A stretch of DNA of 44,500 nt from Desulfobacteraceae bacterium (GTDB lineage Bacteria; Desulfobacterota; Desulfobacteria; Desulfobacterales; SKZT01). How positions within the stretch are numbered: position 1 is the first letter of the stretch; each line of letters begins with the position of its first letter. Both the position numbers and the translations under genes were made by a program. Positions 1 through 44,500 of this stretch are shown in pieces. The notes under the pieces were generated by a model. That model ran no database searches, was not told the DNA's origin, and saw only the letters and a list, made by a program, of their open reading frames with translations. The stretch covers positions 1 to 44,500 of the forward strand of contig JAABTQ010000025.1 in assembly GCA_011389745.1 (NCBI GenBank), given 5' to 3'.

Positions 1-80
1 AAAATGGCATCAGTTTGTCAAATCCCCCCCGGCCACCCTTTTTCAATGGGGGGAGCAGTTACTTATGGGTTTGACGACCT
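1..80. repeat. C-rich palindromic repeat, partial copy at the window edge
   Basis: This stretch matches the right half of the repeat at 14265-14391. It shares the segment from GGCATCAG through the run of seven C, a C-rich block followed by TTTTTCAA, then GCAGTTACTT and a later GGTTTG. The left half lies outside the window. It ends just downstream of the LysE gene stop. Confidence 0.7.
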
Positions 81-85
81 CCTGC

Positions 86-712
86 TTACTGCCTGGTTGT
101 TGCCAGTTTTAACGCCAGGCCCAGAAAAACAGTGCCGGTGATCTTGTTCAAGGCATTCCGGGTGCGGGTGGACCTGTATAACCATTGACCCAAAGCGCCG
201 GACAGGAGAGCTATAGCTCCGAAAACCAATATTGTGGCAATGATAAACAGACCTCCCAAAAGTAAGATCTGAAATGTTACAGGCCCCCTTGACGGATTGG
301 CGAATTGTGGCAAAAAAGCTAGAAAAAATATAGAAACCTTGGGGTTTGTGATGTTCATGATGATACCACGGCAATACAGCGTCCAATGATTGACTTTTCC
401 ATTATCCTGAATTCGGATTCTTTCTGCGGATGCTCGGAACGCTTGCCAGGCAAGATACAAAAGATAGCCGGCTCCGATAAACTTAAGAATAGAAAATGCA
501 ACCACCGATGTTTGGAAAATGACAGCGACTCCCAATGCCACAGCACTGGTATGCACTATGAGACCCGTACACAACCCGAACATCACTACTATTCCTGCAA
601 GCCTTCCACGCAATGCAGACTGTGTCAGTACGAATATATTGTCGGGACCCGGTGCCAGGGCAAGCAGAATAGATGCTGTGAGAAATGTGATCATAATTTC
701 AATGGGTATCAT
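86..712 (-). CDS. LysE/RhtB-family amino-acid exporter
   Basis: This is a 208-residue inner-membrane protein of the LysE/RhtB translocator family, which exports amino acids such as lysine, homoserine or threonine, probably driven by proton motive force. The N-terminus has the family signature LALAPGPDN at about residues 17-25. About six hydrophobic segments follow, with the middle-loop motif NITNPK at about 120 before FFLAFLPQF. The length is normal for the family (about 205). The ATG at 712 is preceded by AAGGAG at good spacing. It stands alone on this strand; a repeat lies beyond its 3-prime end and a tRNA-like scar upstream. The substrate cannot be predicted from sequence. Confidence 0.9.
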   Translation of the reverse strand: MIPIEIMITFLTASILLALAPGPDNIFVLTQSALRGRLAGIVVMFGLCTGLIVHTSAVALGVAVIFQTSVVAFSILKFIGAGYLLYLAWQAFRASAERIRIQDNGKVNHWTLYCRGIIMNITNPKVSIFFLAFLPQFANPSRGPVTFQILLLGGLFIIATILVFGAIALLSGALGQWLYRSTRTRNALNKITGTVFLGLALKLATTRQ

Positions 713-930
713 CTTAACTCCTTAAAGATGTATGAGTACTTTAAGCCGGTTACCTTGTCAACCCAATTGTAGCAAAGCACCTGACACTGCAAAGTTTCAG
801 AAAGTCATTTTTTAAACAATATAATCGACCTTTCGCATAAGCAAAGGGCCTCAGGTGAGTTTATCCGAAGTGATAATTTGGAAAGGCATGTTACGAAATA
901 ATTGGGAATAGGAAACTCAGAGGCCCGGAA

Positions 931-979
931 TTCGAATCCACAGGTCGCGGTTCGAATCGGGTCCAGGCGAGGCGAGCCA
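931..979 (+). other. tRNA-like 3-prime-end scar (possible old attachment site)
   Basis: Two TTCGAATC motifs (931 and 951) resemble tRNA T-loops. The second is followed by GAGGCGAGCCA, which resembles an acceptor end. The T-stem does not pair properly (only two of five positions fit), and no D-arm or anticodon arm was found upstream, so this is not a working tRNA. A degenerate tRNA 3-prime end next to a terminator is what is left at integration sites of tRNA-targeting elements. This reading is inference. The surrounding gap 713-1073 holds no gene that I can support. Confidence 0.35.
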
Positions 980-988
980 AAAAATCAA

Positions 989-1021
989 GGGGTTAACCCA
1001 CTTTGGCTAACCCCTTTTTTT
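989..1021. terminator. Strong, probably bidirectional intrinsic terminator
   Basis: GGGGTTAACCCA and TGGCTAACCCC form a stem of about eleven pairs with a short loop, followed by seven T on the plus strand. The minus strand also has a T-rich tail, so it can terminate the TPR gene, whose stop lies about 50 bp away. Confidence 0.85.
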
Positions 1022-1073
1022 GTGGAAAATTTAACGGATTGTTTGCCCGTGCTAAAACTATGAAACCAGCGGA

Positions 1074-1589
1074 TTATCTGTCCATAACGTCGGCCACATC
1101 TTCAGCTTCAAGCTTTAACTGGTGTGATCTCCAAATGTTGTTTTCATTTGCAAATTCACTGATATTTTTTTCCGTAAACATGGTGACCATTTCTATGTCT
1201 TCCCGGGCCAGATCCTCATGCCCCGTTTTTGAATGGGATGCTGCTCTGCTATAATAGGCCGCTCCATATTCAGGATCCAATTCCACAGCCTTGTCAAAAT
1301 CTCTCAGAGCCTTTTTTGCATCTCCTCTTTTTTCATGTTCAAGGCCCCGGAGATGGTAAGCCCTTGCGTAATCGGGTTTTAACTCGATGGCTTTATCAAA
1401 ATCTCTGATGGAATTTTCGGTTCGCTCCATCCGTGTAAAAGCAGCTCCTCGGCTCAAGTAGACTATTGCTGAAGAGGGTTCATGGTTGATAACTTCCGTA
1501 AAAAAACTCACAGCATCTTCATAATTTTCTTTTAAAAAAGCCGCAACACCTTCATCAAACTTTGTTTTTGCTATATCGTTGTCGAACAT
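1074..1589 (-). CDS. Tetratricopeptide-repeat protein
   Basis: This 171-residue protein is made almost wholly of TPR units, at about residues 8-41, 42-75, 76-109 and 110-140. They show typical spacing, for example AIVYLSRGAAFTRM, ARAYHLRGLEHEKRG and GAAYYSRAASHSKTG, each followed by a DFDKAIEL-like helix. The last 30 residues are acidic and non-repetitive. No signal peptide or membrane segment is visible, so it is probably a cytoplasmic scaffold or interaction protein. The ATG at 1589 has a perfect AGGAGG at 8 nt. It has no close neighbour on its strand and is followed by the terminator at 989-1021. The partner is unknown. Confidence 0.85.
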   Translation of the reverse strand: MFDNDIAKTKFDEGVAAFLKENYEDAVSFFTEVINHEPSSAIVYLSRGAAFTRMERTENSIRDFDKAIELKPDYARAYHLRGLEHEKRGDAKKALRDFDKAVELDPEYGAAYYSRAASHSKTGHEDLAREDIEMVTMFTEKNISEFANENNIWRSHQLKLEAEDVADVMDR

Positions 1590-1668
1590 GGTTCGTTACC
1601 TCCTAAGTTTATAAGGTTAGCCGAAAATTTCAATATCGCTTTTCAGCATCCGTATATTTACTTTCACC

Positions 1669-1753
1669 AAAAGGTATATTTGAGGTTTTCATATATACCT
1701 TTTCTATTTTGATAAATAATGTGGATCGTTTAGACACATATACTAAGATCCAC
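1669..1753. promoter_or_regulatory. Two successive inverted repeats upstream of the TPR gene
   Basis: AAAAGGTATAT at 1669-1679 pairs with ATATACCTTTT at 1693-1703 (11 bp, perfect). A second pair, TGTGGATC and GATCCACA (8 bp), spans about 1722-1754. They fill the gap between the trpD remnant and the TPR start. They could be operators for the TPR promoter or termination structures for the xth transcript; sequence alone does not decide. Confidence 0.35.
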
Positions 1754-1776
1754 AAAAGTATTGTCAAGAATGCCAA

Positions 1777-2057
1777 TTACAAGGACAAACCCTGGAATTG
1801 GCGAAGGTTCTCCAGTTTTTCCAGTGCCTTACCTTTGACCATGGCATCTTTTGCCATATCCGTGCCGGAAGCATAACTATCGGCAATGCCCGAGATATAA
1901 AGTCCGCTGCAGCGTTCATACAGAAAAAGTCCGCCTCCGGGGTATCATAACGACCAGTAAGCACTTCCAGCATACGCCGGGCATTTCCCTGCGCGCTTTG
2001 GCTGCCGGCGATTTTTGAAAAATCCAGGGTTTTCAGGCCAAAATCCGAGGGGGTCAT
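1777..2057 (-). pseudogene. trpD: C-terminal remnant of anthranilate phosphoribosyltransferase, frameshifted
   Basis: The first reading frame, from the ATG at 2057, gives about 50 residues typical of the TrpD C-terminal domain: TPSDFGL, SAQGNARRMLEVLTG and FFCMNAAAD. Near 1900-1903 one base is missing. In the shifted frame the family sequence continues as ISGIADSYASGTDMAKDAM and ends with KALEKLENLRQFQGLSL and TAA at 1777. Full TrpD is about 340 residues, so only the last quarter survives and the catalytic N-terminal part is absent. The remnant starts 16 bp after the xth stop, with AAGGAG before its ATG, so it may still be translated. The uninterrupted frame instead runs on out of frame to 1764. 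It cannot work as TrpD. Confidence 0.85.
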
Positions 2058-2073
2058 AGATTTGCTCCTTATG

Positions 2074-2862
2074 CTAAACTTTAAATTCAGCCACAATAAA
2101 GGTATGATCCGAAGGTTTCGGAAGAAGCCTGGGGGTTTTATCGATCCAGGTGCCGATTGATTTTTCGGCCATGGGTCGGGTGGCCAGGATATGATCGATT
2201 CTCCATCCCAATCCACGCTTAACTGCATTGGGTATGCGATAATCCCAAAAGGTGAATTCTTTTTCATCGGGTTTGTGCTTGCGATAAATATCGATGAAAC
2301 CGAATGCCATTAATTTTTCCAGGGCTTTATGTTCATCAGGATGATAACAGACAGACCCATAGAGTCGGTCAGGATCATAAACATCCAGACTTGTGGGCGC
2401 TACGTTCAAATCCCCAACCCATATCACAGGACTGTCGGGATTGAAATTAGATTGAAAATGAACCAGGAGTCTTTCATACCATTGAATCTTATATTTGAAT
2501 TTTTCCGAATCCGGTTGCTGCCCCTGGGGGACATATGTATTGACAATGATAATGTTACTACCGGTTTGTGCGGAAATAAAACGGGCAGCTTCGTTTTCCT
2601 CGCCATCGTTGAACCCTTTCAGGACATGAAAGAGGGGTGTTTTACTCAATATTGCCACGCCATGATAACTTTTCTGCCCCATATATGCCAGATGATATCC
2701 GGCCTCCTTGTATGGCCTTTCTGGAAAATCCGGATCCTGTACTTTGGTCTCCTGAACACAAAGCACATCCGGATTATTATTTTTCAACCAATCCAATATA
2801 ATGGGAGTCCTTGGGCGAATGCCGTTTGCATTAAAGCCGGCTACTTTAAAAGAATGATCCAT
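2074..2862 (-). CDS. xth: Exodeoxyribonuclease III
   Basis: This 262-residue enzyme of the ExoIII/APE1 family cuts DNA at abasic sites and trims 3-prime ends in base-excision repair, using Mg2+. The full catalytic set is visible: the N-terminal FNANGIR, the metal-binding Glu in QETK, the Tyr in VNTYVPQG, the Asp and Asn of GDLNVAP, GWRIDHIL, and the final PSDHT with the catalytic His. The length is normal (about 260). I prefer the ATG at 2862, because an AGGA lies 6 nt upstream; an in-frame ATG at 2874 would add four residues. The trpD remnant follows at 16 bp. It is divergent from the HD-GYP gene across a 249-bp gap that should hold both promoters. Confidence 0.93.
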   Translation of the reverse strand: MDHSFKVAGFNANGIRPRTPIILDWLKNNNPDVLCVQETKVQDPDFPERPYKEAGYHLAYMGQKSYHGVAILSKTPLFHVLKGFNDGEENEAARFISAQTGSNIIIVNTYVPQGQQPDSEKFKYKIQWYERLLVHFQSNFNPDSPVIWVGDLNVAPTSLDVYDPDRLYGSVCYHPDEHKALEKLMAFGFIDIYRKHKPDEKEFTFWDYRIPNAVKRGLGWRIDHILATRPMAEKSIGTWIDKTPRLLPKPSDHTFIVAEFKV

Positions 2863-3111
2863 ATTTTTCCTCATTAAACATATTAGTTTGAGTTTTTCTT
2901 ATCTGTTATTCCGGAAAGACTCCGAGGTTGAACAAATAAAACCGTAAAAAAATCTTAAACTATGTTATATTTTTTGAACTATCAATCTTGACTTTGACAA
3001 ATAATCCGGTAATTTAATTTTGATAGTATCTGAAATTTTAAATGAAATGTGAATGCTTTTTAATGATATTTGTAATGTCGAATCGGAATCAATTAAACCA
3101 AAGGGATTAAT

Positions 3112-4365
3112 GTGCTGACTGAGAAAGAGAAGCTTGAGGCTTTGACCCTTTTGGGAGTCGAACTTAACCAAATTCAGGATCTGGATATACTTTTAGAGCG
3201 TATCCTCACTCGGGCCAGGCAGTTTGCCAATGCCGATGCCGGCTCTATATACATACGCGACAGAGACTACCTTCATTTTACATACACCCAGAACGATACG
3301 GTTCAGCGCCGGACCGGAAAAAACGGAAAGCTGATTTATTCCACGTTTATAATTCCTATAGACAAGCACGCTATTGCCGGTTATGTGGCTTTGACCGGAT
3401 CGGCGTTAAATATCCCTGATGTCTATCGGATCGATGCCACAAAACCTTATCAGTTCAGCACAAAATTTGACGAAGCTTGCAACTACAAAACCCGTTCGGT
3501 TCTCACCATTCCCCTGAAATCATCCAAGGGTGATATTTTAGGCATTTTGCAGATTATCAACGCTCAGGATTCGGAAAAACATATTATTGATTTTTCCGAA
3601 AATGATGAGGGCATGATGAATCATTTTGCCAGCACTGCATCGGTTGCCCTGGAACGGGCCCAAATGACAAGATCGATTTTTCTTCGTATGATTCGCATGG
3701 CCGAATTGCGTGATCCCCGGGAAACAAGCGCCCATGTCAATAGAGTTGCCGGATATTCGGTGGAAATTTATGAAAAATGGGCTCAGATGCGTAATCTTCC
3801 CGAATCTGTTATCGAAAAAAATCGAGACGTGTTGAAAATGGCGGCCATGCTTCATGATGTCGGCAAAGTGGCTATCTCTGATATGATTTTAAAAAAACCG
3901 GCACGTCTGGATATTAATGAATTCGAAATTATCAAACAACACACCATCATGGGTGCAAGACTATTTTCAGGCTGGGAATCGGAATTTGATGAAGCTGCCT
4001 GGCAGGTAACATTAACTCATCACGAGCGTTGGGATGGTGATGGATATCCCGGGCATGTGGACTGCATTTCCGGAAAACCTTTACCAGGTTATGAACTTCC
4101 CGATGGATCCGCAAGAGGGAAAAAACAGGAAGAAATTCCGATTTTTGGAAGGATTGTAGCCCTTGCCGATGTTTATGATGCCCTGGCCTCGGAGCGCGCC
4201 TACAAGGAAGCCTGGGATGACTCTGCCATCCTGGAAACAATCCGGAGGGATTCAGGTAAGCACTTTGATCCTGAACTGGTGGAAATTTTTTTTTCACAAT
4301 TAGAAATCATCAAGTCTGTCCAGAGGCGTTATGAGGATATTCCTAAATGTATCCCAAACTGGTAA
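3112..4365 (+). CDS. GAF and HD-GYP domain cyclic-di-GMP phosphodiesterase
   Basis: This 417-residue soluble regulator probably degrades cyclic di-GMP. Residues about 20-185 form a GAF sensor domain (ADAGSIYIRD, then RSVLTIPLK and GILQIIN). Residues about 190-405 form an HD-GYP domain. Its metal-binding LHDVGK has H248 and D249, KQHTIMGA follows, and the signature HHERWDGDGYPG has GYP at 311-313. ALADVYDALASERAYK closes the domain. All family metal ligands that I can check are present, so activity is likely. The start is GTG at 3112 with only a weak AAAGGGA upstream. It converges with the HDAC-like gene, leaving 6 bp between stops. The GAF ligand is unknown. Confidence 0.9.
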   Translation: MLTEKEKLEALTLLGVELNQIQDLDILLERILTRARQFANADAGSIYIRDRDYLHFTYTQNDTVQRRTGKNGKLIYSTFIIPIDKHAIAGYVALTGSALNIPDVYRIDATKPYQFSTKFDEACNYKTRSVLTIPLKSSKGDILGILQIINAQDSEKHIIDFSENDEGMMNHFASTASVALERAQMTRSIFLRMIRMAELRDPRETSAHVNRVAGYSVEIYEKWAQMRNLPESVIEKNRDVLKMAAMLHDVGKVAISDMILKKPARLDINEFEIIKQHTIMGARLFSGWESEFDEAAWQVTLTHHERWDGDGYPGHVDCISGKPLPGYELPDGSARGKKQEEIPIFGRIVALADVYDALASERAYKEAWDDSAILETIRRDSGKHFDPELVEIFFSQLEIIKSVQRRYEDIPKCIPNW

Positions 4366-4371
4366 GTTCCA

Positions 4372-5133
4372 TCACTTTTTTTTATTACCTGGTGTCGACA
4401 TGCCATGAATAAGCGCCAAAGCATTGTATCCCAGCACTTTATGGTTGTAACCGCCCTCCAGAATAGCAAAACAACTTCCGCCGGACCTGTCCGCCGCGGC
4501 ACGAACCAATCTTCCGATTTCTTCATAGTCGTCTGTGGATAAAACTCCCCCCCAGTCTTCCATATGGTTGTCAAAACCTGCGGATATGCCGATAATATCG
4601 ACATTGCAGCGATCCATCTGAAGGGCGACTTCCAGCATATACTTTTTACGGTCCCTGGCTTCCACATTGAAGACCTTGACATAATCTTTTTTGCCTAAAA
4701 TATTGACATTGCCGTCACCATAATGAAGGTCGATATCCAGAACATAAGCGGAGGATATTTTATTTTCGTTTTTTAATGTTTCCAGAGCAATGGACATGTT
4801 ATTGAAATAACAGAACCCCCAGCAGGATTGGGCGGACGCATGGTGTCCGGGAGGGCGGATAAGGCCGAACGCCGGCTCGGTTAATCCGATTCCGGCCGCC
4901 TGAATCGCACCGCCGGCAGCCAGTGCTGAAATTTCATAAAGGCGTTGGTTTTTAACATATTCAATATGCCGGCAATGATGAACTGCACGGATTTGTTCTT
5001 CCGAGGCCGGCTCAGCAGTAACGAATTCCACTTCCCCATCAAGGACATCCACAATGGCTTCCATTCGTCCATAAGCCGAAGCCGGATCGGATGTATACAC
5101 TTTATAAAAATCTTTATGAAAAACAACTTTCAT
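4372..5133 (-). CDS. Histone-deacetylase-family amidohydrolase (AcuC / acetylpolyamine type)
   Basis: This 253-residue zinc amidohydrolase removes acetyl groups from lysines, polyamines or small molecules. The arginase/deacetylase-fold motifs are all visible: RPPGHHA (catalytic His pair), WGFCYFNN, the zinc-binding DIDLHYGDG, SAGFDNH with the later zinc Asp, and LEGGYN. The protein is shorter than AcuC (about 370) and near the short bacterial HDAC-like enzymes. I chose the ATG at 5133, because GAGGT lies 7 nt upstream; a start nine codons earlier is possible but would overlap the preceding gene. It follows the saccharopine-dehydrogenase-like gene by 7 bp, so the two are almost certainly co-transcribed. 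The substrate is unknown. Confidence 0.88.
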   Translation of the reverse strand: MKVVFHKDFYKVYTSDPASAYGRMEAIVDVLDGEVEFVTAEPASEEQIRAVHHCRHIEYVKNQRLYEISALAAGGAIQAAGIGLTEPAFGLIRPPGHHASAQSCWGFCYFNNMSIALETLKNENKISSAYVLDIDLHYGDGNVNILGKKDYVKVFNVEARDRKKYMLEVALQMDRCNVDIIGISAGFDNHMEDWGGVLSTDDYEEIGRLVRAAADRSGGSCFAILEGGYNHKVLGYNALALIHGMSTPGNKKK

Positions 5134-5140
5134 TTTGACC

Positions 5141-6235
5141 TCAATTTTTATGATTGACACGCAGGGTAATAAAACTGGAACCGGGCAGTTTTGATATGTA
5201 GAAAGTTCCCATCAGTTGCGAGGGGGTGTATACGCCGGGTTTGGATTTTTTTTCAAGGAGTTTTCTCACTATCCCCAGGGCTCCCCTGATGGTCACATCA
5301 TACCCGTTGGCCGTGGTAAGATACGCCTGCACGGAATTTCCCCTGATATTTACAGCCTCTCCCCAAAGGCGTACGCGTGAAGTTTTGCGTTGCTGAACCG
5401 ATGGCCCTTTTAGTTGAATATCAATAATTTTTTTCAAAATCTTTTGAATCGGTTCCAAAGAAATGAAGGGCCGAAAAATCCTCATAATTTTCAATGCAGT
5501 AATCGCGTTGCCTGGAAGAGCAACATAAACTTCAATATTGGGAATTCCGGTAGTATAAAAGGCAGTTGAAACATCACCCCAGGAAATGGTCGTTGCCGTT
5601 TTAGGACCTGACCCGAAATCGATTTTTCTGACCCTATATGCGAGTCTGACTACGCTGAGGATCCCGTTTTTTCTAATCATTCCGTCATATTTGAATCCTT
5701 CGATAATGGTTTTTGCCGTTCCCGGACTCACCGGCCCCTTTGCATCAAAGCCTAAAGCCAGGTATTTTGCATCAGGCATGCATTTTTTTAAAGCCGCCGC
5801 CAGACAATCGGTGGGAATAAGATCAAACCCGGCACCAGGACATAAAACAACACCTGCATTACGAGCCTTTTCATCCAGTGCATGGATATATTCAAAAACT
5901 TCAATTTCGCCCGTGATATCAAGGTAATCGGTCATGGTTTGCAGGCATGCTTTGGCCAGGGGTACCGAGGTAGCGGTAAAAGGCCCCGCACAGTTTAAAA
6001 GAAGATCAACCTGATTGAGGCGGGTAGATATATTTTCAGGATTTTTCAAATCAAAACAACACCATGGCAGATTTAATCGTTGAGCCAACGACCTGATTTT
6101 TTGATAATTTCTTCCGGCAAGAATCGGATGAAGCCCTTGCATGGCAGCTTCTTTTGCAATCAGTCTTCCGGTGTAACCATTGGCTCCATATATTATCCAG
6201 CGTTTTTCAGGCATTGTTTCCATTTGTTTCATCAT
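5141..6235 (-). CDS. Saccharopine-dehydrogenase-family oxidoreductase (trans-acting enoyl-reductase-like)
   Basis: The protein has about 364 residues. A Rossmann domain begins close to the N-terminus (IIYGANGYTGRLIAKEA), followed by ILAGRN, LLLNCAGPF and YLDITGEIEVFE. This is the pattern of the saccharopine dehydrogenase NAD(P)-binding family. The later PGAGFDLIPTDCLA fits the branch annotated as trans-acting enoyl reductases, found with lipid and polyketide synthesis. True lysine-pathway activity is not implied. The open frame extends to a GTG at 6280, but no ribosome site is seen there. An ATG at 6235 with GGTGAG 12 nt upstream is more plausible, and in-frame ATGs at 6223 and 6214 also exist. 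It is the first gene of an operon with the deacetylase. Confidence 0.8.
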   Translation of the reverse strand: MMKQMETMPEKRWIIYGANGYTGRLIAKEAAMQGLHPILAGRNYQKIRSLAQRLNLPWCCFDLKNPENISTRLNQVDLLLNCAGPFTATSVPLAKACLQTMTDYLDITGEIEVFEYIHALDEKARNAGVVLCPGAGFDLIPTDCLAAALKKCMPDAKYLALGFDAKGPVSPGTAKTIIEGFKYDGMIRKNGILSVVRLAYRVRKIDFGSGPKTATTISWGDVSTAFYTTGIPNIEVYVALPGNAITALKIMRIFRPFISLEPIQKILKKIIDIQLKGPSVQQRKTSRVRLWGEAVNIRGNSVQAYLTTANGYDVTIRGALGIVRKLLEKKSKPGVYTPSQLMGTFYISKLPGSSFITLRVNHKN

Positions 6236-6349
6236 TGTTTTAATCATCTCACCGTGCCTTGTCTGCAACCAAACCAGCACACTATCATTACAAGATGTTC
6301 ATGATCGCTGCAAGAAGACATGAATCAGCTTTTTGAACATTGAACCCTG

Positions 6350-6377
6350 AACACCTAACACCTAACACCTAACACCT
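6350..6377. repeat. Four tandem copies of AACACCT
   Basis: A perfect 4 x 7-bp tandem repeat lies in the 300-bp gap between the oxidoreductase operon and the ferritin-like gene. It may be a slippage-prone locus. No coding role is visible. Confidence 0.9.
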
Positions 6378-6480
6378 ATTATAAAGATACATAAATAAAG
6401 CCTTTGTTTGTGTCAAGAAACAAAACAGAAACTTCGTTCTCCATTTCTGTGAAACGACTCTATCCGAAATTATCCGCTTA

Positions 6481-6508
6481 TTGACTTTTTATGTTTTAGA
6501 ATTATTTA
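6481..6508 (+). promoter_or_regulatory. Possible sigma-70 promoter for the ferritin-like gene
   Basis: TTGACT at 6481 and TATTTA at 6503 are separated by 16 bp, about 55 bp before the ATG at 6563. It is a match by eye only. Confidence 0.4.
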
Positions 6509-6562
6509 TTTCAGAGTATATTTTTTTAAAATCCATCAACTCAATTTTAAAGGAGATATTGA

Positions 6563-7066
6563 ATGGAGGAGAGCACGGCTGTAAAAATTTTAAAAGGAGC
6601 CGTTTTACTGGAGATCCGGGGAAAATCTTTCTACCAGAAGGTTGCTAATGACTCTCAAAGTGAAGCTGTGAGAGATTTTTTCGAACAAATGGCGGGTGAG
6701 GAAGAAAAACATATTAAAGCCCTGGCCCACCAATTCAAGGTATATCAGGTTAAGCAGAAATTTGATCCGGAGGCTCTTCCAAAAGAAGAGAAATCAGAAG
6801 CCGCACAAAAAGTTCTTACGGATAAAATAAAACAACAAATTTCCGCCGCCGGTTTTGAATCTGCCGCCATAGCTGCAGCCATGGCCATGGAACGAGATGC
6901 CATACAGTACTATTCCCGGAGTGAAAAGGATTCTAATGATCCGGAAGAAAAGGCCATTTACAAATGGCTTCATCAGTGGGAATCCCAGCATTTGGCGATG
7001 CTGGTCGACATTGACAATGCATTGACCCAGGAAATCTGGAATGATAATCAATTCTGGCCGTTCTAA
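6563..7066 (+). CDS. Ferritin-like diiron protein (rubrerythrin-related, no rubredoxin domain)
   Basis: This 167-residue four-helix protein of the ferritin/rubrerythrin superfamily has diiron ligands spread in the usual two halves: LEIRGKSFYQK, then EEEKHIKAL, and later ERDAIQYY and ESQHLAML. It lacks the C-terminal CxxC pairs of rubrerythrin, so it is probably a sulerythrin- or YciF-like peroxide or iron handler in the cytoplasm. The start has AAAGGAGATATTGA before the ATG. It lies upstream of a truncated NUDIX gene and a true rubrerythrin on the same strand, suggesting a shared oxidative-stress role. The catalytic activity is inferred from the fold only. Confidence 0.82.
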   Translation: MEESTAVKILKGAVLLEIRGKSFYQKVANDSQSEAVRDFFEQMAGEEEKHIKALAHQFKVYQVKQKFDPEALPKEEKSEAAQKVLTDKIKQQISAAGFESAAIAAAMAMERDAIQYYSRSEKDSNDPEEKAIYKWLHQWESQHLAMLVDIDNALTQEIWNDNQFWPF

Positions 7067-7095
7067 TTTACCAAGGTATACCATGGGGTCGGTTT

Positions 7096-7308
7096 ATGGA
7101 TTTTCAGTTTTGCCCGTTTTGTGCGCACCCTCTGAAGAAAGCGATGAGCGATGGAAAAATACACCTATACTGTTCAGTGTGCGACAAAAAACATTATCGG
7201 AACCCCACGGTCGGGGTGGCTGTTGTCTTATTTGTGCAGGACCGGCTGCTCATAGTCCCCTCCTTTGGCAAAGAAAGAAAATACATAAGTCCCCCTTTGA
7301 AAAAGTAG
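7096..7308 (+). pseudogene. 5-prime fragment of a NUDIX hydrolase, cut at a repeat
   Basis: The first 55 residues look like the start of a zinc-ribbon NUDIX hydrolase: CPFCAHPL and CSVCDKKHYRNP, then GVAVVLFVQDRLLIV, which is the first beta-strand region of the NUDIX fold. The family sequence then stops. The NUDIX box (GX5EX7REUXEEXGU) is missing. The frame instead runs into the C-rich repeat at about 7283 and ends at 7308. A complete enzyme would have about 150-180 residues. The fragment begins 29 bp after the ferritin-like gene. It is most simply a gene truncated by a deletion or insertion associated with the repeat. Confidence 0.75.
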
Positions 7309-7330
7309 GATTCAGGGGGATTTTTAAGAC
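7283..7330. repeat. C-rich palindromic repeat, partial copy
   Basis: GTCCCCCTTTGAAAAAG followed by TAGGATTCAGGGGGATTTTTAA matches the left half of the repeat at 14265-14391 with a few changes. It marks the breakpoint of the NUDIX fragment. Confidence 0.75.
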
Positions 7331-7418
7331 AAGTCAGGACTTTTCGGTTAAAACATTTTTCCCAATATATCAAATAGTTTCATCAAATGTAAAAATTAAA
7401 CCAGAAAGGAAAACACTT

Positions 7419-7913
7419 ATGAGTAAGACCATTGAAAATTTAAAGGATGCCTTTGCAGGTGAATCTCAGGCCAACCGCAGATATCTGGCTTTTGCTAAAA
7501 AGGCAGATAGTGAGGGTTATCCTCAGATTGCAAAACTTTTCAGAGCAGCCGCAGAGGCGGAAACCGTTCACGCCCATGCCCATTTAAAGGCGCTGAAAGA
7601 AATCGGAACCACCGCTGAAAATCTCAAGGTTGCCGTTGACGGCGAAACTCATGAATTCAAACACATGTACCCGCAAATGATTGAAGAAGCTGAAGCCGAA
7701 GGGGAAAAGGCGGCACACCGAAGCTTCAAGTTTGCCAACGAAGTGGAAGAAATCCACGCGAAATTGTATCAAAAAGCGTTGGACAACATTGAGAATATGA
7801 AGGAAGCCGATTACTACGTGTGTTCGGTATGCGGTTATACCTGCGAAGATGAAATTCCGGAAAGCTGCCCGGTTTGTAAGGCAAAACCCAATGCTTTTTT
7901 CAAGGTCGATTAG
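7419..7913 (+). CDS. rbr: Rubrerythrin
   Basis: This 164-residue diiron peroxidase reduces hydrogen peroxide in anaerobes, with electrons from rubredoxin or NAD(P)H reductases. The ferritin-like domain (residues about 1-130) has GESQANRRYLAFA, AAEAETVHAHAHL, EFKHMYPQMIEEAEAEGE and EVEEIHAKLY, giving the Glu and His iron ligands. A C-terminal rubredoxin-like knuckle follows: CSVCGY and CPVCKAKP (CxxC ... CxxC). The open frame extends upstream to 7041, but the ATG at 7419 has AGAAAGGA at correct spacing and starts the conserved domain. A terminator follows. It shares strand and theme with the ferritin-like gene at 6563. Confidence 0.95.
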   Translation: MSKTIENLKDAFAGESQANRRYLAFAKKADSEGYPQIAKLFRAAAEAETVHAHAHLKALKEIGTTAENLKVAVDGETHEFKHMYPQMIEEAEAEGEKAAHRSFKFANEVEEIHAKLYQKALDNIENMKEADYYVCSVCGYTCEDEIPESCPVCKAKPNAFFKVD

Positions 7914-7930
7914 TCTTTTTATGTTCAAAA

Positions 7931-7971
7931 GGGCTGTTTTTAAGTTTAATGCAAAAAACAGCCCTATTTTA
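7931..7971. terminator. Intrinsic terminator between rbr and the DUF4139 operon
   Basis: GGGCTGTTTTT and AAAAAACAGCCC form a stem of eleven pairs with a 12-nt loop and T-rich sequence after it. It sits between two convergent genes, and the complementary strand also ends in a T-run, so it can serve both. Confidence 0.85.
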
Positions 7972-7981
7972 TTGCACAATG

Positions 7982-9115
7982 TTAACGGACATTTCGTCGA
8001 TGATAGCGCATGTTAAGTTCCTTTTTTTCACCTGGAGCCAAGTGGATTTCGAACTCTAATGTGCTTGAATCCTTTAATGTGTATTTCATATTGCAGTCGG
8101 CCATATCCCATTGACCGGGAATATGCTGAATCATGGTCAAAACCGCCGGCTGGTCCTTGAAGTTTTCTATTTTTGCATAAATTTTTTCATCAATGTCATG
8201 GAGCACCACCATATTGTCCTTATTTCGCCGGACATTGATATTCTTTGAATGCATCTTTTGCTGAGTAATAACAATATCCCGGCTGTCACCGATTCTGATC
8301 ATTGTATTTTCTCCGGTTGGAACATAGTCGATGGTGTCCTCACCCAAAAAAATTGTACTTTCATGCCCATCTTCCTGAAAAACCCGAACCTTGCCCTGGG
8401 GAATGGCAAATTTTCCCAAATGGTTTTCCTTAATATTTTTTAAACGATAGCTGACCGGAATTCCCACGTTGACTTCGAGCCGGGTCGGATCCCAGGGTTG
8501 AATCTGTGCGTCAAAAGTCCATAATTTCTCAATGGGAATGGCTGCCGCAGTAAATAGCAGCATTTGCTGGGTTTGTTCATGGACAGTATTTTTTTCAAAA
8601 GATTCTCCAAAATCTAAAAAAACCCGGGCTTTTTCAAAATCTTCTCCGGAAAAATTTCGCAAGATCAAATTACTTCGCAAATCAATTTGTTTTTCATCTT
8701 TATCAGCAATGGCCTTGTAGGCAATGAGACTGTCAATACCTTTTAAGAGATAAGATACCCGAACCTTTTCCTCCCATGCCTCTTCACTTGCAATTTCCCA
8801 CACAAGTGCCGATTCAGAGGGAGGATAGCTGACATTGAGAAGCTTTACGCGGTCAGGATGTGATAATATGGTCAATCGAATGGAATCCGGGTCAATACCA
8901 ACCCCTTTCCATGAAAAGTCAACCTGATTAACACCTTTTTGAAGTGTGAGCACCCGCTCTTCCTCAACCAGTGTGGCCTGTCTGTTTTCAAGCCTGATAA
9001 CGACATCTTCCCGTTCAGGTAAAGAGACCAGCTTGATGCGCGCATGGGCAGTAAGGCTGGTTAGAACTAATAGGAGTGAAATAAAACAAAACCGGAATAT
9101 TTTAAAAGCATTCAC
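7982..9115 (-). CDS. Exported DUF4139-like protein (shorter paralog)
   Basis: This 377-residue protein has an N-terminal signal peptide (hydrophobic FCFISLLLVLTSL, cleavage likely after AHA). Its mature start, RIKLVSLPEREDVVIRLEN, closely resembles the start of the gene upstream, as do VLTLQKGVNQVDFSWKG and LRNFSGEDFEKARVFLDFG. It belongs with the DUF4139/MuiA-like proteins, which have no settled function, and is probably periplasmic. The start is GTG at 9115 with AAGGAG upstream. It is the last gene of a four-gene operon, 18 bp after its paralog. Compared with the paralog it lacks the central segment of about 60 residues and the clear DUF4139 core motif, so it has diverged. Confidence 0.72.
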   Translation of the reverse strand: MNAFKIFRFCFISLLLVLTSLTAHARIKLVSLPEREDVVIRLENRQATLVEEERVLTLQKGVNQVDFSWKGVGIDPDSIRLTILSHPDRVKLLNVSYPPSESALVWEIASEEAWEEKVRVSYLLKGIDSLIAYKAIADKDEKQIDLRSNLILRNFSGEDFEKARVFLDFGESFEKNTVHEQTQQMLLFTAAAIPIEKLWTFDAQIQPWDPTRLEVNVGIPVSYRLKNIKENHLGKFAIPQGKVRVFQEDGHESTIFLGEDTIDYVPTGENTMIRIGDSRDIVITQQKMHSKNINVRRNKDNMVVLHDIDEKIYAKIENFKDQPAVLTMIQHIPGQWDMADCNMKYTLKDSSTLEFEIHLAPGEKKELNMRYHRRNVR

Positions 9116-9133
9116 TTTTTTCTCCTTTTATTT

Positions 9134-10474
9134 TCACCTGTTCTCACTTCTGGTTCCGTGATAACTGGTAAGCACATATGAAAATTCTTTCGACGTGGTA
9201 GCAGCAAGCTTCAAGGTAAATTTTATTGAATCCTTGTCGATTTTTTCAAAAGGCTGCTCATCTCTGATCAATTTCAGATCCCATGCAGCAGAAGGCATAT
9301 TTCTGTATATTTCTATTGCAACAGGGATATTCCTTGTGTTCTTTGCTTTAATGACAAAGGTCTGAACTTCATCCCATCCGCTGATATTGCCGTTTTCGAA
9401 AAAATCGTAATTTTGTGTCTCATATTTCATCAACACGGATTCGACAATAACATTTTCCACAGGTCCCAGGTTTAACTCCGCTTTTTCTCCCACCGGGATA
9501 TATTTAAAATGGGAATTCCCTTCATATGTGAGGTGATGATCTTCATCGATCGTTCTGAAAACTTTAAGCTGACCATCCGGGATAGGGGTTTTTCCCAGCT
9601 TGTGCTTCTGATCATTTCTAAATATCAGAAAACGAAAAGTGGATTGGCCGAAGCGCTCTTCTTCAAATTTGTAGAGGTTTTCGACCGGGATTTCGGAAAC
9701 GTCAAAACTGGGAAGTCTTTTGGCCCATTGGTCCGGAATCGATTCCGTGCCTTCGATGGTGTAGAGAAAATATTCCGAAAGGCTCTCCTTGGCGATTTCT
9801 TTTTTCTCCATAGCCGCGGTGGGCATCATGATTTGTGGCGCTGCTTTTTCAAAGATTCGTCTTACCCTTCCTCCTTCACCAGCATCGTCTCCCAAGACCG
9901 TTTTAGGCTCGGGTTGTCCGTAGGGAAATTGCCGGCGGGCAAGCAGGGCGATTTCATCCAGAAGGTGAATTTGGCCTACAATAAGCCGGGTTTGGGCATC
10001 ATCGTAATCTTCGCCGGAATTGTTGGAAACACGAACATAACCTTCAAGCCGCATGGCCGTTTCATCAGTGGATAATGTCCCGATATAAAATGCCCGCCAG
10101 GAAAGTCCGCTGGTCAGATAGGTAATTTCCACGAGAGCTTTGCCGCTGACCCGGCTGTCGATTTTAAAAACGCCAAGATTGTTTGCCCGGGGCGGAAATG
10201 TCAGACCAAAAATATCAACCTCCCCTGCCTTTGTTTTGGGAATCATCTCCAGGCTGGTCGGATCAATCAGGGTATTTTCCCACGAAAACTGAAGTTGATT
10301 CAGACCTTCTTTCAACGTCAGCATACGGCTTTCTCTCACCAATGTGAGATCGGCGGAGTTATAAATGGTCAGTTGCACGGTATCTCTTTCGGGCAGGGTG
10401 ACAAGGTCAATCTTGGCGTTTGCGAAACTCCATGATGCAAACACCAGAATAATTGTGAAAAACAATCGTTTCAT
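9134..10474 (-). CDS. Exported DUF4139-family protein (longer paralog)
   Basis: This 446-residue protein has a signal peptide (LFFTIILVFASWSFANA, cleavage likely before KIDLVTLPERD). The DUF4139 core is recognisable: VEITYLTSGLSWRAFYIG at about 120, MRLEGYVRVSNNSGEDY, and DAQTRLIVG. A central low-complexity segment (about 190-235) separates it from a second beta-rich part with SFDVSEIPVENLYKFEEER and IPDGQLKVFR. The family is all-beta and periplasmic or surface-associated, with no established activity. GGAGAATG precedes the ATG. It lies 16 bp after the PEP-synthase-like gene and 18 bp before its paralog, so it is co-transcribed with both. Confidence 0.8.
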   Translation of the reverse strand: MKRLFFTIILVFASWSFANAKIDLVTLPERDTVQLTIYNSADLTLVRESRMLTLKEGLNQLQFSWENTLIDPTSLEMIPKTKAGEVDIFGLTFPPRANNLGVFKIDSRVSGKALVEITYLTSGLSWRAFYIGTLSTDETAMRLEGYVRVSNNSGEDYDDAQTRLIVGQIHLLDEIALLARRQFPYGQPEPKTVLGDDAGEGGRVRRIFEKAAPQIMMPTAAMEKKEIAKESLSEYFLYTIEGTESIPDQWAKRLPSFDVSEIPVENLYKFEEERFGQSTFRFLIFRNDQKHKLGKTPIPDGQLKVFRTIDEDHHLTYEGNSHFKYIPVGEKAELNLGPVENVIVESVLMKYETQNYDFFENGNISGWDEVQTFVIKAKNTRNIPVAIEIYRNMPSAAWDLKLIRDEQPFEKIDKDSIKFTLKLAATTSKEFSYVLTSYHGTRSENR

Positions 10475-10490
10475 CAGCTTTTCATTCTCC

Positions 10491-13445
10491 TTATTTTAAG
10501 ATTACCGCATGGGATTTTTTACCATCGATTTTAATGGTTAAATTGTTGTCCAATTTCACATATTTCAGATACCGGGTTTCTTTTTCTTTTGGAAGTGATT
10601 CGAGCCAATTCCAGTCAAGAAAGTCTTTGTCGTTATCCGAAACGGTCAGGTAACTGATGCCTAAAGAGGTAATATTGTGAAAAAAATGAGATCCCTGGGA
10701 AGGATCCGCCTTGAGTTTTTCCGTGGATGCTTCCACCATGGCTCCAACACCGGCGATATCGTTCCAGCGTACCGGAATTCCAAGCCATCGATCCGCAGAA
10801 CCCCATCGACCTGGCCCGATAAGCAGATATTTGCGCTTTTCATTTAAAAGTTTCCCGTTTATTTGCCCGATTTCACCGGCAATTTCCACAGTACCGGCCG
10901 GATCAAAATCCCGGGATTTGACAAAAACAATATCGCGGATGTCCTGGTGTTTATTAAAACCTAATGCCGAAGTTGAAAAACAGAGAGCGTTTTTTTTCTC
11001 CTCTTCCGTGATTTCAATATCTGTAAATTGCCTGCAGTGGGCCATGGGTCGAATTTGAAGCAGCGACAGTTCAGGCTTTTGATTTTTTTTTGCAGGGAAG
11101 TTTAATGCAAACTCGATTTCCACCGGACTGCCCATGCCTTTACTTCCCATTTGTAAAATATCGAACAGAAGCTCCGGAAGCGGGATCGTGCCATATTTTA
11201 AGATATTGAAAAAGGTTACAATCCGGTGTCCGGAAACCGCTGTTGTGTCCCGAATCCGATTTTCATCGGGAATATATGTGCTGGAAAGTATGTCCAGGGC
11301 AGGGCAATTTTCTATATCATCCACCGATAGCTTTGCCAGTGTACCGTTTTCCATACAGAGGTTTTCCGGAAAAGCACCCAATTGGAGCGCATATAGTTGA
11401 CGTTGAGCATTTTCAAGAATGTCCTCAACTGTTGAAAACTGCGGAAGAAATTGTGGATAACGAGGGCAGAACCGAAGCGCTTTTTCTCCCTCCATCACGG
11501 TCTTGCCAAGACCCATGGCCAGGTGCACCAGGCCGTCCTGGGGCTTTAAATGTCCAATCGGATAAAAATTGTGCGATTGCGCCACCCCGGAAATGGCCGG
11601 ATAAAAATATTCTCCGTATTGCATACCGGTCAACTCCTGGAGTATCACCGCCATCTTTTCCTCTTCAAGACGGTGCATAGTGGTTTTTGCATAAGCCTTG
11701 GGGGCTTTCAGGTAGATAGATCCAAACACCAGTTTTATGGCATCAAGAAGTCTTTCGTACCGCAGCGTGACCTCGCGGGCTGTGTTGGGAAGCATATAGG
11801 TTCGATATATGCCCGCAAACGGCTCGCGCTGGGCATCTTCCAGAAGACTTGAGGATCTGACGGCTAAAGGATAGCTGGCTTTTACAATAAATTTTTTCAA
11901 ATTTTTTAAAAGCCAATCCGGAAGACGGGCTTCTGAAAATTCTTTCATCACCTGTTCATCACTGATATCCTCGGTGGCTAAATGTTTCAGTTGATTTTCC
12001 CTGATAAATTCATCAAACGCCTCGGTGGTGATGACCACGACCTTGGGAACTCGTATGATTATTTCCGGGAATTTTTCCTGAATTTCAGGTGTCCGTTTCA
12101 GAAGTGTCGACATAAACGCCAAACCGCGTGCTTTTCCACCCAATGAACCTTTACCCATCTTGCTAAAATCGGTATCCGGGTCAAAATCGGTTCCAAAATC
12201 TGTTATCACGCCTCGCTGACGCCCCCTTCGGCGTTCATGCACACATTGAATCAGAAAATCTTTAATGTCTTCGGGACGTCTAAAATCTGTCGCCCTTATG
12301 GTCTTTAACTTTGAAGCCAGCTTGATTTCCGAGCGGGCCATCAGCCAGCTTGAAAACTGGTTTCGAGTGGCATGATAATAGATGGATTCCACAGGGATTT
12401 TGGGAAGAATTTCTTCCATTGACCGCAAGTTGAAAGCTCTTCCGATTTCAGAACCATCCGGGTTGCGAAAAATGAAATCACCAAATCCCAGGTACTGAAT
12501 AAAAAAATCGCCGATATCTTTGTGAAGGGATGTTGAGTTTTTGTTCAAAAAAATCGCCGGAATTTTTACGGCCATCTCACGATTACTTTCCTCGGAGCTT
12601 AACAGCAAAAGCGGTAAAAACGGATCTTTTTCATGTATGGTTTTTAGAAAGGAGAGGCCTGCCTGGTTGTCAACGTGTCCGTTTCGGGGAAACCGGACAT
12701 CTGAAAATATACTTAAAATATAGGGTTTGAAAGTATTATAGAGCTTTTCAGCCTCTTCATAATTTTCGGCAACAAGAATTTTGGGACGTGCACGCATTCT
12801 TAACATCCGATGCTCGGCGTTGATTGAGTCCTCGATAACTGCCTGGGTTTGAATGACAATTTGTCTGTAAAGCAAAGGCAGAATTGAGGAAAGATATCTC
12901 GGTGAGTCTTCCACCATAATGATCACACGAACCCATGCCCTTTCGGTGTCAAATCGGATATTCATCCGATCTTCGACATTTTTAATGAGTGCCAGAAGAA
13001 GATCCGTATTTCCAAACCAAACATACATTTTATCGATTACGCTTCTATCACTGTATTTAGGATCTAAAAGCAGACCGCTGGTGTTAAGAACCAGAAGAAA
13101 AAAAGGAAGATCAGGGTATTTTTCCTTAATTTTACGACCGAATTCCAGCGGTTCGATATCATCCATACGGGGCATGGAAATAACCAGATCAAAATCTTTT
13201 TTTGAAAGGGCTTCCAGGGCTTCTCTGGAGTTTGATACCCATGTCAGCATAGGTGGACTAGACAGGTTCAACCCTCTGTATTCATGGATAATTCTTTCCA
13301 CCAGGCGACCATCTTCTTCCATGATAAAAGCGTCATAAGGACTGGATACCAGCAGAATCTCGTTAACCTTATGGGCCATGAGCTGATGAAAAATTTTAAA
13401 GGAAAGCTCAAAATCATCCATATTGATTTCGCATGGCATATTCAT
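10491..13445 (-). CDS. Receiver-domain / PEP-pyruvate-dikinase-like ATP-binding fusion protein
   Basis: This 984-residue cytoplasmic protein has four parts. Residues about 28-165 are receiver-like but read DLVISMPRM where a phosphorylatable Asp would be expected. Residues about 170-320 are a second receiver region with acidic E179/D180, D249 in SIFSDVRFP, S283/S284 and K302. Residues about 430-801 are a PEP/pyruvate-dikinase N-terminal (ATP-grasp) domain: GSLGGKARGLAF, LAVRSSSLLEDAQREPFAG, ISGVAQS, AMGLGKTVMEG and closing LLQIRPM. Residues about 840-984 are a C-terminal region with LLIGPGRWGS and DPSQGSHFFHNITS. The phosphohistidine swivel domain and PEP-binding barrel of PpsA are absent, so it cannot be a complete PEP synthase. 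GAGG precedes the ATG. Its function is unknown; it may be a regulated phosphotransferase half. Confidence 0.82.
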   Translation of the reverse strand: MNMPCEINMDDFELSFKIFHQLMAHKVNEILLVSSPYDAFIMEEDGRLVERIIHEYRGLNLSSPPMLTWVSNSREALEALSKKDFDLVISMPRMDDIEPLEFGRKIKEKYPDLPFFLLVLNTSGLLLDPKYSDRSVIDKMYVWFGNTDLLLALIKNVEDRMNIRFDTERAWVRVIIMVEDSPRYLSSILPLLYRQIVIQTQAVIEDSINAEHRMLRMRARPKILVAENYEEAEKLYNTFKPYILSIFSDVRFPRNGHVDNQAGLSFLKTIHEKDPFLPLLLLSSEESNREMAVKIPAIFLNKNSTSLHKDIGDFFIQYLGFGDFIFRNPDGSEIGRAFNLRSMEEILPKIPVESIYYHATRNQFSSWLMARSEIKLASKLKTIRATDFRRPEDIKDFLIQCVHERRRGRQRGVITDFGTDFDPDTDFSKMGKGSLGGKARGLAFMSTLLKRTPEIQEKFPEIIIRVPKVVVITTEAFDEFIRENQLKHLATEDISDEQVMKEFSEARLPDWLLKNLKKFIVKASYPLAVRSSSLLEDAQREPFAGIYRTYMLPNTAREVTLRYERLLDAIKLVFGSIYLKAPKAYAKTTMHRLEEEKMAVILQELTGMQYGEYFYPAISGVAQSHNFYPIGHLKPQDGLVHLAMGLGKTVMEGEKALRFCPRYPQFLPQFSTVEDILENAQRQLYALQLGAFPENLCMENGTLAKLSVDDIENCPALDILSSTYIPDENRIRDTTAVSGHRIVTFFNILKYGTIPLPELLFDILQMGSKGMGSPVEIEFALNFPAKKNQKPELSLLQIRPMAHCRQFTDIEITEEEKKNALCFSTSALGFNKHQDIRDIVFVKSRDFDPAGTVEIAGEIGQINGKLLNEKRKYLLIGPGRWGSADRWLGIPVRWNDIAGVGAMVEASTEKLKADPSQGSHFFHNITSLGISYLTVSDNDKDFLDWNWLESLPKEKETRYLKYVKLDNNLTIKIDGKKSHAVILK

Positions 13446-13487
13446 AAACAGCCTCGTCAGCGAATTATAAATGGTTATCGGTATTTT

Positions 13488-13916
13488 TCATAAAATTTTT
13501 ATTTCATCCCCGCAGCGAATGGTTCCTTCCTCCAAAACCCGGGCAAAAACTCCCTCCCGGGGCATAATGCAGTCGCCGGCTTTGTAGTAGATGGCACACT
13601 TGGTGTGGCATTCCTTTCCGATTTGAGTTACCTCGACCAGAACCGTATCTCCCAGCCGTACCCGGGAGCCTATCGGAAGTGTTTTCCAGTCGATACCAGT
13701 GGTGGCGATATTTTCCGCAAAATCCCCAAAGGTCACATCAAGTCCCTGCTCCCTGGACTTTTCGATGCTTTCCGAAGCCAGGAAACTCACCTGGCGGTGC
13801 CATTTGCCGGCATGAGCATCGCCCACAAGGCCGTGGTCCCTGGACACAAATACCTCATCAACCGGTGTCTTGCGGGTTCCCTTTTTTTTGCTGACAGCGA
13901 TGGATACGATCTTCAT
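13488..13916 (-). CDS. MOSC-domain protein
   Basis: This 142-residue protein consists of a single MOSC domain, the beta-barrel found at the C-terminus of molybdenum-cofactor sulfurases and in stand-alone molybdopterin-linked proteins. Typical features are VSRDHGLVGDAHAGKWHRQVS near residue 25-45, FAENIATTGIDW, and GKECHTKCAIY with the conserved Cys, followed by GDCIMPREGVFARV. The length is normal for the stand-alone form. It may carry sulfur or sulfide to a molybdenum or tungsten enzyme; this is inferred from the family. It precedes the receiver/PEP-synthase-like gene by 42 bp on the same strand and may start that operon. A mobile-element copy lies about 100 bp upstream of its start. Confidence 0.85.
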   Translation of the reverse strand: MKIVSIAVSKKKGTRKTPVDEVFVSRDHGLVGDAHAGKWHRQVSFLASESIEKSREQGLDVTFGDFAENIATTGIDWKTLPIGSRVRLGDTVLVEVTQIGKECHTKCAIYYKAGDCIMPREGVFARVLEEGTIRCGDEIKIL

Positions 13917-14009
13917 TCTGCATTTCCTTTTCGGTTTGGCGTTATCAACAAAGCTAATATATGTCCTGCATTGAGATTATCAAACTCAAATGAAATGATA
14001 AAATTATTC

Positions 14010-14246
14010 ATTTCAATTGAATGTAACCTGTTTATGTGAAAAGACTTGTGCTCAATTGTAGGTGCGAATTCATTCGCACAATGTGAACCCCGTTGTCCAT
14101 TATAGAGTCTATGCCCGTTCCCCCAGGAAAAAAGTTGCTGGAGCCTCTAAGGAATTTTCTGTAAATCCGTGCCGGATTTTAAGTGCGAATGAATTCGCAC
14201 CTACAGAAAAATCGGATTTCACTCAAACAGGTTACTCATTTCAATT
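14010..14246 (+). mobile_element. MITE-like element copy 1 (complete) with 9-bp target duplication
   Basis: The element spans 14019-14237 (219 bp), flanked by the direct repeat ATTTCAATT at 14010-14018 and 14238-14246. Its ends are inverted copies based on GTAACCTGTTTGTGTGAAA. Inside, each end has a hairpin of GTGCGAAT/ATTCGCAC arms beside GTAG: 14058-14079 on plus and 14183-14204 inverted. There is no open frame of note, so any transposase must be supplied from elsewhere. Other copies are at 15846, 25671 and 38829. Confidence 0.9.
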
Positions 14247-14264
14247 AGACACGGATTGAAGCCT

Positions 14265-14391
14265 AAGTAACTCCTCACAGGTCCCCCTTTGAAAAAGGGG
14301 GATTTAGGGGGATTTTTAAAACGGCATCAGCTTGTCAAATCCCCCCCGGCCCCCCTTTTTCAAAGGGGTGAGCAGTTACTTGTCGGTTTGG
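14265..14391. repeat. C-rich palindromic repeat, most complete copy
   Basis: The ends are inverted: AAGTAACTCCTCAC at 14265-14278 and GTGAGCAGTTACTT at 14368-14381. Inside, CCCCCTTTGAAAAAGGGGG forms a hairpin, and a complementary C-rich arm follows, so the whole unit can fold on itself. Homology with the copy at the start of the window runs on to GGTTTG at 14391. Partial copies are at 1-80 and 7283-7330. It is probably a non-autonomous repeat; no target duplication was found. Confidence 0.8.
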
Positions 14392-14474
14392 GCTCGGAGC
14401 GTCGAGTGGGACGCTTCTAAGTCTATGTCGTATATATATCTATATACAATACGTCAATTTTCCAGGAGGTAACT

Positions 14475-14795
14475 ATGAATACCAAACTGACACTGCGGAT
14501 GGATAATGACTTAATTGAATCAGCAAAAGAACACTCTGCAAAAACAGGTAAATCCGTTTCGCGTTTCGTCTCAGATTTATTTGAAATTATAAAAAATGAA
14601 TAACTAAAAAAGGAATGTCCACTTACGCCAACGGTGAGAACTCTTAAGGGAGTTCTTAAGGGAAAGCTGGTAGATGAGAAAGAATATCATAAATATTTAG
14701 AAGAAAAATATTTCGGTAAAGCCCAATATCCTGCGATAATCGCAACAACTAAAAATGTTTATGCCTTTCCAACCCTATCGATTACCTCCTTTTAA
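14475..14795 (+). pseudogene. DUF6364-family antitoxin-like gene with an in-frame stop
   Basis: From the ATG at 14475, with AGGAGG 5 nt upstream, the frame gives MNTKLTLRMDNDLIESAKEH and then KTGKSVSRFVSDLFEIIKNE, a ribbon-helix-helix start typical of DUF6364 proteins, which are usually toxin-antitoxin antitoxins. A TAA at 14601 stops it after 42 residues. The same frame goes on with PLTPTVRTLKGVLKG and EKEYHKYLEEKY, the conserved C-terminal half of the family, to 14795. The intact protein would be about 80-90 residues, and the last 26 residues after EEKYF do not fit. No PIN-type toxin gene was found downstream. It is read as a decayed orphan antitoxin; a short 42-residue product is possible. 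Confidence 0.6.
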
Positions 14796-15188
14796 AACCT
14801 TAATTATAAACAAGTGTTAAACCCGGGAGTGATTCTGACAGAAGTTACCTGCTTAAAGACATGCTCTGGTTTTCATCCTGAGCGTTTCCCGGACACTCGC
14901 CATAGCGTGCCCGGGATTGCTGTTTTTCCGTTAAGGACATTGACTTTCTCTCGGTTTCCGAAGCTTATCCTTTTATCACACCGGCCTGTCGGCTACACTT
15001 TGACCGGATGGGATTTTCTTAATCCAATGCCAGGCTCTGCCTCGCAAAAAGGAAAAGATGATTTTTATCATCCGAGCACCCATAGGTAACAGTACCGACT
15101 TTTCATGACCTTTCACTCTATCCTAATCGGTTTAAGGTTAACTGGAAAAACCTTCTGTGTTAATTTAAAAGGTTTTTCAATTATCCTT
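14796..15188. other. Intergenic stretch with no recognisable gene
   Basis: About 390 bp between the DUF6364 remnant and the CsbD gene. A 91-codon open frame at 14814-15089 has no ribosome site and no recognisable family features. I see no repeat or RNA gene here. Confidence 0.5.
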
Positions 15189-15386
15189 TTACATTTTTTT
15201 GAAATATTCATCGGCTTCTTTTTCGGCTTCTTCTTTATTTTTACCGTATTTTTCCTGAATTTTGCCTACCAGCCGATCGCGACTTCCTTCAATATAATCC
15301 ATATCATCGTCTGTTAACTTACCCCATTGTTGTTTAACTTTGCCTTTAAATTGCTTCCAATTTCCTTCAATTTGATCCCAATTCAT
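15189..15386 (-). CDS. CsbD-family stress protein (copy A)
   Basis: This 65-residue highly charged protein of the CsbD family is a small general-stress protein of unknown mechanism. It starts with the family hallmark MNWDQIEGNWKQFKGK and continues KQQWGKLTDDDMDYIEG, then RDRLVGKIQEKYG and a Glu/Lys-rich end. The length is typical (about 60-70). AGGAGG lies 6 nt before the ATG. It stands alone on the minus strand in a repeat-rich region. A paralog with the same layout lies at 36578. Confidence 0.92.
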   Translation of the reverse strand: MNWDQIEGNWKQFKGKVKQQWGKLTDDDMDYIEGSRDRLVGKIQEKYGKNKEEAEKEADEYFKKM

Positions 15387-15480
15387 AATTACCTCCTTAT
15401 ATAATATGATAGATAAAATATGACAGCCTTAATTTTTCATCATACTGACATCAACTATTATGATATCAGTTTTTTTGTCT

Positions 15481-15577
15481 CGTCATTCCGGCGAAGGCCG
15501 GAATCCAGTTAAATTGCATCAGTGAATTCAAGCTGTGAGTTTTCTGAATGCCGGATCAAGTCCGGCATGACGGAGAA
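15481..15577. repeat. Paired GTCATTCCGG-type palindromic repeats
   Basis: GTCATTCCGGCGAAGGCCGG at 15482-15501 forms a hairpin (CCGGC/GCCGG). A facing diverged unit, GCCGGATCAAGTCCGGCATG, lies at 15550-15569 and ends in GACGG. The same type recurs at 28119-28190. The rest of 15387-15845 holds no gene that I can support. Confidence 0.75.
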
Positions 15578-15836
15578 CTGTGGGCTGTCAAAGTTCCAGA
15601 ATACTAAGCAGCTTACATCTCAATTTATCTAAAATATAAATCGTGAAATACAAAAAAAAATAAGGTAAATAGTGTATTCACCTCATAAAATAACGGCATT
15701 ATTGGAACATGGAATCATTGAAAAGTGGTAGTGAATAAGGTGCATAACCTAAAGGTCGAAAGATGTGACAACATTAACGGGAAAACTTCTTAACACCTCT
15801 GGGTACCGGCATTGATCGATCATAGTGCATGCCGGG

Positions 15837-16077
15837 AAATCAGACGAGTGTAACCTGTTGTGTGAAAAGACTTGTACTCAATTGTAGGTGCGAATTCATT
15901 CGCACAATGTGAACCCCGTTGTCCATTATACAGTCTATGCCCGTTGGCCCAGGAAAAAAGTTGCTGGGGGCCTCTAAGGAATTTTCTATAAATCAAAGTG
16001 CCGGATTTTAAGTGCGAATGAATTCGCACCTACAAAAAAATCGGATTTCACACAAACAGGTTACACTCAAATCAGAT
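15837..16077 (+). mobile_element. MITE-like element copy 2 (complete)
   Basis: The element spans 15846-16068 (223 bp), in the same orientation as copy 1. The flanks are AAATCAGAC at 15837-15845 and AAATCAGAT at 16069-16077, a 9-bp duplication with one change. The right inverted end reads GAGTGTAACCTGTTTGTGTG on the minus strand; the left end has lost one T. Both REP-like hairpins are present. It lies about 130 bp upstream of the AsmA-like start. Confidence 0.9.
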
Positions 16078-16195
16078 TATGCGTATACTTTTTTTGGTCC
16101 TGCTTGCTTTTTTAAAATAATCCATCATATTGTTGAAAGAGATATTCATTGGATAAAAAGCAATGTTACGAAAAAACAAAAGGGAACGTCAAAAG

Positions 16196-18616
16196 ATGAA
16201 AAAGCTGATCAAGATAATCGGAGTTGTGACGGTGGTTCTGGTTTTAGCGGTCTGCGCCCTGCTGATTGCCGCAAAGTTTCTGATCACTCCTGAAAGGGTC
16301 CGCCAGGTGGTGATTCCCATGGCTGAAGAAAGATTAAACAGGCCGGTTTCAATCGGAGATATCAACGTGCGCATTTTTTCAGGCATCGTGATCTCCGATT
16401 TCGTGATCGGGTCCAAAGATAATATAAAAGATTTCGTGTCCGCAAAAGCCATGGTATTACGCTACCGGTTCTGGCCTCTATTTCGTCTTTCAGTGATTGT
16501 TGATGAAATCAGGCTCGATTCTCCCGAAATCCGGGTGGAGAGATATGAAAATGGTGAATTCAATTTCAGTGACCTGATAGCCCAAAAAACAGACATCGAA
16601 GACATCACACATGAATCCTCCGAGGTACAGGTTGATGAAACAGACGGCGGACGGCCGATCGATCTGGTGATCAACGAGCTTTCCATATCCAATGGCATGC
16701 TCATTTTCATGGATCACATGGTGAAACAAGAGTATCAATTGACCGATCTTTCCGTAGCCGTATCCGATTTTTCCCGGGTCCGGTCTTTTCCCTTTGATCT
16801 TTCTGCGAATATAAACAACGCACCCATCGAAGTTGGCGGTACCATCAATCCTGAGACCATGTACATTACAGCCGGACTCCTCTTAAAGGACCTGGACGTG
16901 ACCGCATTCATGCCTTATGTTGCCGAGGATATTCCGGGAAAAATTTCCAGCCTGACATTGAGCGTGGACCTCAAGACGGAGGCAACCGGACAAATTGTTG
17001 ATTCTTCCGGCCGGATAACCTTAAATGATATTGACCTTCTGCTTGAGGACATGCCCGATGCCCCTATTGAAATTGCCCGGGTAACCCTTGATTATCATAT
17101 CGACATGGACCTGGATTCTGAAATACTAACTATCGGTAAGGCTGATGCGAATATCAATGGAATTTTACTTTCCGCATCCGGCAATGTTTTATCTTACCGA
17201 AAAGATCCGGTTTTGGATATAACCGCGAAAATGACGATGACTTCTCTTTCGGATCTGATTGCTTCTTTGCCGCAAAAACTGGTGGAGCCGGTGGCTGAAA
17301 TGCTCCCTGCGGGAAATATCGGCGCAAAATTTCATATCAAAGGCTCGCCGGATAATCCGGAAGATCTTATTGAAAAAGGGGAGATCACCCTTGAAAAAAT
17401 CGGTTTCACCATTAATCAACTGGTCCCGGAAATAACCGGCGATATCCGTATCGCAAAAGACACCGCCGCTTCTGATAACCTGGTGATTCACCTTGCCGGC
17501 GATCGCCTGCGCATGGATTTTACCGTAAATAACCTCATGGGTAAAATAATCAGCATCAATAACACCATCACCGCGGATAAACTCAATATCGACCGCTTGT
17601 TGGCATCCATGGATGTAGACAAGAAAGGCCCGATCCATCCGCCTGATAAGACGCCTGATAAGTCAAGGGATAAGACACCGGCTAAGCCTGAAGAACCGGG
17701 CCCGTTTGACATTCCAGCGCAGGTAAAAGGGGATGTTCGGGTTGCCGATGCGATTTTCCGCGGCATGGCAGTCACAAATTTTGACCTTCAATACCTGCTT
17801 AAAAACAATGTACTGACGGTCAATCATCTTAGAGGAAACGTCGCGGGCGGAAAGATTTCAGGAACTGCGAGAGCCGAACTCAACCGAAAGCCCATTGCCT
17901 ATACTGCGAATATATCCGTGGAAGAAACCCGCGCGGAAAATATAATGAACGCCCTGTTTCCAAGGGCTTCGAACACCGTTTTCGGTACCATGTTTTTGAA
18001 ATCCGACATCCAGGGCGAAGGCACGACCTGGGATATGATCAGACAAAAACTTACTTCCCGCAGCGATGTGAATGTCATTGACGGAAGATTGACCGGGACA
18101 GGGCTTGCCGGCGGACTTGCCGGTTTTTTAAATACCCGAAAGCTGGAAGTGCTCGAATTTGATTCATTAAAAGGAAACATGAAGCTGGAAAACGGCAATA
18201 TCAAGCTCGACAGTCGCTTTACCGGTAATGAAGTCCGGATGGCTCCCACCGGCACCATCGGGCTGGACGGCGCGTTAAACCTGTCTTTAAACATGCGACT
18301 GGCGCCTGCAATCGCCTCCCAGGTCCAAATTGGAAAGTTGTATTCTCAGATAGCGCAAACCGGCGACGGATGGACCATGGTACCCATTGGGGTGGCCGGT
18401 ACATTACAGGCACCCAGGTTTAGCCTGGACACGTCGGCTGTTTCCGATCAACTCATGGAAAGGGGCAAAGAAGAACTCAGAAAACATTTACAGGACAAGG
18501 GTTTAGAGCGGCTGACTCCGCAAGCCCCGGACAAAAACGGGAAAGAATCCGATAAGGAAGAAAAAACAACGCCTGAAAAGATCCTCGAAGATACGCTTCG
18601 GAGGTTGTTTAATTAA
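16196..18616 (+). CDS. AsmA-family envelope protein
   Basis: This 806-residue protein is anchored by one N-terminal membrane helix (IIGVVTVVLVLAVCALLIAA) and otherwise lies in the periplasm. The N-terminal block follows the AsmA pattern: LNRPVSIGDINVRIFSG, then FVSAKAMVLRYRFWPL and LDSPEIRVERYENGEFNFSDL. A Pro/Lys/Asp-rich linker (about 475-510) precedes the C-terminal AsmA-like part with RSDVNVIDGRLTGTGLAGGL and LKLDS-type beta repeats. AsmA-like proteins form long beta-grooves thought to move lipids between membranes; the cargo here is unknown. I chose the ATG at 16196, because AGGGA lies upstream and the basic pre-helix MKKLIK is typical; the frame also opens at 16163. It is a single gene. 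Confidence 0.85.
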   Translation: MKKLIKIIGVVTVVLVLAVCALLIAAKFLITPERVRQVVIPMAEERLNRPVSIGDINVRIFSGIVISDFVIGSKDNIKDFVSAKAMVLRYRFWPLFRLSVIVDEIRLDSPEIRVERYENGEFNFSDLIAQKTDIEDITHESSEVQVDETDGGRPIDLVINELSISNGMLIFMDHMVKQEYQLTDLSVAVSDFSRVRSFPFDLSANINNAPIEVGGTINPETMYITAGLLLKDLDVTAFMPYVAEDIPGKISSLTLSVDLKTEATGQIVDSSGRITLNDIDLLLEDMPDAPIEIARVTLDYHIDMDLDSEILTIGKADANINGILLSASGNVLSYRKDPVLDITAKMTMTSLSDLIASLPQKLVEPVAEMLPAGNIGAKFHIKGSPDNPEDLIEKGEITLEKIGFTINQLVPEITGDIRIAKDTAASDNLVIHLAGDRLRMDFTVNNLMGKIISINNTITADKLNIDRLLASMDVDKKGPIHPPDKTPDKSRDKTPAKPEEPGPFDIPAQVKGDVRVADAIFRGMAVTNFDLQYLLKNNVLTVNHLRGNVAGGKISGTARAELNRKPIAYTANISVEETRAENIMNALFPRASNTVFGTMFLKSDIQGEGTTWDMIRQKLTSRSDVNVIDGRLTGTGLAGGLAGFLNTRKLEVLEFDSLKGNMKLENGNIKLDSRFTGNEVRMAPTGTIGLDGALNLSLNMRLAPAIASQVQIGKLYSQIAQTGDGWTMVPIGVAGTLQAPRFSLDTSAVSDQLMERGKEELRKHLQDKGLERLTPQAPDKNGKESDKEEKTTPEKILEDTLRRLFN

Positions 18617-18700
18617 GCGTGAACCAAAACTCCCCTCGCCTTTGGGAGGGAATAAAGGAATTTTCGTTCATGCTCTAAATAAATATAGAAAAATAAACAG

Positions 18701-18758
18701 CCCGAAGGTTGCTGGAAAACAGTGGTTTTTTCCTGAGACAACGGCAGAATCCTTCGGG
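18701..18758 (+). promoter_or_regulatory. Long-range inverted repeat in the pyk leader
   Basis: CCCGAAGG at 18701-18708 and CCTTCGGG at 18751-18758 can pair around a 42-nt loop, ending about 12 nt before the AGGAGAGG ribosome site of pyk. It may fold in the mRNA leader. No known riboswitch class was recognised. Confidence 0.35.
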
Positions 18759-18784
18759 ACTTAAATCCAGGAGAGGAAAGACGC

Positions 18785-20218
18785 ATGATGCTCCCACAGC
18801 ATAAGACAAAGATCGTTTGCACCATTGGACCGGCTTCCGCGAATCGTGAAATCATGGCGGAAATGATCCGGGCCGGCATGAATGTGGCCCGTTTTAACTT
18901 TTCTCACGGCGATTTTCCGAGCCATAAAAAAATGATCGAAAATTTGCGGGAAGCGGCGATTTCTGTGGGAAGAAGTGTGACGATTATGGCGGATCTCCCA
19001 GGTCCGAAAATCCGGATCGGTGACTTATATCAGGAGCCAATTGAGTTAGAGACCGATGACTGGGTCACCTTGAGCACTGAAGACTTTGTGGGTAATACGC
19101 AGAGAATATCGGTGAGCTTTTCCCGATTACCCCATGTGGTAAAATCAGGAGACATGATTTTTCTGAACGACGGTTATATCCAGCTTAGAGTGAGCGAGGT
19201 AAAAGGCAATGAGCTGAAGTGCAAAGTAGTGGTAGGAGGCGAACTCCGATCCCGAAAAGGGCTGAATTTACCGGGAATCAATCTGGGAATCAGCGCTTTT
19301 ACGGAGGAGGATCTCCGATGTCTTAAATTTGCACTGGAAAACGGAGTGGATGCGGTCAGCCAGTCTTTTGTGGAAACGGTATCGGACATTCAGGCGGTTC
19401 GGGAAGCTGCGGAAAATCTCGGCCATAAACCTTTCATCATTGCCAAAATCGAGCGGTCAGGAGTGCTCCAACGCATTGAAGAGATCCTGGAGGTCGCGGA
19501 CGGGATTATGATCGCCCGGGGAGACCTGGGGGTGGAGATGCCTATTGAAGATATGGCGTGGATACAGAAAGAATTGATGAGAAAGGCAAATCTCGTTGGA
19601 AAACCCGTCATTACCGCAACCCAGATGCTGGAATCAATGACCGACAACCGTCGTCCCACGCGAGCCGAAGCCACTGACGTGGCCAATGCCATTTTGGACG
19701 GCACAGATTGTGTCATGCTTTCCGGAGAATCTGCAATGGGGAGATATCCCGTGGAAGCTGTGGCCATGTTAGCCAGAATCGCGGCCGCCATTGAACCCCG
19801 CAGACCTGCTATGTCAGCCCATGAAATAATCCTTCCGGCAAGAAAAGACGACGATGCGTCGTGGTTTCATGACCTCATCGCCCTTGGCGTGGAGACCACT
19901 TTGCGCCATGCATCTCCGGCGATAGTGATAGTCCCCACCCGGAGCGGCAGCACCGCCAGGACCATTGCACGTTTCAGGCTTCCGGTATGGATTACCGCTG
20001 TGAGTGCCATGGAATCGACCTGTCAAAATCTCGGTTTCTCCTATGGAGTTCACTCTTTCCATGCTCCTAAACACCCTGAGGACTGGAAGGCTTTTGCCCG
20101 TGAATGGCTCCGTGAACACAATATGGAGGGTGATCTCGTGATCCTCACGGAGGGGCCTTCTTCCAAACATCCTGAAGCCAACAACCGGATGGAAATCATA
20201 AATTTGCGCCGGAGCTGA
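18785..20218 (+). CDS. pyk: Pyruvate kinase
   Basis: This 477-residue enzyme converts phosphoenolpyruvate and ADP to pyruvate and ATP at the end of glycolysis. The motifs run in order: KTKIVCTIGPAS, the catalytic Arg in RFNFSHGD, ADLPGPKIRIG, the active-site Lys in IIAKIERSG, DGIMIARGDLGVE (metal Glu and Asp), and the family signature region TATQMLESM and RAEATDVANAILDG. The C-terminal allosteric domain has PTRSGSTARTIARFR. The length is typical. AGGAGAGG precedes two adjacent ATGs (18785, 18788), and either may be used. It is convergent with lactate dehydrogenase, 47 bp apart. Confidence 0.96.
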   Translation: MMLPQHKTKIVCTIGPASANREIMAEMIRAGMNVARFNFSHGDFPSHKKMIENLREAAISVGRSVTIMADLPGPKIRIGDLYQEPIELETDDWVTLSTEDFVGNTQRISVSFSRLPHVVKSGDMIFLNDGYIQLRVSEVKGNELKCKVVVGGELRSRKGLNLPGINLGISAFTEEDLRCLKFALENGVDAVSQSFVETVSDIQAVREAAENLGHKPFIIAKIERSGVLQRIEEILEVADGIMIARGDLGVEMPIEDMAWIQKELMRKANLVGKPVITATQMLESMTDNRRPTRAEATDVANAILDGTDCVMLSGESAMGRYPVEAVAMLARIAAAIEPRRPAMSAHEIILPARKDDDASWFHDLIALGVETTLRHASPAIVIVPTRSGSTARTIARFRLPVWITAVSAMESTCQNLGFSYGVHSFHAPKHPEDWKAFAREWLREHNMEGDLVILTEGPSSKHPEANNRMEIINLRRS

Positions 20219-20265
20219 ATTCGAAATTCTTGTGGCAGGCAAAAACAGGAAATACCTGGAATTTT

Positions 20266-21523
<1,258 letters not shown>

Positions 21524-21706
21524 ATGAATGTTCAGGATAAACCAAAAGACACCCTTGTAAGAGAATTGGCCGAGTTACGGCAACGTGTCAGACTTTTGGA
21601 AGAGAAAATATCCAAACAAAATTCTGAATGTAAACAAAATGATACTTCAAATGCGAAAAATCTGACTGAAAAAATAGTGTGGCGATTGCCGGGGTATTGG
21701 TATTAA
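21524..21706 (+). pseudogene. Short coiled-coil fragment resembling a sensor-kinase N-terminus
   Basis: A 60-codon frame begins with a good ribosome site (GGGAGGGG before the ATG). It reads DTLVRELAELRQRVRLLEEK, a charged coiled coil very like the start of the PAS kinase at 37018-38802 (LILELAELRTKLATKEK) and other deltaproteobacterial PAS kinases. The frame then ends in WRLPGYWY with no PAS or kinase domain, and nothing recognisable follows to 22112. It is most likely the stub of a deleted sensor kinase. A genuine small protein is possible. Confidence 0.45.
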
Positions 21707-22112
21707 TTTTCGCGGACTGATAATCTCCTTATTCTCATTTTCCCAGGCATTTAATCCTTTGGCACCAAAACCCATGGCCGACGAAGAATCTTTCGTTTCC
21801 TGAGGCACGTTTTTCTTTTTTTGTCACTCCGGGTCAGATCTGATCATCAGTGCCGTCTTGGGCCGGAGATTCTTCTGTCGCCAAGGCTTCAATCAACATT
21901 TCGGAAAATATTTCCCATTCAGTCATAGATCCACTGCAAGTCGCTCCTCAGAATGAAAGACAAAAGATGACTCCCGAACCTTACCCCCCGTATCCGAAAA
22001 AAAATACTTGCCTTGTTCCCAGATAATGAGTGATAATCCTTATTGAAAATCCTTGCCTCAGGGTCAAACATATTTTCTTATTAACTTTTTCACGGATAAG
22101 ATATCAATTATC
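21707..22112. other. Intergenic stretch without recognisable gene
   Basis: About 400 bp upstream of glk. I found no convincing frame, repeat or RNA. It may be debris of the kinase whose start lies at 21524, but no kinase motif could be read in any frame. Confidence 0.4.
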
Positions 22113-23126
22113 ATGCCGACTATGCCATACAAAGAAAACAACACATTCATGATGGCCGGAGATGTGGGAGGCACCAAAACCCTTATCGGCCTTTTCAGAC
22201 CAACAGCAGGTTATCCTGTGTTTGAGGATATCGGTTTTTTCTCCAACGCAGCTTATCCTGATCTTGAATCGATTGTGGAAGAATTTTTAAAAACAAAGCA
22301 GGTCCTGGTAGCAGGGGCATGCTTCGGATTAGCGGGACCGGTTGAAAATGGCAAATGCCATGCGACCAATATTCCCTGGGAGGTTTCTGAAAAAAACCTG
22401 CTGACCAAATTCTCCTGGCCCCATGTTCGCCTGATAAACGACCTGGAGGCCACGGGCACCGCAACCCGGGTTTTGAAAAACAAAGAGCTTTTTGTTCTTC
22501 AAAAAGGCGAACCGCACAAAGACGGCGTTCGGGGTTTGGTGGCTCCCGGAACCGGATTGGGCATAAGTTTGATGGTTAAGATAAAGGATGAATACGTTGC
22601 GCTTGCTTCAGAGGGCGGACATGCGGATTTTGCTCCCAATCGGGAAGAAGAGGTGGAACTGTGGCGATATATTCGAAAGTCCATGGGACATGTGAGCGCT
22701 GAGCGAATTGTTTCCGGCCCCGGGTTGATAAATATATACAGGTGGATCATTTTAAATACCCAGGCACCGCAACCGTCCTGGTTAGTAAAAAGAATGAACC
22801 AGGAAGATCCCGCTCGTGTTATTTCAGAGGTGGCTGTTGCAGGAGATGATCCGCTTTGCCGGAAAGCCCTGGAACTATTTGTTTCCGTTTTAGGGGCTGT
22901 TGCGGGCAACCTGGCCTTAATCGGGCTCACCTACGGGGGGATGTACCTCGGCGGAGGAATCGTGCCGAAGATTTTGCCATTTTTAAGTGAGAAAAATTTT
23001 CTTCATTCCTTTTCCGACAAAGGGCGTTTCCGGCACCTTTTGAAGACCATACCTGTCTACGTGATTCTAAACGATCAGGCGGCGCTTTTGGGAGCTGCGG
23101 TCCACTTGTGCAATGAGCGTTTTTAA
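22113..23126 (+). CDS. glk: Glucokinase (Glk family)
   Basis: This protein of about 337 residues phosphorylates glucose with ATP to glucose 6-phosphate. The phosphate-binding start AGDVGGTKTLIG, GLAGPVENG, IPWEVSE, catalytic Asp in RLINDLEATG, VAPGTGLGIS and SEGGHADFAP match the bacterial Glk family rather than ROK kinases (no ROK zinc Cys cluster is seen). The start is uncertain. The open frame begins at 22053; ATGs at 22113, 22122 and just before AGDVGG are possible, and none has a strong ribosome site. It is followed at 28 bp by 6-phosphofructokinase, so the pair forms an operon for entry of glucose, perhaps from glycogen, into glycolysis. Confidence 0.9.
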   Translation: MPTMPYKENNTFMMAGDVGGTKTLIGLFRPTAGYPVFEDIGFFSNAAYPDLESIVEEFLKTKQVLVAGACFGLAGPVENGKCHATNIPWEVSEKNLLTKFSWPHVRLINDLEATGTATRVLKNKELFVLQKGEPHKDGVRGLVAPGTGLGISLMVKIKDEYVALASEGGHADFAPNREEEVELWRYIRKSMGHVSAERIVSGPGLINIYRWIILNTQAPQPSWLVKRMNQEDPARVISEVAVAGDDPLCRKALELFVSVLGAVAGNLALIGLTYGGMYLGGGIVPKILPFLSEKNFLHSFSDKGRFRHLLKTIPVYVILNDQAALLGAAVHLCNERF

Positions 23127-23154
23127 TGGTATTTAAAAACAAGGAGTTAAACAC

Positions 23155-24456
23155 ATGCCGTCCAAAATAACCGAATCCGATTTCCAGGTAAAAAAACTTG
23201 GTGAAGCCCGTATTCCGTCACCTATGCAGGGTGAACGATTTGTAGACGATGAGGAAAGAATATTATATATAACCGGCTTTCGAGAGCTGCAAGCTTATAA
23301 TTCCGAAGGCAAAACAGTACCTTCTTTTGAAAAGGCCGGACCGAGGAGCGAAATATATTACGACCCTTCCAAGTTACGGTGTGGAATTATCACTTGCGGG
23401 GGCCTTTGCCCGGGAATCAACGATGTTATCCGTGCCATCGTTCAAAGCCTTTTCTACAGTTACGAAGTTCATACAGTATGGGGGTTTCGCTATGGGCTCG
23501 AAGGTTTGGCCCCGGCCTACAAACACGAGCCAATGGAGTTGAATCCTCAGGTGGTCGCTGATCTGCATCAAAAAGGCGGCTCGATTTTGGGTTCTTCCCG
23601 CGGCCCTCAGCAAATTAATGAAATTTGTGACACACTGGAAAGGATGAATATCGGGATACTTTTTGCCATCGGTGGAGACGGCACTTTGCGGGCCGCCCAG
23701 GCGGTTGTTGAGGAAGTCCGGCAACGCGGTCTCAAGATTGCTGTGGTTGCGGTCCCCAAAACCATCGATAATGACATTGCCTATATGGATCTTTCTTTCG
23801 GTTTCATGACAGCCGTTTCAGAGGCCTCACGGGTAATTTACGCGGCACACTCGGAAGCCACCGGCGCCCGCAACGGTATCGGGCTGGTCAAGCTAATGGG
23901 GCGTCATTCCGGATTCATTGCAGCGCATGCGGCTTTGGCAAACAACGACGTGAATTTCTGTTTGATTCCGGAAGTTCCCTTCTCTCTTCCAGTCTTTCTT
24001 GAAATCCTGAGGGAACGAATTCATCGTCGCGGCCATGCGGTGATCGTGGTTGCAGAGGGCGCAGGCCAGGATCTACTGGAAAACTCAGGGGGAACCGATC
24101 CTTCCGGAAATGTGCGTCTAGGAGATATCGGCCTTTTTCTCAAAGAAAAGATTACCGCGGATTTCAGTAAACACAATCTCGACCTGGTGTTGAAATATAT
24201 TGATCCGAGCTATATCATCAGGAGTCTTCCCGCAAGTACATACGATTCCGCATTTTGTCTGCTTTTGGGACATAATGCCGTTCATGCCGCCATGACCGGT
24301 CGAACGGAAATGGTAGTGGGTTTCTGGAAAAATTATTATATCCATATTCCGATTCCCCTTGCCGTATCGCACCGCAAAGAAATATCTCCCGATTCCCGGT
24401 TGTGGCGAGATGTGCTTTTGTGTATCGGTCAACCGGAAAACCTTCTCGAAAAGTAA
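23155..24456 (+). CDS. pfk: 6-phosphofructokinase (long group, Gly/Lys active-site type)
   Basis: This 433-residue enzyme phosphorylates fructose 6-phosphate at position 1. The motifs are CGGLCPGINDVIRAIV at 81-96, GFRYGLEGL, GSSRGPQ, AIGGDGTLRAAQ at 171-182, PKTIDNDIAYMDLSFGF from 201, and MGRHSGFIA. The phosphoryl-donor loop has Gly in GGDGT, which favours ATP, with Lys in PKTIDND, usual in pyrophosphate enzymes. This pair of residues is known from the longer ATP-dependent group that includes trypanosomal PFK, so ATP use is favoured but not proven. The length (about 430-460) fits that group, not the 320-residue E. coli type. AAGGAG precedes the ATG. It is co-transcribed with glk. Confidence 0.9.
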   Translation: MPSKITESDFQVKKLGEARIPSPMQGERFVDDEERILYITGFRELQAYNSEGKTVPSFEKAGPRSEIYYDPSKLRCGIITCGGLCPGINDVIRAIVQSLFYSYEVHTVWGFRYGLEGLAPAYKHEPMELNPQVVADLHQKGGSILGSSRGPQQINEICDTLERMNIGILFAIGGDGTLRAAQAVVEEVRQRGLKIAVVAVPKTIDNDIAYMDLSFGFMTAVSEASRVIYAAHSEATGARNGIGLVKLMGRHSGFIAAHAALANNDVNFCLIPEVPFSLPVFLEILRERIHRRGHAVIVVAEGAGQDLLENSGGTDPSGNVRLGDIGLFLKEKITADFSKHNLDLVLKYIDPSYIIRSLPASTYDSAFCLLLGHNAVHAAMTGRTEMVVGFWKNYYIHIPIPLAVSHRKEISPDSRLWRDVLLCIGQPENLLEK

Positions 24457-24745
24457 CCAAGGATATATAAAATGAACAGAGATCCAGTCGGAAAACGGCA
24501 ACAATATGATTCAAAAAATAATCCCTAATTGATTTAAAATTATTTTTCGGCTAAATTTATATTTCTTTGCTTATTATCTTGTAGCTTTCTAAATTTAAGG
24601 ATTATGGAGCTAAATCGGGTTATTTCCGGATTCCGGCTTTCGATCAAGAGCTGGAATCCATGGTCAATCCAAGGGGAATTAATTACCCGAATTTTTTGAC
24701 AATATACGCTATAATCATTCAACTAACTGATGATGGAGGATTTTA

Positions 24746-25606
24746 ATGGAAAATCAGGAACTTATCAGCATGCTGAACAAAGATATGGCCGAGGAGCATG
24801 CGGCCATTATCCGTTACCTGGTCCACAGCTACCTGGAAGGGGAAGATACACCGCTGGGAGCCAAATTGCTTTCACGTTGCCGGGAAGAAATGTGGCATAT
24901 GCACTGGTTAGGCATGATTATTGGAAAACTGGGGGGAGAACCTGATTTGACTCCGGCACCCTATCCCTTCGATCCAACGAATCGGGCAACAATTTTTAAA
25001 TCTTACGTTGAGTACGAAAAAAGTTTGGTTCCTCACTACAATTCGGAGGCGGAAAAAGTAGATGATCCTCATATCAAACGTGTCCTGCATCGGGAAGCCT
25101 GGGAATCGGCCATGCATGCCAAAAAATTCGAACGCATGCTAAAAAAGCTCGACAAGAAAGAGGCATCGGAAACACCGGGTGAGGATAATGAATTACCCAA
25201 TGACTATGCTGAAAAGATTCAGTCACTTGTAGAATTCAAATACAATCTGATGCTTCGGCATGTGCGCGATTCATGGGTGTTTCAGAATGAAGACCTGTTC
25301 GGATGGAAACTCATGGATTTTGCAATGACACAGATGAAACAGCTTGCCCATCTGTCCGAGCCGGTGGCCGAAAACGGGATTGCGCCACGCTTTACATTAC
25401 AACCTTTGAATCTGAGTTCAACAATCGGTAACGCGTTGTCAAAGACCCTGGAAGATGTGGAATTGTCCATAAAACGCCATCAGGCACTTAGGGAAGATGA
25501 AGAAACCCAAAAGCATGCAGGTGAGATCATCAACCTGGAATTGTCCATAGACCAGGAAAAATACCAGGCCAATGAAATAAAAGACTGGCTCCGAAAGATT
25601 CGCTAA
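24746..25606 (+). CDS. Ferritin-like protein with two helical halves
   Basis: This 286-residue soluble protein has an N-terminal half (about 1-140) that is ferritin-like with possible iron ligands: EEHAAIIRYLVHSYLEGED, CREEMWHMHWLG, EYEKSLVPHYNSEAEK and HREAWESAMHAKKFERML. The second half (about 155-286) also has helix pairs (VEFKYNLMLRHVRDSW, MDFAMTQMKQLAHLSE) but fewer obvious ligands. It resembles bacterioferritin-related proteins of deltaproteobacteria; its role in iron or oxidative stress is inference. GGAGG lies 6 nt before the ATG. The 289-bp gap after pfk holds no gene. A mobile element sits 64 bp after its stop. Confidence 0.75.
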   Translation: MENQELISMLNKDMAEEHAAIIRYLVHSYLEGEDTPLGAKLLSRCREEMWHMHWLGMIIGKLGGEPDLTPAPYPFDPTNRATIFKSYVEYEKSLVPHYNSEAEKVDDPHIKRVLHREAWESAMHAKKFERMLKKLDKKEASETPGEDNELPNDYAEKIQSLVEFKYNLMLRHVRDSWVFQNEDLFGWKLMDFAMTQMKQLAHLSEPVAENGIAPRFTLQPLNLSSTIGNALSKTLEDVELSIKRHQALREDEETQKHAGEIINLELSIDQEKYQANEIKDWLRKIR

Positions 25607-25661
25607 AAAGAATCATAACAATCTTTTTACAAAAATAGAGTGCGAAAACATATTTTCTCAA

Positions 25662-25898
25662 AAATCAAAGGAGTGTAACCTGTTTGTGTGAAATCCGATT
25701 TTTCTGTAGGTGCGAATTCATTCGCACTTAAATCCGGCACGGATTTACAGAAATTTCCTTAGAGGCCCCAGCAACTTTTTTCCTGGGGGAACGGGCATAG
25801 ACTCTATAATGGACAACGGGGTTCACATTGTGCGAATGAATTCGCACCTACAATTGAGCACAAGTCTTTTCACACAAACAGGTTACCTCAAATCAAAG
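25662..25898 (-). mobile_element. MITE-like element copy 3 (complete, inverted)
   Basis: The element spans 25671-25889 (219 bp), in opposite orientation to copies 1, 2 and 4. It is flanked by a perfect 9-bp duplication, AAATCAAAG, at 25662-25670 and 25890-25898. The inverted ends and both REP-like hairpins are intact; the right end lacks one base of the consensus. Confidence 0.92.
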
Positions 25899-26374
25899 GG
25901 TTCGTACTCCATATTTTTTAGTAAACCAGCATGATTATATCCAACCGAATTGTTCATTGAATCAGAAAATTTTGCCTCCAGGACTGGGATAATTTTTTTA
26001 TCATGAAATAACCTTACACTGGTCCTGCTCCCTTACATTTTCCGGCGGATTTTTCCCGATTCCTGTACCCAGGTTTACATGTTCAGCCATGATTAAATAC
26101 ATTGATTCGAGTATTTTTCATAAAAATATCTTATGGTAATTAAAATAAATATAAAAAATGAGTTGTGCATTTTTGCTGCGAATAAATTCGCAGCTACAGT
26201 TTATTGAATCACCTCTTCAGACAGGCGCATCAGGACACTTAAGGGATTTTGCTAAAATTTTCCGAACTTTTTGAGCGGCTTCAAAAAAAGACGTCGTGGG
26301 GGTCTTGTTGTTGAAAGATCCATGGTTTCAACCAATCATACCGCTTCTGGCCGGGTATTTTTCGGAGGCAAAAA
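25899..26374. other. Intergenic stretch upstream of glgA
   Basis: About 475 bp of AT-rich DNA with no recognisable gene. It contains the solo REP-like hairpin at 26175-26199 and should contain the glgA promoter. Confidence 0.45.
26175..26199 (-). repeat. Solo REP-like hairpin with GTAG
   Basis: GCTGCGAAT and ATTCGCAGC form a perfect 9-bp stem around AA. On the minus strand GTAG precedes it, as in REP sequences. It is related to, but distinct from, the hairpins inside the mobile elements (GTGCGAAT arms). Confidence 0.7.
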
Positions 26375-27937
26375 ATGATTAGGAATAGAACAAAACCGAG
26401 AATTTTGATCATAACACCTGAAGTCACGTATCTTCCTGAACGAATGGCGACAATATCCGGCAGTGTAACCGCCAAAGCAGGAGGGCTGGCTGATGTTTCC
26501 GCTGCGCTGATCAACGCACTTTTTACTCAGGGAGCGGACGTTCATGTGGCCATACCGGACTACCGGGCCATTTTCAATGGACGATTATCCGCTTACTTAA
26601 AAAAAGAACAACAGACGCTCCGTCGGGTGACTTCCGATGACCGTGTACACTTGGCGGCTGACCGCGCCTTTTATTATCTTAATAATGTTTACTCGGATCA
26701 TGGCGGAGAAAACAGCATGATTTCCCTGGCCTTTCAACGGGAAGTAATCAATAATCTCATTCCCCGGATTCGCCCGGATCTGATCCACTGCAATGACTGG
26801 ATGACCGGACTGATTCCGGCGATGGCAAAAAAAGCGGGAATCCCGTCCTTATTCACAATACATAACGTACATTCAGTCAAAACCAATCTTGAAATCATTG
26901 AGGATCGCGGCATCGACGCAGCCAATTTCTGGGATAATCTTTATTATGATTTTCCACCTTCCTGTTACGAAGAAGCCCGGAAAAAAAACGTTCCGATAAA
27001 TTTTCTTGTATCCGGTGTATTTGCAGCAGATTTTGTTAATGTGGTCAGTCCTACATTTTTAAAAGAAATCGTGGAAGGTCGTCACGGGTTTGTTGATTAT
27101 CATCTGCGAAGGGAACTGAGCAACAAATATGAGGCCAGTTGTGCGGTGGGCATACTTAACGCTCCTGATTCGACATGGGATCCCGAAACGGACGACAGCA
27201 TTTTTTGCAATTATGACTGTGAAAATTTTTCTGAAGGCAAAAGAAAAAACAAACTGGAACTCCAAAATATTTTAGGGCTTATCATGAATCCCGATGCCCC
27301 CTTGTTTTTCTGGCCGTCAAGGCTTGATCCCTATCAGAAAGGATGTAACCTCCTGTCCGATATTTTATACCAGGTGACCTCCAAATACTGGAATGATAAC
27401 CTTCAGATCGTCTTTGTAGCCAATGGGGAATATCAGGATGTTTTCAAAGATATCGTTCGGTTGCACGACCTTGACCGTCGGGTTGCCGTTCGCGATTTTT
27501 CCGAACCGCTGGAGCGAATGGGGTATGCGGCCTCTGATTTCATTCTCATGCCTTCACTTTTCGAGCCATGCGGTTTGCCACAAATGACAGCGACTAAATA
27601 CGGATCTCTTCCGATCGCCTGTGACACCGGGGGTCTCCATGACACAATTTCTCATCTGGATCCGGAAAATAATTCCGGAAACGGATTTCTTTTCAAAATA
27701 TTTGACTCAGCCGGACTCTTCTGGGCCATTGACCAGGCAATGGTTTTTTATAAACTCGGACCGGAACAGAAAAATCGCCATATTCGCCGGATTATGAAGG
27801 AAGGTAAAGAACGGTTCAATCACGAGAATTGTGCAAAACAATATATCGACCTTTACCAAAGAATGCTCCGTCGGCCGGTGATAGATCCATCTGAAAAATT
27901 CTTGTGCGAATCGCCGCCGGAATGCATCGCACTATAA
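26375..27937 (+). CDS. glgA: Glycogen synthase (GT5)
   Basis: This 520-residue glycosyltransferase of family GT5 adds glucose from ADP-glucose (or UDP-glucose) to glycogen. The N-terminal substrate loop is SVTAKAGGLADVSAAL, with the sugar-nucleotide Lys at 34 (KAGGL). LIHCNDWMTGLIPAM and TIHNVHS follow, then the C-terminal Rossmann half with WPSRLDPYQKG and the catalytic-site region MPSLFEPCGLPQMTATKYGSLPI. This matches the E-X7-E retaining signature. CGGAGG precedes the ATG at 26375. It stands between repeats: a gap with a REP upstream and a 280-bp gap with a palindromic repeat before gap. It links the glycolytic genes to carbon storage. Confidence 0.94.
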   Translation: MIRNRTKPRILIITPEVTYLPERMATISGSVTAKAGGLADVSAALINALFTQGADVHVAIPDYRAIFNGRLSAYLKKEQQTLRRVTSDDRVHLAADRAFYYLNNVYSDHGGENSMISLAFQREVINNLIPRIRPDLIHCNDWMTGLIPAMAKKAGIPSLFTIHNVHSVKTNLEIIEDRGIDAANFWDNLYYDFPPSCYEEARKKNVPINFLVSGVFAADFVNVVSPTFLKEIVEGRHGFVDYHLRRELSNKYEASCAVGILNAPDSTWDPETDDSIFCNYDCENFSEGKRKNKLELQNILGLIMNPDAPLFFWPSRLDPYQKGCNLLSDILYQVTSKYWNDNLQIVFVANGEYQDVFKDIVRLHDLDRRVAVRDFSEPLERMGYAASDFILMPSLFEPCGLPQMTATKYGSLPIACDTGGLHDTISHLDPENNSGNGFLFKIFDSAGLFWAIDQAMVFYKLGPEQKNRHIRRIMKEGKERFNHENCAKQYIDLYQRMLRRPVIDPSEKFLCESPPECIAL

Positions 27938-28118
27938 TCTGCGTCGAACAATGAATGGGACTCGATTTTCGGATGTTAATGGAAAGAGGTTTCAGGTGTC
28001 AGTGTAAAAAAGGGAATGTCCTGAACCTGACACATGACTTTTTTAACTTGTAAGTGCTCCACTTCGGCATGCGGAGCCAAAATCGGCAGGTAACATGTTT
28101 TTAGGGATGATTATTTTT

Positions 28119-28190
28119 ACGTCATACCGGCGAAGGCCGGTATCCAGGATTTTATAACATTCTGGACTCCGGCCTTCGCCGGAGTGACGG
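28119..28190. repeat. Paired GTCATTCCGG-type repeats facing each other
   Basis: GTCATACCGGCGAAGGCCGG at 28121-28140 and, inverted, CTCCGGCCTTCGCCGGAGTG at 28167-28186 with GAC following. Each half is a hairpin, and the two halves are also complementary. The repeat ends about 15 bp before the gap ribosome site, so it lies in the leader or promoter region of gap. Confidence 0.85.
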
Positions 28191-28217
28191 AACTTATTAC
28201 TTAGAAGGAGGAATAAC

Positions 28218-29210
28218 ATGATAAAAGTTGCAATCAATGGTCTGGGCAGGATCGGCAGGGCGACCCTCAAAATAATTCTTGAAACGCCCCAACTTGACCT
28301 GGTAGCTGTTAACGATCTTATTGCCCCTGACAATCTGGCATACCTGCTGAGCTACGACTCGGTCTATGGGAGATATTCCAGCACAGTGGAAGCCGGAAAA
28401 GACGTACTGGTAATAGATGGCGTCTCTTACGGATTTTTATCGGAAAAAGATCCATCCAATCTGCCCTGGAAAGCCCTTGGGGTCGATCTGGTATTTGAGT
28501 GCACCGGCGTATTTAGAAAGGAGCCCGAACTGAAAAAACATATAGAAGCCGGTGCCAGGTGGGTCATTTTGTCTGCGCCTGAAAAAACCGGGGTTTCCCC
28601 CACAGTGGTTCATGGTGTTAACCAGGCCGAAAGTTCTGCAAGAATAGTGTCGTGCGCCAGTTGCACCACCAACTGTATTGCACCCGTAGCCGAGGTGATG
28701 GACAGGCGAATCGGTGTAAAGAAGGCTGCGATGACCACTATTCATGCTTACACCACTAGCCAGAACATTGTGGATGGTCCCAGAAACAAATGGCGCCGTG
28801 GAAGGGCTGCTGCGATCAATTTCGTACCCACATCTACCGGAGCTGCCAAAGCTGCCACACAAGTGCTTCCCCAATTCAAAGATAAATTTGATGGAGTTGC
28901 TGTGCGAGGCCCGGTTGCCGTCGGCTCGCTGGCGGATCTGGTGTTTGTCACCAGCAGGGCAGTCTCAGTGGATGAAGTCAATCAAATCTTTAAAGAGGAA
29001 GCCTCGGGGCCGCGCTATAAAAATATTATGGGCGTTACGGAAGTTCCGTTGGTTTCTTCGGATATTATTAAGGATCCAAGAGCGTCGATAGTGGACCTGA
29101 CCATGACCCAGGTGGTGGATAAAGATCTGGTTAAAATCATGGCCTGGTATGATAACGAGTGGGGATACAGTACCCAGATGGTCCGTGAAGCTGTTCGGCT
29201 GACCGGTTAA
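28218..29210 (+). CDS. gap: Glyceraldehyde-3-phosphate dehydrogenase
   Basis: This 330-residue enzyme oxidises glyceraldehyde 3-phosphate to 1,3-bisphosphoglycerate with NAD. The dinucleotide motif is INGLGRIGRATLK, and VAVNDL carries the Asp favouring NAD. The catalytic Cys is in SCASCTTNCIAP, the His lies in TTIHAYT, and NFVPTSTGAAKA and WYDNEWGYS close the family pattern. Small departures from the usual consensus (SNLPW, SPTVVHGVN) do not touch catalytic residues. AGAAGGAGG precedes the ATG. It is the first of three genes (gap, pgk, apgM) with 37- and 50-bp gaps, a lower-glycolysis operon that can run in either direction. Confidence 0.96.
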   Translation: MIKVAINGLGRIGRATLKIILETPQLDLVAVNDLIAPDNLAYLLSYDSVYGRYSSTVEAGKDVLVIDGVSYGFLSEKDPSNLPWKALGVDLVFECTGVFRKEPELKKHIEAGARWVILSAPEKTGVSPTVVHGVNQAESSARIVSCASCTTNCIAPVAEVMDRRIGVKKAAMTTIHAYTTSQNIVDGPRNKWRRGRAAAINFVPTSTGAAKAATQVLPQFKDKFDGVAVRGPVAVGSLADLVFVTSRAVSVDEVNQIFKEEASGPRYKNIMGVTEVPLVSSDIIKDPRASIVDLTMTQVVDKDLVKIMAWYDNEWGYSTQMVREAVRLTG

Positions 29211-29247
29211 AAGGTCTTATCATTTTGCTTATCAGCGGGAGAAAAAA

Positions 29248-30420
29248 ATGACCAAAAAAACCGTCAAAGATGTGAATGTTAAAGAAAAAAAAGTTCTGGT
29301 GCGATGTGATTTTAACGTTCCGTTAAAAGAGGGGGCTGTGGCCGACGACACGCGGATCCGGGCAACTTTGCCCACCATTGAATATCTTATGAAGCATCGG
29401 GCCGGAGTGGTGCTTTGCTCCCACCTGGGTCGTCCCAAGGCGAAACCGGACGCAAAATTAAGCCTTCGGCCGGTAGCAAAGCGTTTGACGGAACTGCTCA
29501 AAGTCGGCGTGGGGATGCTGGATGATTGCATAGGCGATGAAGTTGAATCTGCTGTGACGGCTTTAAAGCCCGGTGAGGTGCTTCTTTTGGAAAATACGAG
29601 GTTTCATGAAGGTGAAAAATCAAATGATCCGGATTTTGCAGCTAAACTGGCAAAAGGATTTGATCTTTTTGTCAATGACGCTTTTGGCACAGCCCATCGT
29701 GCTCATGCTTCCACCGAAGGCGTGGCCCATCATTTGCCTGGATCAGCCGGTTTTCTGATGGCACGGGAGGTGGAAGCTTTGACACATCTGAGAGACAATC
29801 CGGCCAAGCCCGTTGCAGCTCTTTTCGGAGGTGTCAAAATTTCCGATAAGATCGGAACGATCGAAGCCTTCATAAACAAAAGCGAAGTTCTGCTCGTGGG
29901 CGGCGGCATGGCCAATATGTTCCTCAAAGTCAAAGGCCTGGAAATCGGCAGTTCCTTTATCGAAAAAGAAGGGCTTGATACAGCGGAAAAAATCATGAAG
30001 AAAGCAGAAGATAAACTGATATTGCCCGAAGATGTGGTTATTGCCCCGCAGATTCGTGAAAACGCCGAACACAAAACAGTCCCCGTGAATGAGATTTCTT
30101 CCGGATGGAAAATTGTTGATATTGGTCCTGTATCCGTTGATCTTTTTATCAATACACTCGGAAAAATGAAAACGGTAATATGGAATGGTCCTCTGGGTGT
30201 GTTTGAAACGGTCCCATTTGACAGAGGAACCAAAGCCATAGCTCGTGGGCTGGCCGGCCTGGATGCCGAGGTTTATATTGGTGGGGGGGATTCCGGTGCC
30301 GCCGTTCATCAGGCTGAAGTAGCCCATAAAATGACTCACGTTTCCACCGGTGGCGGAGCCTTTCTTGAATTTCTTGAGGGCAAACCCCTGCCCTGTCTTA
30401 CTGTGCTGCAAGACAAATAA
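29248..30420 (+). CDS. pgk: Phosphoglycerate kinase
   Basis: This 390-residue enzyme transfers phosphate from 1,3-bisphosphoglycerate to ADP. The signature VLVRCDFNVPLKEG is near the N-terminus. CSHLGRPKAK, LLLENTRFHEGEKSND and FVNDAFGTAHRAHAST form the substrate domain. ALFGGVKISDKIG and the C-terminal nucleotide-binding parts WNGPLGVFE and VYIGGGDSGAAV follow. The length is normal (about 390-400). GGGAGAAAAAA precedes the ATG. It is the middle gene of gap-pgk-apgM. Confidence 0.97.
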   Translation: MTKKTVKDVNVKEKKVLVRCDFNVPLKEGAVADDTRIRATLPTIEYLMKHRAGVVLCSHLGRPKAKPDAKLSLRPVAKRLTELLKVGVGMLDDCIGDEVESAVTALKPGEVLLLENTRFHEGEKSNDPDFAAKLAKGFDLFVNDAFGTAHRAHASTEGVAHHLPGSAGFLMAREVEALTHLRDNPAKPVAALFGGVKISDKIGTIEAFINKSEVLLVGGGMANMFLKVKGLEIGSSFIEKEGLDTAEKIMKKAEDKLILPEDVVIAPQIRENAEHKTVPVNEISSGWKIVDIGPVSVDLFINTLGKMKTVIWNGPLGVFETVPFDRGTKAIARGLAGLDAEVYIGGGDSGAAVHQAEVAHKMTHVSTGGGAFLEFLEGKPLPCLTVLQDK

Positions 30421-30470
30421 TCTGTTATAGAAAACCCATTTTTATGCATCTCAACAAAAAAGGAACAATT

Positions 30471-31676
30471 ATGGACTTCGAACTAATCCGCACCTTAATC
30501 AAACCCGCAGATACCAAGATGGTGCTTCTGGTTTTGGACGGCCTTGGGGGACTTCCCGCCAATCCAAAGGACTTTACTGAACTGGAGAAAGCCGAAACTC
30601 CGAACCTGGACAACCTGGCCAGGGAGGGAATCTGCGGGCTTCATCAGCCCATAGGACCGGGCATCACGCCCGGCAGCGGGCCTTCCCACCTTGCCCTTTT
30701 CGGATACGATCCTATCCAATACCAGGTAGGGCGCGGAGTTCCGGCAGCACTGGGTATTAAGTTCGACCTCGTGAAAAACGATGTTGCGGCGCGCGGAAAT
30801 TTCTGCACAGTGGATAAACAGGGTAAGGTCATCGACCGGCGAGCGGGTCGCATCCCCAATGAAAAAAACCTGGAATTATGCAAAAAACTTCGGAAAATCA
30901 AAATCCCGGATGTTGAACTCTTTGTGGATACGGTCAAAGAATACCGTTTTTTGCTGGTCATGCGTGGCGAAAATCTCTCCGGTCAACTGGCCGATACCGA
31001 TCCTCAAAATACCGGATTGAAGCCGCTTCCTCCGAAACCACTCACTTCCGAAGCCGAACGTACCGCCGAACTTGTAAAACAATTCATTGAAAAAGCTGGT
31101 GAGGTGCTGGCGGAAGATCACCCTGCCAACATGGTTCTGATGCGAGGTTTTTCCCAGAAACCCGACTGGCCGGTCTTTTCCGATACTTTTGGTATAAAGG
31201 CCGCCGCCATCGCCGCCTATCCTATGTATCGGGGAGTTTCCCGGCTGGTGGGAATGGACATTCTGGAAACCGGTGAAACACTTGAAGATGAAATCACTAC
31301 CCTTGAAAAGAATTGGAATGATTACGATTTTTTTTATTTTCACATAAAAAAAATCGATAGTGCAGGAGAGGATGGCGATTATAACCGCAAGGTCACCCTC
31401 ATCGAAGAGGCGGATACCGTGATTCCACGGATCATGAAATTGAATCCGGACGTGGTGGTGGTCACCGGCGACCATTCCACACCGTCAGTGATGAAAAACC
31501 ATTCGTGGCATCCGGTTCCCGTCCTGCTCTGGTCCAAATACTGCCGCAACGACATGGTGAACCGTTTTGGCGAACGGGCTTGCCTAGCCGGCGCTCTCGG
31601 CCCCCGACTCCCGACAGTGGATCTGATGCCGCTGATGATGGCCAATGCGGACCGCTTAAAGAAGTTCGGAGCCTGA
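30471..31676 (+). CDS. apgM: Cofactor-independent phosphoglycerate mutase, archaeal type
   Basis: This 401-residue metalloenzyme of the alkaline-phosphatase superfamily interconverts 3- and 2-phosphoglycerate without 2,3-bisphosphoglycerate. The N-terminal metal motif is VLLVLDGLGGLP, and the phosphorylated Ser lies in GSGPSHLALFGYDP. The C-terminal metal ligands are in VVTGDHSTPSVMKNHSWHP. The length fits the archaeal ApgM type (about 400), not the 510-residue GpmI. The open frame begins at 30444, but AAGGA lies 6 nt before the ATG at 30471. It is the last gene of the gap operon. ApgM is common in archaea and found in deltaproteobacteria, so no recent transfer need be assumed. Confidence 0.94.
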   Translation: MDFELIRTLIKPADTKMVLLVLDGLGGLPANPKDFTELEKAETPNLDNLAREGICGLHQPIGPGITPGSGPSHLALFGYDPIQYQVGRGVPAALGIKFDLVKNDVAARGNFCTVDKQGKVIDRRAGRIPNEKNLELCKKLRKIKIPDVELFVDTVKEYRFLLVMRGENLSGQLADTDPQNTGLKPLPPKPLTSEAERTAELVKQFIEKAGEVLAEDHPANMVLMRGFSQKPDWPVFSDTFGIKAAAIAAYPMYRGVSRLVGMDILETGETLEDEITTLEKNWNDYDFFYFHIKKIDSAGEDGDYNRKVTLIEEADTVIPRIMKLNPDVVVVTGDHSTPSVMKNHSWHPVPVLLWSKYCRNDMVNRFGERACLAGALGPRLPTVDLMPLMMANADRLKKFGA

Positions 31677-31843
31677 TCCATCCAAAAACCTTCCGAAAAC
31701 AGATCCTTTTAAATTTGATTTGAGGGAAATACGCTAAATCTGAGAAAAAAATACATAACTGAACGCATGGCGAACAGAAGTCCAAAAGCATATGATAGAT
31801 GCTGAAAAAAAAATATGAACCATCAAACCATAAAGGACATATC

Positions 31844-34333
31844 ATGCCTGAATCGGGACTAGAATTAAAACCGGGTCAGTTGTATCAGAAGTGTCAGCTC
31901 GATGAACTGGAGTTTGACACCACCGATGATTTCGAAAACCTTGCTGAATCCGCACACTTTATCGGACAGCCCCGAGCCGAACAGGCACTTGATTTCGGGA
32001 TCGGAATTGAGCGTGAGGGGTATAATATTTTTGCCTTAGGAGATCAGGGAGCCGGAAAACATACTTTTATACGAGACTTGCTGCATCGTCGTGCTAAAAA
32101 GGAAAAGACTCCGAAAGACATCTGTTATGTTACCAATTTCGAGAAACAGCATGCGCCGAGGCTGTTAATTTTGAAAGCCGGAAAAGGCAAAGCCCTGGCA
32201 GAAGATATGAAACGGCTGATAGAAGATATCCGAAATGCCATGCAGGGGGCACTTGAAAACGAAGAGTATCAAAACAGGGCCCAATCGATAATGGAAGAAA
32301 TGCACGAAAAACAAAAGCAGGCATTTGAAGAGCTTCGTCAAAAGGCGAGAAAAAGAGGGCTCGAGCCCGTGCCAACCCCCGGGGGGATGGCCTTTGCCGC
32401 GACCAAAGATGAAACTAAGGAGCCCCTTTCCTCTGAAGAATATGAAAAATTGTCCGATGAAGAAAAAAAAGGTATCGAGGATAAAATCGAAGAGATGCAA
32501 AAAGAAGCGCATCGCATCGCACAGAATATGCCCAAATGGCAGCGAGAGATTCGTGTAAAGCAGAAAGCCTTCAACCATGAAGTGACTGAATTTGCCATCG
32601 ATCCCCTTATTAACGAATTAAAGGAAAAGTATGCGGATCACGAAGCAGTTTGCGACTATCTTCAGGATGTACGCAATGACCTGATCGAAAACGTGCGCAC
32701 CCTGCTCCCGGGGCTTCAACAGCAGGCACCGCAACAACAGGCTCAGCATGCTTCCCACTCCCAGGGTGGCATGGAACCGGCCTCCTCCGGAGCAATGGAG
32801 CAGGCTGAACGTCGCTATCATGTCAATGTGCTGGTTGATCACAGCAAAAGTGAGGGTGCGCCGGTGGTCTATGAAATGAATCCGACATATCAGAATCTTT
32901 TCGGACGGGTCGAACATCTGGCCCAGATGGGGGCTCTGATTACCGATTTTACCATGATTCGTGCCGGTGCTATGCATCGGGCCAACGGAGGTTATCTTAT
33001 CCTGGATGCCATTAGAGTACTGACCGAACCCTTTGTCTGGGACGGGCTTAAACGAAGCCTGCGATCCGGAAAGCTCAAAATTGAGTCCATCGGTCAAATG
33101 TACAGCCTTATCAGCACTGTTTCATTGGAACCCGAAGCGCTGCCTGTCAAGGTCAAAGTCGTATTGATCGGGATTCCGCATTTTTATTATCTGTTAAGAT
33201 ATTATGATCCTGATTTCGGCCAATTGTTTAAAGTTCAGGCGGATTTTGCGCTGCAAATGGACAAAAGCCGGGAGAATTTGTCCGAGTTTGTCCGCTTGAT
33301 AGCGGGCGCAATACACAAGGAAAATCTGTTGCCGTTCAAACAAGAGGCTGTTGCCAGGGTGATCGAACGCGGCAGCCGTTTGCTCGGAGATAGCAAAAAA
33401 ATATCGCTTCATATGGAAGAAGTTTCAAATCTGCTGAATGAAGCGGATTATTGGGCGCGGAAAAACGGGGCTTCGATTGTTGAAGCCGGGCATGTCCAAA
33501 AAGCGATCGATTCATGGATTCATCGTTCGGATCGACTGCGTGAACTCATGCAAGAGCAGATCGAACGAGATATCGTAATGATCGATACAGAAGGCTCCCA
33601 TGTAGGCCAGGTAAACGGTCTTTCGGTGATTTCGCTGGGGGATTTCGCTTTCGGACGTCCAAGCCGCATCACGGCGCGCATCAGGTTAGGAAAGGGCGAA
33701 GTGGTGGATATTGAAAGGGAAGTGGCCATGGGTGGACCGATTCATTCCAAAGGCGTGCTGATTTTATCAGGATTTCTCGGTGGACGGTATTCCCTGGAAA
33801 ATCCGCTGTCACTTTCGGCCAGCCTGGTTTTCGAGCAATCCTATGGCGGTGTGGAGGGTGACAGCGCTTCATCGGCTGAGTTGTATGCATTACTTTCCGC
33901 TATCGCCGATGTTCCTGTCCGACAAAGCCTTGCGATTACCGGCTCTGTCAACCAACATGGCCGGATTCAGCCTATTGGCGGGGTGAATGAAAAAATCGAA
34001 GGTTTTTTTGATATCTGTGTGGCCAAAGGTCTGACCGGTGAGCAGGGGGTGCTGATCCCGGAGAGCAATATCCAACACCTCATGCTGAGGCAGGATGTCA
34101 TTGATGCCGTCGAAGCCGGGAAATTTCATATTCACGCGGTGAAAACAATTGACCAGGGCCTTGAAATTCTTACCGGTATGACTGCCGGGGAACCGGATGA
34201 TACCGGTGCATATCCGGAGGAATCCATCAACGGCAAGGTGCAGCAACGGTTGAAAGAATTTGCCGACAGAAGAAAACGTTTCGCAAGGGAGGCTTCCGAA
34301 TCCAAGAAAGATGATTTTGAAAGCGGCCATTAA
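31844..34333 (+). CDS. Lon-family ATP-dependent protease (AAA_32 type)
   Basis: This 829-residue protease is of the Lon-like group with an AAA_32 N-terminal part. The phosphate loop is GDQGAGKHT at 66-74, with His in the usual Ser/Thr place. A charged coiled-coil insert spans about 100-240. ANGGYLILDAIRVL is the Walker B region. The Lon proteolytic domain (about 575-770) has GDSASSAEL with catalytic Ser near 676 and GGVNEKIEGFF with catalytic Lys near 717. The N-terminal substrate domain of classical Lon is missing, as usual for this group. It probably degrades damaged proteins in the cytoplasm. GGACATATC precedes the ATG at 31844. A universal stress protein follows 51 bp later. Confidence 0.9.
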   Translation: MPESGLELKPGQLYQKCQLDELEFDTTDDFENLAESAHFIGQPRAEQALDFGIGIEREGYNIFALGDQGAGKHTFIRDLLHRRAKKEKTPKDICYVTNFEKQHAPRLLILKAGKGKALAEDMKRLIEDIRNAMQGALENEEYQNRAQSIMEEMHEKQKQAFEELRQKARKRGLEPVPTPGGMAFAATKDETKEPLSSEEYEKLSDEEKKGIEDKIEEMQKEAHRIAQNMPKWQREIRVKQKAFNHEVTEFAIDPLINELKEKYADHEAVCDYLQDVRNDLIENVRTLLPGLQQQAPQQQAQHASHSQGGMEPASSGAMEQAERRYHVNVLVDHSKSEGAPVVYEMNPTYQNLFGRVEHLAQMGALITDFTMIRAGAMHRANGGYLILDAIRVLTEPFVWDGLKRSLRSGKLKIESIGQMYSLISTVSLEPEALPVKVKVVLIGIPHFYYLLRYYDPDFGQLFKVQADFALQMDKSRENLSEFVRLIAGAIHKENLLPFKQEAVARVIERGSRLLGDSKKISLHMEEVSNLLNEADYWARKNGASIVEAGHVQKAIDSWIHRSDRLRELMQEQIERDIVMIDTEGSHVGQVNGLSVISLGDFAFGRPSRITARIRLGKGEVVDIEREVAMGGPIHSKGVLILSGFLGGRYSLENPLSLSASLVFEQSYGGVEGDSASSAELYALLSAIADVPVRQSLAITGSVNQHGRIQPIGGVNEKIEGFFDICVAKGLTGEQGVLIPESNIQHLMLRQDVIDAVEAGKFHIHAVKTIDQGLEILTGMTAGEPDDTGAYPEESINGKVQQRLKEFADRRKRFAREASESKKDDFESGH

Positions 34334-34384
34334 AAATTGTTACGGTTTTTTTACCAACTCATCAAGCAAAGGTGGAACACGCAA

Positions 34385-35239
34385 ATGAGTGAAAAATATA
34401 CGGGTCATTCACCGATCCGACGGATTCTGGTGGCCTTGGACGCTTCAACATCGAGCCTGAATGCATTACAAACGGCTGTCGACCTGGCCACGCGTTTTGA
34501 GGCCGAACTGCTGGGTCTTTTTGTGGAAGATATCAACTTGCTGCGCTTGGCTCAATTGCCTTTTGCCAGAGAAATCAGCTTTTTTTTATCCCGGTCGCGC
34601 AGGATTGCGCCGCAAGAAATGGAATTACAGTTGCGCACCCAGGCGGCACGAATTCGCAAAGTGCTGGCCCAAACCTCCGAGCGGCTAAATGTGTCCTGGG
34701 AATTCCGTACAGTCCGGGGCGATGTAGGGTCTGAAGTCTTGTCTGCCGGTGCCGACACGGACCTGGTGGTCATGGGAAAAATCGGACGGTCCCTGCCCGG
34801 AATGCAGCGTTCCGGATCTACGGTGCGTACCCTTTTATTGCAGCGTACAGGTATGACCATGATCCTGAAAACCAGGGTTCAATTTATCCGAACTCCGGTT
34901 GTCGCGGTGTACGATGACACCGTATCAGCGGGTAAGATATTGGATACGGCGGTCTATCTCGCACAACTTCACGATGCGCCACTGATTGTATTCATTGTCG
35001 CCGAAACTGTGGAGGAAGCCGAAGCCTATAAACACCATGCCTCCGAACATTTGAGACATTTGGGAATCCAGGTCGGATTCAGACAAATCATCAAGCCGAC
35101 TCTGTCTGAATTGGCCGACCGCATCCGTCGGGATACAATGGGGCCGGTAATTATCCCTTGTCTGGAGGGCTGGTTTGAAGGAGAAAAACTTTGCAGCCTG
35201 ATAGATGAAATCGCCAACCCGGTTTTACTGATTCGGTAG
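34385..35239 (+). CDS. Universal stress protein (tandem UspA-like)
   Basis: This 284-residue cytoplasmic protein has an N-terminal UspA domain (about 12-155): RRILVALDASTSSLNAL, LLGLFVEDIN, RTVRGDVGSEVL and DLVVMGKIGRSLPGM. The ATP-binding glycine pattern is only partly kept. The second half (about 160-284) is a diverged Usp-like domain: VVAVYDDTVSAGKILDTAV, LIVFIVAET and PVIIPCLEGW. Usp proteins help survival under starvation or stress by unknown means. AAGGTGG precedes the ATG at 34385; the longer frame from 34337 has no ribosome site. It lies between the Lon-like protease and the DUF2383 gene on the same strand, suggesting a stress operon. Confidence 0.88.
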   Translation: MSEKYTGHSPIRRILVALDASTSSLNALQTAVDLATRFEAELLGLFVEDINLLRLAQLPFAREISFFLSRSRRIAPQEMELQLRTQAARIRKVLAQTSERLNVSWEFRTVRGDVGSEVLSAGADTDLVVMGKIGRSLPGMQRSGSTVRTLLLQRTGMTMILKTRVQFIRTPVVAVYDDTVSAGKILDTAVYLAQLHDAPLIVFIVAETVEEAEAYKHHASEHLRHLGIQVGFRQIIKPTLSELADRIRRDTMGPVIIPCLEGWFEGEKLCSLIDEIANPVLLIR

Positions 35240-35301
35240 TTAAAAGCGCTCCGCCCGACAACTGAACACTGAGTTACACTCAAATTAAAAAAGGTTAAAA
35301 A

Positions 35302-35736
35302 GTGGATACTAACAAGCTGATAAAAGAATTAGAAGAATTGGTTCAGGTAGACATCGACATCGTCCATACCTATGACCGGGTTCTTGATGAAATTTCCGAT
35401 GAGATTATTCGTTCACGGCTGACGGCATTCCGGGGCAGCCACATCAATCATATCGCCGATATTTCAGAGGACATTCTATCGCTGGGGGGAGAGCCCCCGA
35501 AACTGACAAAAGATTTCAAAGGATATGTCATTGAGGCGTTTGCTGTCTTGCGAACAGCGGTCGGAATGAAAAGTGCATTGAAGGCTCTGAAAACCGCTGA
35601 AACTATAGCCTGTCGGTATTACGGACAGATCGTGTCAAAAGAGACACCTTCGGCTTTAAAGGATCGATTGAGAAAACACTTCAGCGACAAAAAGATCCAT
35701 CTGGAATATATTAACAATAATTTAAAAGTGCTTTAA
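35302..35736 (+). CDS. DUF2383-like ferritin-fold protein
   Basis: This 144-residue helical protein resembles DUF2383 (PA2169-family, ferritin-like four-helix bundle). LIKELEELVQVDIDIVHTYDRVLDEI, then FRGSHINHIADISEDILSLGGEPP, is the characteristic N-terminal helix pair. The C-terminal half is helical with LKTAETIACRYYGQIVS. Possible metal ligands (Asp, His, Glu) are present in the first half, but no diiron motif is certain. The start is GTG at 35302, with AAAAAGG upstream. It follows the universal stress protein by 62 bp on the same strand. It is the fourth ferritin-superfamily protein in the window. Confidence 0.7.
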   Translation: MDTNKLIKELEELVQVDIDIVHTYDRVLDEISDEIIRSRLTAFRGSHINHIADISEDILSLGGEPPKLTKDFKGYVIEAFAVLRTAVGMKSALKALKTAETIACRYYGQIVSKETPSALKDRLRKHFSDKKIHLEYINNNLKVL

Positions 35737-35776
35737 ACAGGATCAGGCTTGTCCAATCCCCGGGTTATAGGTTATC

Positions 35777-35923
35777 CAAATTGCGCTACTCAATGGAATT
35801 AAGGCGCTGTTGGCCAGGGAGCTTCGGGGAACCAATATTTTGATCAACTCCGTCTGTCCCGGCTGCGTGCGGACTCAAATGGGAGGAAAGCAGGTTGCCG
35901 GATCGCACCTACGGCCCTTATGA
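35777..35923 (+). pseudogene. C-terminal fragment of a short-chain dehydrogenase
   Basis: A frame without start reads LNGIKALLARELRGTNILIN, then SVCPGCVRTQMGG, the region after the catalytic YxxxK in SDR enzymes (usual form VNSVCPGWVRTDMGG). Upstream sequence with the Rossmann motif and YxxxK is absent. The frame ends at the TGA at 35921, inside the DUF4010 fragment, so the two remnants are fused end to end. It is non-functional. Confidence 0.75.
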
Positions 35924-36180
35924 TGTAATTAATCCGTTTCATATCCGGCTAATTGTGGTTCTGATCGCAGGCATCAGCGTGCCGGGCTATATCATTTCCC
36001 GGTTTTTGAGCGGTGCTGAAGGGTCCCTGGCCGCTGGAATTCTTGTGATATTATTTCCAGCCAGCACCGCTACCGCTGAGATTTATTCCCGTCAGGCAAA
36101 AGACAATATCCATCAATTTTGAAAGCCGCAGTGGTTTTCGGTCTGCTATATGCCGTGGTCCTCTTTGTTAAACAGTCGGC
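35895..36180 (+). pseudogene. Fragment of a DUF4010 / MgtC-like membrane protein, frameshifted
   Basis: RTYGPYDVINPFHIRLIVVL, then ISVPGYIISRF and TATAEIYSRQAKDN, is the C-terminal membrane domain of DUF4010 proteins (family form YGPYDVINPxxIWLMVVLI). The first frame ends at 36122. In the +1-shifted frame the family sequence continues as [19 protein letters not shown] until it meets the 3-prime end of the DUF1328 gene on the other strand. The N-terminal half is missing. It is a decayed gene bordered by the SDR fragment. Confidence 0.72.
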
Positions 36181-36335
36181 TGTCTCCTTCCCATAATCAG
36201 AAAAACCACAAACAGGATCAAAAATATTACAAACAAGATTTTTGCAATGCCGGCTGCAGCCCCAGCAATGCCGGTAAAGCCCAAAAGTCCTGCAATGATC
36301 GCGATAACAAAAAAGATTATACTCCATTTAAGCAT
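36168..36335 (-). CDS. DUF1328 small membrane protein (UPF0391)
   Basis: This 55-residue protein has two membrane helices: [20 protein letters not shown], then [18 protein letters not shown] and [11 protein letters not shown]. This is a near-textbook DUF1328 sequence. These tiny inner-membrane proteins are common beside stress genes and have no known activity. AGGAGG lies 7 nt before the ATG at 36335. It is the last of three small minus-strand genes (CsbD, lipoprotein, DUF1328), with 41 bp to the lipoprotein gene. Its last few codons overlap the DUF4010 remnant on the other strand. Confidence 0.92.
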
Positions 36336-36376
36336 ATCGATACCTCCTATTGAGTTTACACGAGTGATCAGAATAC

Positions 36377-36547
36377 CTATTTCATTTCTTCTCCGGCCTC
36401 CTCCATCTTCTCACCTGCCTGCTCAGCGGCTTCGTCTACTTGCTCTCCGGCTTTTTCCGCAGGACCTTTCTGCTCACAACCGAGTGCACCGATTCCCAGA
36501 AAAGCCAAAAGACTTATCAACACTATCATTTTTTTAAAGATCAACAT
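36377..36547 (-). CDS. Small entericidin-like lipoprotein
   Basis: This 56-residue protein has a signal sequence ([14 protein letters not shown]) ending in the lipobox ALGC, so the Cys would be lipid-modified and the mature protein membrane-anchored. The mature part ([20 protein letters not shown], then [13 protein letters not shown]) is a short amphipathic, charged helix, like entericidins and other small stress lipoproteins. AGGAGG lies before the ATG at 36547. It lies between CsbD and DUF1328 on the same strand. A toxin-like entericidin function is not implied. Confidence 0.8.
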
Positions 36548-36577
36548 TTTTATCCCTCCTGCATTTAGGTCTTCGAT

Positions 36578-36769
36578 TTACATCAAAAATTTATCGGCCG
36601 ATTTTTCGGCCTCCTCTTTACCTTGGCCGAACCTTTCCTGGATTAGGCCGACTAACCGATCGCGATTTTCTTCGATCCAATCCACGTTATCGTCGGTCGA
36701 ATTACTCCACTTTTTTTTGACTTTGCCTCTGAATTGTTTCCAATTCCCCGCAATGTGTTCCCAATTCAA
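36578..36769 (-). CDS. CsbD-family stress protein (copy B, TTG start)
   Basis: This 63-residue CsbD protein begins MNWEHIAGNWKQFRGK and continues KKKWSNSTDDNVDWIEE, then RDRLVGLIQERFG. The start codon is TTG at 36769, set by a perfect AGGAGG with 6-nt spacing and by alignment to copy A, which uses ATG at the same place. It leads the CsbD/lipoprotein/DUF1328 group, 30 bp before the lipoprotein start. The TTG start may lower its translation relative to copy A. Confidence 0.92.
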   Translation of the reverse strand: MNWEHIAGNWKQFRGKVKKKWSNSTDDNVDWIEENRDRLVGLIQERFGQGKEEAEKSADKFLM

Positions 36770-37017
36770 GATTTACCTCCTTAAGCTGATATCAGTTCAT
36801 GGTAAACATAATAAAACATGGGAAAAGGCAAGAAAATGGGGCAAACTGTGTATTCGCGGTATGCAATAACAGTAATATTTTCCCCACATGATTCGTACAG
36901 CTTCCTGGAGGGGGGACAATCTTATAATCGATAGCTCCGACCACCCACTATATCACTCACGCCCATCAAATTTTTTTTCGATTACCCGGAGGAGATAGTT
37001 TGCAAAAACAACTTTTT

Positions 37018-38802
37018 TCAAACCTCTTTTGTCAGGTCGTATGCGTCTAACAACATTTTGAACATATCTGAAGTGGTAATTTTATCAGCATCTTCCATAT
37101 ATTTCTTTTTGAACGGTACGTTAAGAACAAATCGGCTGCCTTTATTGGGAGAGCTTTCAACCTTGAAAGATCCCCCTAATGCTTCTGCCCGTTCCTGAAT
37201 ACCGAACAGGCCGATTCCCCCTTCATTACCCCCGCGGATTTTGAGCCGGCACGGATCAAATCCTACGCCATTGTCTTCAAAAGTGATGGTTAATAGATTT
37301 CCTCGTCCGTATATCTCGAGGCTTGCCCGGTCCGATGAGGCGTGCTTCGCGCAATTAACTAGCAATTCCTGAACTGTTCTGCCGATAAAAAATTTAATGT
37401 CCGCGCTAACCTGGTCGCTGTTAAATTCAATTGTGGATTCGATCCGCAACCCATGATTTTTTTCCATTTGGTCCACTATTTTTTTTAATGTCACTCCCAA
37501 ATCCGGACAGTACATAGAGGAAAGATTCAATTTATGACTTAAATTGCGGCAGGATTCTGTCGCTTTGGACAAGGTATCCAATAGCGTTTCAGCGATCTTA
37601 ATCGTTTCACCTTCCAAAGAAGCCTTCAGCATCTCTGTCTGGAACTTTGCCGAAACGAGTATCTGCTGCAAGTCATCATGCAGCAGCATGGCGATCCGTT
37701 GCCTCTCCTTTTCTTCGGCTTCAATCAGTTCGCTCGTTAAAACCTGAAGCTGTTTTGCGCGGAATTCAGCTATCTCGGTACGTTCAGCAATCTGTTGTTC
37801 CAAAGTTTCATTCAGCCGCTGCAGTGCCGCTTCGGTTCGCTTATGTGCGGTAATATCAGAAAAAACATTGATCGCACCGCATAACCGGCCGTTTTCATCA
37901 CGGAGCGGATCGATATTAACTAAAAGGCATAAACGTAAGCCATCCGGCCTTTCGATATGGACCTCCTGATTGCGGACGATTTTTCCTCCTTCAAGCACAG
38001 CTGCAATCGGGGTCTGATTGTGAACAAGAGGAGAGCCGTCCGGGCAATAAAAACGGTAAGAGCCGCAAAATAGTCCATCAGGATCACCCACCCGGGGTAA
38101 CCGACCCCATAGTTTGCCGGCCTGCTCATTGTAGTAGGTGATCAGGCCATTTTCATCGCAGGTGTATATTGCCGCCGGCAACACTGACAGCAATTGCCGA
38201 TAGCGTTTTTCACTCCGCCTGAGTATCTGCTCCGCCTTTTTTCGTTCACGGAGATCCACGCCGATGCCGATCATGGTTTCGTCGGTAAAACGGATGTTGG
38301 CCCAATCGATCGGCACGTATTTACCATCTTTACTTTTAACGTTCCATTCGTGCCATTCGGGTTCAACGGCGCGCATGAAGGCTTCTACCTCGGCACGATA
38401 AGCTGCATCCGGATAGATTTCCCTCATAAAATCAGTTTCGTTGGCCTCCTCAGTCGTCCAGCCGATCACGTTTTCTGCACAACGGTTAAGGATAAATCGC
38501 CGGAGTCGGGGATCCCACATGACGAGCAGAATCGGGATGTTGTTAAGTATGCTTTCTATCAAGTCGAGCTGGTGCGATGTGGCACGGTCTATTCGTTCAC
38601 GCCCGGTGTTATCGGTTATGCCGTACTTAAATTGAAAAGACTTGTTTTCCCGCAAATCTGTAAATTTCAACCGGGTAAGTTCCAAGGACAATTCGTGACA
38701 ACTCTTTTCCTTTGTGGCCAGCTTGGTGCGCAACTCTGCCAGTTCCAATATCAATTGTTCCCGGGACTTTTTTAAGTCAATGGCATCAATTGAAATATCC
38801 AT
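37018..38802 (-). CDS. PAS-domain sensor histidine kinase (NarL/HisKA_3 type)
   Basis: This 594-residue soluble kinase has an N-terminal coiled coil (10-50), then two PAS domains at about 85-190 and 200-320, each ending in a PAC-like stretch. A linker coiled coil is followed by the HisKA_3 dimerisation helix with phospho-acceptor His at 375 (MLLHDDLQQILVSAK). The ATPase domain (about 475-565) has ELLVNCAKHA, EDNGVGFD and GGIGLFGIQERAEALGG. No membrane segment was found, so the signal is probably internal. This type normally pairs with a LuxR-type response regulator; none is in the window, so it is an orphan. A truncated mobile element begins 27 bp upstream of its start. Confidence 0.9.
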   Translation of the reverse strand: MDISIDAIDLKKSREQLILELAELRTKLATKEKSCHELSLELTRLKFTDLRENKSFQFKYGITDNTGRERIDRATSHQLDLIESILNNIPILLVMWDPRLRRFILNRCAENVIGWTTEEANETDFMREIYPDAAYRAEVEAFMRAVEPEWHEWNVKSKDGKYVPIDWANIRFTDETMIGIGVDLRERKKAEQILRRSEKRYRQLLSVLPAAIYTCDENGLITYYNEQAGKLWGRLPRVGDPDGLFCGSYRFYCPDGSPLVHNQTPIAAVLEGGKIVRNQEVHIERPDGLRLCLLVNIDPLRDENGRLCGAINVFSDITAHKRTEAALQRLNETLEQQIAERTEIAEFRAKQLQVLTSELIEAEEKERQRIAMLLHDDLQQILVSAKFQTEMLKASLEGETIKIAETLLDTLSKATESCRNLSHKLNLSSMYCPDLGVTLKKIVDQMEKNHGLRIESTIEFNSDQVSADIKFFIGRTVQELLVNCAKHASSDRASLEIYGRGNLLTITFEDNGVGFDPCRLKIRGGNEGGIGLFGIQERAEALGGSFKVESSPNKGSRFVLNVPFKKKYMEDADKITTSDMFKMLLDAYDLTKEV

Positions 38803-38828
38803 AAGTATTATCTGACCTTAATTAATTT

Positions 38829-38943
38829 GAGTGTAACCTGTTTGTGTGAAAAGACTTGTACTCAATTGTAGGTGCGAATTCATTCGCACAACGTGAACCC
38901 CGTTGTCCATTGTAGAGTCTATGCCCGTTCCCCCAGGAAAAAA
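38829..38943 (+). mobile_element. MITE-like element copy 4 (truncated)
   Basis: The first 115 bp match copies 1 and 2: left inverted end from GAGTGTAACCTGTTTGTGTG, first REP-like hairpin, and centre up to CCCCCAGGAAAAAA. Then similarity stops. The second hairpin, right end and target duplication are missing. It lies just upstream of the sensor-kinase ribosome site. Confidence 0.88.
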
Positions 38944-39146
38944 ATACATTATCTACCCCATATACCTTTTTTCAATTTAGCACTAATGTATTTTTAATAA
39001 TTTCCTTTTTTTTTTGTTAACTTCCCAATAAATTGAGATATTGAATCTGAAAACGGGTCGAATTAAAACCTGGAAACCAAATACACTGCAATTCTGACGG
39101 AGTATATTTTTTCCCATGATTCTCCTCACCATAAAGGATTCAGAAA
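38944..39146. other. AT-rich intergenic stretch
   Basis: Between the truncated element and the PilZ gene. It has runs of T and no gene or recognisable repeat. With the element it makes a gap of about 340 bp between divergent genes that should hold the PilZ promoter. Confidence 0.4.
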
Positions 39147-39452
39147 ATGGACAAAAGAGCTGGTAAGCGTTATAATTGTGATATTTCAGTAGCTTGCAGA
39201 TACTTTAATGGGGAAGAAAATTCTTATGGCAAATTGCTGAACTACAGTAAAGCCGGTGTTTATTTGGAAAGCGTGTCGTTGTTCAAGGAAAAATCGATAA
39301 TTTTTATCAGAACAGAAGAAATATTGTCCAATGTTGCTCAATCGAATCTTAATTACGCACCCAGAACCATAACGCTTGCTGAAGTAAGGTGGTGCAAAAA
39401 AATAAGAGATGCAGGCATTGGTCGATATGCTATCGGAGCCAGATATTTCTAA
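39147..39452 (+). CDS. PilZ-domain protein
   Basis: This 101-residue single-domain protein has PilZ features: a basic start KRAGKRYNCDISVAC, standing for the RxxxR c-di-GMP motif, and LLNYSKAGVYLES for D/NxSxxG. It ends GRYAIGARYF. The first motif is KRxxKR-like, so binding of cyclic di-GMP is likely but not certain. It has no membrane segment. It precedes glgX by 27 bp on the same strand, so the two may be co-transcribed, a possible link of c-di-GMP to glycogen use. It complements the HD-GYP enzyme at 3112. Confidence 0.75.
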   Translation: MDKRAGKRYNCDISVACRYFNGEENSYGKLLNYSKAGVYLESVSLFKEKSIIFIRTEEILSNVAQSNLNYAPRTITLAEVRWCKKIRDAGIGRYAIGARYF

Positions 39453-39479
39453 TACAAACCTTTCCGGAAAAAGACTAAA

Positions 39480-41591
39480 ATGAAGATATGGCCAGGATAC
39501 GCTTATCCTTTGGGAGCCGTTTTTGATGGTTCCGGAACCAATTTTTCTTTATTTTCTCAAACAGCCGAGCGTGTCGAACTTTGTCTTTTTGATGAAGAAG
39601 GAAAGGAAACGCGCCTTGATTTGCCCGAAGTAACCGGTTACTGCTGGCATGGTTACCTGCACGCTGTTGAGCCCGGCCAGCGTTACGGCTTCCGGATTCA
39701 TGGACCATGGGAACCGGCAAACGGTCACTCTTGCAATCCTTCCAAGCTTTTACTTGATCCTTACGCCAAAGCAATTGATGGACAGGTTAAATGGGATGAG
39801 GCGGTTTTTCCGTACAACTTTGATAGCGGTCCCGAAAATATGAGTGAGGGTGACAGCGCTCCTTTCATGCCAAAATGTGTTGTGCATCAGCCCCATTTCG
39901 ACTGGAGCGGGGATCGCAGACTTCAAATCCCATGGCACGAAACTATTATTTATGAAACCCATGTCAAAGGTTTAACGGCCATGCATCCGAACATTCCTCC
40001 GGAGTTGCGCGGTACTTATGCAGGCCTGGCGCACCCAATAGCTATTGAATATTTGAAGCAACTCGGCATAACCGCGATAGAGCTGATGCCCGTCCAATAT
40101 TTCATTCATGACAAGCGCCTGGTAGACCAGGGGTTGAGAAACTATTGGGGTTATAATACCATTGGTTTTTTTGCGCTCCATAATGAGTATGCATCTGATA
40201 ATCGTCCTGCTGCTGCCGTAGCTGAATTCAAAAAAATGGTCAAAACAATGCATCAAGCCGGCATAGAGGTAATTCTGGATGTGGTCTACAATCATACGGC
40301 TGAGGGAAACCATCTGGGTCCGATGCTCTGTTTTAAAGGAATAGATAATGCCTATTACTACCGTCTTACTGAGGATAAGCGCTATCATATGGATTACACC
40401 GGTACAGGCAACACCTTGAACATGCGCAACCCGCATGTATTGCAACTGCTTATGGATTCATTGCGGTACTGGGTTCTGGAGATGCACGTGGATGGCTTCC
40501 GTTTTGATCTGGCCTCTACGTTGGCCCGGGTACTGCATGATGTAGACCGGCTTTCGGCATTCTTCGACCTCATCCAGCAGGACCCCGTAATAAGTCAGAT
40601 TAAACTCATTGCTGAACCTTGGGATGTGGGCGAGGGCGGGTATCAGGTGGGGAACTTTCCTCCGGTATGGACTGAGTGGAACGGTAAATACCGTGACTGC
40701 GTTCGAGAGTTCTGGCGCGGCGAAAATCAGACATTGGCAGAATTCTCAGCCCGATTTACCGGCAGCTCCGATCTGTATGAAAACACCTCCCGCCTTCCCT
40801 ACGCCAGCATTAATTTTATTACTGCCCATGACGGATTCACTCTGAACGATCTTGTTTCTTACAACGAAAAACATAACGAGGCCAATGGTGAGGAAAACCA
40901 GGATGGAGAAAGCAACAACCGTTCCTGGAACTGCGGCGTTGAAGGCCCGACCCATAACCCGGATGTTCGCGAGCTGCGAAACCGCCAAAAACGTAATTTT
41001 CTTGCCACGCTGCTTCTTTCTCAGGGCGTGCCTATGCTGCTATGGGGAGACGAAGCCGGCCGAACCCAGCAGGGCAACAATAATGCCTATTGCCAGGACA
41101 ACGAGATCTCATGGTATGATTGGACAAATATCGATAAAGAACTTCTTGATTATTGCCAAATGCTTATCCAGTATCGCAAAGATCACCATGTTTTTCACCG
41201 TCGTGGCTGGTTTCAAGGACGGCCCATTCATGGTAGTGAAATAAACGATATTGCCTGGTTTACGATGGAAGGTGAGCAAATGACCGTGGAAGACTGGGAA
41301 CAAGGGTACGCCAAGTCCCTGGGGGTTATTTTAAACGGTTCAACCATTCCGAACCCAAACCCTCGTGGGGAGCCGGTTATCGATGACAATTTTTACATCA
41401 TTTTCAATGCCCACCATGAATCTTTGGATTTTACGATTCCCGGTCCCGAATGGGGAGAGCTTTGGCTGAAGGAAATCGATACGGCGGTTACAGAGCTGGA
41501 AAAAGAAGAATCTTTTAAACCAGGAAACAAGATCAAGGTTCAAAGCCGATCTCTTGTGGTATTGCGCGGCATGCTTCCTGAACCTGAATAG
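39480..41591 (+). CDS. glgX: Glycogen debranching enzyme
   Basis: This 703-residue glycoside hydrolase of family 13 (isoamylase/GlgX type) cuts alpha-1,6 branches of glycogen or its limit dextrins. The N-terminal carbohydrate-binding part begins YPLGAVFDGSGTNFSLFS. The catalytic barrel has VILDVVYNHTAEGN, the nucleophile in VDGFRFDLAS, the acid in LIAEPWDVGEGGYQVG, and the transition-state pair in FITAHDGFTLNDLVSYNEKH. NNAYCQDNEISWYDW is typical of the family. The length is normal (about 660-720). The start ATG at 39480 has a weak GGAAAAAG upstream. Together with glgA it supports a working glycogen cycle. Confidence 0.95.
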   Translation: MKIWPGYAYPLGAVFDGSGTNFSLFSQTAERVELCLFDEEGKETRLDLPEVTGYCWHGYLHAVEPGQRYGFRIHGPWEPANGHSCNPSKLLLDPYAKAIDGQVKWDEAVFPYNFDSGPENMSEGDSAPFMPKCVVHQPHFDWSGDRRLQIPWHETIIYETHVKGLTAMHPNIPPELRGTYAGLAHPIAIEYLKQLGITAIELMPVQYFIHDKRLVDQGLRNYWGYNTIGFFALHNEYASDNRPAAAVAEFKKMVKTMHQAGIEVILDVVYNHTAEGNHLGPMLCFKGIDNAYYYRLTEDKRYHMDYTGTGNTLNMRNPHVLQLLMDSLRYWVLEMHVDGFRFDLASTLARVLHDVDRLSAFFDLIQQDPVISQIKLIAEPWDVGEGGYQVGNFPPVWTEWNGKYRDCVREFWRGENQTLAEFSARFTGSSDLYENTSRLPYASINFITAHDGFTLNDLVSYNEKHNEANGEENQDGESNNRSWNCGVEGPTHNPDVRELRNRQKRNFLATLLLSQGVPMLLWGDEAGRTQQGNNNAYCQDNEISWYDWTNIDKELLDYCQMLIQYRKDHHVFHRRGWFQGRPIHGSEINDIAWFTMEGEQMTVEDWEQGYAKSLGVILNGSTIPNPNPRGEPVIDDNFYIIFNAHHESLDFTIPGPEWGELWLKEIDTAVTELEKEESFKPGNKIKVQSRSLVVLRGMLPEPE

Positions 41592-41845
41592 CTAATTTTC
41601 TAATACCTGGCAGGAACGATTACACGCTTATTAACCGTCGTTCTGATGGAAACCGGGTATGAAGTGAAGCCTTCAGGGCTATCCGAAAAGTGAGCCATCA
41701 ACTGGCACTAAATGACAAACGATGTCACCGGCCTCCTCAGACATCGGTTGAGGATTTGTTATTCTGAGGGAGCGACACGGAAGCGGGACAAAGTCCGGAT
41801 GACCCCCCCAGGCCTGGGATCTTCGTTGTGAGGTTCGGGAAAATT
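41592..41845. other. Intergenic stretch between convergent genes
   Basis: About 250 bp between glgX and the P-type ATPase stop. No gene, repeat or clear terminator hairpin was found. Confidence 0.4.
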
Positions 41846-44500
41846 TCATTTCTTTTGTCGCACCGGATCAAGAGAAGAGAACTGCTTGAGCACCTGGACC
41901 AATACCAGCGGTATCAGGCTCATTCCGAGTATGAGTCCCCACTCCATTGTTGTGGGGGGTACGATGCTCAAAACCTTGGCCAGGGGTTGAAAATAAACAG
42001 CAAGAACCAGCAATCCAATGCTCAGAAACACGGAACCCCAAACAAAGGGATTGCGTGTCACATCATTGAAAAGAGGGCTGGAGCCGAAATCCCTCATATT
42101 GAACACATGCCAGGTTCTGGTGAAGGCCAGAGTAAGAAAGGATATAGTTACAGCACGTTCAGAAGCCAGAGACATTTCCTCCAGGGCAATCCAGAAACCA
42201 GTCAGGACGCAACAGGCGATCAGCACCCCATAAGCTGTAATTATTACCCATAAAGCTTTAGGAACCACAGGTTCCGAAGAAGGTCGGGGCTGCATTTCCA
42301 TGACTGAGGGTTCTCCCTTGCCCACACCCAGAGCCAGGGCAGGAAACACATCGCTGATCATGTTAAGATAAAGGATCTGTAACGGCAAAAGCGGTAATGT
42401 AGTGCCGAAAAGCATGGCCACCCCCACAATCAGAATTGCACCCACGTTGCCCGAGAGCAAAAAAACGATAAATTTGCGGATATTGTTGAAGATGACCCGG
42501 CCTTGCTCTACAGCCAAAGCAATGGTGCCTAAATCGTCATCCTTAAGCACGATGTCCGCGGCTTCTTTTGCCACCTGGGTTCCACGCTTGCCCATGGCCA
42601 CGCCGATGTCTGCCTTGGTGAGGGCTGGAGCATCGTTGACGCCGTCGCCGGTCATAGCGACAACCGAGCCGTCGGCCTGGAACAGGGAGATAAGATTCAA
42701 CTTCTGTTCGGGTGTGATGCGGGCAAAGATGGAAGAATCCAGAATTTTGTGACGCATTTCAGAGCTGAAATCATCAGGGTTTCCTAAATCCTTTCCCTGG
42801 ATTATTGCTTCACCTCCATCGATAAGTCCCAATGCTTTGCCGATGTAGCCTGCTGTTCTGTGCTGGTCTCCTGTGACCATGACCACGCGAATACCAGCCT
42901 TGTTCAGTTTTGAAATGACTTCTTTCACTCCTTTTCTCGGTGGATCCAGGAGCCCGATAAGACCCAGAAAAGTCAGAGAGGAGTAAGGATCATCCTGAAT
43001 ATCATCGGTTTGTTTACGCGCCACTGCCAGCATTCTGAGTCCATTTCCAGCCAAATTCCGGTTTGTCTCGAGTAATTTCTCCCGGAGTGTGTCATTGAGA
43101 TGCCGTTCTTCAGAATCCTCGGTCAGTATTCGGGTGGATACTTCAATGACGGCCTCCGGGGCGCCTTTGACCGCCGCCAGATACATGTCTTCCTTTCGGT
43201 GCCAGGTGGCCATCATCTTGGTATCGGTGCTAAAAGCCACTTCTTTTTCCTCGGGATGTTCTTCCAACAGAGAATCCCTTTTGAGTCCAATCCCCAGGCC
43301 GGCCTGAAGCAGAGCCACCTCCATAGGATCACCCACTCCTTCGTCTTCCTTTGAAAGCTGCGCATTGTTGCAGAGCACTCCGACGGTCAATACATCCCTG
43401 ATCCGGCTCGTGGCTGACTTGTTCCTTGCTTTATTTTCTTTTTCGGAGAAAGACGGGTCCGTATCCGGATCAAAATCAATATGTTCGACTTCATCTGAAT
43501 CAGGCAAGCACAGCGTGCTCACGGTCATCTTATTTTCTGTCAGGGTTCCGGTTTTGTCAGCACAGATAATGCTGGTTGCACCGAGTGTTTCAACCGATGA
43601 AAGCCTGTTGACCAAAGCATTTTTTTCGGCCATTCGCCACATGCCGCGAGCCAGAGCAATGGTGGCCACGATGGGAAGACCCTCAGGAATCGCAGCCACT
43701 GCCAGGGCGATAGAGGTTTTAAAAATAAGAAACCGATCCTCACCAGCGATGAACCCTGTCAGGCCGACCAAGCCTGCAATTCCCAGCGTGACCCAGATCA
43801 GCTTCTGTCCCAGCTTGTTCAGGCGTTGTTCTAACGGCGTAAGGGCATCTTCTTCAGCTTCCTCAGCCATTTCAGAAATACGGCCCAGTTCGGTGGACAT
43901 ACCGGTGGACACGACCACGCCCCTGCCGGAACCATGGGTCAGGGCAGTGCCTTTGAAGAGGATGTTGGTCCGTTTTGCCAGTGGAATCTCATCTGGCAAA
44001 GTATCGGTTGTCTTATCAATAGGAACGGATTCTCCTGTCAGGGCGGATTCGTCGACTTGTATCCGATTGGCTTCAATAAGTCTCAGATCGGCTGGAATCA
44101 TGTCCCCACTTTCTAAAACCATGATGTCTCCAGGTACAACGTCTTCCGCAGGAATCTTCCGAATTTTTCCCCGGCGCAATATCTTGGCCTGTACCCTCGC
44201 CATCTTTTGAAGTGCCTCCATGGACCGAATCGCCCGAAGTTCCGTCCAAAATCCGATAACCACATTGACAAGCATGGCCACCATGATGGAAACCCCTTCC
44301 AACAGTTGCTCAAGGGCAAAGGATACTGCAGCAGCCACTACCAGCAAAAGAACAATGAGGTTTTTAATCTGGGCGATCAGGATTATCCATGCCGAGCGCT
44401 TTGTCTTGACTCTGATCCGGTTATATCCGTAATATTTAAGACGTTTCTGAGCTTCTTTCCGGTTCAAACCGTCTTCAGGATCCGTTCCCAGCATGTCGGT
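41846..44500 (-). CDS. P-type cation-transporting ATPase (calcium-pump-like), cut by the window edge
   Basis: About 884 residues are visible; the frame is still open at the window edge, and roughly 20 N-terminal residues should lie beyond. The order is the classic one: N-terminal cation ATPase domain, actuator with ALTGESVP, fourth membrane helix with VAAIPEGLP, phosphorylation site ICADKTGTLTENKM, nucleotide domain, VAMTGDGVNDAPAL hinge, and C-terminal helices with NMISDVFPALALGVG. IPEGLP and the Asn-Asp of helix 6 suit Ca2+ or related divalent cations (PMR1/PacL-like). A helix-5 Glu typical of the SERCA pump is not evident, so one rather than two ions may be moved. It pumps outward through the inner membrane. 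The stop is at 41846. Confidence 0.9.
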   Translation of the reverse strand, partial: TDMLGTDPEDGLNRKEAQKRLKYYGYNRIRVKTKRSAWIILIAQIKNLIVLLLVVAAAVSFALEQLLEGVSIMVAMLVNVVIGFWTELRAIRSMEALQKMARVQAKILRRGKIRKIPAEDVVPGDIMVLESGDMIPADLRLIEANRIQVDESALTGESVPIDKTTDTLPDEIPLAKRTNILFKGTALTHGSGRGVVVSTGMSTELGRISEMAEEAEEDALTPLEQRLNKLGQKLIWVTLGIAGLVGLTGFIAGEDRFLIFKTSIALAVAAIPEGLPIVATIALARGMWRMAEKNALVNRLSSVETLGATSIICADKTGTLTENKMTVSTLCLPDSDEVEHIDFDPDTDPSFSEKENKARNKSATSRIRDVLTVGVLCNNAQLSKEDEGVGDPMEVALLQAGLGIGLKRDSLLEEHPEEKEVAFSTDTKMMATWHRKEDMYLAAVKGAPEAVIEVSTRILTEDSEERHLNDTLREKLLETNRNLAGNGLRMLAVARKQTDDIQDDPYSSLTFLGLIGLLDPPRKGVKEVISKLNKAGIRVVMVTGDQHRTAGYIGKALGLIDGGEAIIQGKDLGNPDDFSSEMRHKILDSSIFARITPEQKLNLISLFQADGSVVAMTGDGVNDAPALTKADIGVAMGKRGTQVAKEAADIVLKDDDLGTIALAVEQGRVIFNNIRKFIVFLLSGNVGAILIVGVAMLFGTTLPLLPLQILYLNMISDVFPALALGVGKGEPSVMEMQPRPSSEPVVPKALWVIITAYGVLIACCVLTGFWIALEEMSLASERAVTISFLTLAFTRTWHVFNMRDFGSSPLFNDVTRNPFVWGSVFLSIGLLVLAVYFQPLAKVLSIVPPTTMEWGLILGMSLIPLVLVQVLKQFSSLDPVRQKK

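Follow-up and report, generated by a model that had tools for sequence, protein, structure and literature searches.

The window, a stretch of 44,500 nucleotides representing contig C18 of the 3.6-Mb draft genome of a Desulfobacteraceae bacterium, contains a MITE of about 220 bp in four copies (A to D), of which one is truncated. The MITE has terminal inverted repeats (TIRs) of 23 bp and duplicates 9 bp of its target. Copy A (219 bp; 14019-14237, + strand) runs from GAATGTAACCTG to CAGGTTACTC, its right end lacking 2 bp, with the 9-bp duplication ATTTCAATT on its left (14010-14018) and right (14238-14246) and flanking reading frames that point away from the element. This size agrees with the original prediction, made from the sequence alone, of a 219-bp unit with terminal inverted repeats and target duplications. 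Copy B (15846-16068, + strand) carries two hairpins (15884-15905, +; 16012-16033, -) and lies between duplications that are alike at 8 of 9 letters (15837-15845 and 16069-16077). Copy C (25671-25889, - strand) likewise has both hairpins (25706-25727 and 25830-25851), with the perfect duplication AAATCAAAG at 25662-25670 and 25890-25898. Copy D (38829-38943, + strand) is truncated, retaining the left TIR and one hairpin (38868-38889); the expectation that each element has both hairpins thus holds for copies A, B and C, but not for this fourth copy. The duplications of copies A, B and C were read by eye, the script having missed B (1-bp TIR deletion) and underscored A and C (end deletions).

Within copy A, a first GTAG hairpin (REP 1, GTAGGTGCGAATTCATTCGCAC; 14058-14079, + strand) is followed by a spacer (14080-14182, + strand) and by a second hairpin (REP 2; 14183-14204, - strand) that is its exact reverse complement. 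The two face each other with their GTAGs outward, and the same pair recurs in copies B and C. Both the predicted GTAG-plus-hairpin form in opposite orientation and the siting of the facing pair inside a unit with TIRs and target duplications are therefore confirmed in copy A. Each hairpin is built as GTAG followed by GTGCGAAT-TC-ATTCGCAC, giving an 8-bp perfect stem and a 2-nt loop, with the GTAG 0 nt 5' of the stem. GTAG-type REPs are described as carrying GTAG or GTGG 0-2 nt 5' of a fully paired stem of 7-20 nt with a loop of 2-5 nt (PMC6006769, section 38), and the MITE hairpins agree with this description in tag, stem and loop. The MITE core also has the form of a REPIN, in which two inverted, facing REPs form one hairpin. 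Allowing up to three mismatches, the hairpin pattern has 81 matches in the genome (42 and 39), many of them the same palindrome in a second register, since the palindrome fits the pattern in two registers, compared with 0 matches for the reversed pattern, which rules out chance hairpins.

The MITE is repeated in the window's genome and in a sister genome of the same genus (G001). A DNA search yielded 27 strong rows at 26 places in the former (two halves of one copy being joined) and 40 strong rows in the latter, one of which is a core without MITE ends, leaving at least 39 MITE places. These copy numbers are lower bounds, with 40 of 46 candidates scored in the window's genome and 40 of 146 in the sister; contigs C44 and C30 of the window's genome each carry a copy at a contig end, and these may be one copy. 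Among the 40 of 46 candidates that were scored, all 26 matched places keep at least one TIR, and the TIR occurs at 47 places in the window's genome at up to three mismatches, compared with 1 for the control. Among 45 elements with both ends recognised, the 9-bp duplication is perfect in 22, against a mean of 0.52 and a maximum of 4 in 2000 partner shuffles, and every other length from 3 to 14 bp gives at most 2 perfect matches. The unit thus has the marks of a MITE, with TIRs and a duplication fixed at 9 bp; its interior is too short for a gene and holds no transposase gene. Two TIR units have no hairpin at all, namely L169 (61 bp, duplication 8/9) and, as read by eye, L153 with ATTTCAGAT on both sides, both of which may be deletions after insertion.

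The distribution of the TIR is narrow. At up to two mismatches it was found only in the window's genome and G001 among the 58 genomes (own included) of the relatives search, and none was found in viral contigs. An exact scan of a genome collection returned 31 stretches, 30 of which lie in the MAG Desulfobacteraceae bacterium isolate CSSed162cmB_348, which is presumably G001, its TIR coordinates being the same. The 31st is on a contig whose label assigns it to a Methanomassiliicoccaceae archaeon MAG, where the same MITE with its core and a perfect 9-bp duplication is present (L166, 3652-4032), a placement that may reflect transfer or misbinning. This copy has a second palindromic element, with CGTATCTGTTTAGCGC ends, nested inside it.

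The same hairpins also occur outside the MITE. Of 47 strict matches in the window's genome, 42 lie inside MITE copies and 5 outside; at up to three mismatches there are 11 clear outside hairpins (10 GTAG, 1 GCAG) and 1 doubtful one. These include a facing pair of 101 bp (C31:7350-7450) and a group of three hairpins (C45:40858-41039), both with spacers unlike those of the MITE by eye, and, in the window itself, a solo GTAG hairpin without MITE ends (GTAGCTGCGAATTTATTCGCAG; 26176-26197, - strand), in which the first stem pair is C-G rather than G-C. The sister genome has 164 strict-pattern matches; among the 100 no-mismatch matches listed, 40 are in or adjoin MITE copies and 60, spread over 42 places, are outside, though a few of these could fall in unscored MITE copies. 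The outside hairpins among the matches listed include 10 facing pairs spaced by 81-86 bp and 4 outward pairs spaced by 52-53 bp, and the sister holds a separate REPIN type of about 105 bp. Three of these REPINs stand in tandem at L225 (126-496) with a period of 133-134 bp, forming a BIME-like array. None of the 36 (of 42) outside places that were read has MITE ends round the hairpin, with one side hardly or not visible at contig ends (C10, C56, C61 and C138 among them); the places on C56 and C75 have identical flanks and may be one, the hairpin at C223:9951 is about 270 bp from a MITE end, and that at C188:3908 belongs to the free core treated below. Also seen outside are hairpins of a GGAT/ATCC subtype, facing pairs whose spacers are unrelated, and arrays that mix facing and outward hairpins and lack TIRs. 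Thirteen sister loci score 41-60 against a MITE, compared with 328-372 for three real MITEs. In both genomes, therefore, the hairpin is dispersed as a unit of its own, as expected of a REP, and the inner pair of the MITE belongs to a REP family that exists apart from it. The pattern was found in 3 of 291 genomes of the order; given this restriction, an origin of the REP family from the MITE is conceivable in principle.

In the sister genome, the core stands alone at one locus (G001:C188:3907-4056). Here the match to the MITE is limited to query letters 38-186, running from GTAG to CTAC with a single extra base at either end. Compared with the consensus of 41 MITE copies the hairpins are identical and the spacer is 80% alike, whereas the flanks fall to 31% and 43%, and no TIR was found in 401 bp round this core at up to four mismatches. 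This locus demonstrates that a core bounded at GTAG can exist by itself. It is most similar to MITE cores from a single G001 subfamily (up to 95.9% alike), and in a tree with an unsettled bootstrap it falls within a set of 11 of them. Because it nests among sister MITE cores, it could be a core that escaped from a MITE, or a MITE stripped of both ends by recombination, rather than an ancestor, and may be either older or younger than the MITE. Such free cores number 1 among the 40 scored sister matches and 0 among the 26 places of the window's genome, and no fresh insertion of a core bounded by its REPs was observed. At L271 (157-612), an upstream reading frame seems to take its TAG stop codon from the free core's GTAG.

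Conservation differs markedly along the unit. Across 41 copies, the hairpins depart from the consensus in 13 of 1804 cells (0.7%), the TIRs in 92 of 1886 (4.9%), the sub-terminal stretches in 63 of 1148 and the spacer in 550 of 4264 (12.9%), with gaps counted as departures and rows chosen by TIR similarity, which favours the TIRs. The hairpins are hence about seven-fold better kept than the TIRs, on which the MITE depends, and none of the 20,000 column shuffles made for each comparison gave a difference as large. Of the 45 elements, this test excluded L114 (378 bp), L269 (288 bp, with an insert disrupting its second hairpin), L166 (381 bp) and the hairpin-less L169 (61 bp). The better conservation of the hairpins could stem from sequence exchange between the two or from a protein that recognises them. 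The single-strand fold is strong, both for copy C as DNA (z -12.6) and for the core of copy A as RNA (z -8.0), and the spacers of single copies fold in differing registers. RNA-level covariation of the unit was rejected as weak, with changes on both sides in 4 of 45 consensus pairs and a covariation term of -0.32, and an Rfam scan of the window gave no family at its threshold.

Enzymes that could mobilise the hairpins were sought with profiles for RAYT-related proteins. PF01797 has 0 matches in the window's genome, while the relatives search, over 58 genomes, found it in 52. With NF047646, one RAYT of the sister genome exceeds the cut-off of 80 (contig C219, 87.4 bits), and the best match in the window's genome is a fragment of 26.8 bits at the edge of contig C7. 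The C7 fragment adjoins a different GTAG palindrome, GTAGAGACAAGGCATGCCTTGTCTCTAC, just upstream, and its frame enters a 21-bp tandem repeat. At L236 (1-603), a RAYT-like frame leaves the contig via a tandem repeat of 21 bp carrying GTAGAGACAAGGCATGCC; the neighbouring frame has the palindrome in full. The sister RAYT is flanked on both sides (L149, 1037-1212 and 1849-2026) by a near-identical repeat of about 180 bp with outward GGAG-tagged hairpins; these enclose a palindrome, TTATAACGAATTTGG...CCAAATTC, perhaps a reverse nesting. The GGAG-tagged repeats differ in sequence from the MITE hairpin, and a hairpin scan of the 3.2-kb locus found no GTAG or GCAG hairpin. A weak Y1_Tnp match at G001:C86 was set aside as an IS200 fragment by eye, its locus having no GTAG or GCAG hairpin. 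Among the matches listed for relatives in the order, none of 30 Y1_Tnp loci has a MITE-type hairpin; two have other GTAG-tagged hairpins and two have GGAG-tagged ones. The original prediction had proposed looking for a RAYT gene flanked by the same hairpin; neither draft genome yielded one, only the sister RAYT with its GGAG repeats and the sub-cut-off fragment of the window's genome. As both genomes are drafts, a RAYT may have been missed.

No autonomous partner of the MITE was seen in the window's genome in a search by TIR pairs, although a partner with diverged TIRs would escape such searches. A candidate insertion sequence between two TIRs on contig C41 (11568 to 13516) was rejected, as its frames by eye are response regulator-like and others, with no transposase recognised; nor was a transposase recognised by eye in the frames flanking three solo TIRs on contigs C5 and C12. 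Duplications of 9 bp would be compatible with several DDE families, among them IS256-like ones, and are at odds with insertion of the IS200/IS605 type. A tyrosine (HUH) transposase is thus ruled out by the 9-bp duplication as the main mover of the outer unit. Nor did an IS256-family parent gain support, the PF00872 profile having no match in the window's genome.

Taken together, the unit is very probably a non-autonomous DNA transposon (MITE) with a REPIN interior, a composite spread by its TIRs. A DDE-type transposase probably moves it in trans via the 23-bp TIRs, making the 9-bp target duplications. The interior would be a REPIN of two facing GTAG REPs, of a family also free-standing in the genus, whose members a RAYT may have mobilised in the past. 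This core would be cargo taken from the resident REP population, and its fusion with the MITE ends probably preceded the split of the two species. By way of its TIRs, the composite would afterwards have reached no fewer than 26 places in the window's genome and no fewer than 39 in the sister. Where the original prediction had offered either two mobility systems in one element or a REPIN captured by a MITE, the second is the better half and is well supported; for the two systems, no RAYT acting on these hairpins was found. If both systems were nevertheless live, the core would hop alone via a RAYT and the whole unit via its TIRs. The free core bounded by GTAG on both sides, hairpins kept about seven times better than the TIRs and the RAYT over the cut-off in the genus would agree with this. 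However, that RAYT is flanked by another repeat type, no GTAG or GCAG hairpin was found in its 3.2-kb locus, and free cores number one among 40 scored sister matches and none among 26 places in the window's genome; two live systems are unlikely. Similarly improbable is a two-tier element, its REPIN still shuttled into and out of the MITE by a RAYT working on the GTAG hairpins and also dispersed, as part of the MITE, by way of the TIRs; were it real, the better hairpin conservation would reflect their ongoing use by a RAYT or by a protein of the host.

The hairpins might instead be kept for a host function through RNA or protein binding, such as termination, protection of mRNA ends or gyrase- or IHF-type binding. 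The strong single-strand fold (z -12.6 for copy C as DNA, z -8.0 for the copy A core as RNA) and the conservation of the hairpins above the TIRs are consistent with this, yet both-side changes are confined to 4 of 45 pairs (covariation term -0.32), no Rfam family reaches threshold in the window and a terminator is ill-suited to copy A, from which the neighbouring frames point away; this function is thus quite unlikely. The last explanation, that the hairpins are the MITE's own sub-terminal transposition repeats and those elsewhere are MITE debris, fits the 42 of 47 strict hairpins inside MITE copies and the retention of at least one TIR at all 26 matched places (40 of 46 scored) in the window's genome. 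The original prediction had itself held that it would apply if the genome had no RAYT and no hairpins outside the full unit, but solo hairpins, REPIN pairs, BIME-like arrays and one TIR-free core all lie outside. Already weakened by the separate REPIN type of the sister, the debris explanation is made very unlikely by the outside GGAT/ATCC subtype, unrelated spacers and TIR-free mixed arrays and by the 13 low-scoring sister loci (41-60, versus 328-372 for three real MITEs); the hairpin-less units L169 and L153 also speak against it, though they may be post-insertion deletions.

REPIN capture by a MITE has a probable parallel in Anabaena variabilis, in which many GTAG-15 REP dimers lie inside long palindromes (Di Nocera et al. 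2013; PMC3733652, section 7). There, too, GTAG REP dimers sit within a longer inverted repeat with MITE-like arms (PMC3733652), and this is probably the same kind of nesting. In A. variabilis, however, the palindromes were not found without REPs, and section 7 of that paper reports no target duplications, whereas the MITE described here has TIRs and 9-bp duplications, its REPs occur free of it and one core is free. Beyond the A. variabilis case, the present unit adds target duplications of fixed length, a REP family that also occurs without the MITE, a core standing free and the difference in conservation along the unit. With the exception of that A. variabilis report, no REPIN in an element with TIRs and target duplications was recognised in the parts of the open-licence PMC literature that were covered. 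REPINs and BIMEs, as portrayed in parts of PMC3116915 and PMC8266576, share with the present elements two inverted REPs with a spacer and a long hairpin, and facing and outward arrangements both occur in the sister; unlike them, one REPIN type here lies inside a unit with TIRs and target duplications, and no cognate RAYT was found. GTAG REPs are organised in dimers and clusters (PMC3733652, section 5), as in the sister genome. Bacterial MITEs (Correia, RUP, Nezha and others, as covered in parts of PMC3733652 and PMC2817692) are likewise short and non-coding, with TIRs, a target duplication and tens of copies, but the present unit differs in its REPIN interior, and its autonomous parent was not found. 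In Pseudomonas, REP units and other stem-loops serve as TIRs of tyrosine transposase genes (PMC3733652, section 16); as here, REP units are fused with unrelated repeats into a larger repeated structure, yet as outlined in that section the Pseudomonas repeats flank a transposase gene whereas the MITE encloses none.

REPINs are thought to depend on RAYTs, and a REPIN inside a MITE that makes DDE-type target duplications would give REPs a second route to multiply and to outlive their RAYT. It may also account for REP-like hairpins where a genome has no RAYT to match. Across the two sister genomes the same REP is present singly, as a REPIN outside the MITE, in BIME-like arrays and within the MITE, and the pair provides a test set.

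Other repeats lie nearby. Another palindromic repeat, with AGTAACT...AGTTACT ends and CCCCTTTGAAAAAGGGGG-type arms, occurs in the window at 1-73, 7284-7330 and 14266-14390, the last adjoining copy A, and on contig C19 an AGTAACT-like repeat is inserted in a MITE copy, which thereby reaches 378 bp. Repeats with a CATTCCGGCGAAGGCCGGAATCCAG-type hairpin are present at 15472-15508 and 28111-28192, the second as an inverted pair.
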